NCBI RefSeq assembly: GCF_947496875.1
Contig: NZ_CANMEH010000006.1
Location: 124,001-188,000 of the forward strand
Reading direction: 5' to 3'
DNA length: 64,000 nt
Source: an uncultured Paracoccus sp.
Lineage (GTDB): Bacteria > Pseudomonadota > Alphaproteobacteria > Rhodobacterales > Rhodobacteraceae
Both the position numbers and the translations under genes were made by a program. The first letter of the stretch is position 1, and every line of letters begins with the position of its first letter. Shown here piece by piece: positions 1 through 64,000 of the stretch. The notes beneath the pieces were generated by a model that had not been told where the DNA came from, did no database searches, and saw only the letters and a program-made list of their open reading frames with translations.

Positions 1-158
1 CTCATGGCGGCCTCTGGCATGATCGGTTGGCCGGGGTGTAGCGCAGAACCGCTTGGGCCGAAAGCCTGCAGGCGCTTGACCGGTGCCGGACACATGCCCC
101 ATGCGGGTGGCATGAGCGCCCGTTTCCCCCCATTCGCCAACGCCGGGCGTCCCGGCCC
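1..158. other. Non-coding upstream region of priA
   Basis: No convincing gene is contained here. A CTTGAC hexamer, the usual alphaproteobacterial -35 form, lies at 75-80, but the matching -10 (near 100-105) is poor, so it is only a possible priA promoter. At the very left edge a minus-strand ATG (positions 5-3) is preceded by an AGAGG-like ribosome site, so a divergent gene may start there and leave the window. It cannot be identified. Confidence 0.4.
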
Positions 159-2381
159 GTGAACCGGTCCGATGCCTATTCGCCGGGGTCGCGGATCGGG
201 GTGCTGACGACTGAACCGGTCGGGCTGCTGGACTATCTCGCGCCCCAGGGCGGGGTGCGCCCGGGCCAGCTGGTGATCGTGCCGCTGGGGCCGCGGCAGG
301 TGATGGGCTGCGTGTGGAACGCGGGCGAGGGGACCGTCGACGCGGCGCGGCTGCGGCCGGTGATCCGGCTGGTCGATGCGGCGCCGCTGACCCCCGGCAT
401 GATCGAGTTCCTGACCCGGGCGGCGGATTACACGATGACGCCCCTGCCGGTGATGCTGCGGATGGCGTTGCGGGCGCCGGACCTCGGGCATCCCCCGGCG
501 GCGCGGCGGATCGTCCAGCGTGCCGGGCCGCCCCCCGACCGCATGACCGAGGCACGCGCCGCGGTGCTGCGGGTCATCGACGACCACGGCGGGGCCCATT
601 TCGCCCCGGCGGAACTGGCCCGGCTGGCCGGGGTCGGCACTTCCGTGGTCAAGGGGCTGGTTGCCGCGGGCACCCTGGTCGAGCTGCAGGCGCCGCGCGA
701 CACCCCCTTTCCCCGGCTGGACCCGACCCGCCCCGGCAAGCCGCTGGCCCCCGACCAGGCGGCCGCCGCCGACGCCCTGTGCGCGGCGATCCGGGCGGGC
801 GGATACGGGACGACGTTGCTGCGCGGGGTGACCGGCTCGGGCAAGACCGAGGTCTATCTGGAAGCCGTGGCCGAAACCCTGCGCCAGGGCCGGCAGGCGC
901 TGGTGTTGCTGCCGGAAATCGCCCTCTCGGCCGAGTTCCTGCAGCGCGTCGAGGCGCGGTTCGGGGCGCTGCCCGGCGAATGGCACAGCGGCATCACCGG
1001 GGCCGAGCGGCGGCGGCTGTGGCACATGGCCGGTCGGGGCGCCGGTGCCGACAGTGACGGTGGTGTCGGGCTGGTTGTGGGGGCCCGGTCGGCCCTGTTC
1101 CTGCCGTTCCGGGACCTTGGGCTGATCGTCGTGGATGAGGAACATGATGGCAGCTACAAGCAGGACGAGACCGTCTATTACAGCGCCCGCGACATGGCGG
1201 TGCTGCGCGCCTCGATCGAGGGGGCGCAGGTGGTGCTGGCCTCGGCCACGCCATCGGTCGAAAGCTGGGTCAACGCGGCTGCCGGGAAATATCATCGGCT
1301 GGACCTGCGCGCCCGGTATGGCGAGGCCGAGCTGCCCGAGATGGCCGCCATCGACCTGCGGACCGAGGACATGCCGTCCGGACGCTGGATCTCGCCCACG
1401 CTCGCGCGGGCGGTGGACGAGCGGCTGGCCCGCGGCGAACAGTCACTGCTGTTCCTGAACCGGCGCGGCTATGCGCCGATCACCACCTGCCGGGCCTGCG
1501 GCCACCAGATCGGCTGCGACGACTGCGACGCGCGGATGGTCGAACACCGGTTCCAGAAGCGGCTGGTCTGCCATCAATGCGGGGCCAGCCGACCGATCCC
1601 CGCGGCCTGCCCCGCCTGCGGGGTCGAGGGGCGGCTGGCCGCCATCGGCCCGGGGGTCGAGCGGCTGGCCGAGGAGGTGGCGGACCGCTTTCCCGATGCG
1701 CGGGTGGCGGTGCTGTCGTCGGACCTGTTCCAGTCCGCTGCCGCACTGAAGGCGACGATCGCCGACATCGCTGGCGGCGGCGCCGACATCATCATCGGCA
1801 CCCAGCTCGTCGCCAAGGGGCACAACTTTCCGCTGCTGACGCTGGTCGGCGTGATCGATGCCGATCTGGGGCTGCAGGGGGCCGACCTGCGGGCCGCCGA
1901 GCGGTCCTTCCAGCTGATGCGCCAGGTGGCAGGTCGGGCGGGGCGGCAGGCCGGGGACCGGCCCGGCGTCGCCTTGCTGCAGACGCACCAGCCCGACCAT
2001 CCGGTGATCCGGGCCATCCTGTCCGGCGAGGACGAGGCATTCTGGACCGCCGAGGCAGAGGCCCGGCGGGCTGCGCAGATGCCCCCGTTTTCCCGGCTGG
2101 CCGGGGTGATCCTGTCGCATCCGGATCAGGCGGTGGTCGAGGCCCATGCCCGTGAACTGGCCCGGGGCAGCCAGACGCTGCGGGACATCGGGGCCGAACT
2201 GTTCGGCCCGGCGCCGGCCCCGATCGCCCGGATCAGGGGGCGCCACCGGATGCGGATGCTGATCCGGGCACCCCGGCAGGCCCCGGTGCAGGACGCGATT
2301 GCCGCCTGGCTGGCCGCCGGCCCCAAGCCCCCGGCGAACCTGCGGTTGAGCGTCGACATCGATCCGCAGAGCTTTCTTTGA
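159..2381 (+). CDS. priA: Primosomal protein N' (replication restart helicase PriA)
   Basis: PriA recognises stalled or repaired replication forks, unwinds the lagging strand 3' to 5' and reloads the replicative helicase. The 740-residue length is normal for the family. Visible motifs are Walker A GVTGSGKTE near residue 224, the DEEH box near 326, a cluster of paired cysteines (about 443-487) forming the two zinc sites that split the helicase core, GTQLVAKGHNFP in the second RecA lobe, and QVAGRAGR (motif VI). The N-terminal DNA-binding domain and C-terminal domain are both present, so the protein appears intact. The start is GTG. No gene is co-transcribed downstream: the next gene is convergent, with a small hairpin between them. 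Confidence 0.96.
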   Translation: MNRSDAYSPGSRIGVLTTEPVGLLDYLAPQGGVRPGQLVIVPLGPRQVMGCVWNAGEGTVDAARLRPVIRLVDAAPLTPGMIEFLTRAADYTMTPLPVMLRMALRAPDLGHPPAARRIVQRAGPPPDRMTEARAAVLRVIDDHGGAHFAPAELARLAGVGTSVVKGLVAAGTLVELQAPRDTPFPRLDPTRPGKPLAPDQAAAADALCAAIRAGGYGTTLLRGVTGSGKTEVYLEAVAETLRQGRQALVLLPEIALSAEFLQRVEARFGALPGEWHSGITGAERRRLWHMAGRGAGADSDGGVGLVVGARSALFLPFRDLGLIVVDEEHDGSYKQDETVYYSARDMAVLRASIEGAQVVLASATPSVESWVNAAAGKYHRLDLRARYGEAELPEMAAIDLRTEDMPSGRWISPTLARAVDERLARGEQSLLFLNRRGYAPITTCRACGHQIGCDDCDARMVEHRFQKRLVCHQCGASRPIPAACPACGVEGRLAAIGPGVERLAEEVADRFPDARVAVLSSDLFQSAAALKATIADIAGGGADIIIGTQLVAKGHNFPLLTLVGVIDADLGLQGADLRAAERSFQLMRQVAGRAGRQAGDRPGVALLQTHQPDHPVIRAILSGEDEAFWTAEAEARRAAQMPPFSRLAGVILSHPDQAVVEAHARELARGSQTLRDIGAELFGPAPAPIARIRGRHRMRMLIRAPRQAPVQDAIAAWLAAGPKPPANLRLSVDIDPQSFL

Positions 2382-2388
2382 CCCACAG

Positions 2389-2411
2389 GTCCGGCGCAGG
2401 CGCTGCCGGAC
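2389..2411. terminator. Hairpin between convergent priA and N-formylglutamate amidohydrolase genes
   Basis: A perfect 7-bp stem (GTCCGGC / GCCGGAC) with a 9-nt loop starts 8 bases after the priA stop, in a 40-bp gap between convergent genes. There is no T-run on either side, so intrinsic termination would be weak. It may only block 3' exonucleases. Confidence 0.35.
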
Positions 2412-2421
2412 GGGATCTCGC

Positions 2422-3177
2422 CTACGCGCCGCTGTCCTGCAGCACCCGGTTCATCAGCGGCGCCAGCCGGTCGGCCCAGACCTGCTGGCCCGCATCGTCC
2501 CGGATCAGGTCGTTCCTGACCTCGATCAGCAGGTTCGGGCGTCCGTGTGCCAGGGCGTGTCGGTCGATCGAGTCCCCGTCCAGATGGCCGGCATAGGGCT
2601 GATTGTCGCCGGTGACCCAGCCCTGGTCGCGGCAGGCCTGTACCATCGCCGGTCCCAGCCGCTCGTCCCGATGCGAGTAGAGGATGCCGACGGCCCAGGG
2701 CCGCGACGACCGGCCGCGCAGCCGCGGGGTAAAGCTGTGAACGGCACAGATCGCCCGGTGCGGATGGGTGGCGGCTATCCCGGCCAGAGCGGTGTGGTAG
2801 GGGCGATACAGGTCCCGCAGGCGCCGCTCGCGTTCGGCGCCGTCGGCGTGCCGGTTGGCCGGGATGACCGTCCCGTCATACAGGCGCATCAGCAGGGTGG
2901 GATCATCCTCTCCGCGGTTGGGATCGATCACCAGCCGCGAGAAATGCGACAGGATCGCCGGTGCGTCCAGCTGCTCGGCGAGCGCCAGGGCCAGGCCCGC
3001 CGCGCCCACGTCATAGGCGATATGGCGGTCCATGTCGGCCTGCGCGATGCCCAGATCGCCGCCGTTCACCCAGGACGGAACATGATTGCTGGCGTGATCG
3101 CAGGTGATCAGCCAGCGTGACGGGCGATCCGCACCGACGACGCGGAACGGCACGGCGTTAACCAGATGTTCGTTCAT
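2422..3177 (-). CDS. N-formylglutamate amidohydrolase family protein
   Basis: The family hydrolyses N-formyl-glutamate (final step of one histidine-degradation route) or similar N-acyl amino acids. The protein has 251 residues from the ATG at 3177, normal for this cytoplasmic zinc-hydrolase-like family. The signature CDHASNHVP lies at residues 26-34, followed by conserved His/Asp/Glu-containing segments. An upstream in-frame start at 3222 would add 15 unlikely residues, so I chose MNEHLV. It is divergent from pyruvate kinase, with about 120 bp between the starts. No hut genes are adjacent, so a histidine-pathway role is not supported by context. Rhodobacterales often carry such paralogues of unknown substrate. 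Confidence 0.85.
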   Translation of the reverse strand: MNEHLVNAVPFRVVGADRPSRWLITCDHASNHVPSWVNGGDLGIAQADMDRHIAYDVGAAGLALALAEQLDAPAILSHFSRLVIDPNRGEDDPTLLMRLYDGTVIPANRHADGAERERRLRDLYRPYHTALAGIAATHPHRAICAVHSFTPRLRGRSSRPWAVGILYSHRDERLGPAMVQACRDQGWVTGDNQPYAGHLDGDSIDRHALAHGRPNLLIEVRNDLIRDDAGQQVWADRLAPLMNRVLQDSGA

Positions 3178-3297
3178 ATTTCCGATATAGAAGCTGTAAT
3201 TTCCGCGCGCCAGTTGCCGCACACAGCCCGTTGGGACATACAGTTAACGCAAACAGCGACCCGGAAGCGGGCGGGCGACGTGGCAAGGGATACGGGC

Positions 3298-4746
3298 ATG
3301 AGACGGCATCGGAACGTGAAGATCGTGGCGACACTGGGCCCGGCATCGACGGACGAGGCGACGATACGCGCCCTGTTCGAGGCCGGCGCGGACGTGTTCC
3401 GCATGAACATGAGCCATGGCAGCCAGGCGGACCACCTGTCCCGGCTGGAGATCGTTCGCAGGATCGAGGCCGAGACCGGGCGGCCCATCGCGGTGCTGGC
3501 GGACCTGCAGGGACCGAAGCTGCGCGTCGGCACCTTCGCCGAGGGGTCGGTCGATCTGGTCGAAGGGCAGACGTTCCGCTTCGATCTGGACGACGTGCCG
3601 GGAACCGCCGAGCGGGTGCAACTGCCCCATCCCGAAATCTTCCAGGCGCTGGAGGTCGGGTCGCGGCTGCTGGTTAGCGATGGCAAGATCCGGTTGCGGG
3701 TGGATGAATGCGGACCCGATTTCGCCACCTGCACCGTGACGATCGGCGCCACCATCTCGGATCGCAAGGGCGTCAACGTGCCGGATGTGGTGCTGCCGCT
3801 GGCCGCGCTGTCCGAAAAGGACCGCGCCGACCTGGAATTCGCGTGCGAGGCCGGCGTCGACTGGCTGGCGCTGTCATTCGTGCAGCGTCCCGAGGACGTG
3901 ATCGAGGCGCGGGCGCTGGCCCGCGGCCGGGCCGCGATCCTGTCCAAGATCGAGAAGCCCGCTGCGGTGCGGGCCTTTGCCGAGATCCTCAAGGTGTCGG
4001 ACGGGATCATGGTCGCCCGCGGCGATCTGGGGGTGGAACTGCCGGTCCATTCGGTGCCGCCCATCCAGAAGCGTCTGGTTCGGGCCTGCCGGCAGGCCGC
4101 GACGCCGGTGATCGTTGCCACACAGATGCTGGAAAGCATGATCGACAGCCCGATGCCCACCCGGGCCGAGGTCAGCGACGTCGCGACCGCAATCTACGAG
4201 GGCGCGGACGCGGTCATGCTGTCGGCCGAGTCGGCCGCCGGCAAGTATCCGATCGAGGCGGTGCGCACGATGGATGCGGTCGCGCGGTCCGTCGAGTCCG
4301 ATCCGGTCTATCGCGAGATCATCGAAAGCTCGCGCAGCACCACCAACCGCACCTCGGTCGCCGACAGCATCGCCGTTGCGGCCCGCGAGATCGCCGAGAC
4401 GACCGATATCGCCGCGATCTGCGCGTTCACGGAATCCGGCACGACGGTCCGGCTGGCGGCGCGGGAACGGCCCCGGGTCCCGATCGTCGCGATGTCGTCC
4501 GAACTGACGGTGCTGCGCCGGATGAACCTGATCTGGGGCACCCACTGCGTGCTGACCCCCCCGCTGGAGCGGTTCAAGCAGGCGGTGGTCAATGCCGCGC
4601 GGGCGGCCCGCGACTTCGAATTTGCCGATGCGTCGCGACAGATCGTCGTGATCGCCGGCGTTCCGTTCAAGACGGCGGGCACGACCAACATCCTGCGGGT
4701 GGCACCCTGCGATGAGCGGTTGATCTACAACACGGACCCGGAATAG
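3298..4746 (+). CDS. pyk: Pyruvate kinase
   Basis: This enzyme transfers phosphate from phosphoenolpyruvate to ADP, the last step of glycolysis. It has 482 residues, the usual length for bacterial type II enzymes. Visible motifs are MNMSHGS near residue 36, the phosphate/K+ site, VLADLQGPKLRVG, ILSKIEK with the catalytic lysine, ARGDLG near 239, ATQMLESM and PTRAEVSDVA. I start at the ATG at 3298 because it has an AAGGGA ribosome site at proper spacing and begins directly before the first beta strand (VKIVATLGPAS). A longer in-frame extension to 3166 would overlap the divergent gene's start and has no family counterpart. It is followed by a small membrane protein and then rpmI-rplT. Confidence 0.97.
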   Translation: MRRHRNVKIVATLGPASTDEATIRALFEAGADVFRMNMSHGSQADHLSRLEIVRRIEAETGRPIAVLADLQGPKLRVGTFAEGSVDLVEGQTFRFDLDDVPGTAERVQLPHPEIFQALEVGSRLLVSDGKIRLRVDECGPDFATCTVTIGATISDRKGVNVPDVVLPLAALSEKDRADLEFACEAGVDWLALSFVQRPEDVIEARALARGRAAILSKIEKPAAVRAFAEILKVSDGIMVARGDLGVELPVHSVPPIQKRLVRACRQAATPVIVATQMLESMIDSPMPTRAEVSDVATAIYEGADAVMLSAESAAGKYPIEAVRTMDAVARSVESDPVYREIIESSRSTTNRTSVADSIAVAAREIAETTDIAAICAFTESGTTVRLAARERPRVPIVAMSSELTVLRRMNLIWGTHCVLTPPLERFKQAVVNAARAARDFEFADASRQIVVIAGVPFKTAGTTNILRVAPCDERLIYNTDPE

Positions 4747-4776
4747 ACGCCGGGCACACGACACGGGTGACAGCAC

Positions 4777-5001
4777 ATGACCGACATTCTGATCCTTCTG
4801 GGTACCGCAGCGCTGGCGCTGGCCGTGATCCTCGCCATCGCCGCGCTGGCCCGGACCGAACCGCCGCGCGGTGCCGCGATCATGTTCGTGCTGGGCGTGG
4901 CCGCGATCCTCGCCGGCGCCTGGATCGATCCGACCCCGTTCCGCGTCCAGGACCTGGGCCTGGCGTGGCAGCGGCTGCTGGCCGGCGACATCCGGGTCTG
5001 A
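4777..5001 (+). CDS. Small two-helix membrane protein downstream of pyk
   Basis: This is a 74-residue protein of unknown function. Two hydrophobic segments, about residues 4-24 and 34-50, are separated by a short polar loop containing TEPPRG, and a short amphipathic tail follows. That predicts a small inner-membrane hairpin protein. A GGGTGA ribosome-site-like sequence precedes the ATG. It lies 30 bases after pyk, so it is probably co-transcribed with it. No enzymatic motif is visible. The consistent reading frame and membrane character make it more likely real than chance, but the function is unknown. Confidence 0.65.
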   Translation: MTDILILLGTAALALAVILAIAALARTEPPRGAAIMFVLGVAAILAGAWIDPTPFRVQDLGLAWQRLLAGDIRV

Positions 5002-5025
5002 CCGGGTAGCATCCCGGTCGCGCGC

Positions 5026-5054
5026 TTGCACCGGCGCGGGCGCCCGGCTATAGG
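5026..5054 (+). promoter_or_regulatory. Candidate sigma-70 promoter for rpmI-rplT
   Basis: A CTTGCAC element (hexamer TTGCAC at 5026-5031) is followed by a 17-base spacer and TATAGG at 5049-5054. Transcription would start about 70 bases before rpmI, leaving a leader long enough for the L20-type translational control known for this operon in other bacteria. The control itself is not shown here. Confidence 0.6.
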
Positions 5055-5130
5055 GCGTGCTTCGATCCTCCGCGCGTCCGGCCGATACGGCATTGCCGAG
5101 TCGCGCGTTCACTCTGATCAGGAGATGAAA

Positions 5131-5331
5131 ATGCCCAAGATGAAGACCAAGGCCGCGGCGAAGAAGCGGTTCTCGATGACGGCCAACGGCAAGGTCAAGG
5201 CCGGGCCGGCGGGCAAGCGGCACGGCATGATCAAGCGGTCGACCAAGTTCATCCGCGAGGTCACCGGGACGATGATCCTGTCCGATGCGGACGCGAAGAT
5301 CGTCAAGAAATACATGCCCTATAACCGCTGA
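5131..5331 (+). CDS. rpmI: 50S ribosomal protein L35
   Basis: This is a 66-residue structural protein of the large ribosomal subunit. It begins [14 protein letters not shown], the family signature, and is very rich in lysine and arginine. The ATG at 5131 is preceded by a CAGGAG ribosome site. A longer in-frame start at 5026 is rejected because the added residues are not ribosomal-protein-like and overlap the promoter. rplT follows 15 bases later, the standard L35-L20 pair. infC is not visible upstream; in its place are the small membrane protein and pyk. Confidence 0.97.
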
Positions 5332-5346
5332 TCGAGGAGCCGAGAC

Positions 5347-5706
5347 ATGTCCCGAGTGAAATCCGGCAAGGTCACCCACGCCCGCCACAAGAAGATCCTG
5401 GACGCGGCCAAAGGCTATTATGGCAACCGGTCGCGCAACTTCCGCACCGCCACCCAGGCTGTGGACAAGGCCAACCAGTACGCCACCCGCGACCGCAAGG
5501 TCCGCAAGCGCAACTTCCGCGCCCTGTGGATCCAGCGGATCAACGCAGCCGTGCGCGCCGCCGACGCCGAAATGACCTATTCGCGGTTCATCGCCGCGAT
5601 GGCGAAAGCGGGGATCGAGGTTGATCGCAAGGTGCTGGCCGACCTCGCCGTGCACGAGCCCGAGGCGTTCAACGCGATCGTCGCCCAGGCCAAGGCCGCA
5701 GCCTGA
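5347..5706 (+). CDS. rplT: 50S ribosomal protein L20
   Basis: This 119-residue ribosomal protein is essential for early assembly of the large subunit and binds 23S rRNA. In other bacteria it also represses its own operon. It begins [26 protein letters not shown] and carries the conserved YATRDRK and LWIQRINAA segments. A GAGGAG-type ribosome site precedes the ATG. The operon ends right after it with a strong intrinsic terminator. The pheS/pheT genes that often follow in related genomes are not next here. Confidence 0.98.
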
Positions 5707-5735
5707 CATCGGCACGCCCGGTCAGGATTGCAGAC

Positions 5736-5760
5736 GGACCCGCCACTGGCGGGTCCTTTT
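5736..5760 (+). terminator. Intrinsic terminator after rplT
   Basis: A perfect 9-bp G/C stem, GGACCCGCC / GGCGGGTCC, closes on the triloop ACT and is followed at once by TTTT and a T-containing tail. It begins 29 bases after the rplT stop. Confidence 0.9.
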
Positions 5761-5951
5761 CGTTCGGGATGCGCCGACGGGAAAACCGAGGCAGAGCCGG
5801 TGCGGCGGCCCGGGACTTGATCGGCAGGAAGCCGTGCATCCACGCACTACGGCCGGGGCGACGTCGGCCACATCCCGCCCCGCTGCAGCCTTGCGCCGCT
5901 CGGTCGCCGCGGGCTTGTCGGACAGCGACCGGGATCCTTGCCCCGGGACGC

Positions 5952-7079
5952 TCAGCCGGGCAGGTCGATCACCTGGCGCAAGGCCACGCCGTCGTTCAGC
6001 TGGTCCATCGCCACGTTGATGTCGGCCAGGGGCATCCGCGCGCTGAGCATCCGTTCCACCGGCAGCAGCCCGCGCGCATACATCGCCAGCATCCGTGGCA
6101 GGTCGCGCTGGGGGACGCAGGACCCGATATACGACCCTTTCAGCGTGCGTTCCTCGGCCACCAGCTTCAGGGCGGACAGCGGCATCCGCTCGGACGGGTG
6201 CGGCAGACCCGCGGTGATCGTCATGCCGCCGCGGCGCGTCACGTCGAAGGCGGTTTCCAGCGCCTTGACCGACCCGGCGAGCTCAAAAGCGTAATCCACG
6301 CCGCCGCCGGTCAGGTCGCGCACCGCCTCGACGGTGGAGGCGTCGGCCGTGACGGTCTCGGTTGCCCCCATGTCGCGCGCCGCGTCCATCTTGGCCTCGA
6401 ACGGGTCGATGGCGATGATCTGTCCGGCGCCCGCGGCGGCCGCACCCAGGATGGTCGACAGCCCCACGCCGCCCAAGCCGATCACCGCCACCTTGGCGCC
6501 GGGGCGCATCTGCGCGGTGTTGAAGACGGCACCCGCGCCGGTCAGCATGGCACAGGAAAACAGCGCCGCGATATGCGGCGGCACGTCCCCGTCGATCCTG
6601 ACGATCGATGGCCGGGCGACCACGGCGTGGCTGGCAAAGGCCGAGATGCCGATGTGATGGTGGATCGGCTGCCCGTCCATGGACAGGCGGCGCTGGCCGG
6701 TCATCAGCTCGCCGATCCCGTGATGGCGCGCGGCGACCTCGCACAGCGCCGGGCGACCTTCGGCACAGGGCAGGCAGTGGCCGCAACCGGGCGCGAAGAT
6801 GCAGACGACCTGATCCCCGGGTGCCAGATCGGTGACGCCTTCGCCCGTCTCGATGACGCGGGCTGCGGCCTCGTGGCCCAGCACCATTGGCAGCGGCCGG
6901 GGCCGCGTCCCGGTGATCACCGACAGGTCGGAATGACAGACCCCCGCGGCCTCCAGCTTGATCAGCACCTCGCCCGGCCCGGGCGGGTCCAGATCGACCT
7001 CGCGGACGTCCAGCGGCCGTTCGCGGGCGAAATCGCCCTGAACCTGGTCGCGCATCAGCACGGCGGCTGTGATCTTCAT
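5952..7079 (-). CDS. Zinc-dependent alcohol dehydrogenase (MDR superfamily)
   Basis: This is predicted to be an NAD(P)-dependent alcohol/aldehyde oxidoreductase of 375 residues. The catalytic zinc ligands are visible as Cys48 (GVCHSD) and His69 with Glu70 (GHEAA). The structural zinc lobe has four cysteines at 99, 102, 105 and 113 (CGHCLPC...C). The Rossmann motif is GLGGVGLS. The arrangement resembles class-III-like or AdhB/D-type long-chain dehydrogenases rather than short zinc-free forms. The ATG at 7079 has an AGGAGGAG ribosome site. It is divergent from the cyclase/ABC transporter/dehydrogenase operon beginning at 7273, so the same substrate or a product is likely. The true substrate is unknown. 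Confidence 0.88.
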   Translation of the reverse strand: MKITAAVLMRDQVQGDFARERPLDVREVDLDPPGPGEVLIKLEAAGVCHSDLSVITGTRPRPLPMVLGHEAAARVIETGEGVTDLAPGDQVVCIFAPGCGHCLPCAEGRPALCEVAARHHGIGELMTGQRRLSMDGQPIHHHIGISAFASHAVVARPSIVRIDGDVPPHIAALFSCAMLTGAGAVFNTAQMRPGAKVAVIGLGGVGLSTILGAAAAGAGQIIAIDPFEAKMDAARDMGATETVTADASTVEAVRDLTGGGVDYAFELAGSVKALETAFDVTRRGGMTITAGLPHPSERMPLSALKLVAEERTLKGSYIGSCVPQRDLPRMLAMYARGLLPVERMLSARMPLADINVAMDQLNDGVALRQVIDLPG

Positions 7080-7178
7080 CGGCTCCTCCTGATCCATCCG
7101 GCGCACATGCTGCCGCATGTCTCGGGCCGGGTCTACGGCCTGTTGTGGCGGGGATGCAGGGGGTTGCACAAACTGCAT

Positions 7179-7207
7179 TGCCGGATCGTCGATCGTTGGC
7201 CTAGTCT
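7179..7207 (+). promoter_or_regulatory. Possible promoter of the cyclase-ABC transporter operon
   Basis: TTGCCG at 7179-7184 and TAGTCT at 7202-7207 are separated by 17 bases and lie about 65 bases upstream of the first gene. The -10 match is weak. It sits in the 193-bp divergent region shared with the alcohol dehydrogenase gene, where control of both units is expected. Confidence 0.3.
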
Positions 7208-7272
7208 GCCGACACCGGGCCGGCGGGAGGCCAGCCCGCAATTACGAGTATCTCGTTCCGGGGAGGAGTTGC

Positions 7273-8397
7273 ATGGATCTTTCAACACGATACGCGCTGG
7301 TGGGGCTGGCGATGCTGATCGCCGGACCCGCGGCGGCCCAGCAGACGGAGCCTGCCGCCGCAACGGGCAGCGAGCCGCCGGCCGCTGTCGCGAGCGATGC
7401 GGCGCCGGATCAGATGGACGCCGGGACGGCGACATCGGAGGCTGGTGACAGCACCGCCGCTGACAGTGCCACGGCTGACGCCGCAGGGGCAGAAGCAGGG
7501 GCATCGGCCGGCGCGCCCGAATGGGTCAAAACGCCTTGGGGCAGCGACGATCAGATCGGCTCGGCCAACCTGATGACTCCGGAAAGCGTCAAGGCGGCGG
7601 CCGAACTGGTCACCGAAGGAAAGGTCTACAGCCTGGGGCTGGTGATCGGTACTGACACGCCGGCCTTTCCGCCGCGGTCGCTGTCGCTCACCGTGCTGCA
7701 GCCCGGGCAGGCGGACAATTCGGGGCTGGGCGCGAACGCCTTCACCTATAACGACGACATCTTCATGGGCTGGCTCGGCATCGGGTCGCAGATCGACGGC
7801 CTGGGCCATGCGGGCATCGACCATCACTACTACAAGGGCCTGGCCGGGTCCGACTTTGCCAACCCCGCCGGCCTGACCGAACTGGGTCTGGACCACCTGA
7901 AAGGGCTGGTCGGTCGTGGCGTGGTGCTGGACATGGCCAAGCATTTCGGCGTCGACATGGTCGAGGAAGGCACCGCCTATACCGAAGAGGACATCAAGGC
8001 CGCGGCCGAGGCGCAGGGCGTCGAACTGCGCAAGGGCGATGTGGTGCTGTTCCATTCCAACTGGATGGAGCTGCTGGACGGCGACACGCCCGATCCGGCG
8101 CGGTTTGGCGCGGCGGAACCGGGCGTCGGCGTCAGCGGCGGCGAATACCTGGCCGAACTGGGTGTCATGGCGGTTGGCGCCGACACCTGGGGGATGGAGG
8201 CCGTCCCGGCCGAGACCGAGGGCGACGCGTTCCGGGTGCACCAGATCCTGCAGCCGGAAAACGGCATCTACATCCTTGAAAACATGGACACCCGCGAACT
8301 GGTGGCCGACGGGGTGAGCGAATTCCTGTTCGTTCTGGGCCAGACCCGCCTGAAGGGCGCCGTGCAGATGATGATCAATCCCATCGCGATCCGCTGA
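7273..8397 (+). CDS. Secreted cyclase-family (kynurenine formamidase-like) metal hydrolase
   Basis: Cyclase-family enzymes (PF04199) are metal-dependent hydrolases of amides, lactones or isatin-like rings. This one has 374 residues. It begins with a clear signal peptide (hydrophobic to about residue 21, ending GPAAAQ). An unusual Ala/Thr/Asp/Glu/Pro-rich linker runs to about residue 77, and the catalytic domain follows. The metal-site region reads QIDGLGHAG, the longer-form variant of the HxGTHxD motif, with FHSNW and DTWGMEAVP later. The ATG at 7273 has a GGGAGGAG ribosome site. Lying first in an operon with a periplasmic-binding-protein transporter, it may release the transported compound in the periplasm. 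The substrate is unknown. Confidence 0.82.
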   Translation: MDLSTRYALVGLAMLIAGPAAAQQTEPAAATGSEPPAAVASDAAPDQMDAGTATSEAGDSTAADSATADAAGAEAGASAGAPEWVKTPWGSDDQIGSANLMTPESVKAAAELVTEGKVYSLGLVIGTDTPAFPPRSLSLTVLQPGQADNSGLGANAFTYNDDIFMGWLGIGSQIDGLGHAGIDHHYYKGLAGSDFANPAGLTELGLDHLKGLVGRGVVLDMAKHFGVDMVEEGTAYTEEDIKAAAEAQGVELRKGDVVLFHSNWMELLDGDTPDPARFGAAEPGVGVSGGEYLAELGVMAVGADTWGMEAVPAETEGDAFRVHQILQPENGIYILENMDTRELVADGVSEFLFVLGQTRLKGAVQMMINPIAIR

Positions 8398-8431
8398 GCT
8401 GCCGATGAACATTTTTGGAAAGGACACGAGG

Positions 8432-9718
8432 ATGAAGCATCTTCTTCTCGCCTCATTGGTCGCGGCGGTGCCGCTGACGACCTACGCACAGGACAAGCCG
8501 GCCGAGCTCAAGATCGGGGTGGCCACCTTCCTGACCGGCCCCGCCTCGGTCTTCGGGGTGCCGGCCCGGGCCGCGGCCGAGCAGATCGTGGAAGACATGA
8601 ACGCGGATGGCGGCATCGGCGGCGTGCCGGTGCGGTTGAGCTTCATCGACGAGGGGGCTGGCGCCGAGGCGCTGACGACCGAATACCGCCGCCTGGTCGA
8701 AACCGAAAAGGTCGACGCGATGCTGGCGGCGATCTCCTCGGGCAGCTGCGTCACCCTGGCGCCGCTGGCCGAGGATCTGGAGGTGCTGAACCTCATGTGG
8801 GACTGCGGCACCCAGCAGATCTTCGAGCAGGACGAGTACAAATACGTCTTCCGCACTCAGGCGAACGCCACGCCGGAAATGCTGGCGACGGTGGCGTACC
8901 TGCTGAAGACCCGGCCCGACTTCAAGACGCTTGCAGTCGTGAACCAGGATTATGCCTGGGGCCGGGACAGCTGGGAGATCTTCTCGACTGCACTGAAGGC
9001 GATGAAGCCGGATGTGGAGATCGTGGGCGAGTTTTTCCCCAAGTTCGGCGCGGCCGACTTCTCGACCGAGATCTCGCGGCTGCAGGCGCTGCAGCCCGAC
9101 GTGATCCTGTCGACCTCCTGGGGCGGCGACCTGGACACCTTCGTGCAGCAGGCGGCACAGCGCGGCCTGATGAACACCTCGCTGTTCGTGCTGCCGCTCG
9201 CCGAAAGCTCGCTGGAACGGCTGGGGTCCACGTTGCCGGCCGGCCATATCGTCGGGGCGCGCGGCGACCACTACTTCCTGCATCCGGAGTTCCGCGACGA
9301 TCCGGAACTCAAGGCGTTCGTCGAGGAGTTCCGCGAAAAGACCGGGGCGTACCCGATCTACTCGGTATTCCACATGGTTCAGGCGCTTGCCGCGCTGGAG
9401 GCCGCCTATGACAAGGCGATCGAGGCGAATGGCGGTGCCTGGCCATCCGAGGACCAGCTCGTGGCCGCCTTCGAAGGGTTGGAGTTCCAGGGCTACGGCC
9501 GTCCGGTCACCATCCGCGAGGACAACCAGGGGATCGAGGCGCAGTTGCTGGGAACCACGGTGCAGGGGGGTGAATATCCCTTTGCCACGATGGAAAACGT
9601 CATGATCTTCGATGGCGCCGGCATCACCACCCCGATCGGCGAGGAATCGGTGGAGTGGGTCGGCGGCCTGGGCCCCGACTTCGTCGAGTCGGTCAAGGTC
9701 GACACCTTCGAGAACTGA
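8432..9718 (+). CDS. Branched-chain-amino-acid-type ABC transporter substrate-binding protein
   Basis: This is the periplasmic ligand-binding component (LivK-like, Peripla_BP_6 type), 428 residues. A signal peptide is visible (MKHLLLASLVAAVPLTTYAQ), followed by the typical first strand KIGVATFLTGPASVFG. The ATG at 8432 is preferred over one at 8405 because it gives a clean signal peptide and has GGACACGAGG upstream. LivK-family proteins of this length often bind aromatic acids, amides, urea or short organic acids rather than leucine, and the neighbouring cyclase and dehydrogenases support a non-amino-acid ligand. A strong stem-loop lies between this gene and the permeases. Confidence 0.9.
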   Translation: MKHLLLASLVAAVPLTTYAQDKPAELKIGVATFLTGPASVFGVPARAAAEQIVEDMNADGGIGGVPVRLSFIDEGAGAEALTTEYRRLVETEKVDAMLAAISSGSCVTLAPLAEDLEVLNLMWDCGTQQIFEQDEYKYVFRTQANATPEMLATVAYLLKTRPDFKTLAVVNQDYAWGRDSWEIFSTALKAMKPDVEIVGEFFPKFGAADFSTEISRLQALQPDVILSTSWGGDLDTFVQQAAQRGLMNTSLFVLPLAESSLERLGSTLPAGHIVGARGDHYFLHPEFRDDPELKAFVEEFREKTGAYPIYSVFHMVQALAALEAAYDKAIEANGGAWPSEDQLVAAFEGLEFQGYGRPVTIREDNQGIEAQLLGTTVQGGEYPFATMENVMIFDGAGITTPIGEESVEWVGGLGPDFVESVKVDTFEN

Positions 9719-9724
9719 CCCGAG

Positions 9725-9759
9725 GCTGCGCGGCCGGGCGACAGTCCCGGCCGCGCAGC
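9725..9759 (+). other. 14-bp perfect stem-loop between binding-protein and permease genes
   Basis: Positions 9725-9738 pair with 9746-9759 without mismatch around a 7-nt loop (CGACAGT). No T-run follows, so this is not a normal terminator. Stable hairpins here are known in other ABC operons to protect the 5' binding-protein message, allowing it to be made in excess over the permeases. Confidence 0.7.
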
Positions 9760-9783
9760 ACCCTGACCTGATCGGACATCCCC

Positions 9784-10689
9784 ATGAATTTCGTGACCGT
9801 GCTGCTCGCCACCTTCGACGGCATCGCCTATGCCGCGCTGGTGTTCATCGTGGCAGTCGGGCTGACGTTGATCTTTGGCGTGATGCGGATCGTCAATGTG
9901 GCGCACGGGTCGCTCTATGCCATCGGCGCCTATCTGACCGCGTCCCTGACCGCGGCGATCCTCGCGGCGGGGCTGCCACCGTATCTCGGCTTTCCCGTCA
10001 TGCTGGTGGCGGCGGTGGTGATCGGCGTGGTGATCGGCGGCCCGATGGAATGGCTGCTGCTGCGCCGCATCTACGACAAGCCCGAGGTGCTGCAGCTTCT
10101 GGTCACCTTTGCCGTGTTCATGATCCTGGAGGACGTGCAGCGGCTGGTATGGGGCACCCAGCCCTATTTCCAGTCGGCGGCGCTGCAATCGCTGGGCATG
10201 GTGCAGGTGTTCGGCGTGAACTACACCGTCTATCAGCTGATCGTGCTACCCCTGGCGGCGATCGTGCTGCTGGTCGGGCTGCGCTATTTCCTGCGCCGCA
10301 CCCTTGTCGGGAAACTGATCCTTGCCACGACCGAGGACCGCGAGGCCGCGCAGGCGATCGGCATCAACGCCGACCGGGTGTTTCTGCTGACCTTCGTGGT
10401 GGGCGCCGCGCTGGCCGGTCTGGGCGGCGCCCTGGCGCAGCCGACGACATCCGTCCTGCCGGGCATCGGCGCCGACATGATCGTGCTGTCCTTCGCCGTG
10501 GTGGCGACCGCCGGGCTGGGCCAGATCGAGGGCGCCGCCGTGGCGGCGCTGCTGATCGGGCTCGGTCGCAGCTTTGCGGTCTATCTGTGGCCCGAGGCGG
10601 CGGTGCTGGTCCCATATATCATCATGGTGCTGGTCCTGATGGTCAGACCCGAAGGGCTGTTCGGCAGCCCCGCGGCACGCAAGATCTGA
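9784..10689 (+). CDS. Branched-chain-amino-acid-type ABC transporter permease (LivH-like)
   Basis: This inner-membrane permease of the HAAT family has 301 residues. It is almost entirely hydrophobic with about eight membrane segments, starting FVTVLLATFDGIAYAALVFIVAVG. The family segment VGLTLIFGVMRIVNVAHGSLYAIGAY lies near residues 21-46, and the cytoplasmic coupling region near 180-205 contains TTEDREAAQAIGINADRVF. It pairs with the LivM-like permease 16 bases downstream to form the translocation path for the substrate bound by the protein encoded at 8432. The specificity is not evident. Confidence 0.92.
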   Translation: MNFVTVLLATFDGIAYAALVFIVAVGLTLIFGVMRIVNVAHGSLYAIGAYLTASLTAAILAAGLPPYLGFPVMLVAAVVIGVVIGGPMEWLLLRRIYDKPEVLQLLVTFAVFMILEDVQRLVWGTQPYFQSAALQSLGMVQVFGVNYTVYQLIVLPLAAIVLLVGLRYFLRRTLVGKLILATTEDREAAQAIGINADRVFLLTFVVGAALAGLGGALAQPTTSVLPGIGADMIVLSFAVVATAGLGQIEGAAVAALLIGLGRSFAVYLWPEAAVLVPYIIMVLVLMVRPEGLFGSPAARKI

Positions 10690-10705
10690 CCGGAGGTTCA
10701 CGGCA

Positions 10706-11656
10706 ATGACACGACTCCTGCCCGCTCTGCTGGTCCTGGCCATCGCTGCCGTGCCCTGGCTGATGCCGAACCTGCAGGTACTGCTCACGCTGGCGCTGGC
10801 AAAGGGCATCGCGGTGATGGGGGTCACGGTCCTGTTGCGGGCCGGGCAGGTATCGTTCGGGCACGCGCTGTTCTTTGCGGTGTCCGCCTATGCCGCCGCC
10901 TTCCTGATCGCGGCCTGGCCCGGTGCGGACCTCATCCTGGTCCTGGTGGCCGGCGTCGCCGGGGCACTGGTCGCGGGGCTGCTGGTGGGCCTGTTCGTGG
11001 TCCGCTATCGCGGCATCTTCTTTTCGATGCTCAATCTCGCTTTCTCGATGATCTTCTGGTCGTTCCTGGAAAAGTTCTATCACCTGACCGGCGGCGCCGA
11101 TGGCAAGCGCATCCGGCGCCCGCCCGTGCTGGGCGCCGACATCGGGCGAAGCGATTTCGAGCTGCTGCTGTTCTACATCACCCTCGGACTTGCCCTGGCG
11201 CTCGCCTGGTTCACCCTGCGCTGGCTCGGCTCGCCGCGCGGCCACCTGTTCCGCACCATCAAGACCAACGAGACCCGGCTGCAGTATCTGGGCATGTCGC
11301 CGCGGCACGTGATGCTGTCGGGCTATGTTCTGTCGGCGGTGCTGTGCGGCGTCGGCGGCGTGCTGATGGGGCTGAGCCAGGGCGTGGTCACGCCGGACTT
11401 CGCCTGGTGGGTCCGCTCTGGCGAGATGGTGTTCATCGCCGTCCTGGGCGGGGCAGGGTCCGTGGCCGGGGCCCTGCTGGGTGCCATCGTCTACGAGATG
11501 GTGCGCATCTACGCCTCGGCCTTCGCGGGCGACATCTGGCAGATGCTGCTGGGCGGCTTCCTGTTGATCATCATCCTGTTCGCCCCGGGCGGGCTGGTCG
11601 GAATGTTCCACCGCTTCTTCCCGGGCAGGGCGCAGGACGGCGAGGACCGCACATGA
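10706..11656 (+). CDS. Branched-chain-amino-acid-type ABC transporter permease (LivM-like)
   Basis: This is the second inner-membrane permease of the importer, 316 residues with about nine hydrophobic segments. The conserved GQVSFGHALFFAVSAYAAA segment lies near residue 50, and the coupling loop with TNETRLQYLGMSPRHV near 190. A GGAGG ribosome site precedes the ATG. Its stop overlaps the LivG-like ATP-binding gene by 4 bases (ATGA), indicating translational coupling. The charged C-terminal tail (FFPGRAQDGEDRT) is cytoplasmic. Confidence 0.92.
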   Translation: MTRLLPALLVLAIAAVPWLMPNLQVLLTLALAKGIAVMGVTVLLRAGQVSFGHALFFAVSAYAAAFLIAAWPGADLILVLVAGVAGALVAGLLVGLFVVRYRGIFFSMLNLAFSMIFWSFLEKFYHLTGGADGKRIRRPPVLGADIGRSDFELLLFYITLGLALALAWFTLRWLGSPRGHLFRTIKTNETRLQYLGMSPRHVMLSGYVLSAVLCGVGGVLMGLSQGVVTPDFAWWVRSGEMVFIAVLGGAGSVAGALLGAIVYEMVRIYASAFAGDIWQMLLGGFLLIIILFAPGGLVGMFHRFFPGRAQDGEDRT

Positions 11657-12404
11657 CCACCCCGCATCTCCTGGAAGCGCGCAATCTGGAAATCCGCTTT
11701 GGCGGGGTGGTCGCGGCCAATGACGTCTCGCTGCACGTCAATCGCGGCCAGAACATGGCCATCATCGGTCCGAACGGGGCGGGCAAGACCACCTTCCTGA
11801 ACATCTGCACCGGCTGGCTGAAGCCGACCCGGGGACAGGTTCTGCTGGAGGGCCGGGACATCACCCGGCTGTCGCCGCGCGACATCGCCCGGCGCGGGGT
11901 GGCCCGCGCCTTTCAGATCCCGCAGCTGTTCACCGAGCATACCGCGCTCGAAAACCTTCTGATCGCGGTGGCGGCCCGGGATCGTCTGTCCAATCCCCTG
12001 CGCGATCTGCACCGCATCCCAGAACGGGCCGAAATGATGCACATGCTCGAGATGGTGAACTGCGCCGACGTCGCCCATCGACAGGTGGACGAACTGTCGG
12101 AAGGGCAGCGCAAGCTGATCGACATCGCGATCGCCCTGGCGCTGAAGCCGCGGCTGCTGCTGATGGACGAGCCGACCTCGGGCGTCGCCTCGTCCGAGAA
12201 ATTCGCCGTTATGGATATCCTCGTCCGTGCGCTGCACGAGGCCCAGGTCACCAGCGTCTTCGTGGAACACGACATGGCCATCGTCGAACGCTATGCCGAC
12301 GAGGTCGCCGTCTGGGCTGCCGGCGATGTCCGCCTGCGCGGCGCGCCGGCCGAGGTCCTGGCCCATCCCGACGTCATCCGTGACGTGATCGGCGAGGTGG
12401 TCTG

Positions 12405-12405
<1 letters not shown>
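11653..12405 (+). CDS. ABC transporter ATP-binding protein (LivG-like)
   Basis: This ATPase subunit energises the importer; it has 250 residues. Walker A is GPNGAGKTT (about 39-47). The signature motif is LSEGQ near 148 in place of LSGGQ, a form common in LivG proteins. Walker B with its glutamate is LLLMDEPTSG near 168-177, and the H-loop is VEHDM. The ATG at 11653 overlaps the livM-like stop. A longer frame upstream is only an open stretch inside livM. Its own stop overlaps the start of the LivF-like gene by one base (TGATG). Confidence 0.93.
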
Positions 12406-13081
<676 letters not shown>

Positions 13082-13082
<1 letters not shown>

Positions 13083-14530
13083 TGGCATCGAACATGCGGA
13101 TCCCCGATCCCCTGAACCTGATCGGCGGACAGTGGGTACCGCCGCGTTCCGGGAAGACGCTGGAGGTGGTCTCGCCCATCGACGGCGAGGTCTTCACCCG
13201 GATCGCGGATTCGGGTGCCGAGGACATCGACGCCGCCGTTGCCGCCGCCCGCAGCGCCTTCGAGGAAGGCGAATGGTCGCGCCTGACCGCCGCCGAGCGG
13301 GGCCGCTTGCTGCTGCGCTTTTCGCAGGCGATCCTCGACAATGCCGAGGAACTGGCGCAACTGGAAACCCGCGACAACGGCAAGCCGATCGCCCAGTCGC
13401 GCGCGGACATGACGGTCACCGCCCGCTATTTCGAATTCTACGGCGGCGGCGCCGACAAGGTGCATGGCGACGTGATCCCGTTCCTGAACGGCTACAACGT
13501 GCAGATGACGCGCGAACCGCATGGCGTCACGGGCCACATCATTCCGTGGAACTACCCCGCCCAGATGTTCGGCCGGTCGGTGGCCGCGGCTCTGGCGATG
13601 GGCAATGCGGCGGTGATGAAACCGGCCGAGGATGCGTGCCTGTCGGTGCTGCGGCTGGGCGAGATCGCGAACGCGATCCTGCCACCCGGTGCCCTGAACA
13701 TCGTGGCGGGTCGGGGCGAGGTGGCCGGCAAGGCGCTGTCGCAGCATCGCGGCATCGACTTCATCAGCTTCACCGGCTCTCCCGAGGTCGGGCAGATGAT
13801 CCAGATCGAGGCGGCCAGGAACTTCATCGGCTGCACGCTGGAACTGGGCGGCAAGTCCCCGCAGATCGTCTTCGAGGACGCCGATCTGGACGCGGCGCTG
13901 CCGGTGCTGGCGAATGCCATCATCCAGAACGGCGGCCAGACCTGTTCGGCGGGCGCGCGGGTGCTGGTCCAGCGCAGCATCTACGACAGCCTGATGGCCC
14001 GGCTGAAGGAGCGGTTCGAGGCGGTCGAGGCCTCTCCGTCGGAGGAGGGTGCGATCCTGGGTCCGCTGATCTCGGCCCGGCAGAAGCGCCGGGTCGAAGG
14101 CTATATCGACAATGCCGACGCGCCGCTGGTCGCCCGCGGCCGGGTCGCGGAGCACGCCCCCAAGGGCGGCTACTATGTTGCACCGGCCCTGTTCGGTCCG
14201 GTCGCGCCGGACGCCCGAATCGCGCAGGAAGAGGTGTTCGGTCCGGTTCTTGTGGCGATCCCCTTCGACACCGAGGCCGAGGCGATCCGGATCGCCAACG
14301 GCACCGAGTACGGCCTCGTCGCCGGGATCTGGACCCGCGACGGTGGCCGCCAGCACCGGGTCGCCAAGGCGATGCGCTGCGGGCAGGTGTTCGTGAACGG
14401 CTATGGCGCAGGGGGCGGGGTCGAACTGCCCTTTGGCGGGATCCGCAAATCCGGCCACGGCCGCGAGAAGGGGTTCGAGGCGCTGTACGAGTTTTCCACG
14501 ATCAAGACGATCGTGATCAATCACGGCTAA
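13082..14530 (+). CDS. NAD(P)-dependent aldehyde dehydrogenase
   Basis: This cytoplasmic enzyme should oxidise an aldehyde to the carboxylic acid; it has 482 residues, the family's normal length. The catalytic cysteine lies in GGQTCSAGARVLV at residue 288, and the general-base glutamate in LELGGKSPQ at 254. The cofactor-site motifs PWNYPAQM and FTGSPEVGQ are present. The gene overlaps the transporter ATPase by one base and is followed after 14 bases by a short-chain dehydrogenase. Together with the divergent alcohol dehydrogenase this gives a plausible alcohol-aldehyde-acid route for the imported compound. Substrate specificity (betaine aldehyde, aromatic or other) cannot be assigned from sequence alone. 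Confidence 0.93.
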
Positions 14531-14544
14531 GGAAAGGACACGGA

Positions 14545-15294
14545 ATGCGCTTGCAGGGGAAACGGAGCCTCGTCACCGGCGCCGCCTCGGGGTTCGGCAA
14601 GGGAATTGCAGAAGCCTTTGTCCGCGAGGGCGCCCGGGTGGCGATCGTCGACCTGAACGGCGATGGCGCGCGGCGGGTCGCCGACAGCCTGGGTGACGCG
14701 GCGATCGCCATCACCTGCGACGTATCCAGGCGCGAGGATATCGACCGTGCCGTGCAGGAAACCCGCGACGGTCTCGGCGGGCTCGACATCGTCGTGAACA
14801 ACGCCGGCTGGACGAACCGCAACCAGCCCTTGCTGAACACCGACGAGGCGACGTTCCGCAAGATCTACGACATCAACGTCCTGTCGATCTTTCACATGAC
14901 TCATGCCTGCGTGCCCTACTGGCGCGAGGCCGGGGGCGGGGTGATGATCAACATCGGCTCGACCGCTGGCATCCGGCCGCGCCCGGGGCTGACCTGGTAC
15001 AACAGCTCCAAGGGCGCGGTGAACCTGATGACCCGCAGCCTGGCCGTCGAACTGGCGCCGGACGGCATCAGGGTCAACTGCATCGCCCCGGTCATGGGCA
15101 ACACCGCCCTGCTGCAGGACTTCATGGGCGTCGAGGATACGCCGGAAAACCGCGCCCGTTTCGTGGCGACCATCCCGTTGGGGCGCATGTCCGAACCCCG
15201 CGACATCGCCAACGCGGCGCTGTACCTGGCCTCGGACGAGGCCGATTTCATCACCGGCGTCGTGCTGGAGGTGGATGGCGGTCGGACCATCTGA
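14545..15294 (+). CDS. Short-chain dehydrogenase/reductase (SDR), glucose 1-dehydrogenase-like
   Basis: This NAD(P)-dependent oxidoreductase has 249 residues. It shows the classical SDR pattern: TGAASGFGKGIA near residue 12, an acidic residue after the second strand (IVDLNGD, suggesting NAD preference), NNAG near 87, and Tyr152-Lys156 in YNSSK with the catalytic serine near 139. The C-terminus ends in ITGVVLEVDGGRTI. The ATG at 14545 has an AAGGAAAGGA ribosome site. It is the last gene of the 7273-15294 operon, so it probably acts on an alcohol or keto intermediate of the same pathway. Confidence 0.92.
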   Translation: MRLQGKRSLVTGAASGFGKGIAEAFVREGARVAIVDLNGDGARRVADSLGDAAIAITCDVSRREDIDRAVQETRDGLGGLDIVVNNAGWTNRNQPLLNTDEATFRKIYDINVLSIFHMTHACVPYWREAGGGVMINIGSTAGIRPRPGLTWYNSSKGAVNLMTRSLAVELAPDGIRVNCIAPVMGNTALLQDFMGVEDTPENRARFVATIPLGRMSEPRDIANAALYLASDEADFITGVVLEVDGGRTI

Positions 15295-15305
15295 CCGCCC
15301 GTCCG

Positions 15306-16283
15306 GTGTTCGACCCCTCCTCGATGACGGGCGCGACCGGCCGGACCTGGGGTAGTGATCCGCCAGCGCTGGGCGGCCCGTCACCCGTGGACAGCAAGGT
15401 TGATCCCTGGACCGCCGCGATGCGCCGGGGCGATTACGCCACGGCATGGTCCATCGCTGCGGCCGAACAGGCGCGTCGCGATCCCGCCCGGCGGGACGAT
15501 CACGATCTGCCCTATCACCTGCGCTGGGTGTGGGACGGCCGTCCGTTCGACGGGGGCGACGTGCTGGTCCGGTGCTACCACGGCTTGGGCGACACGGTGC
15601 AGTTCGCCCGCTATCTGCCGCTGCTGCGCCAGCGTGCTGCCTCGGTGACGGTCGAGATGCAGCCGCGGCTGCTGCCGTTGTTCCGCGACCATCCGGGGAT
15701 CGACCGGCTGGTCCCGTTCGACGTCGCCGCGCCCGTGCCCCCGCTCGACTGCGACCTCGAGATCATGGAGCTGGCCTTTGCCCTGCGGATCCCGCCCGAC
15801 GCCGCGCCGCCGGTCCTGCCGCCGGTGCCACCGGCCCATCTGCCGCCCGGCTGCATCGCGCTGTGCTGGCGCGGGGGCGACTGGGATCCGGATCGGTCGA
15901 TCCCCGAGCCGCTGATGAGGCCGCTGGCGCGCGGGCCGGCGGTCAGCCTGGTGGCGGCCCCGACCGAGCTGCCGGTGATCAATCCGCAGGGCTGTCCCAT
16001 GGACATGATGCAGACCGCCGCGCTCATCTCGGGGGCGGCGCTGGTGATCACCGTCGACACCCTGGTCGCCCATCTGGCGGGGTCGCTGAACCGTCCGACC
16101 TGGCTGCTGGTCAAGCATGACCCGGATTGGCGCTGGCCGGTCGAGGGAATGCGCACTTCCTGGTACCCGTCGATGCGGGTGTTCCGTCAGGACCACCCCG
16201 GCGACTGGCCGGGGGTGATCGCCCGCGTCACCAACGCCCTGGACCGACAGGCCGGGGCGCCCCGGTCGCGGGCGCCGGCTTGA
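15306..16283 (+). CDS. Glycosyltransferase family 9 (heptosyltransferase)-like protein
   Basis: This 325-residue protein looks like a GT-B glycosyltransferase related to ADP-heptose transferases. The N-terminal half has DVLVRCYHGLGDTVQFARYLP (the GLGD nucleotide-sugar fold element) and the C-terminal half ALVITVDTLVAHLAGSLNRPTWLL (the family's D(T/S)xxxHxAG signature). The true start is uncertain: GTG at 15306, ATG at 15324 or GTG at 15387 are all in frame, and the conserved region begins about DPWTAAMRRGDYATAW, just after 15387. It probably builds surface polysaccharide or LPS core. It lies just after the dehydrogenase operon, 32 bases before the DUF6165 gene. Confidence 0.75.
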   Translation: MFDPSSMTGATGRTWGSDPPALGGPSPVDSKVDPWTAAMRRGDYATAWSIAAAEQARRDPARRDDHDLPYHLRWVWDGRPFDGGDVLVRCYHGLGDTVQFARYLPLLRQRAASVTVEMQPRLLPLFRDHPGIDRLVPFDVAAPVPPLDCDLEIMELAFALRIPPDAAPPVLPPVPPAHLPPGCIALCWRGGDWDPDRSIPEPLMRPLARGPAVSLVAAPTELPVINPQGCPMDMMQTAALISGAALVITVDTLVAHLAGSLNRPTWLLVKHDPDWRWPVEGMRTSWYPSMRVFRQDHPGDWPGVIARVTNALDRQAGAPRSRAPA

Positions 16284-16314
16284 CGTCGCGACGCGGAACG
16301 GGCCAGAGAAGGCC

Positions 16315-16767
16315 ATGACTGCGCCCCGGCCTGCCACCGACCAGATGAACGCAACCCCATCGCGAGGCGGCAAGACCGCGATGCCGCTGGTGCCCGTGTC
16401 CTGGGGCGAACTGCTGGACAAGATCACGATCCTGCAGATCAAGGCCGACCGCATCCGCGAGCCGACGGCGCTCGCGAATGTCCGGCGCGAACTGCATCTG
16501 CTCGATCAGGTTGCAGAAAGGGTGCGTGGGACCCCCGGGCTTGCGCCGCTGGTGGCGCAGCTGCGGCTGGTCAACGAAAGCCTGTGGGACATCGAGGACG
16601 ACATCAGGCGCAAGGAACTGCTCGGGTGTTTCGACCACAGCTTCGTCGCGCTGGCCCGCGCCGTCTATCAGACCAACGACGAACGCGCCGCCATCAAGCG
16701 GCGGATCAATATCCTGCTGGGGTCGGCGCTGGTCGAGGAAAAGCACCATCCCGTGCAGGCAGGTTGA
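16315..16767 (+). CDS. DUF6165-type small protein
   Basis: This 150-residue protein has no known catalytic motif. The conserved core begins VPVSWGELLDKITILQIKADRI, which I recognise as the DUF6165 signature. The remainder is charged and helical with many Glu/Arg, suggesting a coiled-coil-like helical protein. The start may be 16315 (AGAAGG just upstream), 16345 or 16381; the conserved part starts at the last of these. DUF6165 genes are commonly seen near surface-sugar genes, which fits here with a GT9-like gene before it and UDP-glucose dehydrogenase after it. The molecular function is unknown. Confidence 0.7.
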   Translation: MTAPRPATDQMNATPSRGGKTAMPLVPVSWGELLDKITILQIKADRIREPTALANVRRELHLLDQVAERVRGTPGLAPLVAQLRLVNESLWDIEDDIRRKELLGCFDHSFVALARAVYQTNDERAAIKRRINILLGSALVEEKHHPVQAG

Positions 16768-16860
16768 TCCTGATCGATGCAACTTGACCGGGCTTTGCGT
16801 TGACGCAAGCGCCCGAACATGCTGCTGCTCTGCCGTATTCAGAAAAACAGGATTGACGTG

Positions 16861-18030
16861 ATGAAGATTGCAGTGGCCGGGCTTGGATATGTCGGTACCG
16901 CCAATGTCGTCCTTTTGGCGCAGAACCATCAGGTCACCGCGGTCGATCTGAACCCCGACCGCGTTGCGGCGATGGGGCGCCGGGAAAGCCCGATCGAGGA
17001 CGCGCTGGCGACCGAGTATCTGGCGACCCGGGATCTGGACCTGCGGGCCACCACGGACGGCCCGTCCGCCTATGCCGATGCCGGGCTGGTGCTGATCGCC
17101 ACGCCCACCGACTATGACCCGGTCAGCAACCGCTTCAACACCTCGTCGGTGGAGGCGGTAATCCGGCAGGTCCAGCAGGTGAACCCGCAGGCGCTGATCC
17201 TGATCCGGTCGACCATCCCGGTCGGATTCGTGGAGCGGATGCGCGCCGAGACCGGTTCGGACCTGATCCTGTTCGCGCCCGAATTCCTGCGCGAGGGGCA
17301 GGCGCTGGCCGACAGCCTGGCGCCATCGCGCGTCGTGGTGGGCGACCGGGGCCCCCGCGGCCGGCAGGTGGCGGACCTGCTGTTGCAGGGTGCCACCCGC
17401 AAGGATGCGCCCGTGCTGCTGACCGGGCCGACCGAGGCCGAAGCGATCAAGCTGTTCGCCAACACCTATCTCGCCATGCGGGTCGCTTTCTTCAACGAAC
17501 TGGACAGCTATGCCGAGGCTCGCGGGCTGGTCACCCGGGAAATCATCGACGGGGTGTCGGGCGATCCGCGCATCGGTCGCCACTACAACAACCCCAGCTT
17601 CGGCTATGGCGGATACTGCCTGCCCAAGGACACCAAGCAGATGCTGGCCAACTATGACAAGGTGCCGCAGAACCTGATGGCGGCGATCGTCGACAGTAAC
17701 CGGACCCGCAAGGATTTCGTTGCCGAACAGATCATCGCCCGCCAGCCCCGTGTGGTCGGGATCTATCGCCTGGCGATGAAGGCCGGGTCCGACAATTTCC
17801 GGCACAGTTCGATCCAGGGCGTGATGAAGCGGATCAAGGCCAAGGGGATCGAGTGCATCGTGTACGAACCGGCGCTCGAGAAGCCGGACTTCTTCCGCTC
17901 TCGCGTCGTCAACGACCTCGACGCCTTCAAGCGCGAGGCCGATGTGATCGTCTCCAACCGCCTCAGTTCCGATCTGTCGGACGTGGCGGACAAGGTCTAC
18001 ACGCGCGATCTCTCCGGGCGGGACGACTGA
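16861..18030 (+). CDS. ugd: UDP-glucose 6-dehydrogenase
   Basis: The enzyme oxidises UDP-glucose twice with NAD+ to UDP-glucuronate. It has 389 residues, the short bacterial Ugd type. The N-terminal Rossmann motif GLGYVG lies at residues 7-12, RSTIPVGF near 117, and the catalytic cysteine near residue 253 in [14 protein letters not shown], a stretch matching the enterobacterial Ugd active site. I start at the ATG at 16861, directly at the first beta strand. A UDP-xylose synthase encoded on the other strand (18959-20017) could use the product, so this gene likely feeds the glycan island with UDP-glucuronate and UDP-xylose. Confidence 0.92.
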
Positions 18031-18198
18031 CCCCCGAAACGGCTGACGTGCGATCGCCGACGGACGCCGACGTCACCGGGTCCTGTGATCTTCGGACCGC
18101 ACCAGTGGCGTCCCGGTGGTTGGATGCGGTGACGAACCGCTCGCCTTCGACGTGAACCGTGCTAGGTTAACGGTCGTGACGGGCGCAGGGGGCGGCGC

Positions 18199-18921
18199 AT
18201 GGCGATAACGGATGGAGAACCGGCAGGCTCGCACGAGCGGGCCGAGAACGATCTTGTGCTGTCGTTCCTCCGGGTGCGACAGGCGATCGGATTGCTGGGC
18301 TATTTCCTGCCGGCCGCGCTGCTCGGCTTCGGGATCGTGTTCGCCGATGGCATCCCGGCCAGCATGTCGGCGTCCTACTATTCGCCGATGCGCGAAATCT
18401 TCGTCGGGACCGTCTGCGCGATTGCCGTGTTCTTGTGGAGCTATGAGGGGTATCGGCCCCGCTCGGGCGAATGGATCAGCGACCTGGTCACGGCCCGCAT
18501 TGCGTCCCTGGGGGCGCTGGCGGTTGCCTGGGTGCCGACGATGCCCGACATGCCAGTTGGCTGCACGCTGAGCCAGTGCGTGCTCGGGTTTTCGCTGGCA
18601 AGCACGATCCACTGGCTTGGCGCGGCCGTGTTCTTCGGTGCGCTGGCGGTATTCTGCCTGGTCCTGTTCGTCCGCGGACCGGCCACGACCGAGGAAAAGA
18701 CGGCCAGCAACACTATCTACCGGATCTGCGGCTGGATCATCCTGGCGGCGATGGCGGGAATCGCGGTGGTCCTGTTTGCTCCCGATCCCGTCAAGCTGCG
18801 GCTGCTGCCGCTGCGACCGGTATTCTGGCTGGAGAGCGTGGCGACGGTCGCGTTCGCGACCTCGTGGCTGGTCAAGGGCGACGCGCTGCGCCCGATGGTG
18901 CGGGCGATGGCGCAAGACTGA
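18199..18921 (+). CDS. Six-segment membrane protein of unknown function
   Basis: This 240-residue protein has about six hydrophobic segments (near 32-50, 70-85, 102-118, 133-155, 172-190 and 205-222), joined by short polar loops. The first extracytoplasmic loop contains SASYYSPMREIFVG, and two cysteines (CTLSQC) lie in the middle loop. A GGGGGCGGC stretch precedes the ATG. It resembles DUF998-like multispanning proteins in overall layout, but I cannot assign a family with confidence. The gene is convergent with the UDP-xylose synthase gene. An imperfect GC-rich hairpin (about 18924-18960) lies between them and may act for both. Confidence 0.7.
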   Translation: MAITDGEPAGSHERAENDLVLSFLRVRQAIGLLGYFLPAALLGFGIVFADGIPASMSASYYSPMREIFVGTVCAIAVFLWSYEGYRPRSGEWISDLVTARIASLGALAVAWVPTMPDMPVGCTLSQCVLGFSLASTIHWLGAAVFFGALAVFCLVLFVRGPATTEEKTASNTIYRICGWIILAAMAGIAVVLFAPDPVKLRLLPLRPVFWLESVATVAFATSWLVKGDALRPMVRAMAQD

Positions 18922-18958
18922 GGGACGGCGCGGATTCGCGGGCGCATCCCCGCGCCCG

Positions 18959-20017
18959 TCAGGTCCGGCCTTGCCCCATTTCCGTGACACCCGCGCCGAT
19001 CTCCTCCTCGAACCAGGCATAGGTCGCGGCCAGACCCTCGGGCAGCGACACGACCGGGTGCCAGCCCAGCAGCGACACGGCGCGGGTGATGTCCGGCTGG
19101 CGCCGGCGCGGATCGTCCACCGGCAGGGGGTGATGGACCACCCGCGCCCGCGACCCCGACAGGGCCAAGACTTGGTCTAGCAGCTCGTTCACCGTCATCT
19201 CGACCGGGTTGCCCAGGTTGACCGGCTCCATCCCCTCGAATTCCGCCTCCATCAGGGCCATCAGCCCCGCGACCAGATCCGAGACGTAGCAGAAGCTGCG
19301 GGTCTGGCTGCCGTCGCCATAGATCGTCAGTTCGTCGCCCCGCAGCGCCTGGCAGATCAGGTTCGACACCACGCGACCGTCTGCCGGGTCCATGTTCGGT
19401 CCGTAGGTGTTGAAGATGCGGGCCACCCGCACCTCGGCCCGGCCGGCGCGGGCGTAGTCGAAGGTCAGGCTTTCGGCCGCGCGCTTGCCTTCGTCGTAGC
19501 AGGCGCGGGGGCCCGTGCAGCTGACGCTGCCCCGGTAACCTTCGGCCTGCGGATGGATCTCCGGATCGCCATAGACCTCGGAGGTCGAGGTCAGCAGGAA
19601 CCTTGCCCCGGCCGCCTCGGCCAGCCGCAGCAGATGGTTCGTGCCCACGACATTGGTCAGCATCGTGTGTTCGGGATCGCGCTGATACAGCGGCGGCGAC
19701 GCCGCGCAGGCAAGATTGTAGACGCGGGCGATGCGTGGCGCGTCGCCCAGCAGGTCCGGCGGCAGCGGATTGACAATATCCCAATGCAGGAAATCGAACC
19801 TGGGATGCCCCTGCAGGGCATGCAGGTTGGATGGGCGGGCGGTCTGCATGTTGTCGATGCACAGGACCGCATCGCCCCGGTCCAGCAGCGCGCGGCACAG
19901 ATGCGATCCGATGAAGCCTGCGCCGCCGGCAACGACCGTCAGGCGGCCGGTGTCCCGCGCCCGCCGATCCGTGTCCCGCCGTACCGGCAGCGGGGTGATC
20001 CGCCTTGACGTGGTCAT
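18959..20017 (-). CDS. uxs: UDP-glucuronate decarboxylase (UDP-xylose synthase)
   Basis: This extended short-chain dehydrogenase converts UDP-glucuronate to UDP-xylose with tightly bound NAD+. It has 352 residues. Visible are GGAGFIGSH near residue 30, the diagnostic TSTSEVYGDPEIHPQ segment, and GPRACYDEGKR with the catalytic Tyr173-Lys177. That CYDEGKR form is typical of UXS rather than of UDP-glucose 4-epimerases. The N-terminus has about 28 basic residues before the fold. The ATG overlaps the upstream CgeB-like gene by 4 bases, making it the last gene of a seven-gene operon. With ugd across the gap the route UDP-glucose to UDP-xylose is complete. Confidence 0.9.
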   Translation of the reverse strand: MTTSRRITPLPVRRDTDRRARDTGRLTVVAGGAGFIGSHLCRALLDRGDAVLCIDNMQTARPSNLHALQGHPRFDFLHWDIVNPLPPDLLGDAPRIARVYNLACAASPPLYQRDPEHTMLTNVVGTNHLLRLAEAAGARFLLTSTSEVYGDPEIHPQAEGYRGSVSCTGPRACYDEGKRAAESLTFDYARAGRAEVRVARIFNTYGPNMDPADGRVVSNLICQALRGDELTIYGDGSQTRSFCYVSDLVAGLMALMEAEFEGMEPVNLGNPVEMTVNELLDQVLALSGSRARVVHHPLPVDDPRRRQPDITRAVSLLGWHPVVSLPEGLAATYAWFEEEIGAGVTEMGQGRT

Positions 20018-21126
20018 CGCGCGTCTCCCCTTGCCAGTTGCCGGGCGCTTGCTTGTGCTGACGTGGCGCCCACCGAGGGCCGATCGGCGGCTTCGTGCAG
20101 GTAAGCCTCCAGCTCCGCGGCCCGGTGATCGGCGGAATGTGCCGCCTCGATCCGTGCGCGCGCGGCGCGGCCCATCGGCGCCGCGTCGCCATCCAGTGCC
20201 GCAAGGACATCATCGGCGGTATCGGCCAGAACGATCTCTCGCCCCGGCGCGAACAGCGTGTCGATCCCGTCCCAGCGGTCGGAGATGATCGGGGTGGCGC
20301 AGGCGGCCGCCTCGAACAGCCGGACCGACGGCGACCAGCCGGCGCGGATCATGTCGGCACGGGTAACGTTCAGGGTGAAGCGGCTGGCGGAATAGAACGC
20401 TGCGTGATCGGCGGGCGGGCAATGGTCGATCCGCTCGACATTCGCGGGCCAGCCGATGCTGGCCGGGTATTGCGGGCCGGCCACGACGAAGCGCAGGTCG
20501 GGTCTGCGCCGCGCCGGTTCCAGCAGCAGCCGGTCCAGCGTCTGCTGGCGGTCGTCGCTGTAGGTGCCCAGATAGGACAGATCCCAGCGCAGCGGCACGT
20601 CGCGTGGACCGTACAGGTCCAGATCGACCGAACAGTACAGCGCCCGTGCCGCAACCGCGCCAAAGCGCGCCTCGATCTGGCGCAGCGTCGGGCCGCCGGT
20701 GAATGACAGGTAAAGGTCGAAATGCGGGATCACGTCCGGCGACAGATACGCGAAATCGCCGCGCTCCAGCTTGGCCAGCGTCACCGGGGTGTCGATGTCG
20801 TAGAACGCGGTGGCGCCGCGGGCCCAGCCTTGCACGCGGCGGGCGACCTCGACGCCGTCGGGCACGTAGGAGCCGATCATGACCGCGTCGGCGGCCGCGA
20901 TCTGCGGGCGCCAGCGCTCCAGATCCGCCAGGTCCGCATAGAAGGCCAGCCGGCACCAGTCGGGATCGACCAGATCGCGCTGGCTGGCGTACCAGGGCAC
21001 GTCACGTTCGAGAAACAGCACCCCGTGGCCGCGGCGCGCGAAGGACTTGAGCAGCGCCCGAAACGTCGTCGCATGGCCGTTCCCCCAGGACGAGGACAGG
21101 CTGAGACCAAGCACCACCAGCTTCAT
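20014..21126 (-). CDS. CgeB-like glycosyltransferase (third of three)
   Basis: This is a 370-residue GT-B-fold protein. The N-terminus MKLVVLGLSLSSSWGNGHATTFRAL is the family's first Rossmann strand plus glycine/asparagine loop. DAVMIGSYVPDG and DTPVTL follow in the N-domain. The C-domain carries LSYLGTYSDDRQQTLDRL and FEAAACATPIISDRWDGIDTLFAPGREI, the CgeB-type donor-site region with a conserved glutamate. A much longer open frame upstream is a shadow of the neighbouring gene: the ATG at 21126 overlaps its stop by 4 bases. It presumably transfers a sugar in the glycan assembled by this operon. Donor and acceptor are unknown. Confidence 0.82.
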   Translation of the reverse strand: MKLVVLGLSLSSSWGNGHATTFRALLKSFARRGHGVLFLERDVPWYASQRDLVDPDWCRLAFYADLADLERWRPQIAAADAVMIGSYVPDGVEVARRVQGWARGATAFYDIDTPVTLAKLERGDFAYLSPDVIPHFDLYLSFTGGPTLRQIEARFGAVAARALYCSVDLDLYGPRDVPLRWDLSYLGTYSDDRQQTLDRLLLEPARRRPDLRFVVAGPQYPASIGWPANVERIDHCPPADHAAFYSASRFTLNVTRADMIRAGWSPSVRLFEAAACATPIISDRWDGIDTLFAPGREIVLADTADDVLAALDGDAAPMGRAARARIEAAHSADHRAAELEAYLHEAADRPSVGATSAQASARQLARGDAR

Positions 21127-22205
21127 GCCTGCACCCCGCGCGACTGGGCCCTGAACAGCGCATCGACCTGCGCGCCGCGCAGGGCATAGGTATGTTCCGT
21201 CTTGACCCGCGCCAGCGCGGCCTGGCCGATCGCCTGCGCGCGCTCCGGCGTCAGCGCCCCGAGGTGGTCGGCCACGTCCTGCCCGTCGCGCGCGACCAAG
21301 ACCTCCTCGCCAGGGGTCAGGAACAGCTCGATCCCCTCCCACGCGTCGGTGATCAGGCAGGCGGCGGCCCCGGCGGCCTCGAACACGCGGGTCGCGGGCG
21401 AAAAGCCGACATGGGCCATGCTGTCCCGTGCGACGTTCAGAACCGCCAAGGGCGTGCTGTTGAAGGCGTTGTGTTCGGCGGTGTAGACATGCCCCAGATG
21501 CCGGACGTTGCCGGGCATCTGCTTCGTTTCCCAGCCATTGCCGCCGATCAGGAACTGCCGGTCCGCCAGCAGCGCCGCGGGCCTCAGGAAGAACTCTTCG
21601 ACCCGCGCCTCGCGATCGGGCAGGCGATTGCCCAGGAACGCCAGATCGGCGGCAAAGCGGGGATCCGGCGGAACCGGATGGTGGGTGCTGGCGTCCAGCG
21701 CGTTGTAGACCGGCTCGCAGTGGCGGGCGCCGAATGCCGTGTAGGCCTCGACCACCGGCGGGCCGCCCCCGTAGGTCAGCACCATGTCCAGGTCCGGCAG
21801 GGCCTGACGGACCGGATGATCGGGCGCGCTGCGCATCTCGTCCAGCGTGGCCGCGGCGTCCACGTCCCAGAAGACCTTGAGCGCATCGGGACGGGCGCCG
21901 GCGATGGCGCCTTCCAGCAGCTCGCGGTCGAAGATCCCGACGCCGTTTGCCTTGACCACGATGTCCGCGTCCGCCGCCTCGGCCAGCACGCCCCGCATCG
22001 CCGCCTCGGTCGCCGGATAGACGACCGATCGGCACCAGTCGGGCGGGTCGATGTCGCGATGCTTCTGCCGGTCGAAGGCGTCGGGTTCGTAGAAGGTGAT
22101 GTCATGGCCGCGCCGGGCCAGTTCGCCCAGGATGCCGCGGTAATAGGTGGCCGCGCCGTTCCAGTAGGACGACACCAGACTGGACCCGTAGAATGCGATC
22201 TTCAT
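21123..22205 (-). CDS. CgeB-like glycosyltransferase (second of three)
   Basis: This 360-residue protein is homologous in layout to its two neighbours. It begins MKIAFYGSSLVSSYWNGAATYYRGIL, has DALKVFWDVDAAATL in the N-domain, ADLAFLGNRLPDREARVEEFF at the domain boundary, and FEAAGAAACLITDAWEGIELFLTPGEEVLVA in the C-domain, the last being a very typical CgeB/GT signature. The ATG at 22205 overlaps the preceding gene by 4 bases and the stop overlaps the next start by 4, so all three copies are translationally coupled. The three differ enough that recent duplication is unlikely. The sugar specificity is unknown. Confidence 0.84.
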   Translation of the reverse strand: MKIAFYGSSLVSSYWNGAATYYRGILGELARRGHDITFYEPDAFDRQKHRDIDPPDWCRSVVYPATEAAMRGVLAEAADADIVVKANGVGIFDRELLEGAIAGARPDALKVFWDVDAAATLDEMRSAPDHPVRQALPDLDMVLTYGGGPPVVEAYTAFGARHCEPVYNALDASTHHPVPPDPRFAADLAFLGNRLPDREARVEEFFLRPAALLADRQFLIGGNGWETKQMPGNVRHLGHVYTAEHNAFNSTPLAVLNVARDSMAHVGFSPATRVFEAAGAAACLITDAWEGIELFLTPGEEVLVARDGQDVADHLGALTPERAQAIGQAALARVKTEHTYALRGAQVDALFRAQSRGVQA

Positions 22206-23314
22206 GCCGCCGACTCCTTGGTATCCTGCAGCCCCAGCGTTGCCGCGACCTGCAGGAGTTCCCTGGCGCGATGCGCGCAGGTGTGACGGGTGCGGACCGT
22301 ATCCAGGCCGCTGGCGACCAGGGCTGCCCGCAGATCCGGATCGGCAGCAACGGCGCGCAGATGGGCCGTCATCTGCTCGCCGTCGGCGGCGAACAGGAAA
22401 TCCTGCCCGGGCCGGAACAGGCCCTCGCTGTCCTGCCAGGGGGCCGACACCAGCGGGATGCCGCAGGCCAGCGCCTCGAACACCCGGATGGTGGGAATGC
22501 CGGGCAGCAGCGTCTTGTAGAACCGCCGCGGGACATGCACGGTGGCGAGATGCCGGGCGAAGATTTCGGGCGCAGCGGCATTCGGCGCCCAGCCGTGATA
22601 GCGCACGCCGTAGCGCTGCAGCGTGGCCAGCGCCTCGGTGGGATAGCGGACCCCGTGGATGTCCAGCGGCAGGCCGGCATCGCGGACCGGGCGGAACAGG
22701 AACTCCTCCAGCTCGACAGTCCGTTCGCCGTCCCCCCAGTTGCCGATCCAGACCAGCCCGTCGCGCCGGGGATCGTCGGCCGGGGGCCGGAACAGCCGCG
22801 TGTCGGCGGCCTCGTGCCAGACCCACACGCGGTCCCCCCAGCCCCAGCGGCGATAGACGCGGGCCAGCGTCTCGCCAAAGGCCAGCACGCCGTCGAAGCC
22901 GGACAGGTCGAAGGCGCGGATCGCATCCGGGTCGCTGACGGCACGGTGGTGGGTGTCATGGAACAGCAGCCTGAAGGTCGCGCCTGCACCGCGCGCCGCG
23001 CCCAGCCGGGCGGCCAAGCCGGGGTCGTTCCATTCGTGCACGATGACCAGATTCGCGTCCCCGGCCAGTTCCACGGGGTCGGCGTCGGGTTCGTAGACGT
23101 CGACCGTCAGTTCCGGGTAATGCGTCCGAAACGCCGTCAGCCCGGCCTCGCCGTGATCCCGCAGCAGGTTCTCCAGGCTCCACGACCCCTTCGGTTCCAG
23201 CGCACGGACGTCATGACCCAGCGCCGCCAGTTCCCGCAGGACGCCGCGCAGGAAATGCGCGTTCCCGTGGTTCCAGCAGGACTGCAGCGAGTGGGTGAAA
23301 TAGGTGATCTTCAT
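22202..23314 (-). CDS. CgeB-like glycosyltransferase (first of three)
   Basis: This is a 370-residue glycosyltransferase-fold protein. It begins MKITYFTHSLQSCWNHGNAHFLRGVL, with the N-domain element NLVIVHEWNDPGLAARLG, LVWIGNWGDGERTVELEEFLF at the domain junction, and FEALACGIPLVSAPWQDSEGLFRPGQDFLFA as the donor-binding segment. The ATG at 23314 was chosen because it begins the first beta strand; 14 upstream in-frame residues would overlap the GT4 gene end. It lies 10 bases after the GT4 gene. HDTHHRAVSDPD (a His-rich loop near residue 130) is not seen in the two paralogues and may reflect a different acceptor. Confidence 0.84.
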   Translation of the reverse strand: MKITYFTHSLQSCWNHGNAHFLRGVLRELAALGHDVRALEPKGSWSLENLLRDHGEAGLTAFRTHYPELTVDVYEPDADPVELAGDANLVIVHEWNDPGLAARLGAARGAGATFRLLFHDTHHRAVSDPDAIRAFDLSGFDGVLAFGETLARVYRRWGWGDRVWVWHEAADTRLFRPPADDPRRDGLVWIGNWGDGERTVELEEFLFRPVRDAGLPLDIHGVRYPTEALATLQRYGVRYHGWAPNAAAPEIFARHLATVHVPRRFYKTLLPGIPTIRVFEALACGIPLVSAPWQDSEGLFRPGQDFLFAADGEQMTAHLRAVAADPDLRAALVASGLDTVRTRHTCAHRARELLQVAATLGLQDTKESAA

Positions 23315-23324
23315 GGGGTTCCCG

Positions 23325-24416
23325 TCATGCCGCGCGGGTGCCGGCGGCGCGCGCATCGGCGTAGATCGCCGTCATCGCGGCGGCCATCGCGGCAGGCGTG
23401 TAGCGGGCAGCCCGAGCGCGCGCGGCCTGACCCCGGGCTTCGCGCGCTGCGGAATCGGCCAGCAGCCCGGTGATGGCCGCGGCAAATGCGTCCGGATCGT
23501 CCGGGTTCCCAAACAGCGCGGCACCGTCCCACAGTTCCCGGAAGGTGGCGATGTCCGACAGCACCAGCGGGCAGCCCGCCTGCGCCGCTTCCAGCACGGC
23601 CAGGCCGAACGGTTCGAACCGGGCGGCGCTGACGAAGACGGGGCGCCGCGCCAGCCAGCCGGCGAGATCGGCGGCCGGCAGCGGACCGGTCAGCCGCAAG
23701 TGTTCGGCCCTGACGACCGCACCATGCGGGGCCCGGGTTGCCCCGATCGCCACGAAGGGCGCGTCGATTCGCGCGGCCACCTGGTCCAGCACGGACGTGT
23801 TCTTGACCTCGTCCCACAGGCGGCCGGCCGTCAGCGCACCCGCAAGCGGCACCGCGTCCCGCGGCTGCGGCAGCGGCAGGGGCGTCCGGCCGTTGTGCAC
23901 GGCAACCGGGCGGACGGGCAGGGCATAGCGGCGGGCGATCTCGTCGGCATAGGCGCGGGTGGGTGCGACGACGCGATCGGCGACGCGCAGGCCGCGCCCG
24001 ACCAGCTCCGGCAACCAGCCCAGCGCCGGATCGACGGGCCCCTTGCCGGCGGCGTCCCACCATGTGCCCAGGCAGCCGTGGTTCATCGCCACCACGGGGG
24101 TGGCAAACCCGCCGCCCGCGGCCAGGGCGGGGGTGTTCAGATGCACCACCTCGGCGCCGATGTCGGCGGCCAGGCGGGCGACGGCGCGGCCAGCATCCAG
24201 CACCGGGCCGGGACCCTCGGCCAGCCAGTCCAGCGGCAGCCCGGTTTCGACCAGCCGCAGCCCCGGCACCCGAGCGGCCGCCGCGCGCTGGTCCGCGTCG
24301 GGCGAGGGCCCCAGCAGCGCCAGCGTGACCTGAACACCGTCGAGCGCGCCGGCGAGTTCCAGCGCATACTGCCAGACTCCGCCCACCGCGTCCGAGGTCA
24401 TCAGCACCCGCGTCAC
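23325..24416 (-). CDS. Glycosyltransferase family 4 protein
   Basis: This is a 363-residue retaining GT-B glycosyltransferase. The N-domain begins VTRVLMTSDAVGGVWQYALELAGAL (starch-synthase-like GGVW loop) and contains VVHLNTPALAAGG and VAMNHGCLGTWW. The C-domain has ALTAGRLWDEVKN (donor-site lysine region) and FVSAARFEPFGLAVLEAAQAGCPLVLSD, the canonical EPFGLxxLEA box with both catalytic-site glutamates. The start is GTG at 24416, overlapping the upstream epimerase stop by 4 bases (GTGA). Upstream in-frame residues are rejected because they read through that gene. It probably adds a sugar made by the two epimerases. Confidence 0.88.
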   Translation of the reverse strand: MTRVLMTSDAVGGVWQYALELAGALDGVQVTLALLGPSPDADQRAAAARVPGLRLVETGLPLDWLAEGPGPVLDAGRAVARLAADIGAEVVHLNTPALAAGGGFATPVVAMNHGCLGTWWDAAGKGPVDPALGWLPELVGRGLRVADRVVAPTRAYADEIARRYALPVRPVAVHNGRTPLPLPQPRDAVPLAGALTAGRLWDEVKNTSVLDQVAARIDAPFVAIGATRAPHGAVVRAEHLRLTGPLPAADLAGWLARRPVFVSAARFEPFGLAVLEAAQAGCPLVLSDIATFRELWDGAALFGNPDDPDAFAAAITGLLADSAAREARGQAARARAARYTPAAMAAAMTAIYADARAAGTRAA

Positions 24417-25528
24417 GCCGACTGGGCCAGCCGGGGCCTGCGGTCGACCGGCAGGGCGATCCCGCCCTCGGCCGCGAGCCATTGCGCCAGACGCGCCACG
24501 CCGTCCTGCCAGGGAACCTTGGGCCCAAGCCCCAGCGCCGCGTCGGCCGCCCGGGTGTCGGCCACGAAATAGCGCTGGTCGCCGGCCCGCCAGTCGGCAA
24601 ACCCGATATCCACGGGTCGGCCGATGATCTGGCCGACGAAATCCAGCAACTGCCGCAGGCTGACGGCGTTCTGCGGCCCGCCGCCCAGGTTGAACGCGCG
24701 CCCCGAAACGCTGTCGATGTGCCGCCAGGCGGCAAGATAGGTCTCGACAGCGTTCGAGACGTCCAGGATGTCCCTAACCTGACAGCCGTCGCCGAACAGG
24801 GTGATCGGCTGACCCTTCAGCGCCCGGATCAGGAAATGCGCGACCCAGCCCTGATCCTCGGTGCCCATCTGGCGCTGGCCATAGATGCAGCTCATCCGCA
24901 GCACGGCGGTGGGGATGTCGTAGCTGCGGGCATAGTCCAGCACGTACTGGTCGGCGGCCCCCTTGGAACAGCCATAGGGCGTGTGGAAATCCAGCGGACG
25001 GCTTTCCCCGATGCCATGCGCGCGCACCCGGGGATCGGTTGGGCGATAGGCGTCGCCTTCAAGGGCGAAGTCCAGATCGGCCAGATCCCCATAGACCTTG
25101 TTGGTCGAGGCAAGGATCAGCGGCGTGCGTCCGTCGCCGGTGCGCAGCGCCTCCAGCAGGTTGACGGTCCCGATCAGGTTCACGGCCAGGTCGGCCACCG
25201 GGTCCACGAGGCTGGTGGTCACGGCCACCTGCGCGGCCAGGTGGAACACCACCTTGGCACCCGACGCCGCGTCGGCCAGCCGGTCGGCATCGCGGATGTC
25301 GGCGTGCAGGTGCCGGATCAGGTCGCCGTGGCGGGTCTGCAGCCATGCCAGGTTGCGTTCAACGCCGGCCCGGCTCATCGCATCATAGACGATGACCTGG
25401 TGCCCGTCCCTCGCCAGCCGGTCGGCCAGGTTCGATCCGATGAACCCGGCGCCCCCGGTGACCAGCACCGGTCGCGGATCGGCCGCCGGGTCGGTGCGGT
25501 CCCCTGACGCTTGCCCGGTCCCGCTCAC
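24413..25528 (-). CDS. NAD-dependent sugar-nucleotide epimerase, CDP-paratose 2-epimerase-like
   Basis: This extended SDR has 371 residues. It shows GGAGFIGSN near residue 24, LASTNKVYGDL with the catalytic-region Ser/Thr, and TPYGCSKGAADQYVLDYAR with the Tyr-x3-Lys pair. RMSCIYGQRQMGTEDQGWVAHF is characteristic of the RfbE/CDP-paratose-2-epimerase-like branch, where the NTP-sugar is bound. The true nucleotide (CDP or UDP) and sugar cannot be set from sequence. Start and stop both overlap neighbours by 4 bases. It supplies a modified sugar nucleotide to the glycosyltransferases downstream in the operon. Confidence 0.85.
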   Translation of the reverse strand: MSGTGQASGDRTDPAADPRPVLVTGGAGFIGSNLADRLARDGHQVIVYDAMSRAGVERNLAWLQTRHGDLIRHLHADIRDADRLADAASGAKVVFHLAAQVAVTTSLVDPVADLAVNLIGTVNLLEALRTGDGRTPLILASTNKVYGDLADLDFALEGDAYRPTDPRVRAHGIGESRPLDFHTPYGCSKGAADQYVLDYARSYDIPTAVLRMSCIYGQRQMGTEDQGWVAHFLIRALKGQPITLFGDGCQVRDILDVSNAVETYLAAWRHIDSVSGRAFNLGGGPQNAVSLRQLLDFVGQIIGRPVDIGFADWRAGDQRYFVADTRAADAALGLGPKVPWQDGVARLAQWLAAEGGIALPVDRRPRLAQSA

Positions 25529-26640
25529 GCCACCAGACCCCGCTTGTCCAGCTCGGCCCGCGCCTGTTCGACGCGGTCGACCGCCGTCTGACTGGCCACC
25601 CAGTCGGCCAGTTCGGCAAGCCCAGCGCGGAAATCCGTCTGCGCGGCAAAGCCCAGCCGGTCGGCAGCCAGCGCGGTGTCGCAGAAGCAGTGCCGGATGT
25701 CGCCGATCCGGGCCTTGCCCACGATCTGCGGGTCCAGGTCGTTGCGCCCCATGGCCCGCCCCAGTTCGCGCGCGACTTCGGTCACCGACCGGTCATGACC
25801 CGACCCGATGTTGAACGTGCCGCCGGCTGCCTGCGGCAGCGACAGCGCCTCGGCGAAGGCCCGCGCCACGTCCGACACGTGGACGAAATCGCGGCGCTGC
25901 CCGCCATCCTCGAAGATCATGGGGGCCTGGCCGTTCAGATAGCGCGAGGCAAAGATCGCCAGCACCCCGGTATACGGGTTGGACAGCGCCTGTCCGGGTC
26001 CGAACACGTTGAACAACCGCAGGCAGACGCCTTCGATCCCGTAGGGCGCAGACATAATGTGCGTGGTGCGCTCCTGCACGAACTTGTTGAGCGCATAGAT
26101 CGAGGCCAGGTTCGGGCGCTTCCATTCGGGGGTCGCGACCGGCGTGAGGGGACGGCCCTGTGCGTCGGTGGGGTCCCAGTTCTTGAGCCCGTCGCGAATG
26201 CCGACCCGCTCGGCATCCTCGACCAGGTTGCCGTCGGCGTCCTTGTACAGCCCCTCGCCATAGATCGACATCGAGGATGCGGTGACCACCCGCCGCACCG
26301 GATTGTCGATCAGCTTCTCGAACAGGACCGCGGTGCCCACGTCGTTGGTCGAGGTATAGCGCTCGACCTCGTACATCGATTGACCGACACCCACCTCGGC
26401 GGCCAGGTGGACGACGCTGTCGACGCCCTGCAGCGCGCGTGCCACCGCGTCGCCGTCGCGCACATCGGCGTGGATGAACTCGGCCTCCGCATTCAGGCTG
26501 TCGGGCCGCGTCGTCGCATCGCCATGGACCTGCGGGATCAGCGCGTCCAGCACCCGGACCTTGTGTCCGCGCCGCAGCAGCTCGTCCGTAACAAAGCGAC
26601 CGATGAAGCCGGCGCCCCCGGTAATCAGAACCTGTTCCAA
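25525..26640 (-). CDS. NAD-dependent sugar-nucleotide epimerase, dTDP-L-rhamnose 4-epimerase-like
   Basis: This 371-residue extended SDR is the first gene of the minus-strand operon. It has GGAGFIGRF at the N-terminus, ASSMSIYGEG, and RPNLASIYALNKFVQER with the Tyr-x3-Lys pair. The insertion around residues 120-150 and the KRPNLASIYALNK wording resemble dTDP-L-rhamnose 4-epimerases and related enzymes. The start codon is TTG at 26640, preceded by GAGGG; no other in-frame start keeps the Rossmann motif. A promoter-like sequence lies immediately upstream. No rml genes are in the window, so the dTDP-sugar would have to be made elsewhere, or the enzyme uses another nucleotide sugar. Confidence 0.83.
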   Translation of the reverse strand: MEQVLITGGAGFIGRFVTDELLRRGHKVRVLDALIPQVHGDATTRPDSLNAEAEFIHADVRDGDAVARALQGVDSVVHLAAEVGVGQSMYEVERYTSTNDVGTAVLFEKLIDNPVRRVVTASSMSIYGEGLYKDADGNLVEDAERVGIRDGLKNWDPTDAQGRPLTPVATPEWKRPNLASIYALNKFVQERTTHIMSAPYGIEGVCLRLFNVFGPGQALSNPYTGVLAIFASRYLNGQAPMIFEDGGQRRDFVHVSDVARAFAEALSLPQAAGGTFNIGSGHDRSVTEVARELGRAMGRNDLDPQIVGKARIGDIRHCFCDTALAADRLGFAAQTDFRAGLAELADWVASQTAVDRVEQARAELDKRGLVA

Positions 26641-26651
26641 TCGTCCCTCGA

Positions 26652-26680
26652 AATATAGTTGCGCCGTCGGCAGTTGTCAC
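26652..26680 (-). promoter_or_regulatory. Candidate strong promoter of the seven-gene glycan operon
   Basis: On the minus strand GTGACA (26680-26675) and TATATT (26657-26652) are separated by 17 bases, each matching the sigma-70 consensus at five of six positions. The predicted transcription start (about 26645) lies only a few bases before the TTG start codon, so the leader would be very short and would cut into the GAGGG ribosome site. Confidence 0.5.
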
Positions 26681-26779
26681 AGCAGTTCGGGTATGGTTTT
26701 AACCACTCATGTCCGCGCAGTTCCAGCCCCAGCTTCTTCTTCTTGATCTTTGCTGCGCAATCCGTGGCCGCAGGCGGGC

Positions 26780-27397
26780 ATGAGCCGACGGATCGGGCTG
26801 GTGCGGCACGGGGCGCATGACGAGCTGGGCCGGGTGCTGAGCGGACGGGCGACCGACGTGGCGCTGAACGCTGCCGGTCGGGACGAGGCCGCAGTCCTGG
26901 GACGCGCGCTGAGCAAGGGTTGCGGTCAGGATGCTGGCGCGATCGGGGCCATCCACGCCAGTCCGCAGCGGCGCACGCGCGAAACGGCCGGGATCCTCGG
27001 CGAGACACTTGGCGTGGTCCCGCAGGTCGATCCCGCGCTGGACGAGGTGGATTTCGGCCGCTGGGCGGGACAGGGCTTTGCCGCACTGGACAGCGATCCC
27101 GACTGGCAGGAATGGAACCGGCGGCGGGCATCCGCGCCCAGCCCCGGGGGCGAGACGATGCAGGCGGCGACGCTGCGCGCGGCGCGGCGCCTTGACACCC
27201 TCGCGGCAGAGGCGGGCGGCGGCGCCGCGCTGCTGTGCGTCAGCCATTGCGACATCATCCGCGGGGTGATCGCCCATTACCTACGCCTGAGCCTCGATCA
27301 CATCCTGCGGTTCTCGATCGATCCCGGTCGGGTGTCGTGGCTGGACGTCGATGGACAGGGCGGCGCCCAGGTTCTAAGCGTTAACGCCCGAAACTGA
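26780..27397 (+). CDS. Histidine phosphatase family protein
   Basis: This is a 205-residue phosphoglycerate-mutase-like phosphatase. The catalytic RHG lies at residues 9-11 (GLVRHGAHDE), followed by HASPQRRTRETA, the acidic ALDEVDFGRWAG segment, and the second histidine in CVSHCDIIRG. All residues of the branch-1 phosphatase site are present. I start at MSRRIG (26780) with CAGGCGGG upstream; an ATG-type extension to 26750 has no family support. It opens the plus-strand operon that also encodes inositol-phosphate synthase, so dephosphorylation of inositol-1-phosphate or of a sugar phosphate is a reasonable but unproven role. Confidence 0.86.
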   Translation: MSRRIGLVRHGAHDELGRVLSGRATDVALNAAGRDEAAVLGRALSKGCGQDAGAIGAIHASPQRRTRETAGILGETLGVVPQVDPALDEVDFGRWAGQGFAALDSDPDWQEWNRRRASAPSPGGETMQAATLRAARRLDTLAAEAGGGAALLCVSHCDIIRGVIAHYLRLSLDHILRFSIDPGRVSWLDVDGQGGAQVLSVNARN

Positions 27398-27404
27398 CGG
27401 ACCC

Positions 27405-28184
27405 ATGATGGCAGACACAGAAGTGCAGCAGGACGTCGCGCGGCTTGGCCCGTGGTTCCACAATCTGGACCTGAACGGGGTGCGGACCGCCCCGGACCAT
27501 TTCCTGGGCGACTATCCCACCGACAAGTTCCGCCGCTTCGCCGACCTGCTGCCCGCCGACCTGACCGGCCGCAGCGTGCTGGACATCGGTTGCAACGCCG
27601 GGTTCTACAGCCTGGAAATGAAGCGGCGCGGGGCGGCGCGGGTGGTCGGCATCGACAGTGACGACCGCTATCTGGCCCAGGCGCGCTTTGCCGCGGACAC
27701 GCTGGGCGTGACCGGGATCGAGTTCCGCAACCTGTCGATCTATGACGTCGCGGCACTGGGCGAACGCTTCGATCTGGTGATCTTCATGGGCGTCCTCTAC
27801 CACCTGCGCCATCCGCTGCTGGCGCTGGACCTGATCCGTGAACATGTGGCCGCCGACCTGATGCTGTTCCAGACGCTGACCCGCGGCCCGGACAGCGTGG
27901 CCGAGGTGGCCCCCGACTACGACTTTGCCGACGACGCGCATTTCCAGGACCCGTCCTATCCCCGCATTGCATTCGTCGAGCGGGCCTGGGCCAGTGACTG
28001 GACGAACTGGTGGGTGCCCAATCGCGCCGGGGTCGAGGCGCTGCTGCGCGCCTCGGGCTTCGTGATCGAGGACGGACCGCGCGACGAGGTGTATCTGTGC
28101 CGCATCGGCCCCGTGCCCTATGCGCAACACGGCCCGGTGACGGTCTATCCCGCCCGGGCGCCGGAAGGAGACGCAGCCCGATGA
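27405..28184 (+). CDS. CmoB-like SAM-dependent methyltransferase (TIGR04290 type)
   Basis: This is a class I methyltransferase of 259 residues. It shows motif I VLDIGCNAGFYSLEMKRRGA near residues 58-77, the acidic motif-II residue in VVGIDSDDRY, and MGVLYHLRHPLLAL, the CmoB-like post-motif. The N-terminal WFHNLDLNGVRTAPDHFLGDYP also resembles tRNA-U34 carboxymethyltransferase relatives. I assign it to the family I know as TIGR04290, whose members sit in sugar gene clusters. A small-molecule or glycan acceptor is therefore likelier than tRNA. Its stop overlaps the glycoside hydrolase start by 4 bases. Confidence 0.8.
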   Translation: MMADTEVQQDVARLGPWFHNLDLNGVRTAPDHFLGDYPTDKFRRFADLLPADLTGRSVLDIGCNAGFYSLEMKRRGAARVVGIDSDDRYLAQARFAADTLGVTGIEFRNLSIYDVAALGERFDLVIFMGVLYHLRHPLLALDLIREHVAADLMLFQTLTRGPDSVAEVAPDYDFADDAHFQDPSYPRIAFVERAWASDWTNWWVPNRAGVEALLRASGFVIEDGPRDEVYLCRIGPVPYAQHGPVTVYPARAPEGDAAR

Positions 28185-29113
28185 TCGAAGCCGCGATGAT
28201 CTGGAACGAACCGAACAACAAGTCGCACTGGGACCCCGAGCTGGACCCCGACTGGTCCCGCTATGGCGAATGCGTGACCCTTGCGGGGCAGGCGATCCGG
28301 CGGGTCAATCCGGCGATCACCCGGGTTCTGGGCGGCATGTCGCCCATCGATCCGCTGTGGGTGCAGCGGATGGAGGCGCATGGCGCGCTGGACCATGTCG
28401 ACGCGGTCGCCGTGCACGGCTTTCCGCTGGACTGGAACCTGTGGCCGATCCACGACTGGCCGGCCAAGCTGGACGAGATCGCGGCGGTCACCGACAAGCC
28501 CGTCTGGGTGACGGAGGTCGGCGTCGGCAGCTTTGGCGCCGAAGAGGTGCAGGTGTTCGGCGTCGAACGGACGGCGGCGCTGCTGATCGGGCGGGCGCCG
28601 CGGATCTTCTGGTATTCGCTGTTCGATCTGCCGCAGGAATGGGGCGCCACCACGCGCCACCGCGAGGCCGAGGGGTCGTCCTATTACCGGCATTTCTACA
28701 TGGGCCTGATCCGCGCCGACGGCACCCCGAAACCGGGTCTGGACGCCTATGCCCCGCATGCGGACCGGATGGGGCTGATGCAGTGGTTCCACTATCAGGA
28801 CCCGCGGCTGGACGATGCCGTGGCTTGGATGAAGCGGCTTGGCGTGCGCCACCTGCGCACCGGGCTCTCCTGGGCCGACAGCTTTCGCCCCGATGCGCTG
28901 GGCTGGTTCGACCGGCAGATGGAGGCGCTGGCCGATTTCGACACCACCGTCACTTTCTGCTTTACCCCCGAACATCTGGGCCCGGGGGCGCATCACACCA
29001 GCCCGCCCCACGATCCGCAGCAATTCGCCGATTTCTGCGCCGCGATGATCGACCGCTATGCGGCGGCCGGATCGTCTCCCGCCCCATCCGCGCCCCAGCC
29101 CGCCCTGACCTGA
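28181..29113 (+). CDS. Glycoside hydrolase, clan GH-A (GH39-like), apparently circularly permuted
   Basis: This 310-residue cytoplasmic protein (no signal peptide) starts almost at the catalytic acid/base: MIWNEPN puts Glu at residue 10. The nucleophile-type glutamate is in WVTEVGVG at 112, and the last-strand-like IFWYSLFDL follows near 145. The segments that normally form strands 1-3 of the barrel come afterwards: VRHLRTGLSWAD near 222, TVTFCFTPEHLG near 255, and a PPHDPQQFADFCAAMIDRYA-type helix that in GH39/GH-A enzymes directly precedes WNEPN. The C-terminus is Ala/Ser/Pro-rich. The start is fixed by the ATGA overlap with the methyltransferase gene. It could cleave or transglycosylate a glycoside made by this locus. 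Confidence 0.75.
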   Translation: MIEAAMIWNEPNNKSHWDPELDPDWSRYGECVTLAGQAIRRVNPAITRVLGGMSPIDPLWVQRMEAHGALDHVDAVAVHGFPLDWNLWPIHDWPAKLDEIAAVTDKPVWVTEVGVGSFGAEEVQVFGVERTAALLIGRAPRIFWYSLFDLPQEWGATTRHREAEGSSYYRHFYMGLIRADGTPKPGLDAYAPHADRMGLMQWFHYQDPRLDDAVAWMKRLGVRHLRTGLSWADSFRPDALGWFDRQMEALADFDTTVTFCFTPEHLGPGAHHTSPPHDPQQFADFCAAMIDRYAAAGSSPAPSAPQPALT

Positions 29114-29128
29114 CCTGAAGGCCATTCG

Positions 29129-30280
29129 ATGACCGACCAGCGTTCCACCATCAACGTCGCCATCATCGGGGTGGGCAACTGCGCCAGTTCGCTGGTGCAG
29201 GGGCTGGCGCATTACAGCGGCCGCAACGACGCCGCCGGGCTGATGCACCACACGCTCGGCGGCTATCGCCCCGACGACATCCGGATCGTGGCCGCCTGGG
29301 ACATCGACGCCCGCAAGGTGGGCAGCGATGTGGCCCGGGCGATCTTCGCCCCGCCGAACTGCACCACCGTCTTTGCGCCCGACGTGCCGGACACCGGCGC
29401 CGTCGTGCGGATGGGCCGGGTGCTGGACGGGGTCGCCGACCACATGGCCGACCAGCCGGCCGAGCGGACCTTTGTCACCTCGGACGCCGCCGAGCCGACG
29501 CGCGCCGACGTGGTCGCGGCGCTGCGCGAGGCGCGGGTGGACGTGCTGGTGAACTACCTGCCGGTCGGCAGCCAGAAAGCGACCGAGTTCTACGCCGAAT
29601 GCGCGCTGGAGGCCGGCGTCGCCTTCGTGAACAACATCCCGGTGTTCATCGCGTCGGACCCGGTCTGGGCCAAGCGGTTCAGCAAGGCGGGCGTGCCGAT
29701 CATCGGCGACGACATCAAGGCCCAGATGGGCGCGACCATCGTTCACCGCGTCCTGACCGACCTGTTCCACAAGCGCGGCGTCAAGCTGTGCCGCACCTAT
29801 CAGCTGAACACCGGCGGCAACACGGATTTCCTGAACATGGCCAACCGGCGCCGGCTGGAAAGCAAGAAGATCTCCAAGACCGAGGCGGTCCAGTCGGTCG
29901 CGGCCGAGCGCCTGGCCGACGAGAACATCCATATCGGCCCGTCCGACTATGTCGCTTGGCAGAACGACAACAAGGTCTGCTTCCTGCGGATGGAGGGCGA
30001 ACTGTTCGGCGGGGTTCCGATGAACCTCGAACTGCGCCTGTCGGTCGAGGACAGCCCGAATTCCGCCGGCGTGGCCATCGACATGATCCGTTGCGCCGCA
30101 ATCGCCCGGGATCGGGGCCTTGCCGGGCCGGTGCTGGCGCCCTCGGCCTATTTCTGCAAGCACCCGCCGCGGCAGATGACCGACGATGCAGCCCACGACG
30201 CGGTCGAGGCGTTCATCGCCAAGGCGCCCGCGGCGTCCGGGGCGCTGCTGGAACCGGCGGATGCCGTGACCGGATCGTGA
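29129..30280 (+). CDS. ino1: Myo-inositol-1-phosphate synthase
   Basis: This enzyme makes 1D-myo-inositol 3-phosphate (L-myo-inositol 1-phosphate) from glucose 6-phosphate with bound NAD+. It has 383 residues, like the short bacterial/archaeal form rather than the 500-residue eukaryotic one. Visible are GVGNCASSLVQG at the N-terminus (NAD site), DIKAQMGATIVHRVL, and TYQLNTGGNTDFLNM with the catalytic-region lysines in SKKISKTEAV. The SDYVAWQNDNKVCF segment is also typical. In an alphaproteobacterium, inositol synthesis beside glycosyltransferases suggests an inositol-containing glycolipid or glycan. It follows the hydrolase gene after 15 bases. Confidence 0.92.
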   Translation: MTDQRSTINVAIIGVGNCASSLVQGLAHYSGRNDAAGLMHHTLGGYRPDDIRIVAAWDIDARKVGSDVARAIFAPPNCTTVFAPDVPDTGAVVRMGRVLDGVADHMADQPAERTFVTSDAAEPTRADVVAALREARVDVLVNYLPVGSQKATEFYAECALEAGVAFVNNIPVFIASDPVWAKRFSKAGVPIIGDDIKAQMGATIVHRVLTDLFHKRGVKLCRTYQLNTGGNTDFLNMANRRRLESKKISKTEAVQSVAAERLADENIHIGPSDYVAWQNDNKVCFLRMEGELFGGVPMNLELRLSVEDSPNSAGVAIDMIRCAAIARDRGLAGPVLAPSAYFCKHPPRQMTDDAAHDAVEAFIAKAPAASGALLEPADAVTGS

Positions 30281-30305
30281 CCGGTCCAGCCAGGGGAACA
30301 TGATC

Positions 30306-31271
30306 ATGAGCCAGACCATGCAGGCCGCGGTGCTGCGCGGCCCGGAGCAGATCGAGATGACGACGGTGCCGGTGCCGCAGCCCGGTCCGGGCGAGGTGCT
30401 GATCCGCCTGGAAGGCTGCGGAATCTGCGCCTCGAACGTGGAGCCGTGGCAGGGCCAGCCCTGGTCCACCTGGCCGGGCGCCCCGGGGGGGATGGGGCAC
30501 GAGGCCTGGGGGCGAATCGCTGCGGTGGGGGATCGCGTGACCGGGCTGTCCGTGGGCGACCGGGTCACCGCGCTGACCGAGCGGTCCTACGCCGAATATG
30601 ATCTCGCCCCGGCCGATCAGGTCGTCCCGCTGCCGGAGGCGCTGGCCGGCCAGCCGGTGCCGGGCGAGCCGGTGGCCTGCGCGATGAACATCTTCGCCCG
30701 TTCCGATATCCACCCGGGCCAGACCGTCGCGATCATCGGCATCGGCTTTCTGGGGGCGATCCTGACCCGGCTGGCCAGCGACGCCGGCGCGCGTGTGGTG
30801 GCGATCTCTCGGCGGCGCAGCTCGCTTGACCTCGCCCGATCGCTGGGCGCGGCCGAGGTCATCGTCATGGATGACCACGCGCGCATCATCGAGACGGTCA
30901 GTGCGCTCACCGGGGGCCGGATGGCCGAACGGGTAATCGAGTGCGTGGGCCGGCAGTGGCCGCTGGACCTGGCCGGCGAGCTGGTCGCCGAGGGCGGCCG
31001 GCTGGTCATCGCCGGCTATCACCAGGACGGCCCGCGCCAAGTCAACATGCAGATGTGGAACTGGAAGGGGATCGACATCGTCAGTGCCCATGAACGCGAT
31101 CTGCAGGTCCGGATGGCGGGTCTTCGCGCGGCGGTGGATGCGATCGCCACCGGAAAACTGGACCTCGCGCCGCTGCTGACCGGAAGCTATCCGCTGGACC
31201 GGCTGGGCGACGCGCTGGCCGCGACCCGCGACAAGCCGGGCGGCTTCGTCAAGGCTTGGATCGCGCTGTGA
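30306..31271 (+). CDS. MDR-superfamily dehydrogenase lacking the structural zinc lobe
   Basis: This NAD(P)-dependent alcohol/polyol-type dehydrogenase has 321 residues. The catalytic zinc-type residues are present as Cys41 (CGICAS) and His65-Glu66 (GHEAWG). The four-cysteine structural zinc loop between the halves is absent, which explains the short length. The Rossmann motif is IGIGFLGAI. I chose the ATG at 30306 because GGGGA lies 8 bases upstream; another at 30300 is too close. It sits between ino1 and a Gfo/Idh/MocA gene and shares a GTGA overlap with the latter. Oxidation of an inositol or sugar hydroxyl is a plausible role. Confidence 0.84.
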   Translation: MSQTMQAAVLRGPEQIEMTTVPVPQPGPGEVLIRLEGCGICASNVEPWQGQPWSTWPGAPGGMGHEAWGRIAAVGDRVTGLSVGDRVTALTERSYAEYDLAPADQVVPLPEALAGQPVPGEPVACAMNIFARSDIHPGQTVAIIGIGFLGAILTRLASDAGARVVAISRRRSSLDLARSLGAAEVIVMDDHARIIETVSALTGGRMAERVIECVGRQWPLDLAGELVAEGGRLVIAGYHQDGPRQVNMQMWNWKGIDIVSAHERDLQVRMAGLRAAVDAIATGKLDLAPLLTGSYPLDRLGDALAATRDKPGGFVKAWIAL

Positions 31272-32266
31272 CGCGCCCGTTAAGGCCCCGCCTGGGGTTC
31301 CTGGGTACGGGATGGATCGGGCGGCACCGGATGGCCGCGATGGCCGGCACGGACCTGGCCGACATCGTTGCGGTGGCCGAGCCGGATGATGCCGCGGCGG
31401 CCGAGGCGCTGCAGCTTGCCCCCGCCGCGCGGCGGGTCGACGGTCTGGACGCGCTGCTGGACGCGGGTGTCGACGGGGTGGTGATCGCCACCCCCAGCGC
31501 CGCCCATGCCGCGCAGTCGACGGCCGCGCTGAGCGCCGGCAAGGCGGTGTTCTGCCAGAAGCCGCTGGGCCGGAGTGCCGCCGAGGTCGCGGCCGTGGTG
31601 GAGGCGGCGGCCTGCGCCGATCGCCTGCTGGGGGTCGATCTGTCCTATCGCCACACGGCCGGGATGACGGCCATTCGCGACCTGCTGGCGCAGGGGGCGC
31701 TGGGGCACGTCTTCGGCGTCGATCTGCTGTTTCACAATGCCTGGGGGCCGGACAAGCCGTGGTTCTACGACCCGGCGCTGTCTGGGGGCGGCTGCGTCGC
31801 CGATCTGGGCGTGCACATGGTCGACATGGCCCTGTGGGCCCTGGACTGGCCAGAGGTCACCGGCGTGCAGAGCCGGCTGTTCGCCAAGGGCGCCCCCCTG
31901 GCCGATCCCGACCGGCAGGTCGAGGATTATGCCGTCGCGACCCTCGACCTGGCCGGCGGCACCGTCGTGCGGCTGGGCTGTTCCTGGGGCCTACAGGCCG
32001 GCCGGCCGGCGGTCATCGGGGCCGAGTTCTTCGGCGCCGAGGGCGGTGCCAGCCTGCGCAATGTCGACGGATCGTTCTACGACCTGATTGCCGCCCGTCA
32101 TCACCACACGCAGGAAGAACCGCTGTCGTCCCTGCCCGACGAGTGGGGCGGCCGTGCGGCGGTGGACTGGCTGGCACGCCTGGCGCAGGGGGCGGGCCAT
32201 GATCCCCGATCCGATCGGCTGGTGACGGTCGCGCGGGTTCTGGACGCCATCTACGGGCGCGCGTGA
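31268..32266 (+). CDS. Gfo/Idh/MocA family oxidoreductase
   Basis: This is a 332-residue NAD(P)-dependent sugar or inositol dehydrogenase-type protein. It has the N-terminal GFLGTGWIGRHR dinucleotide motif, FCQKPLGRSA with the catalytic lysine of the EKP-like motif (here QKP), and GGGCVADLGVHMVDMALWAL, where the D-x3-H pair typical of inositol dehydrogenases is visible. The start is GTG at 31268, overlapping the previous stop by 4 bases. The family includes myo-inositol 2-dehydrogenase, so with ino1 and the MDR enzyme upstream an oxidised inositol (inosose) could be made. This is inference from family and context. Confidence 0.87.
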   Translation: MTRPLRPRLGFLGTGWIGRHRMAAMAGTDLADIVAVAEPDDAAAAEALQLAPAARRVDGLDALLDAGVDGVVIATPSAAHAAQSTAALSAGKAVFCQKPLGRSAAEVAAVVEAAACADRLLGVDLSYRHTAGMTAIRDLLAQGALGHVFGVDLLFHNAWGPDKPWFYDPALSGGGCVADLGVHMVDMALWALDWPEVTGVQSRLFAKGAPLADPDRQVEDYAVATLDLAGGTVVRLGCSWGLQAGRPAVIGAEFFGAEGGASLRNVDGSFYDLIAARHHHTQEEPLSSLPDEWGGRAAVDWLARLAQGAGHDPRSDRLVTVARVLDAIYGRA

Positions 32267-32291
32267 CTGTCAGGGATGCGGAGAAGGAACA

Positions 32292-32317
32292 GCGGCCGCC
32301 ACGAGGATGGCGGCCGC
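32292..32317 (-). terminator. Perfect inverted repeat between convergent genes
   Basis: Ten bases GCGGCCGCCA pair perfectly with TGGCGGCCGC around a 6-nt loop (CGAGGA). Read on the minus strand the hairpin is followed by GTTCCTTCTC, a modest pyrimidine tail, so it probably ends the ferritin-like transcript. It may also stop the plus-strand operon. Confidence 0.5.
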
Positions 32318-32354
32318 GACCTTGCGAGCTTGTCGCCGAGCGGCGGATGCCGGG

Positions 32355-32855
32355 TCAGCTTGCCTGCCGGTTCAGGCGGGCTTCGGCCACCTTCGTCAGC
32401 TTCTGGTCCGCGGCGTACTCCTCGTCCAGGTTCTGCTTCAGAAGCGCGGCGGCATCGTTGCGACCCAGCTCCTGTGACCACGCGATCAGCGTGCCGTAGC
32501 GGCTGATCTCGTAATGCTCGACCGCTTGGGCCGACGCGGCCAGAGCGGCATCCAGAGCCGACTTGTCGTCGATGTCGCCCGCGATCGAGTTCGCTTCCTC
32601 GATCAGGCCGTCGATCGCCGGGCAGTCGGTGCCCTTGGGGCTGAGCCCCAGCATGCCGAACACCTGGTCCAGACGGCTGATGTGGTTCTCGCTCTCGACA
32701 CGGTGCTGCTCGAACCCCTGCCGCAGCGTCGGGTCGGTCGCCATCGTGCTCATCTTGGTCAGCGCGGTGACGATCTGGTTTTCTGCGTAGTAGATGTCCT
32801 GCAACGTGTGCACGTACAGGTCTTCAAGCGTGCTCATGTTCTGGAAAAGGGCCAT
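32355..32855 (-). CDS. Ferritin-like protein of the YciE/YciF (DUF892) family
   Basis: This 166-residue all-helical protein has a four-helix bundle pattern. STLEDLYVHTLQDIYYAENQIV opens helix 1, with Glu residues at metal-ligand spacing. HRVESENHISRLDQVF carries the E-x2-H-type element, and SAQAVEHYEISRYGTLIAWSQELG the second E/H pair. A clear AGGAGA ribosome site precedes the ATG at 32855. Members of the family are induced in general stress. It interrupts the sugar gene island and reads against its neighbours. A perfect 8-bp dyad lies about 55-80 bases upstream of the start. Confidence 0.9.
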   Translation of the reverse strand: MALFQNMSTLEDLYVHTLQDIYYAENQIVTALTKMSTMATDPTLRQGFEQHRVESENHISRLDQVFGMLGLSPKGTDCPAIDGLIEEANSIAGDIDDKSALDAALAASAQAVEHYEISRYGTLIAWSQELGRNDAAALLKQNLDEEYAADQKLTKVAEARLNRQAS

Positions 32856-32909
32856 GGTCTGTCTCCTGCATGGATGGCCGTCCTGCCGGCTGTGGGCAGT
32901 CGCGGCCGT

Positions 32910-32935
32910 GACCGGTTAGCCCGGCCCAACCGGTC
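32910..32935. repeat. Perfect 8-bp dyad upstream of the ferritin-like gene
   Basis: GACCGGTT and AACCGGTC are exact reverse complements separated by 10 bases (AGCCCGGCCC). The element lies in the 228-bp divergent region between the ferritin-like gene and the pyruvyltransferase-like gene. It could be an operator for a dimeric regulator or a hairpin in the leader of the ferritin-like message. Confidence 0.55.
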
Positions 32936-33083
32936 TCGGACCGGGGAGGTTGCGCGGTTTGACAAATATTGACTGCATCCCCGGCTCGCCTCTTGGCACT
33001 GGACCTCCGGCTCGCCGGCTGGTTCAAGCGTCGCGGCCGGATCGAAGGATCGGGCGGCCCGACTGACAGACGAAGGATGTTTC

Positions 33084-34130
33084 ATGCGCGTCGGCGTGCT
33101 GACCTTTCACCGCTGCATCAACTACGGGTCGTACTGGCAGGCACGCTGTCTGGTGCAGGGCATCGCCGCGCGCGGCCATGAGGCGGTCCTGCTGGACCAC
33201 CGGTCCTGCGCGGTCACCTCGCGGGAATGGCGCTATGCGTTCCAGCCGCTGTTGCCCGACCGCAGCGGCCGGGCCGACATCCGCCGCTATGGCGTCAAGC
33301 TGCGGCGGTTCCTGGATGCGTTCCGCGACCTGCCGCTGTCGCACCCCTTCGATCTGGACGACCGGAACGGGGCGCCGCCGGCGGATCTGGTGGTGATCGG
33401 CAGCGACGAGGTGCTGAACCTCAGCCATCCTTGGTACGGCGGCAAGCCGATCTTCTGGGGAGAGGGGCTGCGGGCGCCGCGCCGGGTGACCTACGCGGCC
33501 AGTTGCGGCAATTATGACGCGCAGGTCGGCCTCGCGCCCGAGTGGCGGGCGGCGCTGGCCGGGCTGGACGCGGTGTCGGTGCGCGACCAGAACACCCGCA
33601 CCCTGGTGGCGACCGCCACCGGGCAGGAGCCTGAGATGGTGCTGGACCCGGTGCTGCAATTCCCGCCCGCGGTGCGGCCGGCGGAGGAAGGCGCGCCCTA
33701 TCTGCTGGTCTATGGCCATCACATCCCCGACTGGTTCGCGGATCGGGTGCAGGCCGAGGCAAGGCGCCGCGGCTGGCGGATGATCAGCGTCGGCTATCGC
33801 AACGACTGGGCCGACGAGCAGCGGCTCGAGGCCGGTCCGCTGGAGTTCGCGGCCCTGGTCGCCGGGGCCAGCGGCATGGCGACCACCTATTTCCACGGCT
33901 GCGTCTTTGCGCTGGTCAACGGCGTGCCGCTGGTCTGCGCGCCGTCCGATTACCGGTGGAACAAGCTGCGCGACCTGACGGCGCTGCTGGGACTTGACCG
34001 GCAGCTGACCTTTGCCGATCGCGATCCGGCCGAGATTGCGGCCGCGCTGGATGCCCCGGCCGACGTACAGGCACGGCTGGCGGCGCTGCGCGCCCAGTCC
34101 GACGCCTATCTGGACCGGGTGCTGGCATGA
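33084..34130 (+). CDS. Polysaccharide pyruvyl transferase family protein (WcaK/CsaB-like)
   Basis: This 348-residue protein has the family's GT-B-like layout. RVGVLTFHRCINYGSYWQARCLV is the N-terminal strand with the NYGxxLQ-type loop (here NYGSYWQ). ADLVVIGSDEVLNL is the conserved GSDxxxN element, AVSVRDQNTRTLV the typical SVR(D/E) box, and GASGMATTYFHGCVFALVNGVPLV the C-terminal T(x)4HG signature. Such enzymes attach pyruvate ketals to sugars of surface polysaccharides. The start at 33084 has GAAGGA upstream. It overlaps the following FrhB-like gene by 4 bases, a pairing often seen in exopolysaccharide loci. Confidence 0.86.
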   Translation: MRVGVLTFHRCINYGSYWQARCLVQGIAARGHEAVLLDHRSCAVTSREWRYAFQPLLPDRSGRADIRRYGVKLRRFLDAFRDLPLSHPFDLDDRNGAPPADLVVIGSDEVLNLSHPWYGGKPIFWGEGLRAPRRVTYAASCGNYDAQVGLAPEWRAALAGLDAVSVRDQNTRTLVATATGQEPEMVLDPVLQFPPAVRPAEEGAPYLLVYGHHIPDWFADRVQAEARRRGWRMISVGYRNDWADEQRLEAGPLEFAALVAGASGMATTYFHGCVFALVNGVPLVCAPSDYRWNKLRDLTALLGLDRQLTFADRDPAEIAAALDAPADVQARLAALRAQSDAYLDRVLA

Positions 34131-35530
34131 CCAACGCCCCGCCGGTCGTCAGTCCCGGGCAGATCGTCCGGTCCGGCCTGTGCATCGGCTGCGGTGTCTG
34201 CGTGGCCGACCAGCAGCAGGCCCGCATGGCCTGGGACCGGTTCGGCCAGTTGAAGCCGGACGGACCGGCTGACTGGCGCGACGCCCCGGATCCCCGGTTC
34301 TCCGCCATCTGCCCGTTTTCCCCTGCCGCCGCGGACGAGGACGAGATCGCCGCCGCCCGGCTGGCCGATGCGCCGCTGCACGACGACCGCATCGGCCGGC
34401 ATGTCAGCTGCCATGTGGGGGCGGTGGTCGAACCGCCGTTCCGGCCGGCCGGCAGCTCGGGCGGCATGGTCAGCTGGGTCGCCGCAGAACTGATGCGGCG
34501 CGGCGAGGTCGATGCCGTGCTGCACGTCCACCCGCGCCCGCAGCGAAAGGGGGCAAACGGGCCGTTCTTCGGCTACCGCATCGCCCGGACCGTGGACGAC
34601 CTGCTGGCGGGTGCCCGGTCCCGCTATCACCCCGTCCACCTCGCCGACGTGCTGGCCGAGGTGCGGCGCGTGCCGGGCCGGTATGCGGTGGTGGGCATTC
34701 CGTGCTTCATCAAGGCCGTGCATCTGGCCCGCGCGCAGGACCCGGTGCTGGCCGAGCGCATCGGCTTTACCCTCGGCCTGTTCTGCGGCCACATGAAGAG
34801 CGCGCGGTTCGTGACCAGCTTCGCCTGGCAGCTCGGCGCCGATCCGGACCGGGTGCAGGCCGTCGAATATCGGCGCAAGGACGAGGGCCGGCCGGCGAAC
34901 TGGTACACCGCCCACCTGACGCTGGATGGCGGCGAGACGGTGCAGCAGGACTGGTGGCATCTGGCCGATGGCGACTGGGGAGCCGGCTATTTCCAGAACA
35001 GCGCCTGCAACTGGTGCGACGACGTGGTGGCCGAGACGGCCGACATCAGCTTTGGCGATGCCTGGGTCGAGCCCTATTCGTCGGACGGCCGGGGCACGAA
35101 TGTCGTCGTCGTCCGCACGCCGCTGATGCGGGAGCTGGTGCAGCACGGGCTGGCGACCGGACGGCTGGAACTGTCCGAGGTGGATGCCGATTTCATCGTC
35201 GGGACCCAGGCCGCCGGGTTCCGGCAGCGGCGCGAGGGGCTGGCCTATCGCCTGACCTGGCGGCGCCGGGGTATCTGTCCGCGCAAGCGCGTGGTCGCCT
35301 CGGCTGCGGGGCTGTCCTGGCGCCGCAAGCTGGTCTATCGGCTGCGCGCCGCGATCAGCCGCGATTCACACCGGATGGCCGATCTCGCGCTGCGGGCCGG
35401 GCGACCGGGGATTTATCTGCGCTGGGCCTGGGCGGCGTATCGCCTGTACGAGGGCGCCGTCTACGGGCGCGGGCGCTGGGGAACGGTGTTCGACTACGCC
35501 GAACGGGTGTGGTGCAAATCCCGGTCGTGA
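34127..35530 (+). CDS. Coenzyme F420 hydrogenase/dehydrogenase beta-subunit (FrhB)-like iron-sulfur protein
   Basis: This 467-residue protein has an N-terminal ferredoxin-like segment with CIGCGVC near residue 22 and a further Cys-Pro (AICPF), one likely [4Fe-4S] site. The FrhB N- and C-domains follow: PAGSSGGMVSWVAAELM, VVGIPCFIKAVHLA, LGLFCGHMKSARFV, and CNWCDDVVAETADISFGDAW. The last is the usual second cysteine region. The C-terminal 130 residues are Arg-rich and hydrophobic. Family members in polysaccharide loci are commonly found beside WcaK-like genes, as here, but their reaction is not established. F420 itself is not expected in this group of bacteria. Confidence 0.84.
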   Translation: MTNAPPVVSPGQIVRSGLCIGCGVCVADQQQARMAWDRFGQLKPDGPADWRDAPDPRFSAICPFSPAAADEDEIAAARLADAPLHDDRIGRHVSCHVGAVVEPPFRPAGSSGGMVSWVAAELMRRGEVDAVLHVHPRPQRKGANGPFFGYRIARTVDDLLAGARSRYHPVHLADVLAEVRRVPGRYAVVGIPCFIKAVHLARAQDPVLAERIGFTLGLFCGHMKSARFVTSFAWQLGADPDRVQAVEYRRKDEGRPANWYTAHLTLDGGETVQQDWWHLADGDWGAGYFQNSACNWCDDVVAETADISFGDAWVEPYSSDGRGTNVVVVRTPLMRELVQHGLATGRLELSEVDADFIVGTQAAGFRQRREGLAYRLTWRRRGICPRKRVVASAAGLSWRRKLVYRLRAAISRDSHRMADLALRAGRPGIYLRWAWAAYRLYEGAVYGRGRWGTVFDYAERVWCKSRS

Positions 35531-35659
35531 GGGTGCTCAGCCGAGCCGCCCCCGGCGCTTTTCGACAGGCCCTGATGCGGATGGGCGGGACGGGCTTCTC
35601 CTTGTGGAAGGACTCGGGCGACGTGGCTTGTTCCCGATCCGGCGCGCGACCCGGTTATT

Positions 35660-36592
35660 TCAATGCGGACGCGTCCACAGCCCGTCACGCGCGACATCCA
35701 TCTGAACGGCCCTGCGGCTGCGCAGCGCATCGCCCTTGGCCGCCGTGATTAGTGCCAGCTTGGTGGGTAGGGTCGTGCCGATGCGGCGGCGATAGGCCTC
35801 GGGTCCGCCGGACCGGATCCGCAGGCCGATCGCCCGATAGATCCGAAGCGCGGCGGCGATCGACCAGGCGGCCCGGTAGGGCAGGGCTGCCAGCCCGATC
35901 CGGGCCGACGCGTAATAGGGTTCGGCCATGTCCAGCAGACGCAGCGTTGCCGCATGGACCGCCGCCGGCGGGGTCGCGGCGCGGGGGTCCGGAACCGCGC
36001 CGTCCAGCCATTCGCCGGGCAGGTAGACCCGGCCCATCCGGGCATCGTCCATGACGTCCCGGGCGATGTTCGTCATCTGGAACGCCAGCCCCAGATCGCA
36101 GGCCCGGTCCAGCACCGCATCGTCGCGCACACCCATCACTCGCGCCATCATCACCCCCACGACGCCTGCCACATGGTAGCAGTAGCGAAGCGTGTCCTCG
36201 GCCGTGGCATAGCGGCGCCCGGCCACATCCATGGCGAACCCGTCGATCAGGTCCAGCGGCCAGCGGTCGGGAAAGTCGTGCCGGCGCGCGACGTGGCGCA
36301 GCGCCTGGAACGGGGCAGGGACAGGACCATCGCCGTGCAGCGCGCGCAGGGTGTCGGCCCGCAGCGCCTGCAACCGCTCGGCCGCGTCTGGCGGCGTCAG
36401 CCCGGCGCCCCCCATATCCTGACCGTCAATCACGTCGTCGGCGTAGCGGCACCAGGCGTACAGCATGACCGTGTCCTGCCGCATCGCCGCCGGCATCAGC
36501 AGCGAGGCGGCGGCAAAGCTCTTTGATCCCTTGCGGATCACCTCGCCGCTGTCGCGGGCCAGTCGATGATCGGTCGCCGGTGCCGCGGTCAC
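35660..36592 (-). CDS. crtB: Phytoene synthase
   Basis: This enzyme condenses two geranylgeranyl diphosphates to 15-cis-phytoene. It has 310 residues, close to other Paracoccus-type CrtB proteins. Visible are SKSFAAASLLMP near the N-terminus, the first aspartate motif in WCRYADDVID, and the second in NIARDVMDDARMGRVYLP, both of which bind Mg2+-diphosphate. The start is GTG at 36592, overlapping the crtZ stop by 4 bases; a longer ATG frame to 36619 reads into crtZ. It is the last gene of crtW-crtZ-crtB and is separated from crtI, usually its neighbour, by the photolyase gene. Confidence 0.93.
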   Translation of the reverse strand: MTAAPATDHRLARDSGEVIRKGSKSFAAASLLMPAAMRQDTVMLYAWCRYADDVIDGQDMGGAGLTPPDAAERLQALRADTLRALHGDGPVPAPFQALRHVARRHDFPDRWPLDLIDGFAMDVAGRRYATAEDTLRYCYHVAGVVGVMMARVMGVRDDAVLDRACDLGLAFQMTNIARDVMDDARMGRVYLPGEWLDGAVPDPRAATPPAAVHAATLRLLDMAEPYYASARIGLAALPYRAAWSIAAALRIYRAIGLRIRSGGPEAYRRRIGTTLPTKLALITAAKGDALRSRRAVQMDVARDGLWTRPH

Positions 36593-37119
36593 ACCTGATC
36601 CTGCCGGTCGGGGTTCCACGCGTCGGGGTGGGCCGAGGCGCGCTTTGCCAGCACGCCCGAGCGTCTCAGGCGGTCCTTCAGCCCGTCCACCTTGGGGGCG
36701 TACAGGAACCCGAAGGACACGCAGTCCTCGCGCCCCTCGACCGCGTGATGCAGCCGGTGTGCCTGGTACAGGCGCCGCAGATAGCCCCGCCTGGGGACAT
36801 GCCGGAACGGCCAGCGCTGGTGGACCAGCCCGTCATGAACAAAGAAATACAGCAGCCCGTAGACCAGCATGCCCATCGCCACCCACCACAGCGGCGCCCA
36901 CCAGGCCGATCCGACGATGAACAGCAGGATCGACAGCCCGGCAAACACGATCGCGTACAGGTCGTTCTTTTCGAACGGGCCGTGCGTCACCTCGTGGTGG
37001 GACGCGTGCCAGCCCCAGCCGAGCGGGCCGTGCATGACCCAGCGATGCACCGCATAGGCGACGAATTCCATCACGGCAACAGTCGCAACGATGATGAAGA
37101 TGGGGGCAAGCACGCTCAT
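36589..37119 (-). CDS. crtZ: Beta-carotene hydroxylase
   Basis: This membrane di-iron hydroxylase adds the 3 and 3' hydroxyls to beta-ionone rings, giving zeaxanthin or, with CrtW, astaxanthin. It has 176 residues. The histidine clusters of the fatty-acid hydroxylase superfamily are all visible: AVHRWVMHG, WHASHHEVTHGPFEKND, FVHDGLVHQRWPFRH and HRLHHAVEGRED. Hydrophobic segments lie at residues 4-20 and 53-95. I chose the ATG at 37119 (MSVLAPIF), which overlaps crtW's stop by 4 bases (ATGA). A longer in-frame start lies inside crtW. Confidence 0.95.
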   Translation of the reverse strand: MSVLAPIFIIVATVAVMEFVAYAVHRWVMHGPLGWGWHASHHEVTHGPFEKNDLYAIVFAGLSILLFIVGSAWWAPLWWVAMGMLVYGLLYFFVHDGLVHQRWPFRHVPRRGYLRRLYQAHRLHHAVEGREDCVSFGFLYAPKVDGLKDRLRRSGVLAKRASAHPDAWNPDRQDQV

Positions 37120-37862
37120 CCCGCGCTCCGCTGCAGCCGTGTCCGCGGCAGCCGCCACCAGGGCACGGTGGGGTACAGGTGATGTTCGTGATGATACCCG
37201 CCGAAATGATAGCAGCTGAGCAGCGAGGCCAGATCGTTCATCCGCGGCGAACGGGCATTGTGCCGGTCCGGAAACGGGGTGTCGTCCCGGCGGTGCGGCA
37301 TCCAGGTGCCGAAAACAAACAGCTGGACCGAGGCAAGGATGGAGGGGAGCGCCCAGAACAGCACATAGGGCCAGCGATCCCCCAGGATCAGCGCGTAGAG
37401 TACCGTCGCGCTGCCCAGCAGCCAGAATTCGCGCCAGCCGAAGTACTGCCGCACGAACGCGACGTACCAGCGGACCGGGCCGCCCGGCGCGAAATCGGGG
37501 TCGTCGTCGGACCCGGGCGACCGGTGGTGGCGCATGTGCTGGACGATCATGCGCCGGAACGAGAATCCGGCATAGAGCGCCAGGGTCAGCGTGCCGATCG
37601 CGGCGTTCAGCCGCGGTCGCCCGGGCGCCACCGCGCCATGCATCGCGTCATGCGCGATGATGAACAGGCCGACCGACAGCCATGTCAGTGCGACAAATAT
37701 GAACGCGGCCAGGATCGGGTGCGCGGGGGCATCCAGATGCCAGACCGCACCGACATGCAGGACAAGCCAGGCGAGCACGATCAGCAGCGATGTCCCCAGC
37801 CCGATCAGGGTCTGGCGCTGGCGGGACAGGGCGGGAACGGGGACGGACACGGGGGCAGTCAC
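37116..37862 (-). CDS. crtW: Beta-carotene ketolase
   Basis: This membrane di-iron oxygenase introduces the 4 and 4' keto groups (canthaxanthin, astaxanthin). It has 248 residues, close to Paracoccus CrtW (about 242). It contains FIIAHDAMHGAVAPGRPR, the HMRHHRSPGSDDDPDF box and FGGYHHEHHLYPTVPWWRLP, the family's three histidine boxes. The start is GTG at 37862 with GGAGAG upstream. A longer open frame on this strand runs back through the photolyase gene and is rejected. It is the first gene of crtW-crtZ-crtB and is divergent from the photolyase, sharing a 90-bp regulatory gap. Confidence 0.95.
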   Translation of the reverse strand: MTAPVSVPVPALSRQRQTLIGLGTSLLIVLAWLVLHVGAVWHLDAPAHPILAAFIFVALTWLSVGLFIIAHDAMHGAVAPGRPRLNAAIGTLTLALYAGFSFRRMIVQHMRHHRSPGSDDDPDFAPGGPVRWYVAFVRQYFGWREFWLLGSATVLYALILGDRWPYVLFWALPSILASVQLFVFGTWMPHRRDDTPFPDRHNARSPRMNDLASLLSCYHFGGYHHEHHLYPTVPWWRLPRTRLQRSAG

Positions 37863-37894
37863 GACAACTCTCCGCCGGTGGCGCTGGCTGTCCC

Positions 37895-37923
37895 TATCTA
37901 GGGCGCGCGCGGCGTTCCGGCAA
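37895..37923 (-). promoter_or_regulatory. Candidate promoter of crtW-crtZ-crtB
   Basis: On the minus strand TTGCCG (37923-37918), preceded by C as in alphaproteobacterial CTTG elements, is followed after 17 bases by TAGATA (37900-37895). The -10 lies inside a 12-bp palindrome CCCTATCTAGGG (37892-37903). The predicted leader would be about 26 bases and would contain the GGAGAG ribosome site of crtW. Confidence 0.42.
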
Positions 37924-37939
37924 GGCGGTGCAACCTTCC

Positions 37940-37944
37940 GGAGG
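37940..37944 (+). promoter_or_regulatory. Ribosome site deciding the photolyase start
   Basis: A perfect GGAGG lies 8 bases before the TTG at 37953. The later in-frame GTG codons at 37980 and 37989 have no comparable site, although 37989 lies closer to the first conserved residues. Confidence 0.5.
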
Positions 37945-37952
37945 CTGGCAGG

Positions 37953-39428
37953 TTGGCAGGGGACGACGGCGGAACGGGGGTGGCCAGGGTGACGACGATC
38001 TGCTGGTTCCGACGCGATCTGCGTCTGACCGACAACCTGGCCCTGACCGCGGCGGCGGAACGCGGGCCGGTGCTCGCGCTGTTCGTGGTGGACGAGGTGC
38101 TGACGGCTCAGGGTGCGGCAACCCGCTGGCGGCTGGGCCGGTCGCTGGCGGCGCTTGCCGGCGAGCTTGGCGCGCGCGGCGGCGGCTTGACGATCCGCCA
38201 CGGACCGGCGGCCGAGACCGTGGCCCGGGTCGCGGCGGACCACGGCGCGGACGAGGTTCACGCAACCGACTGGCCCGAGCCGTCGCGCCATGCCGCCGAT
38301 CACCGGGTGGCAGACCTGTTGGCACGGGACGGCCGCCGGCTGGTTCTGCATGCCGGTCACACGCTGGTGCCGCCGCACCGGATCCGCACCGGATCGGGCG
38401 GCGTCTACAAGGTCTATACTCCCTTTGCCCGCGCCATCCGCGCGCACGGGGTGCCCGACGCCGTGCCGGTGCCGCCCGGACTGAAGCTGGTGGCGCACCC
38501 GGCCGATGCGGTGCCCGATCTCGCCCCGGACATGAACCGCGGCGCGGCGGTGCTGGATCGGCACGCCGGCCCGACGGGCGAGGCCGCGGCGCTTGACCGG
38601 CTGAACGCATTCCTGCCCGCTGCTGGAGGCTATCATCAGGACCGGGACCGTCCGGACCGGCCCGGTGCCACGTCGGAACTGTCCGAGGCGCTGGCCGTGG
38701 GCGAGATCTCGCCCTGCACCATCTGGGCAGCCGCCCGGCGGCACCTGGACGACCCCGCGCTGTCGGCGCCCGCGGAAAAGTTCATGGCAGAGGTGATCTG
38801 GCGTGATTTCGCCTGGCATCTGCTGGCCGCCTATCCGACCTTGCCGACCCACGCGTGGCGGCCCGCGTTCGCCGCCTTTCCGTACCGCCGCGACGCGCAT
38901 GACGAAGCCGCTTGGACGCGCGCGGTCACGGGCGAACCGCTGGTCGATGCGGGGCTGCGCGAGATGTTCGTGACCGGCCGCATGCACAACCGTGTGCGGA
39001 TGGCGGTGGCCAGCTATCTCGTCAAGCACCTGCTGATCGACTGGCGGGTCGGGCTGGCCTGGTTCGCCGACACGCTGACCGACTGGGACCCGGCCTCGAA
39101 CGCGATGAACTGGCAGTGGGTCGCGGGCAGCGGCCCGGATGCCGCCCCGTTCTTTCGCATCTTCAACCCCGCCACGCAGGCCGCGCGGTTCGACCCGGAC
39201 GGCACCTATCGCCGCCGCTGGCTGTGGGACTGGCAAGGCAGCACCTCACCCGACGCAGGAGACTATTTCGAGGCGGTGCCGCGGTCTTGGGGGCTGGATC
39301 CGGACTATCCCTATCCGCCGCCGCCGGTGGTGGACCTCAAGGCCGGACGGGCCCGCGCGTTGGCGGCGTTGGCGCGGATGAAGCGGGCCCAGACCGACCC
39401 GGACAGTGCCGCCGGCGCGCCCCCATAG
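37953..39428 (+). CDS. phrB: Cryptochrome/deoxyribodipyrimidine photolyase family protein
   Basis: This is a blue-light FAD enzyme that splits cyclobutane pyrimidine dimers. It has 491 residues from the TTG at 37953 (479 if GTG at 37989 is used). The N-terminal antenna domain begins TTICWFRRDLRLTDNLALTAAA. The C-terminal FAD domain shows FMAEVIWRDFAWHLLAAYP, FVTGRMHNRVRMAVASYLVKHLLIDWRVGLAWF and WQWVAGSGPDAAPFFRIFNP, the typical class I photolyase signatures including the NxxxWQWxAG box. All FAD-contact segments are present. The gene lies between the two carotenoid operons on the opposite strand, divergent from crtW and convergent with crtI, which suggests joint light-stress control. Confidence 0.92.
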   Translation: MAGDDGGTGVARVTTICWFRRDLRLTDNLALTAAAERGPVLALFVVDEVLTAQGAATRWRLGRSLAALAGELGARGGGLTIRHGPAAETVARVAADHGADEVHATDWPEPSRHAADHRVADLLARDGRRLVLHAGHTLVPPHRIRTGSGGVYKVYTPFARAIRAHGVPDAVPVPPGLKLVAHPADAVPDLAPDMNRGAAVLDRHAGPTGEAAALDRLNAFLPAAGGYHQDRDRPDRPGATSELSEALAVGEISPCTIWAAARRHLDDPALSAPAEKFMAEVIWRDFAWHLLAAYPTLPTHAWRPAFAAFPYRRDAHDEAAWTRAVTGEPLVDAGLREMFVTGRMHNRVRMAVASYLVKHLLIDWRVGLAWFADTLTDWDPASNAMNWQWVAGSGPDAAPFFRIFNPATQAARFDPDGTYRRRWLWDWQGSTSPDAGDYFEAVPRSWGLDPDYPYPPPPVVDLKAGRARALAALARMKRAQTDPDSAAGAPP

Positions 39429-39448
39429 CCGCCGCGGGCAGCGCCATC

Positions 39449-40948
39449 TCAGCGACCGGCGTCGGCCAGCATCAGCCCCGCCGTGGCCTTGGCCGATCCG
39501 ACCACGCCCGGGATCCCTGCGCCCGGATGGGTGCCGGCGCCCACGATATAGACGTTGCGGATCCGGTCGTCGCGGTTGTGCGGCCGGAACCACGCCGATT
39601 GCGTCAGGATCGGCTCGACCGAAAAGGCACTGCCGTGGTGGGCGTTCAGTTGCGACGCGAAATCGGCCGGGGTGAACACGAACCGGGTGGTCAGGGACCG
39701 GCGCAGGTTCGGGATCAGCCGTTCCTCCAGCGTGGCCAGGATGCGGTCGGCGTAACGCTCGCCCTCGGCCGCCCAGTCGACCGCGGCGCGGCCCAGATGC
39801 GGGACCGGCGCCAGGACGTAATGCGTCGACATGCCGGGCGGCGCCATGTCGGGATCGGTCACCGAGGGCGAATGGAGGTACAGGGAATAATCCGGCGGAA
39901 GGGCGGGGCCGCGGAAGATCTCGTTGACCAGCTCGCGATAACGCGGACCGAACAGGACCATGTGGTGGGCCAGCCCGTCGGGCAGGTGATCCAGACCGAA
40001 ATGGCAGACGAACAGTGACATGGACCAGCGCTTGCGGCCCAGGCTGCGGGCCATGCGCTGGCCGCGCTCGGTCCCGCCCAGCAGGTCGCGGTAATGGTGC
40101 ATCACGTCGGCGTTTGAGGCGACCCGGTCGCAGGCGATGTGCCGTCCGTCGGCCAGCGTCACCCCGGTCGCGCGATCGGCCGCGACCTCGACCCGGGCGA
40201 CCTTGGCGTTCAGTTCCAGATGGCCGCCCAGCCGCTGGAAATGCCGGGCCATGCCCGCGACCAGCGCGTTGGTGCCGCCCTTGGCGAACCACACGCCGCC
40301 CTTGCGTTCCAGGGCATGGATCAGCAGGTAGATCGAGCTGGTCGAGAACGGGTTGCCGCCGACCAGCAGCGAATGAAAGCTGAAGGCCTGCCGCAGCTTG
40401 GGGTGGCGGATGAAGCGCGACACGACCGCATAGACGGAGCGATAGGCCTGCAGCCTGACCAGCTGCGGCGCCACCCGCATCATGTCCGAGATCGACAGGA
40501 ACGGCACCGTGCCCAGCTTGTCATACCCTTCGGCCATCACCTCGCGCGAATAGGCCAGAAAGCGGCGATACCCCTCGACATCCTCGGGGCTGATGGCCCG
40601 GATCGCCGCCTCGATCTGCGCCTGGTCGTCGGCGTATTCGAAGGTGCTGCCGTCGGGAAAGACCAGCCGGTAATAGGGCTCGACCGGCAGCAGGGTCACG
40701 TCAGCCTGCATCCGGTGGCCCGAGACGGACCACAACTGCTCCAATGCGTCCGGGTCGGTGATCACGGTCGGGCCCGCGTCGAAGACATGGCCCTGACGGT
40801 GCCAGACATAGGCGCGGCCGCCGGGCTTGTCCCGCGCCTCGATCAGGACGACGCGCTGTCCGGCCGCCTGCAGGCGGATGGACAGCGCCAGCCCGCCCAT
40901 ACCGGCGCCGATCACAACTGCGTCGCATCGGTCCGGCATGGGCATCAT
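39449..40948 (-). CDS. crtI: Phytoene desaturase
   Basis: This FAD-dependent desaturase converts phytoene to lycopene in four steps. It has 499 residues, normal length. The N-terminal FAD motif is VVIGAGMGGLALSIRLQAAG with the acidic residue in VVLIEARDKPGGRAYV. The bacterial CrtI signature near the C-terminus reads VYIVGAGTHPGAGIPGVVGSA. GHVFDAGPTVITDP near residue 55 is also typical. I chose the first of two adjacent ATG codons (40948) because it overlaps crtY's stop by 4 bases. It is the last gene of crtE-crtX-crtY-crtI and ends 20 bases from the convergent photolyase gene. Confidence 0.95.
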   Translation of the reverse strand: MMPMPDRCDAVVIGAGMGGLALSIRLQAAGQRVVLIEARDKPGGRAYVWHRQGHVFDAGPTVITDPDALEQLWSVSGHRMQADVTLLPVEPYYRLVFPDGSTFEYADDQAQIEAAIRAISPEDVEGYRRFLAYSREVMAEGYDKLGTVPFLSISDMMRVAPQLVRLQAYRSVYAVVSRFIRHPKLRQAFSFHSLLVGGNPFSTSSIYLLIHALERKGGVWFAKGGTNALVAGMARHFQRLGGHLELNAKVARVEVAADRATGVTLADGRHIACDRVASNADVMHHYRDLLGGTERGQRMARSLGRKRWSMSLFVCHFGLDHLPDGLAHHMVLFGPRYRELVNEIFRGPALPPDYSLYLHSPSVTDPDMAPPGMSTHYVLAPVPHLGRAAVDWAAEGERYADRILATLEERLIPNLRRSLTTRFVFTPADFASQLNAHHGSAFSVEPILTQSAWFRPHNRDDRIRNVYIVGAGTHPGAGIPGVVGSAKATAGLMLADAGR

Positions 40949-42132
40949 CGGGCACGCTCCTGTCGCAAGGCGGTCAGCATCGGTTCTTCGCGCAGGCACG
41001 GCAAGGCGGCGCGGATCGGGATCGGGGGCTTGCCCACCAGAATACGAGCCTGGTCGGCGACGGTCAGGTTGCCGGCGTAGAAGCGTTCGATCAGCGGTTC
41101 GGGCAGGCGGTAGAACCGTTCCAGCACGGCCCGCCGCGCATCCGGCGCGGCCCCCTTGAACAGCATCCGGCTGAGTAGCCGCAGGAAGCGCTGCCGCCGC
41201 GCCATGTCCAAGGCCAGTTCGCGCACGGCGGCAAGGACGGTAGCGCTGTCGCCCGGGGTCGCGGCCACCAGATCCGCCACAAGCGCGGCTAGGGGCAGCG
41301 AATAGCCGGTCACCGGGTGGAACAGCGCGGCCCGCATCCCCACCGGAACCGCGCCGCCCGCCGCGTCGCGCCAGAACGCGGCCGAATCGAAGGCCATGGC
41401 GATCGGCAGCACCCCGCGTTCGCGCCGCCGCGTGGTCCCGGACCAGCCCTGCGCCGCGGCATAGGCGGCGATGCCGTCGTCGAAATCCGATTCGTCCAGC
41501 CGAGGTCCATCGGCATAGCGGGTATCCTCGATCAGGATGCGCTGGGGACCGAAGGGCAGCGTGTAGACAAACCGATAGCCGTCGCGCTGGTCGACCGTGG
41601 CATCCATGATGATCGGACGCTGGCGGCCGTGGGGCTGTTCCGTGTCCAGTTCCACCCCCACGAATTTCTGCCAGCCCAGAACAAGATAGCGGCGCGGGAT
41701 CACGCCGGTGGCGTCGATCACGCAGGGGGCAGTCAGCCGTTCGCCGGTGGCAAGCTGCACATGGTCCGCGGTGATCCGCACGGCGCGGCGGGCGTGAACC
41801 GTCGCGCCCGCTGCCACGGCATCGCGCAGCGACCGGCTGGTCAGGCTGGCATAGCCGGTGTCGAGGTCGCGGCGATAGCCGGGGAACCGGACCTCCTGCC
41901 CCTGCCAGCGATGGGCCACCGCGGGCGCGATCCAGCGCTGGGCGGGTTCCGACAGGTCCGTGTCATGGAACGACCAGGTGTGGCTGTCGGCGGGATCGGC
42001 CGGGGCGATGATCATCACCCGCCGGCCGGGGTCGCGCGCCGCGACGGCCAGCGCGATCAACCCGCTCGCCAGCCCGCCGCCGACGATCAGCAGATCGGCG
42101 TCCTGCCCTGAACTGGGGGCCGTCCGGGTCAT
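40945..42132 (-). CDS. crtY: Lycopene beta-cyclase
   Basis: This enzyme cyclises both ends of lycopene to beta-carotene using bound reduced FAD. It has 395 residues. It has the N-terminal dinucleotide motif LLIVGGGLASGLIALAV, HTWSFHDTDL, VIDATGVIP, LGWQKFVGVELDTEQPHG with the region around the cyclase PYDDLF/FVYxLPF elements (here FVYTLPFGP), EDTRYADGP, and HPVTGYSLP near the C-terminus. The ATG at 42132 overlaps the crtX stop by 4 bases. The longer open frame beyond it is read through crtX and rejected. Confidence 0.94.
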   Translation of the reverse strand: MTRTAPSSGQDADLLIVGGGLASGLIALAVAARDPGRRVMIIAPADPADSHTWSFHDTDLSEPAQRWIAPAVAHRWQGQEVRFPGYRRDLDTGYASLTSRSLRDAVAAGATVHARRAVRITADHVQLATGERLTAPCVIDATGVIPRRYLVLGWQKFVGVELDTEQPHGRQRPIIMDATVDQRDGYRFVYTLPFGPQRILIEDTRYADGPRLDESDFDDGIAAYAAAQGWSGTTRRRERGVLPIAMAFDSAAFWRDAAGGAVPVGMRAALFHPVTGYSLPLAALVADLVAATPGDSATVLAAVRELALDMARRQRFLRLLSRMLFKGAAPDARRAVLERFYRLPEPLIERFYAGNLTVADQARILVGKPPIPIRAALPCLREEPMLTALRQERAR

Positions 42133-43352
42133 CCTGTCTGCCGCAGGGCGGCCTCGATTGCGTCGGCCGCCGCCGCCGCCCCGCCCGCCGCCGCGATCTC
42201 GGCCCGCGCCGGATCCAGGGCTGTGCGCCAGCCCGGCTCGCTCGTGACGGCAACCAGCGCATCGGCAAGCGCGGCGGGTGTGACCCGCCTGGCCGACAGG
42301 ATGATGGCGCCGCCGATCCGCTGCAGCCGGGCCGCCATGCCGTTCTGGTCGTTCCCCAAGGGCAGGGCGATCATCGGCACCCCGGCCTCGGCCGCGTCCA
42401 GTACCGTGTTCAACCCGGCGTGGGTAATGACCGCGGATGCGGCGCGGATCGTCGGCCGCTGGTCGAAAAAGCCGCGGATGTCGATCCGTCCCGGCGCAAG
42501 CGCCTGCAACTCGCGGACCTGCGCGGGGGACAGCCCGTCGCAATGCGCCAGCGCCAGATTCATCCCCGTGCGGCTGGCGGCCTCGGCAATGATCCGGAAC
42601 AGCCGCTGCCGTTCGCCGGCGATCGTCCCCAGCGAGGCAAAGACATAGGGTGCGCCATCGAACGGAACATCCGCGTCATCGGCAGCCGGGCGGCGGATCG
42701 GTCCGACCAGCGGCCCGACCGGCTGCGGTCGGGGGAAATCCAGGCCGCCGACCAGCTGGGCGATGGAACCGCCGGGCGCCACCCAGTCGGACGGGCGGTC
42801 CCGAACCGGCAATCCGTGATCGCGACAGGACTGCACCAGCGCCCGGCGCTGCGCCGTCATCAGCGCGTCGGACACCCGCCAGGCGCCCCTGGCCCGCCGC
42901 TCGCCGTCCGGTCCCGGGCGCCAGTCCCAGCCCACATAGGGGGGCGGCACACCCGGGTCGCGCCGCAGCGGCAGCGACATCGCCAGCGTGATCCGGGGGA
43001 CGCCCGCGGCCTCGGCGGCCAGGCTGCCGCCGGGCTCCATCTCGTCTACGGCGACCAGATCGATGCCCGCCCTGCGCAGCGCGGCCGGTCCGCCCGCCCC
43101 GTGGGCCGCGGTCGCCGCGGCGGTTTCCCACATCAGGCGGACAAAACCGCGCAGACCGCTCTCGATGCGCGCCGCCGCGGCAGGACCGGGGAAGGGCGCA
43201 AAGGACGCGCCTTCCCGCCGGGCATGGGGCGCCAGTGCCGGCGGCCCCACGAACACCGTGTCGTGCCCTCGGCTACGCAACACCTCGGCGAGCGCGCCAT
43301 GCACCGCCGCATGGCTGCGATAGCCCGGCATCATGAATCCGATCCGCGCCAT
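42129..43352 (-). CDS. crtX: Zeaxanthin (xanthophyll) glucosyltransferase
   Basis: This enzyme transfers glucose from UDP-glucose to the 3-hydroxyl groups of zeaxanthin or astaxanthin, giving polar carotenoid glucosides. It has 407 residues with the UGT/GT1 layout. The N-domain begins MARIGFMMPGYRSHAAVHGALAEVLRSRGH. The C-domain has PYVFASLGTIAGERQRLF and the UGT signature THAGLNTVLDAAEAGVPMIALPLGNDQNGMAARL. The ATG at 43352 follows the crtE stop by 4 bases. Its presence implies glycosylated end products rather than free astaxanthin only. Confidence 0.92.
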   Translation of the reverse strand: MARIGFMMPGYRSHAAVHGALAEVLRSRGHDTVFVGPPALAPHARREGASFAPFPGPAAAARIESGLRGFVRLMWETAAATAAHGAGGPAALRRAGIDLVAVDEMEPGGSLAAEAAGVPRITLAMSLPLRRDPGVPPPYVGWDWRPGPDGERRARGAWRVSDALMTAQRRALVQSCRDHGLPVRDRPSDWVAPGGSIAQLVGGLDFPRPQPVGPLVGPIRRPAADDADVPFDGAPYVFASLGTIAGERQRLFRIIAEAASRTGMNLALAHCDGLSPAQVRELQALAPGRIDIRGFFDQRPTIRAASAVITHAGLNTVLDAAEAGVPMIALPLGNDQNGMAARLQRIGGAIILSARRVTPAALADALVAVTSEPGWRTALDPARAEIAAAGGAAAAADAIEAALRQTG

Positions 43353-43356
43353 CCAG

Positions 43357-44322
43357 CTAGGCCGGCGCCGCCCGTGGCTCGGCTGGCCACTCGGCGGCCA
43401 TGTTCTCACTGCCCAAGCCGGGATTCAAACTGTGGGGCAGCACCTGGGCGATCAGCCGGTCGACATCGGTTCCGCTTAGCGTGCAGTCGGCAAGCGCCGC
43501 ATCCAGTTCGCTGCGCAGATGATGATAGTGGCGGACGGCGCCGGCCACGCTGCGCACCGCCATCTGCCCGCGCCGGGCGTCGGGCCCGACGTCGCGGCCG
43601 ACCGTCTTGCCGGTCTGAGCTTCGGTCGCAAGAACGTCCAGCAGGTCGTCGAAACACTGAAAGCAGCGGCCCAGCAGCTTGCCCGCATTCGCCAGGCGGT
43701 GGTGCAGTTCCGCCGACACACCGGCGATCCGGCCAACCATCGCGAATCCGCAGACGAACAGCGCGCCGGTCTTCAGGTCGTGCTCTGCCTCGATCCCCGC
43801 AGGCGACTTCTGCGAGTCGAGATCGCGCATCTGACCTTCGCACAGGCCGCGCAGTCCCGAGGTTTCGGCGAGGTCCCTGATCAGGTCGACCCGCAGCGGC
43901 GCGGGGATCGGGGCGGCGTCGGCGATCACCCGGATCGCCTCGGTCAGCAGCCCGATCCCGCCCAGGATCGCCGCCGCCTCGCCATGCTGGACATGGAAGG
44001 CGGGCGTGCCGCGGCGCAGGGTCGCGTTGTCCATGCTGGGCAGATCGTCGATCAGCAGGGATGCGGTGTGGACCAGTTCGCAGGCGACCGCGGCTTCCAG
44101 CACCGCGTCAGGGTCGGCGGACAGGCAGTCGCCCGCCACCATCATCAGCGTGCCGCGAAAGCACTTGCCCTGCTGGCCGACCGCATCGGCGAGCAGGACG
44201 GCGAGCTGCAGATCGGTGCCGCGCAACTGATCGCCAAGGTCGTGCAGCCGGCTCATCAGCCGGTCGCGAACCGGCGCGCCGGCATCCCCCGGACCGGCCG
44301 AGATATCCTTGTTGAATCCCAT
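43357..44322 (-). CDS. crtE: Geranylgeranyl diphosphate synthase
   Basis: This prenyltransferase makes the C20 precursor of carotenoids. It has 321 residues from the ATG at 44322. Motifs are GKCFRGTLMMVAGD, the first aspartate-rich motif LLIDDLPSMDNATLRRG (bacterial DDxxxxD form), HVQHGEAAAIL, KTGALF, and the second aspartate motif CFQCFDDLLD. The start is uncertain: ATG at 44334 has an ill-spaced ribosome site, and TTG at 44391 begins inside a palindrome. 44322 best fits family length, with AGGATG upstream. It opens the crtE-X-Y-I operon. Confidence 0.92.
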   Translation of the reverse strand: MGFNKDISAGPGDAGAPVRDRLMSRLHDLGDQLRGTDLQLAVLLADAVGQQGKCFRGTLMMVAGDCLSADPDAVLEAAVACELVHTASLLIDDLPSMDNATLRRGTPAFHVQHGEAAAILGGIGLLTEAIRVIADAAPIPAPLRVDLIRDLAETSGLRGLCEGQMRDLDSQKSPAGIEAEHDLKTGALFVCGFAMVGRIAGVSAELHHRLANAGKLLGRCFQCFDDLLDVLATEAQTGKTVGRDVGPDARRGQMAVRSVAGAVRHYHHLRSELDAALADCTLSGTDVDRLIAQVLPHSLNPGLGSENMAAEWPAEPRAAPA

Positions 44323-44374
44323 CTGCACCCGCATCCTGCCCGGTTCCGGGCCCCCGGGTTCAAAGTTGGGGCTT

Positions 44375-44393
44375 GTTTGCGCGAAATGCAAAC
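44375..44393. repeat. GTTTGC-N7-GCAAAC dyad upstream of crtE
   Basis: Perfect 6-bp half sites GTTTGC and GCAAAC are separated by GCGAAAT, centred about 60 bases before the crtE start and 60 bases after the next gene upstream. The position suits an operator for the carotenoid operon; a match to a named regulator was not recognised. Confidence 0.45.
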
Positions 44394-44436
44394 GGAACTG
44401 GTGCCGCCCGGGTCTCCTCGACCAGCCATGGCGAGA

Positions 44437-46215
44437 TCACAGCGGAAAGACGATCAGCAGCAGGGGGACCGCCACGGCCAGGCTGATCACCTCCAGCGGC
44501 AGGCCCAGCTTCCAGTAATCGCCGAAGCGATAGCCGCCCGGTCCCATGATGATGGTGTTGTTCTGATGGCCGATAGGGGTCAGGAAGCTGCAGGACGCGG
44601 CGATGGCGATGCCCATGATGAAGGCGTCGGGGTTGTGGCCCATCTCGTCGGCAAGGCGACTGGCGACCGGCAGCCCGATGATGACCGTTGCGGCATTGTT
44701 CACGATCCCCGACAGCACCATGGTCACGGCCATCAGCACCAGCAGCGCCACCCAGGCCGGCGCGCCCTGGCTGACGATCCCCAGCCCGGCGGCGATCTGC
44801 GCGGAAACGCCGGTGGTTTCCAGCGCCTCGCCCAGCGGGATCATCGCCCCCAGCAGCATGATGATGGGCCAGTCGACATGATCGTAGAGTTCCTCGATCG
44901 TCAGGATGCCCAGCAGGACATACAGGATCACCACGACGCTCAGCGCCGTCGCCATCGCGGCAAGTCCCGCGGTGACCAGCGCGATCGCGGCCCCGAACAG
45001 CCCCATCGCGAGCCACAGCCGCTTTTCCCGGGTCACGGCCAGCCCGCCGCGTTCCAGCACCATCAGATCGGACGGGTCCACCTCGTCCAACGCGTGTTCG
45101 GGCATCAGGATCAGCAGGACGTCGCCGTTGCGGATCCGCTTGGCGCCCAGCTTTTCGCGCAGGGTCAGGCCCTGACGCTGGATGCCCAGCAGCGTGCCCT
45201 GGATCCGGCCCTGGCCGATCACCCGTTCGGCCCGGCGGCCCAGGATGCGCGAGGTCTGGGGCACGACCGCCTCGACCAGCAGGCGGCCGGGGCCGTCGGG
45301 CACGATCTCACCTTCGTCGCCGGTCGGAAAGGCAAGGCCCAGAGCCGATCGGAACTCTTCCAGCCCGGCGGGTTCGGCTTCGATGATCAGCCGGTCGCCT
45401 GCCTCCATCACCAGCATCGGGGCGGTCCGGTAGTGGCGTGTGCCGCCACGCTCGACGGCCAGGATGACGACCTCTGCCTCGACCGCGGCCTCGGTCACCT
45501 TGCCGAGGGTCAGGCCGATCGTCGTGGATCCCTTCGGCACCACCAATGCCGCGACGTAATCGCCAAGCTTTTCGCGAATACCGACCAGGTGCCCGCGGTC
45601 CTGCGCGCTTCCCCGCATTAGCCGCCAGCCGACCAGGGTGATGAACGCCACGCCGGCCACGGCCACCGCGCCGCCCACCGGCAGGAAATCGAACATCTGG
45701 TAGCCCTCGCCCAGCTCATCTTGCCGGAACGCCGAGGCGAGCAGGTTGGGCGGCGTGCCGATCAGGGTCAGCAGGCCGCCCAGCACGGTGGCAAAGGCCA
45801 GCGGCATCAGGGTCAACGACGGGCTGCGGCGCGCCTTCTTGGCCGCCTGCAGGTCGATCGGCATCAGGATGGCCAGCGCCGCCACGTTGTTCATGAAACC
45901 CGACATCGCGGCCCCGACCGTGGCGAGCACCCCGATATGGGTCGAGATGGGGCGATCGCGGTTGGCCAGCTTCCTGGTCAGCAATGCGACGACACCGGCC
46001 CGCTGCAGGCCGGCCGTGGTGATCAGGATCAGCGCCACGATCACGGTCGCGGGGTTGCTGAATCCGGTGAAGGCCTGATCGGCCGGCACCAGCCCCGCCG
46101 TGACGGCAGCGATCAGCCCGGCAAAGGCCACGAGGTCGTAGCGCCAGCGATCCCACAGCATCAGCGCGATGACCCCGGTCAGTATGGCACAGATCATGAT
46201 CTGGTCGGGCGTCAT
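44437..46215 (-). CDS. SLC13-type anion permease with central TrkA-C (RCK) domains
   Basis: This is a 592-residue inner-membrane transporter of the divalent anion/sodium symporter (SLC13/ArsB-like) superfamily. About six N-terminal membrane segments include SGFMNNVAALAILMP and LIGTPPNLLAS, the duplicated substrate-loop signatures. Two soluble TrkA-C-like domains occupy about residues 205-385, containing AVVPKGSTTIGLTLGKV and GTLLGIQRQG. The second membrane half has SGIVNNAATVIIGLPV and LTPIGHQNNTIIMGPGGY. That central domain suggests regulation by a nucleotide or ion; sulfate/organic anion uptake is the usual role. The ATG at 46215 has GGGGGAC upstream. It is divergent from the Mfd-like gene. 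Confidence 0.88.
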   Translation of the reverse strand: MTPDQIMICAILTGVIALMLWDRWRYDLVAFAGLIAAVTAGLVPADQAFTGFSNPATVIVALILITTAGLQRAGVVALLTRKLANRDRPISTHIGVLATVGAAMSGFMNNVAALAILMPIDLQAAKKARRSPSLTLMPLAFATVLGGLLTLIGTPPNLLASAFRQDELGEGYQMFDFLPVGGAVAVAGVAFITLVGWRLMRGSAQDRGHLVGIREKLGDYVAALVVPKGSTTIGLTLGKVTEAAVEAEVVILAVERGGTRHYRTAPMLVMEAGDRLIIEAEPAGLEEFRSALGLAFPTGDEGEIVPDGPGRLLVEAVVPQTSRILGRRAERVIGQGRIQGTLLGIQRQGLTLREKLGAKRIRNGDVLLILMPEHALDEVDPSDLMVLERGGLAVTREKRLWLAMGLFGAAIALVTAGLAAMATALSVVVILYVLLGILTIEELYDHVDWPIIMLLGAMIPLGEALETTGVSAQIAAGLGIVSQGAPAWVALLVLMAVTMVLSGIVNNAATVIIGLPVASRLADEMGHNPDAFIMGIAIAASCSFLTPIGHQNNTIIMGPGGYRFGDYWKLGLPLEVISLAVAVPLLLIVFPL

Positions 46216-46485
46216 CGAGCAGGTCCCCCGTGGCCGGTCCCGCAGCAATGCCGTCCGGTTCCGGCGCTGTCCACCGGTGCGGTGCGGTCCCGCGGTTGTC
46301 CCGGCGCGCTGCGGTCAGCACAAACCGTCAAAGAATCGATGGCGTGTCCCGGCGGGATCAGCTAGCAGCCAGCGGTCTTTTCCCGGCTTGCGCGTGCGGA
46401 TCGGCACATCCGGCCGGCGGCCGCCAAGCCGCGTCGAGCGAACGGATGCACCGCGGCCAATCCGGCCCAGAGAGTGGAAGTCATC

Positions 46486-49400
46486 ATGGCCAGACCGACC
46501 GACCCGACTGCAGCCCCGCGTCTCGGACATGCCGAAACCGCCGTCGCGATTGCGGAATGTCTGACCGAAGGCGACGTGATCTATGCCGCGGACAGCGAAA
46601 CGGACGCCATTGCCGTTGCTCGCGCCCTGCGGGTTGCGGATCCACGCATCGAAGTTGTGCTGATCCCGGACAGTGACGCGCTGCTCAGCCAGGACGCCCC
46701 GGCCTCGCCGGCCAATATCGGCGCGCGCAACGCGGCGCTGGTTCGGCTGCGGCAGCTGTCCGCCACCCCCGATCGGAGTCCGGTTGCCTTGATCACCACG
46801 GGCGACGCGCTGGCCTACGCCTACCCCGCGCTGGCGGACATCGCGCCCGACCTGCTGACCATCCGCACCGGGGATGCGGCCGAGGCCGCGGCCCTGGTCG
46901 AGACCCTCGCGGAACTGGGCTATATCGACGACAACCGAGTCGACGAGCCCGGCGAGGTGGCGCTGCACGGCCGGGTCCTGGACGTGTTTCCCGGCCAGTC
47001 GGACAAGCCGGTTCGGATCGAGATCGAGCAGCGCCGCGTCGTCGAGATCCGGACCTATGATCTGGTCGACCAGCGTACCTTCGACGAGATCGACAGCGTG
47101 TCCATTGCCCCTCTCGTCGAGTTGCCGCTCGGCGATCATCGCGACAGCCTGCTGGACTACCTGCCGCAGGCGCGCCTGGCGCTGACCCCAACAGCGGACC
47201 GGCAACGGCGCCGCATGCTGACCCTGGGCACCGAGATCCTGGGCGAGGCCGCGGTGGTCCGGCGCCTGCTGCCCGACGCGGACTGGCAGCCGCGGGTGGC
47301 GGATCGTGTCGTGATCGCGCTGGAACGGGCCGGTGATCCGCCCCCGCGTTTTGTCGAAAGCAAGGGACCGGTGCGTGCCTTTGGCCGCGCGGCGAAGGCG
47401 GCAATCGCGGCGGGCGACCGGCTGGTCCTGCTGGGCAGCGGCCGCGACCTGCGGTTCCTCGCCCGCCGGGCCGCCCCGGTGCTGGGCCGCGAGGTGACGC
47501 CGGTGCAATCCTGGGCCGAGGTCACGGGCGCCGCGCCTGGCAGCCTTCTGTCGCTGCCGATCCCGTGCGAGCGCGGGTTTCGCCGCGACGGCGTTCTGGC
47601 CGTGTCCGCCGCCGACCTGCTGGGCAGCCGCGCCGAGCGGGAAGACGCGGTCGGCACCGGTCTGCCGACGATGCCGGACGCGGTGGCGATCGCCACCGGC
47701 GACGTGGTCGTGCACGAAGATCACGGCATCGGCGTCGTCGCCGGGATCGAGCCGCTGCCCGACATGGGCGACGGGAACGAGCCGGACGATGCGATCCGGC
47801 TGACCTATGCCGCCGACGGGGTGCGGCTGGTTCCCGTGTCGCAGGCGTATCAGATCTGGCGCTATGGGGCGGAACCGGACGCCGTCACGCTGGACCGGCT
47901 GGACGGGTCCGGCTGGCGCAAGCGGCGCCTGGAAATCGAGGCGGCGGTGGCCGAGACCGCCCGCGAACTGACCAGGCTGGCCGAGGCCCGCAAGGACCGG
48001 CGCGCCCCGGTGCTCGACCCCGACGCATCGGCCTATGAACGCTTTGCCGCCGGGTTTCCCTATGCCGAAACGCCGGATCAGTCCCGCGCGATCGAGGCGG
48101 TGCGCGACGACATGGCATCAGGGCGGCCAATGGATCGGCTGATCGTCGGCGATGTGGGCTTTGGCAAGACCGAGGTGGCGCTGCGTGCCGCCGCCATCGC
48201 GGTGCTGGAGGGCAAGCAGGTGGCTGTGGCCGCGCCCACGACCGTTCTCGCCCGCCAGCATGTCGAGGAATTCACCCGCCGCTTCGAGAATCTGGGCATC
48301 AGGGTCTGCGGCCTGACGCGCCTGACCGGCAGTGCCGAGCGCAAGGCGGCCCTGGCCGGGCTGGCCGACGGCTCGATCCAGATCGCCGTGGGCACCGGGG
48401 CGGTGGCCGGCAAGGGGGTCGCCTACAAGGATCTGGCCCTGGTGGTCATCGACGAGGAGCAGCGTTTCGGCACCGCCGACAAGCAGAAGCTGCGCGACCT
48501 GTCGTCGGGTCATGTCCTGACCCTGACCGCCACCCCCATTCCGCGGACGCTGCAGACCGCCCTGATCGGATTGCAGCAGCTGTCGGTCATCGCGACCCCG
48601 CCGGCCCGGCGGCAACCGATCCGCACCAGCGCGGCCACCTTCGACCCCGAGACGCTGCGGGCGGCCCTGCTGCGCGAACGGGCCCGACGCGGCCAGAGCT
48701 TCGTGGTGGTGCCGAGGATCGGCGACATGGCCGGCGTGGCCGCGCAGCTGAGCCGGCTGGTTCCGGACCTGGAGGTGCTGCAGGCGCATGGCAAGCTGCC
48801 GGCCGCGGACATCGACGAGGCCATGATCCGCTTTGCGCGCGGCGAGGGCGATGTGCTGCTGGCCACCAACATCATCGAGGCGGGGCTGGACGTGCCGCGC
48901 GCCAACACGATGATCGTGTACAGGGCGGACCGCTTTGGCCTGGCGCAGCTGCATCAGTTGCGCGGCCGGGTCGGCCGGGGCAACCGGCGCGGCGCCATGC
49001 TGATGTTCACCGACGAAGGCGCGGCGATCGCACCCCGGACATTGCGGCGGCTGCAGACGCTCGAGGCGCTGAACCGCCTCGGCGCAGGGTTCGAGATCAG
49101 CGCCCGCGATCTGGATCTGCGCGGCGCGGGCGACATCCTGGGCGACATCCAGGCCGGGCACGTCAAGCTGATCGGCGTCGATCTGTACCAGCAGTTGCTG
49201 GCCAACGCGCTGGATGAACTGCGGGGTCAGTCGGTTGCGCGCTGGGTTCCCGAACTGCAACTGGGCGTTCAGGGCCGGCTGCCGCCGGAATGGATCGCGG
49301 ACGAGGACACAAGGCTGGGTCTGTACATCCGCCTGGCCCGTGTCGATGACCGCGACGCGGTCGATGTGATCGAGACCGAGCTCGAGGATCGGTTCGGCGA

Positions 49401-49677
49401 CCTGCCCGAACCGGCCCGGCGCCTGCTGGCGATCACCCGGCTCCGGTCGGACGCGCGGACCGCCGGTGTGGCAAGGGTGGTGGGCGGGCCGAACGGCATC
49501 GCCTTCTATCCCTGGCCGGGCACGAAACTGGACGGGGCCGGGCTGGGCCTGCAGGACAAGGACGACTGCCTGGTGCTGGCCGAGGCGATCGAGGATCCCG
49601 AGCAGCGGCTGAAACGGGCGGCGGACCTGGTTTTGGCCTTGGCCGAGGCTAATGCCGCGCTGCCCGAGGCCGCGTGA
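46486..49677 (+). CDS. Mfd-like DNA translocase (transcription-repair coupling factor homologue)
   Basis: Mfd removes stalled RNA polymerase and recruits UvrA. This protein has 1063 residues, about 80-100 shorter than typical Mfd, with the shortening in the N-terminal UvrB-like region. The RNA-polymerase-interaction domain is recognisable from about 405 (GDVVVHEDHGIGVVAGIE). The translocase has Walker A GDVGFGKTEVALRAA near 554, VVIDEEQRFG near 655, TATPIPRTL, TNIIEAGLDVPRAN and QLRGRVGRG. The C-terminal TRCF domain (RVDDRDAVDVIETELEDRFGDLP) is present. It may be the only mfd or a divergent paralogue; a normal copy elsewhere cannot be excluded. The ATG at 46486 is preferred over GTG at 46474. 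Confidence 0.85.
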   Translation: MARPTDPTAAPRLGHAETAVAIAECLTEGDVIYAADSETDAIAVARALRVADPRIEVVLIPDSDALLSQDAPASPANIGARNAALVRLRQLSATPDRSPVALITTGDALAYAYPALADIAPDLLTIRTGDAAEAAALVETLAELGYIDDNRVDEPGEVALHGRVLDVFPGQSDKPVRIEIEQRRVVEIRTYDLVDQRTFDEIDSVSIAPLVELPLGDHRDSLLDYLPQARLALTPTADRQRRRMLTLGTEILGEAAVVRRLLPDADWQPRVADRVVIALERAGDPPPRFVESKGPVRAFGRAAKAAIAAGDRLVLLGSGRDLRFLARRAAPVLGREVTPVQSWAEVTGAAPGSLLSLPIPCERGFRRDGVLAVSAADLLGSRAEREDAVGTGLPTMPDAVAIATGDVVVHEDHGIGVVAGIEPLPDMGDGNEPDDAIRLTYAADGVRLVPVSQAYQIWRYGAEPDAVTLDRLDGSGWRKRRLEIEAAVAETARELTRLAEARKDRRAPVLDPDASAYERFAAGFPYAETPDQSRAIEAVRDDMASGRPMDRLIVGDVGFGKTEVALRAAAIAVLEGKQVAVAAPTTVLARQHVEEFTRRFENLGIRVCGLTRLTGSAERKAALAGLADGSIQIAVGTGAVAGKGVAYKDLALVVIDEEQRFGTADKQKLRDLSSGHVLTLTATPIPRTLQTALIGLQQLSVIATPPARRQPIRTSAATFDPETLRAALLRERARRGQSFVVVPRIGDMAGVAAQLSRLVPDLEVLQAHGKLPAADIDEAMIRFARGEGDVLLATNIIEAGLDVPRANTMIVYRADRFGLAQLHQLRGRVGRGNRRGAMLMFTDEGAAIAPRTLRRLQTLEALNRLGAGFEISARDLDLRGAGDILGDIQAGHVKLIGVDLYQQLLANALDELRGQSVARWVPELQLGVQGRLPPEWIADEDTRLGLYIRLARVDDRDAVDVIETELEDRFGDLPEPARRLLAITRLRSDARTAGVARVVGGPNGIAFYPWPGTKLDGAGLGLQDKDDCLVLAEAIEDPEQRLKRAADLVLALAEANAALPEAA

Positions 49678-49709
49678 GCCGCGTATAGCGCAGTCGGAAA
49701 GAGAGCGAG

Positions 49710-50522
49710 ATGACCGGAATTTCCATCGGTCCGCTGGCCTTCGATCCGGCGCGGTTCGGCGCCGTACTGGCGATCCTGCTTTATGTCAGCGTGGCGGAAC
49801 TGGTGTCCTGGGTGCAGCGCCGGCGCGGCCGGCCCGACACCGGCCTGTACTGGTCCACCCTGACGCTGATCGGCTGGGTCGTGGGCGCACGGATCGGTTT
49901 CGTCGCGGCCAACGCCGCGGTCTTTGCCGATCATCCGCTGGACGCGATCAAGCTGTGGCAGGGCGGCTTTGCGCCGGCCGCGGGCTGGATCGCCGGGGGG
50001 CTGGTCCTGCTCGTCGCGCTGCTGGGCGGGCAGCCCGGCGCATTGCGCACGACCCTGCCGGCCGCGGCCGTCGCCGCGCTGACGCTGCTGCTGACCGCGG
50101 CGTCGTTCCCGCCCCCGGACATCCGCCTGCCGGCGCTGTCGCTGCAGACGCTGGACGGCCGGGCGGCGCAGCTGGCCGGGCAGGGGCGACCGGTCGTCCT
50201 GAACCTGTGGGCGACCTGGTGCCCGCCCTGCCGTCGCGAGATGCCGATGATGATGGAGCTTGCGGCATCGACGCCGGACGTGCGGTTCGTCTTTGCCAAT
50301 CAGGGCGAATCCACGGCGCAGATCCGCAGCTTCCTGGCTGACGAAGGCCTGCCCGCCGACGACGTCCTGCGGGACAACCAGCAGCAGCTGACGGCGGAGC
50401 TGGGCGTCGCGGGCATGCCCAGCACGCTCGTGTTCGATGCCGACGGCGACCTGGTCGCCGCCCGGACCGGCGAGCTGTCGCGGGCAGCGCTCGTTGGTCT
50501 GGTCGATTCAGCGCGTCAGTGA
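49710..50522 (+). CDS. Fusion of Lgt-like membrane domain with TlpA-type thioredoxin domain
   Basis: This 270-residue protein has four hydrophobic segments in residues 1-135, with WSTLTLIGWVVGARIGFVAANAAVFADHPLDAIKLWQGGFAPAAGWIAGG, which resembles the middle of prolipoprotein diacylglyceryl transferase. The catalytic Lgt residues of the full-length enzyme are not all present. From residue 136 a periplasmic thioredoxin-fold domain follows, with WATWCPPCRRE (Cys171, Cys174) and the cis-proline in VAGMPSTLVF. It likely acts as a membrane-anchored periplasmic disulfide reductase for cytochrome maturation or lipoprotein-related substrates. It lies 32 bases after the Mfd-like gene and may be co-transcribed. 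Confidence 0.85.
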   Translation: MTGISIGPLAFDPARFGAVLAILLYVSVAELVSWVQRRRGRPDTGLYWSTLTLIGWVVGARIGFVAANAAVFADHPLDAIKLWQGGFAPAAGWIAGGLVLLVALLGGQPGALRTTLPAAAVAALTLLLTAASFPPPDIRLPALSLQTLDGRAAQLAGQGRPVVLNLWATWCPPCRREMPMMMELAASTPDVRFVFANQGESTAQIRSFLADEGLPADDVLRDNQQQLTAELGVAGMPSTLVFDADGDLVAARTGELSRAALVGLVDSARQ

Positions 50523-50546
50523 TCGAACGCCCCCCGGTGAGGCCGG

Positions 50547-51104
50547 TCAGGCGGGCACGGCGGGCGCCGGGTTGCGGGCCAGTTCGGCCGCCACATCGTC
50601 GTCGAGCGGCGTGTCGAAACTGTTCACGATGAAGCCCAGCACGTTGTAGAATCCCACCGTCGCCATGACGTCCAGTACCGCCTGCGGGCCCAGCCGGTCG
50701 TGAACGGCCGCGATGGTTTCCGGCGCCATCCGCCGCCGGGCGAACAGCTCGTCGACGGCCCCGGCGAGCAGCGCGTCATCGCCCTGCATCCGGTCGATCG
50801 GCCCGCGCTGGGCCGCGATGCGGTCGTCCGACAGACCGGCCTTGCGGCCCCGGACGACGTGGTGGGCCCACTCGTACTCGGCACCCAGATGGTGCCCGGT
50901 TCGCAGGATGACGATCTCCGACTGCTCGGGCGTCAGGACGCTGGACTGCACGACATGGCCGCGCAGCGGCGCCCATGCCGCCAACAGGTCAGGGTGATGC
51001 GCCATCGTCCGATAGACGTTCAGGCGCCCGGCGAAACCGTCGCGCAGATCGGCCGCCGCCTCGGGCCAGTCGTCGTCGCCCAAGGGTTGGAATCGGTTCG
51101 GCAT
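50547..51104 (-). CDS. Carboxymuconolactone decarboxylase-like protein
   Basis: This 185-residue all-helical protein belongs to the CMD/AhpD superfamily. Helix segments LRDGFAGRLNVYRTMAHHPDLLAAWAPL and LTPEQSEIVILRTGHHLGAEYEWAHHVVRGRKAGLSDDRIAA are typical. The position of the AhpD CxxC redox pair has no cysteines; instead GAEYEWAHH gives the Glu/His motif of hydrolase/decarboxylase-type members. A peroxidase role is therefore unlikely. The ATG at 51104 has an AAAGGATG upstream site; an in-frame extension to 51146 would overlap the divergent aminotransferase start. The substrate is unknown. Confidence 0.84.
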   Translation of the reverse strand: MPNRFQPLGDDDWPEAAADLRDGFAGRLNVYRTMAHHPDLLAAWAPLRGHVVQSSVLTPEQSEIVILRTGHHLGAEYEWAHHVVRGRKAGLSDDRIAAQRGPIDRMQGDDALLAGAVDELFARRRMAPETIAAVHDRLGPQAVLDVMATVGFYNVLGFIVNSFDTPLDDDVAAELARNPAPAVPA

Positions 51105-51144
51105 CGTCGCATCCTTTCGGCATCGTTTCAGAAGGTCCATGTGC

Positions 51145-52470
51145 ATGTCCCACGTCTTTCCGCGTCATTGCAAAGCCGAACTGCCGACCGCCACCGGCGG
51201 CGAGGGTGTCTGGATCATCGATGCCGAGGGCCGGCGCTATCTGGACGGGTCGGGTGGTGCGGCGGTATCGTGCCTGGGTCACGGGCATGCGGCGGTGACG
51301 CAGGCCATCAAGGACCAGCTGGACCGGATCGCGTTTGCGCATACCGGATTCTTCACCTCCGACCCCGCGGAACGTCTGGCCGATCTGCTGGTCGCGCAGG
51401 CGCCCGGCGATCTGGACCGGGTCTATCAGGTATCGGGCGGGTCCGAGGCGACCGAGGCCGCCATCAAGCTGGCGCGCCAGTACTGGGTGGAGCGGGGCCA
51501 GCCGCAGCGCCGGCACCTGATCGCCCGGCGCCAGTCCTATCACGGCAACACGATCGGGGCGCTGTCCGCCGGCGGCAACGAATGGCGCCGGGCGCAGTTC
51601 GGACCGCTGCTGATCGAGGTCAGCCACATCGCCCCGAGCTACGAATACCGCGACCGTGCCGAAGGCGAGACGCTCGAGGAATACGGCCGGCGCGCCGCGG
51701 ATGAGCTGCAGGCCGAGATCACCCGGCTGGGCCCCGAGAACGTCATGGCCTTCATCGCCGAGCCCGTCGTCGGCGCCACGGCAGGCGCGCTGGTTCCGGC
51801 GCCCGGATATTTCCGGCGCATTCGCGAGATCTGCGACGCCCACGACATCCTGCTGATCCTGGACGAGGTGATGTGCGGCATGGGCCGGACCGGCACGCTG
51901 TACGCCTGCGAGCAGGAGGGGATCGCTCCGGACATCCTGTGCATCGCCAAGGGGCTGGGCGCGGGTTATCAGCCCATCGGGGCGATGCTGGCGTCGCGGC
52001 GGGTCTATGACGCGATTGCGCAGGGATCGGGCTTCTTCCAGCACGGCCACACCTATATGGGCCATCCGGTCGCGGCCGCGGCGGGGCTGGCGGTGGTCTC
52101 GACTCTGCTCGACGAGGGGCTGATCGACCGCTGCGCGGTCCAGGGCGAAAAGCTGGCCGGGTTGCTGGAGCAGCGCTTCGGCGACCATCCCCATGTGGGC
52201 GACATTCGCGGCCGCGGGCTGTTCCGCGGGCTGGAATTCGTCGAGGATCGCGCGACCAAGGCGCCGTTCGATCCCGGTCGCGGCATTGCGGGCCGTCTGA
52301 AGAAGGCCGCCTTTGCCGAGGGGCTGATCTGCTATCCCATGGCGGGGACGATCGACGGACGGCGGGGCGATCACGTGCTGCTGGCGCCGCCCTTCATCAT
52401 CTCGGACGACGAGCTGGAGCAGCTGGTGACCCGGCTGGAACGGGCGATGGCGCAGGTCCTGCCCGGCTGA
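51145..52470 (+). CDS. Class III pyridoxal-phosphate aminotransferase
   Basis: This PLP-dependent aminotransferase of the omega/beta-alanine-pyruvate type has 441 residues. VYQVSGGSEATEAAIKLARQYW marks the cofactor-phosphate region, ILDEVMCGMGRTG the aspartate contacting the pyridine nitrogen, and CIAKGLGAGYQPIGAML contains the Schiff-base lysine near residue 269. HGHTYMGHPVAAAAGLAV is the usual C-terminal box. The ATG at 51145 is best placed after AGAAGG; two nearby in-frame or near starts (51139) are possible. It is divergent from the CMD-like gene and followed by an intrinsic terminator. The amino donor is unknown. Confidence 0.92.
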   Translation: MSHVFPRHCKAELPTATGGEGVWIIDAEGRRYLDGSGGAAVSCLGHGHAAVTQAIKDQLDRIAFAHTGFFTSDPAERLADLLVAQAPGDLDRVYQVSGGSEATEAAIKLARQYWVERGQPQRRHLIARRQSYHGNTIGALSAGGNEWRRAQFGPLLIEVSHIAPSYEYRDRAEGETLEEYGRRAADELQAEITRLGPENVMAFIAEPVVGATAGALVPAPGYFRRIREICDAHDILLILDEVMCGMGRTGTLYACEQEGIAPDILCIAKGLGAGYQPIGAMLASRRVYDAIAQGSGFFQHGHTYMGHPVAAAAGLAVVSTLLDEGLIDRCAVQGEKLAGLLEQRFGDHPHVGDIRGRGLFRGLEFVEDRATKAPFDPGRGIAGRLKKAAFAEGLICYPMAGTIDGRRGDHVLLAPPFIISDDELEQLVTRLERAMAQVLPG

Positions 52471-52480
52471 GGGATGATCG

Positions 52481-52507
52481 GGCGGGCTGCCGGTGCCCGC
52501 CGGGTTT
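52481..52507 (+). terminator. Intrinsic terminator after the aminotransferase gene
   Basis: A perfect 7-bp stem GGCGGGC / GCCCGCC with a 7-nt loop is followed by GGG and TTTT. It begins 10 bases after the stop and separates the aminotransferase from the TRAP transporter genes. Confidence 0.72.
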
Positions 52508-52593
52508 TCGTTGCACTTCGGCCGGATTTCGCCCACGCTTCCGCCATCTTCCCCCCTTGCGGGGGCTCTGTCGCAGCAAACACGGAGAATTCG

Positions 52594-53574
52594 ATGACAT
52601 TCACCAGGATCGTCGCCACCGCCATGACGATGGGGATGCTGACCGCCGCCGGCGCCCAGGCGCAGGCCGCCGAAGAGCGGTTCATCACCATCGGCACCGG
52701 GGGGCAGACCGGCGTCTATTACGTCGTGGGCCAGTCGATCTGTCGCCTGGTCAACCGCGCCACCGCGGAAACCGGCCTGAAATGCACCGCCCCCTCGACC
52801 GGCGGGTCGATCGCGAACGTCAACGCCATCAAGGCCGGCGACATGACCATGGGGGTCGCGCAGTCCGACATCCAGTACCACGCCTATAACGGGTCCAACC
52901 CCGACTTCGAGGGCGACAAGAAGTTCGAGAACCTGCGCGCGGTGTTTTCCGTCCATCCCGAGCCGTTCACCGTCGTCGCCCGCAAGGACGCCAACGTCGC
53001 CAGCTTCGACGACCTGAAGGGCAAGCGCGTCAACGTCGGCAACCCGGGATCGGGCCAGCGGGCCACGATGGAGGTCGTCCTGCAGGCCAAGGGCTGGACC
53101 ATGGACGATTTCAGCCTGGCGTCGGAACTGAAGCCCGCCGAACAGGCCGCGGCGCTGGGTGACAACAAGGTTGACGCCATCGTCTATACGGTGGGCCACC
53201 CGAACGGCTCGATCCAGGAGGCGACCTCTTCGGTCGAGGCCAATCTGGTGCCGGTGAACGGGCCGGAGATCGACAAGCTGGTCGCCGACAATCCGTTCTA
53301 TGCCAAGGCGGTCATCCCGGGCGGCATGTACCCCGGCACCGACGAGGACGTGGACACCTTCGGCGTCAAGGCGACCTTCGTGACCTCTGCCGACGTTCCC
53401 GAGGACATGGTGTACGAGGTGGTCAAGTCGGTGTTCGACAATTTCGACCGCTTCAAGGGCCTGCACCCGGCCTTCGCGAACCTGCAGCCGGAACAGATGG
53501 TGTCCGAGGGCCTGTCCGCGCCGCTGCACCCGGGCGCCGAGAAGTACTACAAGGAGCAGGGCTGGATCCAGTGA
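52594..53574 (+). CDS. TAXI-family TRAP transporter solute-binding protein
   Basis: This is the periplasmic binding component of a TAXI-type TRAP transporter, 326 residues. The signal peptide ends about residue 25 (GAQAQAAEE). ITIGTGGQTGVYYVVGQSICRLVN is the TAXI N-terminal signature, with STGGSIANVNAIKAGDMTMGVAQSD, KGKRVNVGNPGSGQRATMEVVL and VDAIVYTVGHPN following. Proteins of the group bind glutamate, other acids or unknown solutes. The ATG at 52594 has a CACGGAGA site. The strong terminator right after the gene would make it much more abundant than the permease. Confidence 0.93.
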   Translation: MTFTRIVATAMTMGMLTAAGAQAQAAEERFITIGTGGQTGVYYVVGQSICRLVNRATAETGLKCTAPSTGGSIANVNAIKAGDMTMGVAQSDIQYHAYNGSNPDFEGDKKFENLRAVFSVHPEPFTVVARKDANVASFDDLKGKRVNVGNPGSGQRATMEVVLQAKGWTMDDFSLASELKPAEQAAALGDNKVDAIVYTVGHPNGSIQEATSSVEANLVPVNGPEIDKLVADNPFYAKAVIPGGMYPGTDEDVDTFGVKATFVTSADVPEDMVYEVVKSVFDNFDRFKGLHPAFANLQPEQMVSEGLSAPLHPGAEKYYKEQGWIQ

Positions 53575-53608
53575 CACGGGACGTCCCGCACGATCACTGA
53601 CAACGACA

Positions 53609-53640
53609 GGCGGTCTCATCTTGCGGTGAGGCCGCCTTTT
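53609..53640 (+). terminator. Internal terminator between TAXI binding protein and TRAP permease
   Basis: A 10-bp stem, GGCGGTCTCA with TGAGGCCGCC (one T-G wobble), closes an 8-nt loop and is followed by TTTT. It lies between co-oriented genes of one transporter, so partial read-through is expected. Confidence 0.8.
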
Positions 53641-53699
53641 CCGTCAGGATGATCTTAACCGGCGCGGCTCGCAGCCGCCCACACTGGGAGGAGGGGGCC

Positions 53700-56522
53700 A
53701 TGGCCGAACAGGAACACAGGCCGCACGACGACCCGCGTGCGCCGCATCCCCACCAGCGGGAATCCGCGGCGGTCGAGATGCAGAGTTCCGGTCATGGCGC
53801 GCTGAGCCAGGACGAACTGGACGAACTCGTCTCCTCATCCGACACCGGCGCGCGGACGCCCGCCGGTGTCGTCGGAAAGATCATCCTGACCACCGCCCTG
53901 CTCTGGTCGCTGTTCCAGATCTGGATCGCCTCGCCGCTGCCGTTCGTCTTCGAGTTCGGCATCCTGAACGACACCGAAACCCGTTCCATCCACCTCGCCT
54001 TCGCGATGTTCCTGGCGTTCATGGCGTATCCGGCCGAGCGGACCAGGCTGCAGCTCTTTCTCGCCGTTGCGGTCCCGGTCACGCTGACCGGTCTGTTCAT
54101 CTATGGCGCCGATCCGGGCATGACCTGGTGGATCGTCCTGATCGGGGTGGCGGTCATTGCCGCGGTTCTGGCGGGCAGCCCCAAGAACTGGGTTCCGCCA
54201 TGGGAATGGGCGCTGGCGATCGTGGCGGCGGGGGCCGCGCTCTACATCTATTTCTTCTATGACGACATCGGTGGCCGGGTCGGCGCACCGATCACCCAGG
54301 ACTTCGTGGTGTCGGTGATCGGCTTGATGCTGCTGCTCGAGGCGACCCGGCGGGCGCTTGGTCCCGCGCTGACGATCGTGGCGACGGTGTTCCTGGTCTA
54401 TACCTTCCTCGGCCCCTACATGCCGGACCTGATTTCCCACAAGGGGAACTCGCTCTCCGAGGTGGTGAACCACCAGTGGATCACCACCGAAGGCGTGTTC
54501 GGCATCGCCTTGGGGGTCTCGACCAGCTTCGTGTTCCTGTTCGTGCTGTTCGGCGCGCTGCTGGACAAGGCCGGGGCCGGCAACTACTTCATCCAGGTGG
54601 CCTTTTCTTTGATGGGCCACATGCGCGGCGGTCCGGCCAAGGCCGCCGTCGTTAGCAGCGCGATGACCGGCCTGATTTCCGGATCGTCGATCGCCAACGT
54701 CGTGACCACCGGCACCTTCACCATCCCGCTGATGAAGAAGGTGGGGTTCTCTGCGGAAAAGGCCGGTGCGGTCGAGGTCGCGTCGTCGGTCAACGGCCAG
54801 ATCATGCCGCCGGTGATGGGCGCCGCCGCGTTCCTGATGGTCGAATATGTCGGCATTCCGTATTTCGACGTGGTCAAGCACGCCTTCCTGCCGGCGACGA
54901 TCTCCTACATCGCGCTGGTCTATATCGTCCATCTGGAAGCGATGAAGGCCGGGATGGAGGGGTTGCCGCGATCCTATGATCCGGGGCCCTGGGGGCGGCG
55001 GATCATCACCTGGGTGTTCATGGTCGCGGCGATCTCGGGCCTGTCGCTTGCCGTGTACTACGGAATGGGCTGGATCCGCCCGACCTTCGGTGATGCGGCG
55101 CCGTATGTGATCTTTGCCATGCTGACGCTGGTCTATCTGGCGCTGCTGTGGGTGGGGTCGCGCGAGGAGCCGCTGCAGATCGACGATCCGAATGCCGACG
55201 TCAAGGAACTGCCGTTGCCCGGACCGACGGTCCGGTCGGGGCTGCATTTCATCCTGCCGGTCGTGGTGCTGGTGTGGTCGCTGATGGTCGATCGCCTGTC
55301 GCCCGGCCTGTCGGCGTTCTGGGCGACCGCGTTCATGATCTTCATCCTGCTCACGCAGCGGCCGCTGTTCGTGCTGATGCGCGGCCATGACCGCAGCGGG
55401 ACCGGATCGGTCGGCCGCGCGCTGCGCAGCGGCGTGTCGGATCTGGTGGATGGCCTGATCGCAGGCGCGCGCAACATGATCGGCATCGGCATCGCCACCG
55501 CGACCGCCGGCATCATCGTCGGGGCCGTCAGCCAGACCGGGGTCGGATCGGCCCTGGCCGACGTGGTCGAGGTGCTGTCGGGCGGTAACCTGCTGGCCAT
55601 CCTGTTCCTGACCGCGATCCTGTCGCTGATCCTGGGAATGGGGCTGCCGACCACCGCGAACTACATCGTCGTGTCGGCGCTGCTCGCGCCGATCATCGTC
55701 ACCCTGGGTCAGCAGAACGGGCTGATCGTCCCCCTGATCGCGGTGCACCTGTTCGTTTTCTATTTCGGGATCATGGCCGACGTGACCCCGCCCGTCGGTC
55801 TGGCATCCTTTGCCGCCGCCGCGGTGTCTGGCGGCGATCCGATCCGGACCGGCGTGGTGGCGTTCTTCTACAGCCTGCGCACCGCGGCGCTGCCGTTCCT
55901 GTTCATCTTCAACACGGACCTGCTGCTGATCGATGTCGGATGGCTGCAGGGCATCCTCGTCTTCGTGGTCGCCACGGTCGCCATGCTGCTGTTCGCGGCC
56001 GCCACGCAGGGATGGTTCCTGACCCGGAACCGGATCTGGGAATCGGCGCTGCTGCTGTTGATCGCGTTCGCGATCTTCCGGCCCGGTTTCTTCATGGACC
56101 AGATCTATTCTCCCTGGAACGACTATGAACCGGCACAGCTGACCCAGGCCCTGGCCGAGGCACCCGAGGGCGGGTCCTTCCGGATGGAGGTGGCCGGGCT
56201 GAACGACATCGGCACGCCGACCACCTTCCGGGTCGAACTGCCGGTCCCCGCGGGCGCCACCGGCGAGGAGCGGCTGCAGGCGCTGGGGATCGACGTGATC
56301 GAGAATGGCAGCGATGTCATCATCGACAACGTGGCGTTCGACAGCCCCGCCCAGCAGGCCGGGCTGGACTGGGATCAGACCATCCAGATGGTCCGGATGC
56401 CTGCGGCAACGCCGTCGAAATACCTGATGCTGATCCCGGCCCTTGCGCTGCTGGCGTTCGTGGTCTGGCTGCAACGCCGCCGGATCGCGGGCAAACTGCC
56501 GCCGGCCGTGGCCGTCGCTTGA
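53700..56522 (+). CDS. TRAP transporter permease, 4TM/12TM fusion with C-terminal DUF3394 domain
   Basis: This 940-residue fused small and large TRAP permease uses an ion gradient to import the solute delivered by the TAXI protein. The acidic, His-rich N-terminus (to about 55) is cytoplasmic. About 18 hydrophobic segments follow, with the large-subunit signatures GALLDKAGAGNYFIQVA, SGSSIANVVTTGTFTIPLMKKVGFSAEKAGAVE, NGQIMPPVMGAAAFLM and LGMGLPTTANYIVVSALLAP. The C-terminal domain (about 805-900) contains FDSPAQQAGLDWDQTIQMVRMP, a PDZ-like DUF3394 region. The final hydrophobic anchor ends in WLQRRR. GGAGG precedes the ATG at 53700. Confidence 0.93.
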   Translation: MAEQEHRPHDDPRAPHPHQRESAAVEMQSSGHGALSQDELDELVSSSDTGARTPAGVVGKIILTTALLWSLFQIWIASPLPFVFEFGILNDTETRSIHLAFAMFLAFMAYPAERTRLQLFLAVAVPVTLTGLFIYGADPGMTWWIVLIGVAVIAAVLAGSPKNWVPPWEWALAIVAAGAALYIYFFYDDIGGRVGAPITQDFVVSVIGLMLLLEATRRALGPALTIVATVFLVYTFLGPYMPDLISHKGNSLSEVVNHQWITTEGVFGIALGVSTSFVFLFVLFGALLDKAGAGNYFIQVAFSLMGHMRGGPAKAAVVSSAMTGLISGSSIANVVTTGTFTIPLMKKVGFSAEKAGAVEVASSVNGQIMPPVMGAAAFLMVEYVGIPYFDVVKHAFLPATISYIALVYIVHLEAMKAGMEGLPRSYDPGPWGRRIITWVFMVAAISGLSLAVYYGMGWIRPTFGDAAPYVIFAMLTLVYLALLWVGSREEPLQIDDPNADVKELPLPGPTVRSGLHFILPVVVLVWSLMVDRLSPGLSAFWATAFMIFILLTQRPLFVLMRGHDRSGTGSVGRALRSGVSDLVDGLIAGARNMIGIGIATATAGIIVGAVSQTGVGSALADVVEVLSGGNLLAILFLTAILSLILGMGLPTTANYIVVSALLAPIIVTLGQQNGLIVPLIAVHLFVFYFGIMADVTPPVGLASFAAAAVSGGDPIRTGVVAFFYSLRTAALPFLFIFNTDLLLIDVGWLQGILVFVVATVAMLLFAAATQGWFLTRNRIWESALLLLIAFAIFRPGFFMDQIYSPWNDYEPAQLTQALAEAPEGGSFRMEVAGLNDIGTPTTFRVELPVPAGATGEERLQALGIDVIENGSDVIIDNVAFDSPAQQAGLDWDQTIQMVRMPAATPSKYLMLIPALALLAFVVWLQRRRIAGKLPPAVAVA

Positions 56523-56533
56523 AGGAGGACCCG

Positions 56534-56959
56534 ATGATCAAGTCCATCCTGCTGCCGATCGACATGCAGCACGAGTCGAGCTGGGTGCGCGCCCTGCCCA
56601 TGGCGCGTTCCATCCTGCAGCCCGGGGGCGAGCTGCATTTGCTGGGCGTGGTTCACGACGTGGGCAATGCGTGGGTCGCGAGCTACCTGCCCAAGGGCTA
56701 CGAGAAGAAGGCGCTCGAAGACCTGAAGGCGGCGCTGCAGGCCTTCGCGCGCGACAAGCTGCCCGATCTGCCGGGGGTGCAGACCCATGTCGGCTATGGC
56801 CATGTCGCGGAAACGATCATCGCGATGGCGGCCAAGGTCCATGCCGACCTGATCGTCATGGCATCGCAGTCACCCGACGAACTGCGGACGTTCCGGATCG
56901 CCAGCCAGGGCGACCGCGTCGCCCGTCATGCCCCGACCAGCGTGCTGCTGGTGCGCTGA
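56534..56959 (+). CDS. Universal stress protein (UspA family)
   Basis: This 141-residue cytoplasmic nucleotide-binding protein begins MIKSILLPIDMQHESSW, with ADLIVMASQSPDELRTF and a C-terminal RHAPTSVLLVR, the standard UspA elements. In place of the canonical GxGx9G(S/T) site it has ASQSPDELRTFRIASQGDRVARH, so ATP binding may be altered. I start at MIKS (56534) with GAAGGAGGA upstream; the 5-residue longer frame begins in the permease stop. A UspA gene after a TRAP transporter is also seen in the ectoine system TeaABCD, where TeaD modulates uptake, so a regulatory partner role is likely. Confidence 0.9.
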   Translation: MIKSILLPIDMQHESSWVRALPMARSILQPGGELHLLGVVHDVGNAWVASYLPKGYEKKALEDLKAALQAFARDKLPDLPGVQTHVGYGHVAETIIAMAAKVHADLIVMASQSPDELRTFRIASQGDRVARHAPTSVLLVR

Positions 56960-56992
56960 CGGCCCGGCCGCGCAGCACGAGGTAGCGTCTGA

Positions 56993-59900
56993 CTAGGGAA
57001 GGGGCTGCCGCGGGGCCTGCGCGCCGGATGCAGCCGGCGCCGCGTCATCCGTCCGAGGTGGACGCACGCCGAACACTACACAGTACAGGGCCGGCACGAA
57101 CAGCAGCGTGATCAGCGTGCCGGCGATGATGCCGCCCATCATCGAAAACGCCATCGGTCCCCAGAACACCTGCCGCGAGATCGGGATCAGCGCCAGACTG
57201 GCCGCGGCGGCGGTCAGCAGGATCGGCCGGGCGCGACTGTCCGACGCCTCGAACACGGCGTCCCACCGGGTCCGACCCCTGCCCAGCAGATTGTCGATCT
57301 CGTGCACCAGGATCACCGCGTTCCGGATCAGGATGCCCATCAGCGCCAGGATCCCCAGGATCGCCACGAACCCCATCGGCACGCGGAACGGGACGAGGAT
57401 CGCCACCACCCCGATCAGTCCCAGCGGCGCCGTCGCAAAGACGATCAGGCTCAGCCGGAAGCTCTGCATCTGGGCCATCACCAGCAGGCTCATGATGAGC
57501 AGCATCAGCGGCACGACGGCCGCGATGGGGGCCTGGCTTTCGCCGGACGTCTCGACAGTCCCGCCGACCGTGATATCGACCGATGCGGGCTGCTCGGCCG
57601 CGAACGCGGCGACCCTGGGCGCCAGCGCCGCGACCAGGGTGGCGGGCTGATCGGCCGTGGCAATCGCCGCCTGGACCGTCACGGTGGGCCGGCCGTCGCG
57701 CTGGATGATCAGGGGCTGTTCGGTCCCGTATTCCAGCCGGGCCAGCGAAGCCATCGGGATCGGGGTGCCGGTCATCGTCGCAAGCTGCAGGTTCCGGATG
57801 GTTTCCAGCGACTGTCGGTCGGCCTGAACCCCCCGCGCCACGACGTCGATCAGGAAGATGCCGTCCCGCAGCTGGGTGACCGTGGTTCCCGAAAACAGCG
57901 CGACAAGCGCCCCCGAGATGGCCTGGCTGCTCACCCCCAGCTGGCGGGCCTTGTCCTGGTCGACGACGACCCGGACCACGCGCGCCGGTTCGTTCCAGTC
58001 CAGCGAAATGTCGCGCAGGCGTGGCTCGTCGGCGAGCACGGCGGCCAGGCTGCGGGCCGTGTCGCGCGCTTCTTCGATCCTTGCCGAGCTGACGCGGTAC
58101 TGCACGGGCTTGCCGACCGGGGGGCCGATTTCCAGGTTCTTGACGAACACGTCGGTGCCGATCAGCTCGCGCCGGGCCATCTCTCGCAGCCTGGCCTTCA
58201 GCGCGTCGCGATCCTCCAGACTGGCCGTCTGGATCACGACCTGCCCCATATGCGGCCCGGCCGTCGGGATATCCATGGCGAGCACGAAACGGGGCGCGCC
58301 GCTGCCCACATAGGAGGTCCAGAACCGGGCCTCGGGCTGCTTGGCCAGGAAGGCGTCGATATGGCGGATCGTCGCGTCGGTCCGGGCGATCGAGGCGTTC
58401 TGGCGTTCGCCGACGTCCACGATGATCTCGGTCCGGTCCGAGGTCGGAAAGAACTGCTGCTCGACGAACCGCATCCCCCAGACCGAGCCGGCGAAGATCC
58501 CCAGCGTCAGGATGACGGTCGTCCACTTGAACCGCATGACCCGGCGCAGCAGGGCGTGGAAGATCCGACGCAGCAGCCCGACCCGGTTGCCGTGATCGGC
58601 CATCGTGGCGGGCAGGAACGCGACCCCCAGAAGAGGCGCGAACAGCACCGCGACGATCCAGCTGACCAGCAGTGACACGGCGATCACGACGAACAGGGAA
58701 AAGGTGAATTCGCCCGCGGCAGAATTGTTCAGGCCGATGGGAATGAAGCCCGCGACGGTGACCAGGGTCCCGGTCAGCATCGGAAAGGCGATCGACGTCC
58801 ATGCATAGCTGGCCGCCTCGACCAGCGACTCGCCCAGTTCCAGCCGCGAGATCATGGTTTCGATCGCGATCATCGCATCGTCCACCAGCAGCCCCAGCGC
58901 GATGATCAGCGCCCCCAGCGAGATCCGCTGCAGGGTGATCCCGTACCATTCCAGGATGACGAAGGTGATCGCCAGGACCAGCGGGATGGTCAGGGCCACG
59001 ACGAACCCGGCCCGCATCCCCAGGCTGACGAAACTGACCAGCAGCACGATGGCGACGGCTTCCATCAGCGCGGTGACGAAATGCCCGACCGCCTCCTCCA
59101 CCACATGCGGCTGGTCGGCAAACTTGTGCATCTCGATGCCGATCGGCAGATCGGCGGCGATCCGGCTCATCAGCGCGTCGAGCTCGTCCCCGTAGGTCTG
59201 GATGTTCTCGCCTTCGCGCATGGCGACCTGCAGCCCGATCGCCTCCCGCCCGTTATGGCGGAACAGCGATTGCGGGGGGTCGGTATAGGTGCGCCGGACC
59301 GTCGCGACGTCCGCCAGGTTGAAGAACCGATCGCCGATCCGCAGGTTCACGGCGGCGATGGCGTCGATATCGTCGAATTGCCCTCCGACGCGGACCAGCA
59401 CCCGTTCGGGACCCGAATCCACCACACCGGATGCCGCGATGGCGTTCTGCGAAGCCAGGGTCTGCATCACGTCCATCTGGTTCAGCCCCAGCCCGGCCAG
59501 GCGGGACGGCGAAAACTCCAGATAGATCTCCTCGTCGCGCACGCCCAGCAGCTGCGTCCGGCCAGCCGCCGGCAGGGCCTGCACCTGCTTGCGGATGTCC
59601 TCGACCCGGTCGCGCATCTCCCGCAGGGTGAAGCCGTCGCTGGTGAAAGCATAGATGTTGCCGAACACGTCACCGAAACTGTCGTTGAACTGGAACCCGG
59701 CGAATTCCTGCGGGAATTCGGGCCGGATGTCGGACATCATCTGGCGCACCCGTTTCCAGATCTCGGGCACGGCGGGGCTGCGGATGGTGGGCAGCAACTC
59801 GACATAGACGACCGCCTGGCCGGGCATGGTGATCGAGCGGGTGAATTTCAGCTCGTCCAGCTCTTCCAGCTTGGTCTCGATCCGGGTGGTGACCTGGCCC

Positions 59901-60112
59901 AGCGTCTCCTCGATCGTCGCCCCGGGCAGCGTGGCGCCGATCACCATGACCTTGATGGTGAAGTTCGGGTCCTCTTCCCGGCCCAGTCGGGTATAGCTGA
60001 TCGCGCCCGCGACCATCGACACGATCAGCAGGAACCAGACGAACGACCGGTGGTCGAGCGCCCAGTTGGACAGGTTGAAGCCGCGTCCTGCGCGGCGGCG
60101 CGCCGATCTCAT
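56993..60112 (-). CDS. RND-family efflux pump permease
   Basis: This 1039-residue proton-driven inner-membrane exporter has the twelve-segment RND layout with two large periplasmic loops. The first segment FVWFLLIVSMVAGAISY is followed by LGREEDPNFTIKVMVIGATLPGA, in place of the AcrB-type opening and similar to TriC/VexF-like RND proteins. The proton-relay aspartates lie in LGLLVDDAMIAIETM near residue 410, and the second-half mirror motif in VAILGILALMGILIRNAVILVHEID. It overlaps the first adaptor gene by 4 bases. It probably exports amphiphilic toxic compounds; no outer-membrane factor is encoded here. Confidence 0.93.
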   Translation of the reverse strand: MRSARRRAGRGFNLSNWALDHRSFVWFLLIVSMVAGAISYTRLGREEDPNFTIKVMVIGATLPGATIEETLGQVTTRIETKLEELDELKFTRSITMPGQAVVYVELLPTIRSPAVPEIWKRVRQMMSDIRPEFPQEFAGFQFNDSFGDVFGNIYAFTSDGFTLREMRDRVEDIRKQVQALPAAGRTQLLGVRDEEIYLEFSPSRLAGLGLNQMDVMQTLASQNAIAASGVVDSGPERVLVRVGGQFDDIDAIAAVNLRIGDRFFNLADVATVRRTYTDPPQSLFRHNGREAIGLQVAMREGENIQTYGDELDALMSRIAADLPIGIEMHKFADQPHVVEEAVGHFVTALMEAVAIVLLVSFVSLGMRAGFVVALTIPLVLAITFVILEWYGITLQRISLGALIIALGLLVDDAMIAIETMISRLELGESLVEAASYAWTSIAFPMLTGTLVTVAGFIPIGLNNSAAGEFTFSLFVVIAVSLLVSWIVAVLFAPLLGVAFLPATMADHGNRVGLLRRIFHALLRRVMRFKWTTVILTLGIFAGSVWGMRFVEQQFFPTSDRTEIIVDVGERQNASIARTDATIRHIDAFLAKQPEARFWTSYVGSGAPRFVLAMDIPTAGPHMGQVVIQTASLEDRDALKARLREMARRELIGTDVFVKNLEIGPPVGKPVQYRVSSARIEEARDTARSLAAVLADEPRLRDISLDWNEPARVVRVVVDQDKARQLGVSSQAISGALVALFSGTTVTQLRDGIFLIDVVARGVQADRQSLETIRNLQLATMTGTPIPMASLARLEYGTEQPLIIQRDGRPTVTVQAAIATADQPATLVAALAPRVAAFAAEQPASVDITVGGTVETSGESQAPIAAVVPLMLLIMSLLVMAQMQSFRLSLIVFATAPLGLIGVVAILVPFRVPMGFVAILGILALMGILIRNAVILVHEIDNLLGRGRTRWDAVFEASDSRARPILLTAAAASLALIPISRQVFWGPMAFSMMGGIIAGTLITLLFVPALYCVVFGVRPPRTDDAAPAASGAQAPRQPLP

Positions 60113-61257
60113 GGCGGCACCGGACGTCCGACCGGTTGCCCGTCGGTCAGCGAATTGACCCCGCGCACGACGACCTCTTCGCCGGGCGCAAGGCCTGCCG
60201 TGATCCGCACCCGGCCGCCGATCTCCTCGCCGATGTTCACGTCGCGGCGCGTGACCGTCGCCTGCTCGCCCTGCCGTGTCACGACCCAGACCACCGCGCC
60301 GGCGTCATCGCCGCTTCGCAGCAGCGCCGCGGGTGGCACGGTCAGCACCACGCCGGTGTCGTAGTCACGGCTGGCCCTGACCAGCGCCCCAATGCGCAAC
60401 TTCCGTCCGGGGTCGAGGGCAAGATGGACGCGCCGGGTACGGGTCGCGGCGTCCGCCAGCGGTTCGATCCGGTCGATCACTGCCGGCAGGCTGCCGGACG
60501 GATCGGTTTCCGGGGTGACGGTGAACGCGTCCCCCGGCTGCAGCTCCTGCAGTTGCGCTTCGGTCAGGTCGATGACGGCTTCGCGTGCGTCCTGCGAGGC
60601 GAGCGTCAGAACTGCCTGTCCCGCCGACACGACGGTGCCCGCGGTCAGATGAACGGCACTGATCACCCCGTCGAATGGGGCGATCAGTTCGGCAAACGCG
60701 GCGGCATCGCGGGCCCGAGCCAGTTCCGACTGGGCCTGCTGACGCGCGGCCTGAGCAGTGGCCAAGGCGCGTTCGGCCTGTTCCAGCTGCGCCGTGCTGG
60801 CGACGCTGCGCTGGTTCAGCTCCCGGGTCCGTTCGGCTGTGGCCTGGGCGGTGGACAACTGCACCTCAGCCGCCGACAAGGCAGCCTCGGCCGCACGGAC
60901 ATCGGCCTGCAGATCGTCGGGGTTCAGGCGCGCGAGCACCTCGCCCGCTGGGACCTCGTCGCCGATGTCGACGCTCTGTTCGATGATGGTGCCGGGGGTC
61001 TGAACGCCCAGCACCGCCTCGGTTGCCGCGACGACAATGCCCGGCACCGATCGCTGGGCTGCCGGCAGGTCGGCGACAATCTCGGTGACGACCGGTCGCG
61101 GCGGGGCCTCGGCGGGCGGCGGGGCCTCGCGCTGCCACGGCAGCGTCAAGGCAGCGGCGGGACCGGCCAGCCAAAGGGCCGCGCTCAGCGACAGGGCCGC
61201 AAGCGGCCAGGCAGACCGCCGGTGCCGGGATCGACGCAATTCCGGTCGCTTCCTCAT
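60109..61257 (-). CDS. RND efflux adaptor (membrane fusion protein), proximal copy
   Basis: This 382-residue periplasmic adaptor has an N-terminal hydrophobic signal (about 14-35, ending AALTLPWQ). The biotinyl-lipoyl-like half-motif VDIGDEVPAGEVLARLNPDDLQ is followed by a long Ala/Glu/Gln coiled-coil hairpin (about 110-190: RAAEAALSAAEVQLSTAQATAERTREL and partner), the second lipoyl part FDGVISAVHLTAGTVVSAGQAVL, and the beta-barrel and membrane-proximal domains. The ATG at 61257 overlaps the distal adaptor stop by 4 bases. It connects the pump to an outer-membrane channel. Confidence 0.92.
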   Translation of the reverse strand: MRKRPELRRSRHRRSAWPLAALSLSAALWLAGPAAALTLPWQREAPPPAEAPPRPVVTEIVADLPAAQRSVPGIVVAATEAVLGVQTPGTIIEQSVDIGDEVPAGEVLARLNPDDLQADVRAAEAALSAAEVQLSTAQATAERTRELNQRSVASTAQLEQAERALATAQAARQQAQSELARARDAAAFAELIAPFDGVISAVHLTAGTVVSAGQAVLTLASQDAREAVIDLTEAQLQELQPGDAFTVTPETDPSGSLPAVIDRIEPLADAATRTRRVHLALDPGRKLRIGALVRASRDYDTGVVLTVPPAALLRSGDDAGAVVWVVTRQGEQATVTRRDVNIGEEIGGRVRITAGLAPGEEVVVRGVNSLTDGQPVGRPVPP

Positions 61258-62402
61258 TCTTCGTCCGCGCCGCTGCCGACGGGCAGGGCTGCCGCGACGC
61301 AACGTCCCGGGTACAGCAGCTGCGATCCGGCCGCGACGATCCGTTCACCCTGCGCCAGTCCGGACGCGATCAGCACCTCGGCCGTATGGAACCGGTCGAT
61401 CACGACCGGTCGGATCGCGACCTTGCAGTCGTCCCCCACGACCCACACTGCCGGCGCGTCATCCGTCGCCGTCAGCGCCGTCCAGGGGATCGGGATGCCC
61501 TGACCGTCCGGCATCTCGATCTCGCCCCGCACGGCCGCCCCCAGCAATGCGGCGTCGGTGGGGGCGTCGATGATCCCAGCCCGCACGGTGACGGATCCCG
61601 TCTGCGGATCCACCAGAGGCGAGATCTCGTCCACCGCGGCGGTCATCGTCCGGTCCGGGTCGTCCACCAGTGTCAGCGTGACCCGCAATCCCATGGCGCC
61701 GTCCAGCAGGGGTGTGTCGGGGATCTGGAACACTGCCTCCAACCCGGACAGCCCGGCCAGTGAGACGACGGTCTGCCCCGGGCCGACGATCTGCCCCGGG
61801 TCCACGGCGCGACCTGTCACCACGGCATCCACCGGTGCACGCAGCACGGTGTCGTCCAGCGCTCGCTGCGCCTGATCCAGACCCGCCCGCGCCTGCCCCA
61901 CGGCCCCCTCGGCCGTGGACAGCGCCTCGACCGCGGCATCGCGGCTGGCGCGGGTGCCGACGCCGCGTTCCAGCAACGAGATCGCGCGATCCGCCGCTTG
62001 CCGGGCCTGATCACGGGCAGCGACGGCACTGTCCAGCGCCGAACTGGCGACCTGCACCATCTGTTCCTGCTGCACCGAGTCGGTCCGCGCCAAGGGATCG
62101 TCCTGTTGCACCCGGTCGCCGGCCCTGACCAGGACCTCGGTGACGCGTCCGCCCAGGCGAAAGCCCGCGTCGACAGTGTCGCGTGCCTCGATCGCGCCGG
62201 TCAGGCTGACATGCAGGACGACGGGTGTCTCGGCCACGGTGATCACCTCGACCGGCAGGGCGCTGTCGCCGTATGCACCTACGGCGGTATCGCTGGCGGA
62301 GGGCGCGACAGATGGGGCGGTCGTCGCGGGCTGCTGTCCTGCTGCAAGCGCCGACATGCCGGCCAGCGATGCAGCCAGGCAGGTCAGACACGCAAGCCAC
62401 AT
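61254..62402 (-). CDS. RND efflux adaptor (membrane fusion protein), distal copy
   Basis: This is a second 382-residue adaptor, clearly different in sequence from the one downstream. The signal peptide is MWLACLTCLAASLAGMSALAAG, with cysteines inside it but no clean lipobox. The first lipoyl half is VRAGDRVQQDDPLARTDS, followed by the coiled-coil hairpin (about 118-180) and VDPGQIVGPGQTVVSLAGLSGLEAVF. The C-terminal domain has two cysteines (GDDCKVAI and PGRCVAA), which could form a disulfide. GGAG lies 10 bases before the ATG. It is the first gene of the three-gene operon. Dual adaptors as in TriAB of Pseudomonas suggest a hetero-oligomeric adaptor ring. Confidence 0.9.
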   Translation of the reverse strand: MWLACLTCLAASLAGMSALAAGQQPATTAPSVAPSASDTAVGAYGDSALPVEVITVAETPVVLHVSLTGAIEARDTVDAGFRLGGRVTEVLVRAGDRVQQDDPLARTDSVQQEQMVQVASSALDSAVAARDQARQAADRAISLLERGVGTRASRDAAVEALSTAEGAVGQARAGLDQAQRALDDTVLRAPVDAVVTGRAVDPGQIVGPGQTVVSLAGLSGLEAVFQIPDTPLLDGAMGLRVTLTLVDDPDRTMTAAVDEISPLVDPQTGSVTVRAGIIDAPTDAALLGAAVRGEIEMPDGQGIPIPWTALTATDDAPAVWVVGDDCKVAIRPVVIDRFHTAEVLIASGLAQGERIVAAGSQLLYPGRCVAAALPVGSGADEE

Positions 62403-62616
62403 GGCAATCCATCTCCGTTACGGGTGCATGCGATAGTTTCATTGCCTGCAAGATGGAAGGGCAACCCCCACCGGGCAGGCAGATTCCAGCTGCTGCCCGA
62501 CGCTTGCCGAGGCTGCCCGACGTGTTTAGCCTGCGCGCATGCGGGCTTGATGCGGGTCGACTACGCCTGAGTGGCGGTGGCCCGTGTCTCGTATCTGCAA
62601 CTGCTGCACGAACGTC

Positions 62617-64000
62617 ATGTCAGGTCCGGACTTGGTCACACCCAACTCGACCCTCGGCCCCAGCCCGGCAGGGCCGCCCGCTCCGCAGCAGCCCGATGTG
62701 GTGCGGCTCGCCGCGATGCTGGTGATCGCGGCGGTCATCGTCGCCGCGCTGTATCTGGGCCGCGACATCCTGATCCCGCTGGCCATCGCCTTCTTGATCA
62801 GCTTCGCCCTCGGCCCGCTCGTGAACTGGGTGGTTCGGCGGGGCCTGCCGCGGATCATCGCCGTGTTCGCGGCGGTACTGCTGGTGTTGGGCGTGCTCGG
62901 CGGGCTGGGCACCGTCGTCACCATGCAGGTGCGCGCGCTCAGCGAGCAGCTGCCCACCTACCAGACCACCATCCGCACCAAGATCGAAGGTCTCGGCACC
63001 CGGCTGCAGGGTCCGGGCATGTTCGATGGTGCCCTGCAGACCGTGGACACGGTGCAGGAAGAGGTCGCCGAGGTGGTCGGCGAGGAGGAGGAAGAGGACA
63101 TCGCGCCGCAGCGCGTCAGGGTGATCCCAGAGCCCGTCTCGCCGTTCGAGACCGCGATGCTGTGGCTGTCACCGCTGCTGGCGCCGGTCGCGACCGCGGG
63201 CATCGTGCTGGTCTTCGTCGTGCTGATCCTGCTGGACCAGGGCGACCTGCGCGACCGCCTGCTGCGGATGCTGGGGGGCAATCTCTACCGGTCGACCGAC
63301 GCGCTGGAAGAGGCCGGCAAGCGCATCTCGAAATATCTTCTGATGCAGCTGCTGGTGAACGTCTCCTATGGTATTCCGATGGCGCTGGGGCTGTGGCTGA
63401 TCGGGGTGCCGGGCTGGATCCTGTGGGGCACGCTGGCCGCGGTCATGCGCTTCATCCCCTATGTCGGGCCGATCCTGTCGGCCGTCTTTCCGCTCAGCCT
63501 CGCCTTTGCCGTCGATCCGGGCTGGAACATGGTGCTGTTCACGCTGGGCCTGATCCTGGTGCTGGAACTGGTGTCGAACAACGTGGTCGAGCCGCTGCTC
63601 TACGGTTCCAGCACCGGGTTGTCGGCGATCTCGCTCATTGCGGCGGCGACGTTCTGGACGGCGATCTGGGGGCCTGTGGGGCTGGTGCTGTCCACCCCGC
63701 TGACCGTCTGCCTGTTGGTGATCGGGCGTTACATTCCGCAGCTTTCGGTGCTGGAGACCCTGCTCGGCTCGACACCCGCGCTGGACCTGCCCACGCGGAT
63801 CTACCAGCGTCTCATCGCCAATGATCCGGACGAGGCGATCGAGACGGCCGAGGACGCGATCGAAACGACGTCGGTCACACGCTTCTACAGCGACCACGGG
63901 ATGGAGGTGCTGCGTCAGGCCAGCGCCGACTATCTTCACACCGCGCGCGCCGAACACCGGCTGCGGATCGCCACGGGAATGGATGCGCTGCTGGATTCGC
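62617..64000 (+). CDS. AI-2E family transporter (PerM/YdiK-like), truncated by the window edge
   Basis: The frame stays open from 62617 to the last base, giving more than 460 residues; the stop lies beyond the window. About eight membrane segments are visible. The first group is LAAMLVIAAVIVAALYLGRDILIPLAIAFLISFALGPLVNWV and the second FIPYVGPILSAVFPLSLAF, VLELVSNNVVEPLLYGSSTGLS and WTAIWGPVGLVLSTPLTVCLLVIGRYIPQL, the diagnostic family motifs. An extracytoplasmic/soluble loop contains the acidic run GEEEEEDIA near residue 130. A C-terminal soluble extension after about 380 is present. The start is uncertain (ATG at 62617 or GTG at 62584). The family exports autoinducer-2 or acts as ion antiporters; the role here is unknown. 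Confidence 0.88.
   Translation, partial: MSGPDLVTPNSTLGPSPAGPPAPQQPDVVRLAAMLVIAAVIVAALYLGRDILIPLAIAFLISFALGPLVNWVVRRGLPRIIAVFAAVLLVLGVLGGLGTVVTMQVRALSEQLPTYQTTIRTKIEGLGTRLQGPGMFDGALQTVDTVQEEVAEVVGEEEEEDIAPQRVRVIPEPVSPFETAMLWLSPLLAPVATAGIVLVFVVLILLDQGDLRDRLLRMLGGNLYRSTDALEEAGKRISKYLLMQLLVNVSYGIPMALGLWLIGVPGWILWGTLAAVMRFIPYVGPILSAVFPLSLAFAVDPGWNMVLFTLGLILVLELVSNNVVEPLLYGSSTGLSAISLIAAATFWTAIWGPVGLVLSTPLTVCLLVIGRYIPQLSVLETLLGSTPALDLPTRIYQRLIANDPDEAIETAEDAIETTSVTRFYSDHGMEVLRQASADYLHTARAEHRLRIATGMDALLDS

Follow-up and report, generated by a model that had tools for sequence, protein, structure and literature searches.

The locus analysed here raises the question of whether a glycosidase barrel of clan GH-A can exist in nature in circularly permuted form, with the strands that normally close the barrel placed at the beginning of the chain. 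Strands of clan GH-A barrels run from b1 to b8 from the N-terminus, the acid/base Glu follows an Asn at the end of b4 (NEP motif), the nucleophile Glu lies at the end of b7, and hydrolysis is retaining. The window, by which we mean the whole 64,000-nucleotide stretch of an uncultured Paracoccus sp. that was analysed, encodes a 310-residue protein (here pGH) whose N-terminus reads MIEAAMIWNEPNNKSHWD. The earlier note on this DNA had placed an open reading frame at 28181-29113, with WNEPN at residues 8-12 and a nucleophile-type motif at residue 112; coordinates and motifs were as claimed (W8-N9-E10-P11-N12 and W109-V110-T111-E112-V113-G114).

The gene lies in a cluster of NAD-dependent epimerases/dehydratases, glycosyltransferases, a TIGR04290 methyltransferase and a myo-inositol-1-phosphate synthase (Table 1), with two more PF13524 matches in frames 20014-22035 and 21123-22826. 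The same note was right to assign the gene, with ino1 and a TIGR04290 methyltransferase as neighbours, to a specialised glycan cluster, and the cluster recurs in other Alphaproteobacteria. Other genes were observed around it: a DUF892 protein adjoins the cluster (window 32355-32855), as one does, together with a manganese catalase, in a Sphingobium locus (L022), neighbours hinting at a stress-response setting; a polysaccharide pyruvyl transferase family gene is located downstream (window 33084-34130), and in Sinorhizobium and Ensifer a member of this family adjoins the permuted gene.

Table 1 Features of the pGH locus (window positions), with strand and the basis of each assignment.
Feature	Position	Strand	Basis
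UDP-glucuronate decarboxylase-like SDR (UXS)	18959..20017	-	PF01370; 55% identity to Bradyrhizobium protein so annotated
Glycosyltransferase	22202..23356	-	PF13524
GT4-type glycosyltransferase	23325..24482	-	PF13439/PF13692
NAD-dependent epimerase/dehydratase SDR2	24413..25528	-	PF01370; homologue elsewhere fused to canonical-order GH barrel
NAD-dependent epimerase/dehydratase SDR1	25525..26640	-	PF01370
Histidine phosphatase superfamily protein (HPP)	26750..27397	+	PF00300
TIGR04290 family methyltransferase	27405..28184	+	365 bits, cut-off 300; 4-base overlap with pGH
pGH, circularly permuted GH-A-type glycosidase, 310 aa	28181..29113	+	Profile, AlphaFold2, homologous loci
pGH residues 1-190, equivalent to canonical b4-b8	28181..28750	+	HMM 111-287 on residues 6-184; five DSSP strands
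Glu10 (WNEPN), predicted acid/base	28208..28210	+	Same residue in 81/81 rows
Glu112 (WVTEVG), predicted nucleophile	28514..28516	+	Same residue in 81/81 rows
pGH residues 195-294, equivalent to canonical b1-b3 plus helices	28763..29062	+	HMM 3-104; three DSSP strands
Variable C-terminal tail of pGH, past conserved RY (292-293)	29063..29110	+	Alignment, homologue C-termini
Myo-inositol-1-phosphate synthase (INO1)	29129..30280	+	PF01658
Zinc-binding dehydrogenase	30300..31271	+	PF00107/PF08240
Gfo/Idh/MocA oxidoreductase	31256..32266	+	PF01408/PF22725

The start position of pGH corresponds to an initiator codon in all 80 homologous loci compared, the best 80 of at least 545 relatives (ATG in 40, GTG in 31 and TTG in 9), indicating that the start is genuine. 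An initiator was present one codon further upstream in three of these loci, and an in-frame stop lay no more than 10 codons upstream of the start in nine. The pGH ATG shares four bases with the stop of the upstream methyltransferase gene, an overlap by which the earlier note had taken the start to be fixed. The methyltransferase stop was located by script in 39 of the 80 loci, with a 4-base overlap in 37 and a gap in two. At the other end, conservation stops at the RY pair (residues 292-293), and the tail beyond it is variable both in the alignment (plus-strand rows; five minus-strand loci left out) and in the homologue C-termini. Residues E10, E112, W8, N9, P11, H79, W144 and R226 are invariant in the 81 rows that include the window protein. 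Values of dN/dS were low in each half of the gene: 0.09-0.17 (residues 1-190) and 0.02-0.09 (residues 191-293) against eight Paracoccus orthologues, and 0.16-0.30 and 0.19-0.23, respectively, against three Sphingomonas orthologues (L103 was left out of the set for an indel misalignment). Each half thus evolves under purifying selection, in a single reading frame.

The order of the motifs was compared with that of canonical-order relatives, which are the N-terminal domains of larger fusion proteins (see below). A HMM of 10 such relatives matched the native pGH as two domains in swapped order: HMM positions 111-287 on residues 6-184 (95 bits) and positions 3-104 on residues 195-294 (49 bits). 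Rotated in silico, pGH gave a single domain (HMM 5-287, 151 bits); the top score among 200 shuffles was 3.6 bits. Motifs in circularly permuted order, as the earlier note had described them, are thus borne out by the two-segment swap and by the single match after rotation. That note had also proposed looking for homologues sharing this order beside TIGR04290 methyltransferases, and with a six-row canonical alignment (A3) the swapped two-segment match was found in all 26 genomes with the permuted gene. E112 aligned to the Glu of the canonical WITEAG motif. Against the permuted profile, PslG, the best solved relative by sequence (PDB 4zn2, 5bx9), was matched in the same manner, with pGH residues 4-154 on PslG 133-302 and residues 201-296 on PslG 26-131, the second stretch at 4.7 bits, alone not significant. 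An hhalign comparison of alignments A2 and A3 reported the N-terminal segment only, with a probability of 99.8.

Curated family models recognised part of the protein. Pfam PF11790 (Glyco_hydro_cc) passed its gathering cut-off (25.1 bits, cut-off 21) with a match limited to residues 3-122 (profile 67-184 of 237; about 40% of the protein). GH39 (PF01229, 11.1 bits, cut-off 26) and GH53 (PF07745, 15.3 bits, cut-off 24) remained below their gathering cut-offs, scores of a kind that permuted order lowers. There were no GH13 or GH70 models among the Pfam matches at E 1 (Pfam search alone), and no family model for pGH in NCBIfam; of 37 pattern matches in viral contigs, none was a relative.

The AlphaFold2 model of pGH (45-row alignment; pLDDT 85.3, pTM 0.85) has eight strands with helices between them, assigned by DSSP to residues 2-7, 47-50, 75-79, 108-113, 142-145, 198-200, 224-228 and 254-259; by alignment these are b4-b8, followed by b1-b3. 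The junction of the two segments consists of a helix (185-193) and a four-residue turn leading into b1, and the final helix ends at residue 293. Confidence was low (pLDDT below 50) at residues 11-13, adjoining E10, and at residues 83-86 and 156-166. A VIA search of the PDB aligned TIM barrels over approximately residues 1-298 (Z 11.7-13.3), the 50 rows shown being TIM barrels other than GH-A enzymes; the top 50 Foldseek matches in the PDB mixed GH10, GH5 and GH128 entries with unrelated barrels, at TM-scores of at most 0.42 of the query, without a clear GH-A match. Both searches serve here solely as evidence for a full barrel, and a family absent from the entries shown is possible. The missing GH-A fold match presumably arises because a sequential alignment places b4 in register with b1. 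Taken together, the DSSP strands and the whole-barrel alignments suggest a single closed barrel, the absence of which the earlier note had named as the result that would speak against a permutation. Measured against clan GH-A, W8-N9-E10-P11 follows the first strand (canonical b4) and E112 lies within the fourth (both in 81/81 rows); the strand order departs from b1-b8, the barrel being homologous but permuted.

Natural permutation of a glycosidase barrel is already known for GH70 (clan GH-H). The accessible parts of PMC4919382 and PMC11046441 describe GH70 barrels running from a3-b4 to b8-a8-b1 to b3, explained by permutation per duplication, and the accessible part of PMC9732880 describes non-permuted GH70 enzymes. 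As far as these sources go, GH70 glucansucrases resemble pGH in being natural circular permutations of a glycoside hydrolase barrel with non-permuted relatives; they start at a3 and pGH at b4, so that the breaks lie one helix apart, and they differ in being alpha-glucan enzymes of clan GH-H with several added domains. MalS of E. coli (GH13 subfamily 19), with permuted domains in the order C-A-B-A-C according to the available part of PMC10223318, is likewise a natural permutation in a glycoside hydrolase but an alpha-amylase of another clan. Transaldolase, a permuted class I aldolase barrel in the portion available of PMC2213659, shares the natural TIM barrel permutation; its shift is two units (three in pGH) and these enzymes are not glycosidases. 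A permuted CE4 esterase is also described (PMC13366581, in part). Among the papers listed by our literature search (mostly without subscription papers), none described a natural barrel permutation in clan GH-A, none dealt with pGH and none named TIGR04290 or TIGR04295. The pGH permutation may have arisen along the route put forward for GH70, in which a gene is duplicated in tandem, the copies fuse and the ends are trimmed; no permutation intermediate was found.

The permuted pGH is a widespread alphaproteobacterial family. Nine of 61 relatives carried the gene, as did eight of 385 class genomes and 12 of 398 phylum genomes; each of these last 12 belongs to the window's own class, and four more phylum genomes gave weak partial matches only, to other glycosidases. 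It also matched 148 plasmid records (in 97 of them the match covered at least 80% of the query), 66 of the 148 being from Sinorhizobium, others from Azospirillum, Roseomonas and Paracoccus. The order of the segments was read in the best 80 of the at least 545 relatives of pGH. Canonical-order relatives are the N-terminal domain of proteins of approximately 700 residues whose C-terminal domain is a NAD-dependent epimerase, and the closest one forms the N-terminal part of a GH-SDR fusion encoded in a TIGR04290-methyltransferase cluster. These fusions, annotated 'NAD-dependent epimerase/dehydratase' (e.g. Rhizobium etli IE4803_PD00366), share with pGH a barrel homologous over its whole length (approximately 30-38% identity), the same Glu pair and the same partner genes (SDR1, SDR2 and GT4; mostly also the methyltransferase, UXS and a TIGR04295 radical SAM protein); they differ in the canonical b1-b8 order, in the fused SDR2 and in loci without INO1 and histidine phosphatase.

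The two forms showed a near-complementary distribution. Two samples were searched for TIGR04290, which occurs in 16 of the 385 class genomes and in 14 of the 396 phylum genomes, giving 27 different genomes: 16 carried the permuted form only, seven the fused form only, two both (G241, G384) and two neither (G173, and G107 with a contig that starts at SDR2). A rule that the two forms never share a genome was rejected, since both are present in 2 of 18 genomes and in five of five of genus g261 (including G384). Within the window's genus, the fused form occurs in one genome (G023) and the permuted form in 9 of 37. Of 17 loci with the permuted gene, counting that of the window, 16 have INO1 nearby; none of nine fused loci has it, and these nine are eight distinct loci, as L027 (Tistrella) and G296 apparently represent one replicon (equal length 692456); further loci gave 8 of 8 and 0 of 2, respectively. 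At E 1e-10 there was no INO1 match in any of the eight fused-form genomes; one genome with the permuted gene (G183) also gave no INO1 match, indicating that the link between permuted gene and inositol is not absolute. This genome carries a divergent permuted gene (L163; 63% identity) together with its methyltransferase, and its SDR1 and SDR2 are on another contig. As regards INO1 annotation in Sinorhizobium, pSymB of S. meliloti ml21 shows INO1 matches in two frames with no gene listed (L025:10234-11297), S. meliloti RCAM1115 has INO1 listed as inositol-3-phosphate synthase, and S. medicae has one full match.

The barrel tree grouped 24 permuted rows in one clade (support 96/97) and nine fused rows plus G823 in another (100/99); the two clades form a sister pair, together apart from six other relatives (100/97), and the permuted/fused label requires one change. 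These values come from the second barrel tree, which included G183 and G361 and omitted secr_L157 and secr_L158 (long branches; 'secr' label assigned by eye); in the first tree, without G183 and G361, the permuted clade was less well supported (86/88). The G823 protein (L278:8401-10446), which branches basally within the fused clade, is a canonical-order fused barrel, some of whose motifs (WFH, RTGVSWADWFRP) are nearer to the permuted family.

The fate of the fused barrel beside the permuted gene was seen most directly in genus g261, whose five genomes all carry both forms (family f51: matches in 39 of 82 genomes). The fused barrels of g261 scored 143-313 bits, compared with 401 (G823) and 516 (G852) in genomes with the fused form only; their WNEP motif is replaced by AAAP or AATP, so that the acid/base Glu is lost in all five, and the nucleophile is lost in four (G854 retains a Glu at that column). 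The permuted copies of g261 have both motifs intact (5/5) and lie apart from the SDR cluster, as members of an INO1-HPP-methyltransferase-pGH group. Among fused-only rows both Glu are retained in 11 of 11 (R. etli being one plasmid record). As the decayed barrels belong to one genus, they perhaps represent one event. G241 (L212:1-1400) combines the permuted gene with a fused GH-SDR2 fragment which begins at an intact nucleophile Glu, at the contig end.

The SDR2 tree placed SDR2 proteins that lack a GH barrel, and whose genome or plasmid carries the permuted gene, together with fused ones. Those of Sinorhizobium/Ensifer (four rows) are sister (96/94) to the fused proteins of G659 and R. etli; those of g295 (five rows) share with them a larger fork (99/98), which holds five fused SDR2 in all. 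The label needs five changes on this tree, at least four of them forced by starred branches; two changes suffice on the smaller SDR2 and methyltransferase trees, which are poorly resolved. We infer that the direction of these changes is barrel loss and not repeated fusion; repeated fusion could account for them instead, and transfer of SDR2 could blur the direction. The simplest reading is a single permutation with repeated exchange thereafter.

The rarity of coexistence, together with the decay or absence of the fused barrel beside the permuted gene in the lineages examined (G241 being a possible exception), strongly indicates that the permuted gene does the job done elsewhere by the canonical-order barrel fused to SDR2. 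Tentatively, and at somewhat less than even odds, a stand-alone copy, permuted once and arriving with INO1 and the phosphatase (often also the methyltransferase), would have taken the place of the fused barrel on several occasions; the fused barrel would then have been deleted (Sinorhizobium/Ensifer, g295) or left as a catalytically dead scaffold (g261), the pathway gaining an inositol-containing product. Alternatively, the permuted barrel performs a different step, with a specificity of its own that belongs to the inositol branch, and the fused barrel was lost for other reasons. The association of INO1 with the permuted form, its absence from the fused-form genomes at the threshold used and the low identity between the forms are all in keeping with such a division; the near-complementary distribution, the decay seen in fused barrels that coexist with the permuted gene and the common partners SDR1, SDR2, methyltransferase and GT argue against it, and we regard it as rather unlikely.

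As to the activity of the protein, we consider pGH to be a cytosolic, probably active, retaining glycosidase of clan GH-A type, with its barrel permuted between helix a3 and b4 (probability roughly 0.85). A cytosolic location is expected because the chain starts with b4, leaving no room for a signal peptide. Hydrolysis would proceed by two-step double displacement, with E10 as acid/base and E112 as nucleophile. The substrate may be a cytosolic glycoside intermediate built by the glycosyltransferases of the cluster from UDP-xylose- and inositol-related precursors, on which pGH would trim or transfer a sugar; the name 'beta-xylosidase' on some pGH records is an annotation. PslG of Pseudomonas aeruginosa, encoded in the Psl cluster, is a retaining endo-beta-glucosidase according to the accessible part of PMC11912335. 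Like pGH it has the WNEPN and nucleophile motifs and is encoded in a polysaccharide biosynthesis cluster, and unlike pGH it has the canonical order in a 416-residue chain of low similarity (29 bits). pGH, whose setting is comparable, is probably a glycosidase or transglycosidase of the retaining type that acts on an intermediate of the pathway. A permuted barrel without catalysis, working as a carbohydrate-binding or scaffolding protein, is improbable: the retention of dead fused barrels as open frames in g261 indicates that non-catalytic barrels are tolerated in this pathway, but there the decayed copy is the fused one, and in pGH both Glu and the six other invariant residues are conserved in every row.

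The circular permutation itself is supported by the agreement of the sequence, the predicted eight-strand barrel, the conserved start, end and catalytic residues and the one-clade tree, and pGH is accordingly described as a naturally permuted GH-A-type barrel, b4-b8 followed by b1-b3. An unpermuted protein, namely a b4-b8 part barrel followed by a domain of other origin, or the product of a truncated gene whose start was mis-called, would fit the restriction of the Pfam and hhalign matches to the N-terminal part and the insignificant second PslG stretch, but it is very hard to reconcile with the canonical b1-b3 match of residues 195-294 (likewise in all 26 genomes), the initiator codon in all 80 loci and a C-terminal part constrained as strongly as the N-terminal one.

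Beyond what the earlier note had described, the permuted barrel is a widespread family, and its canonical-order counterpart is fused to an SDR in the same type of cluster. The family offers an entry point to the glycan pathway marked by TIGR04290 and TIGR04295. As both orders are alive in one cluster type, as a sister pair and with natural losses of the old copy, the costs and benefits of a permutation are directly testable in these bacteria.
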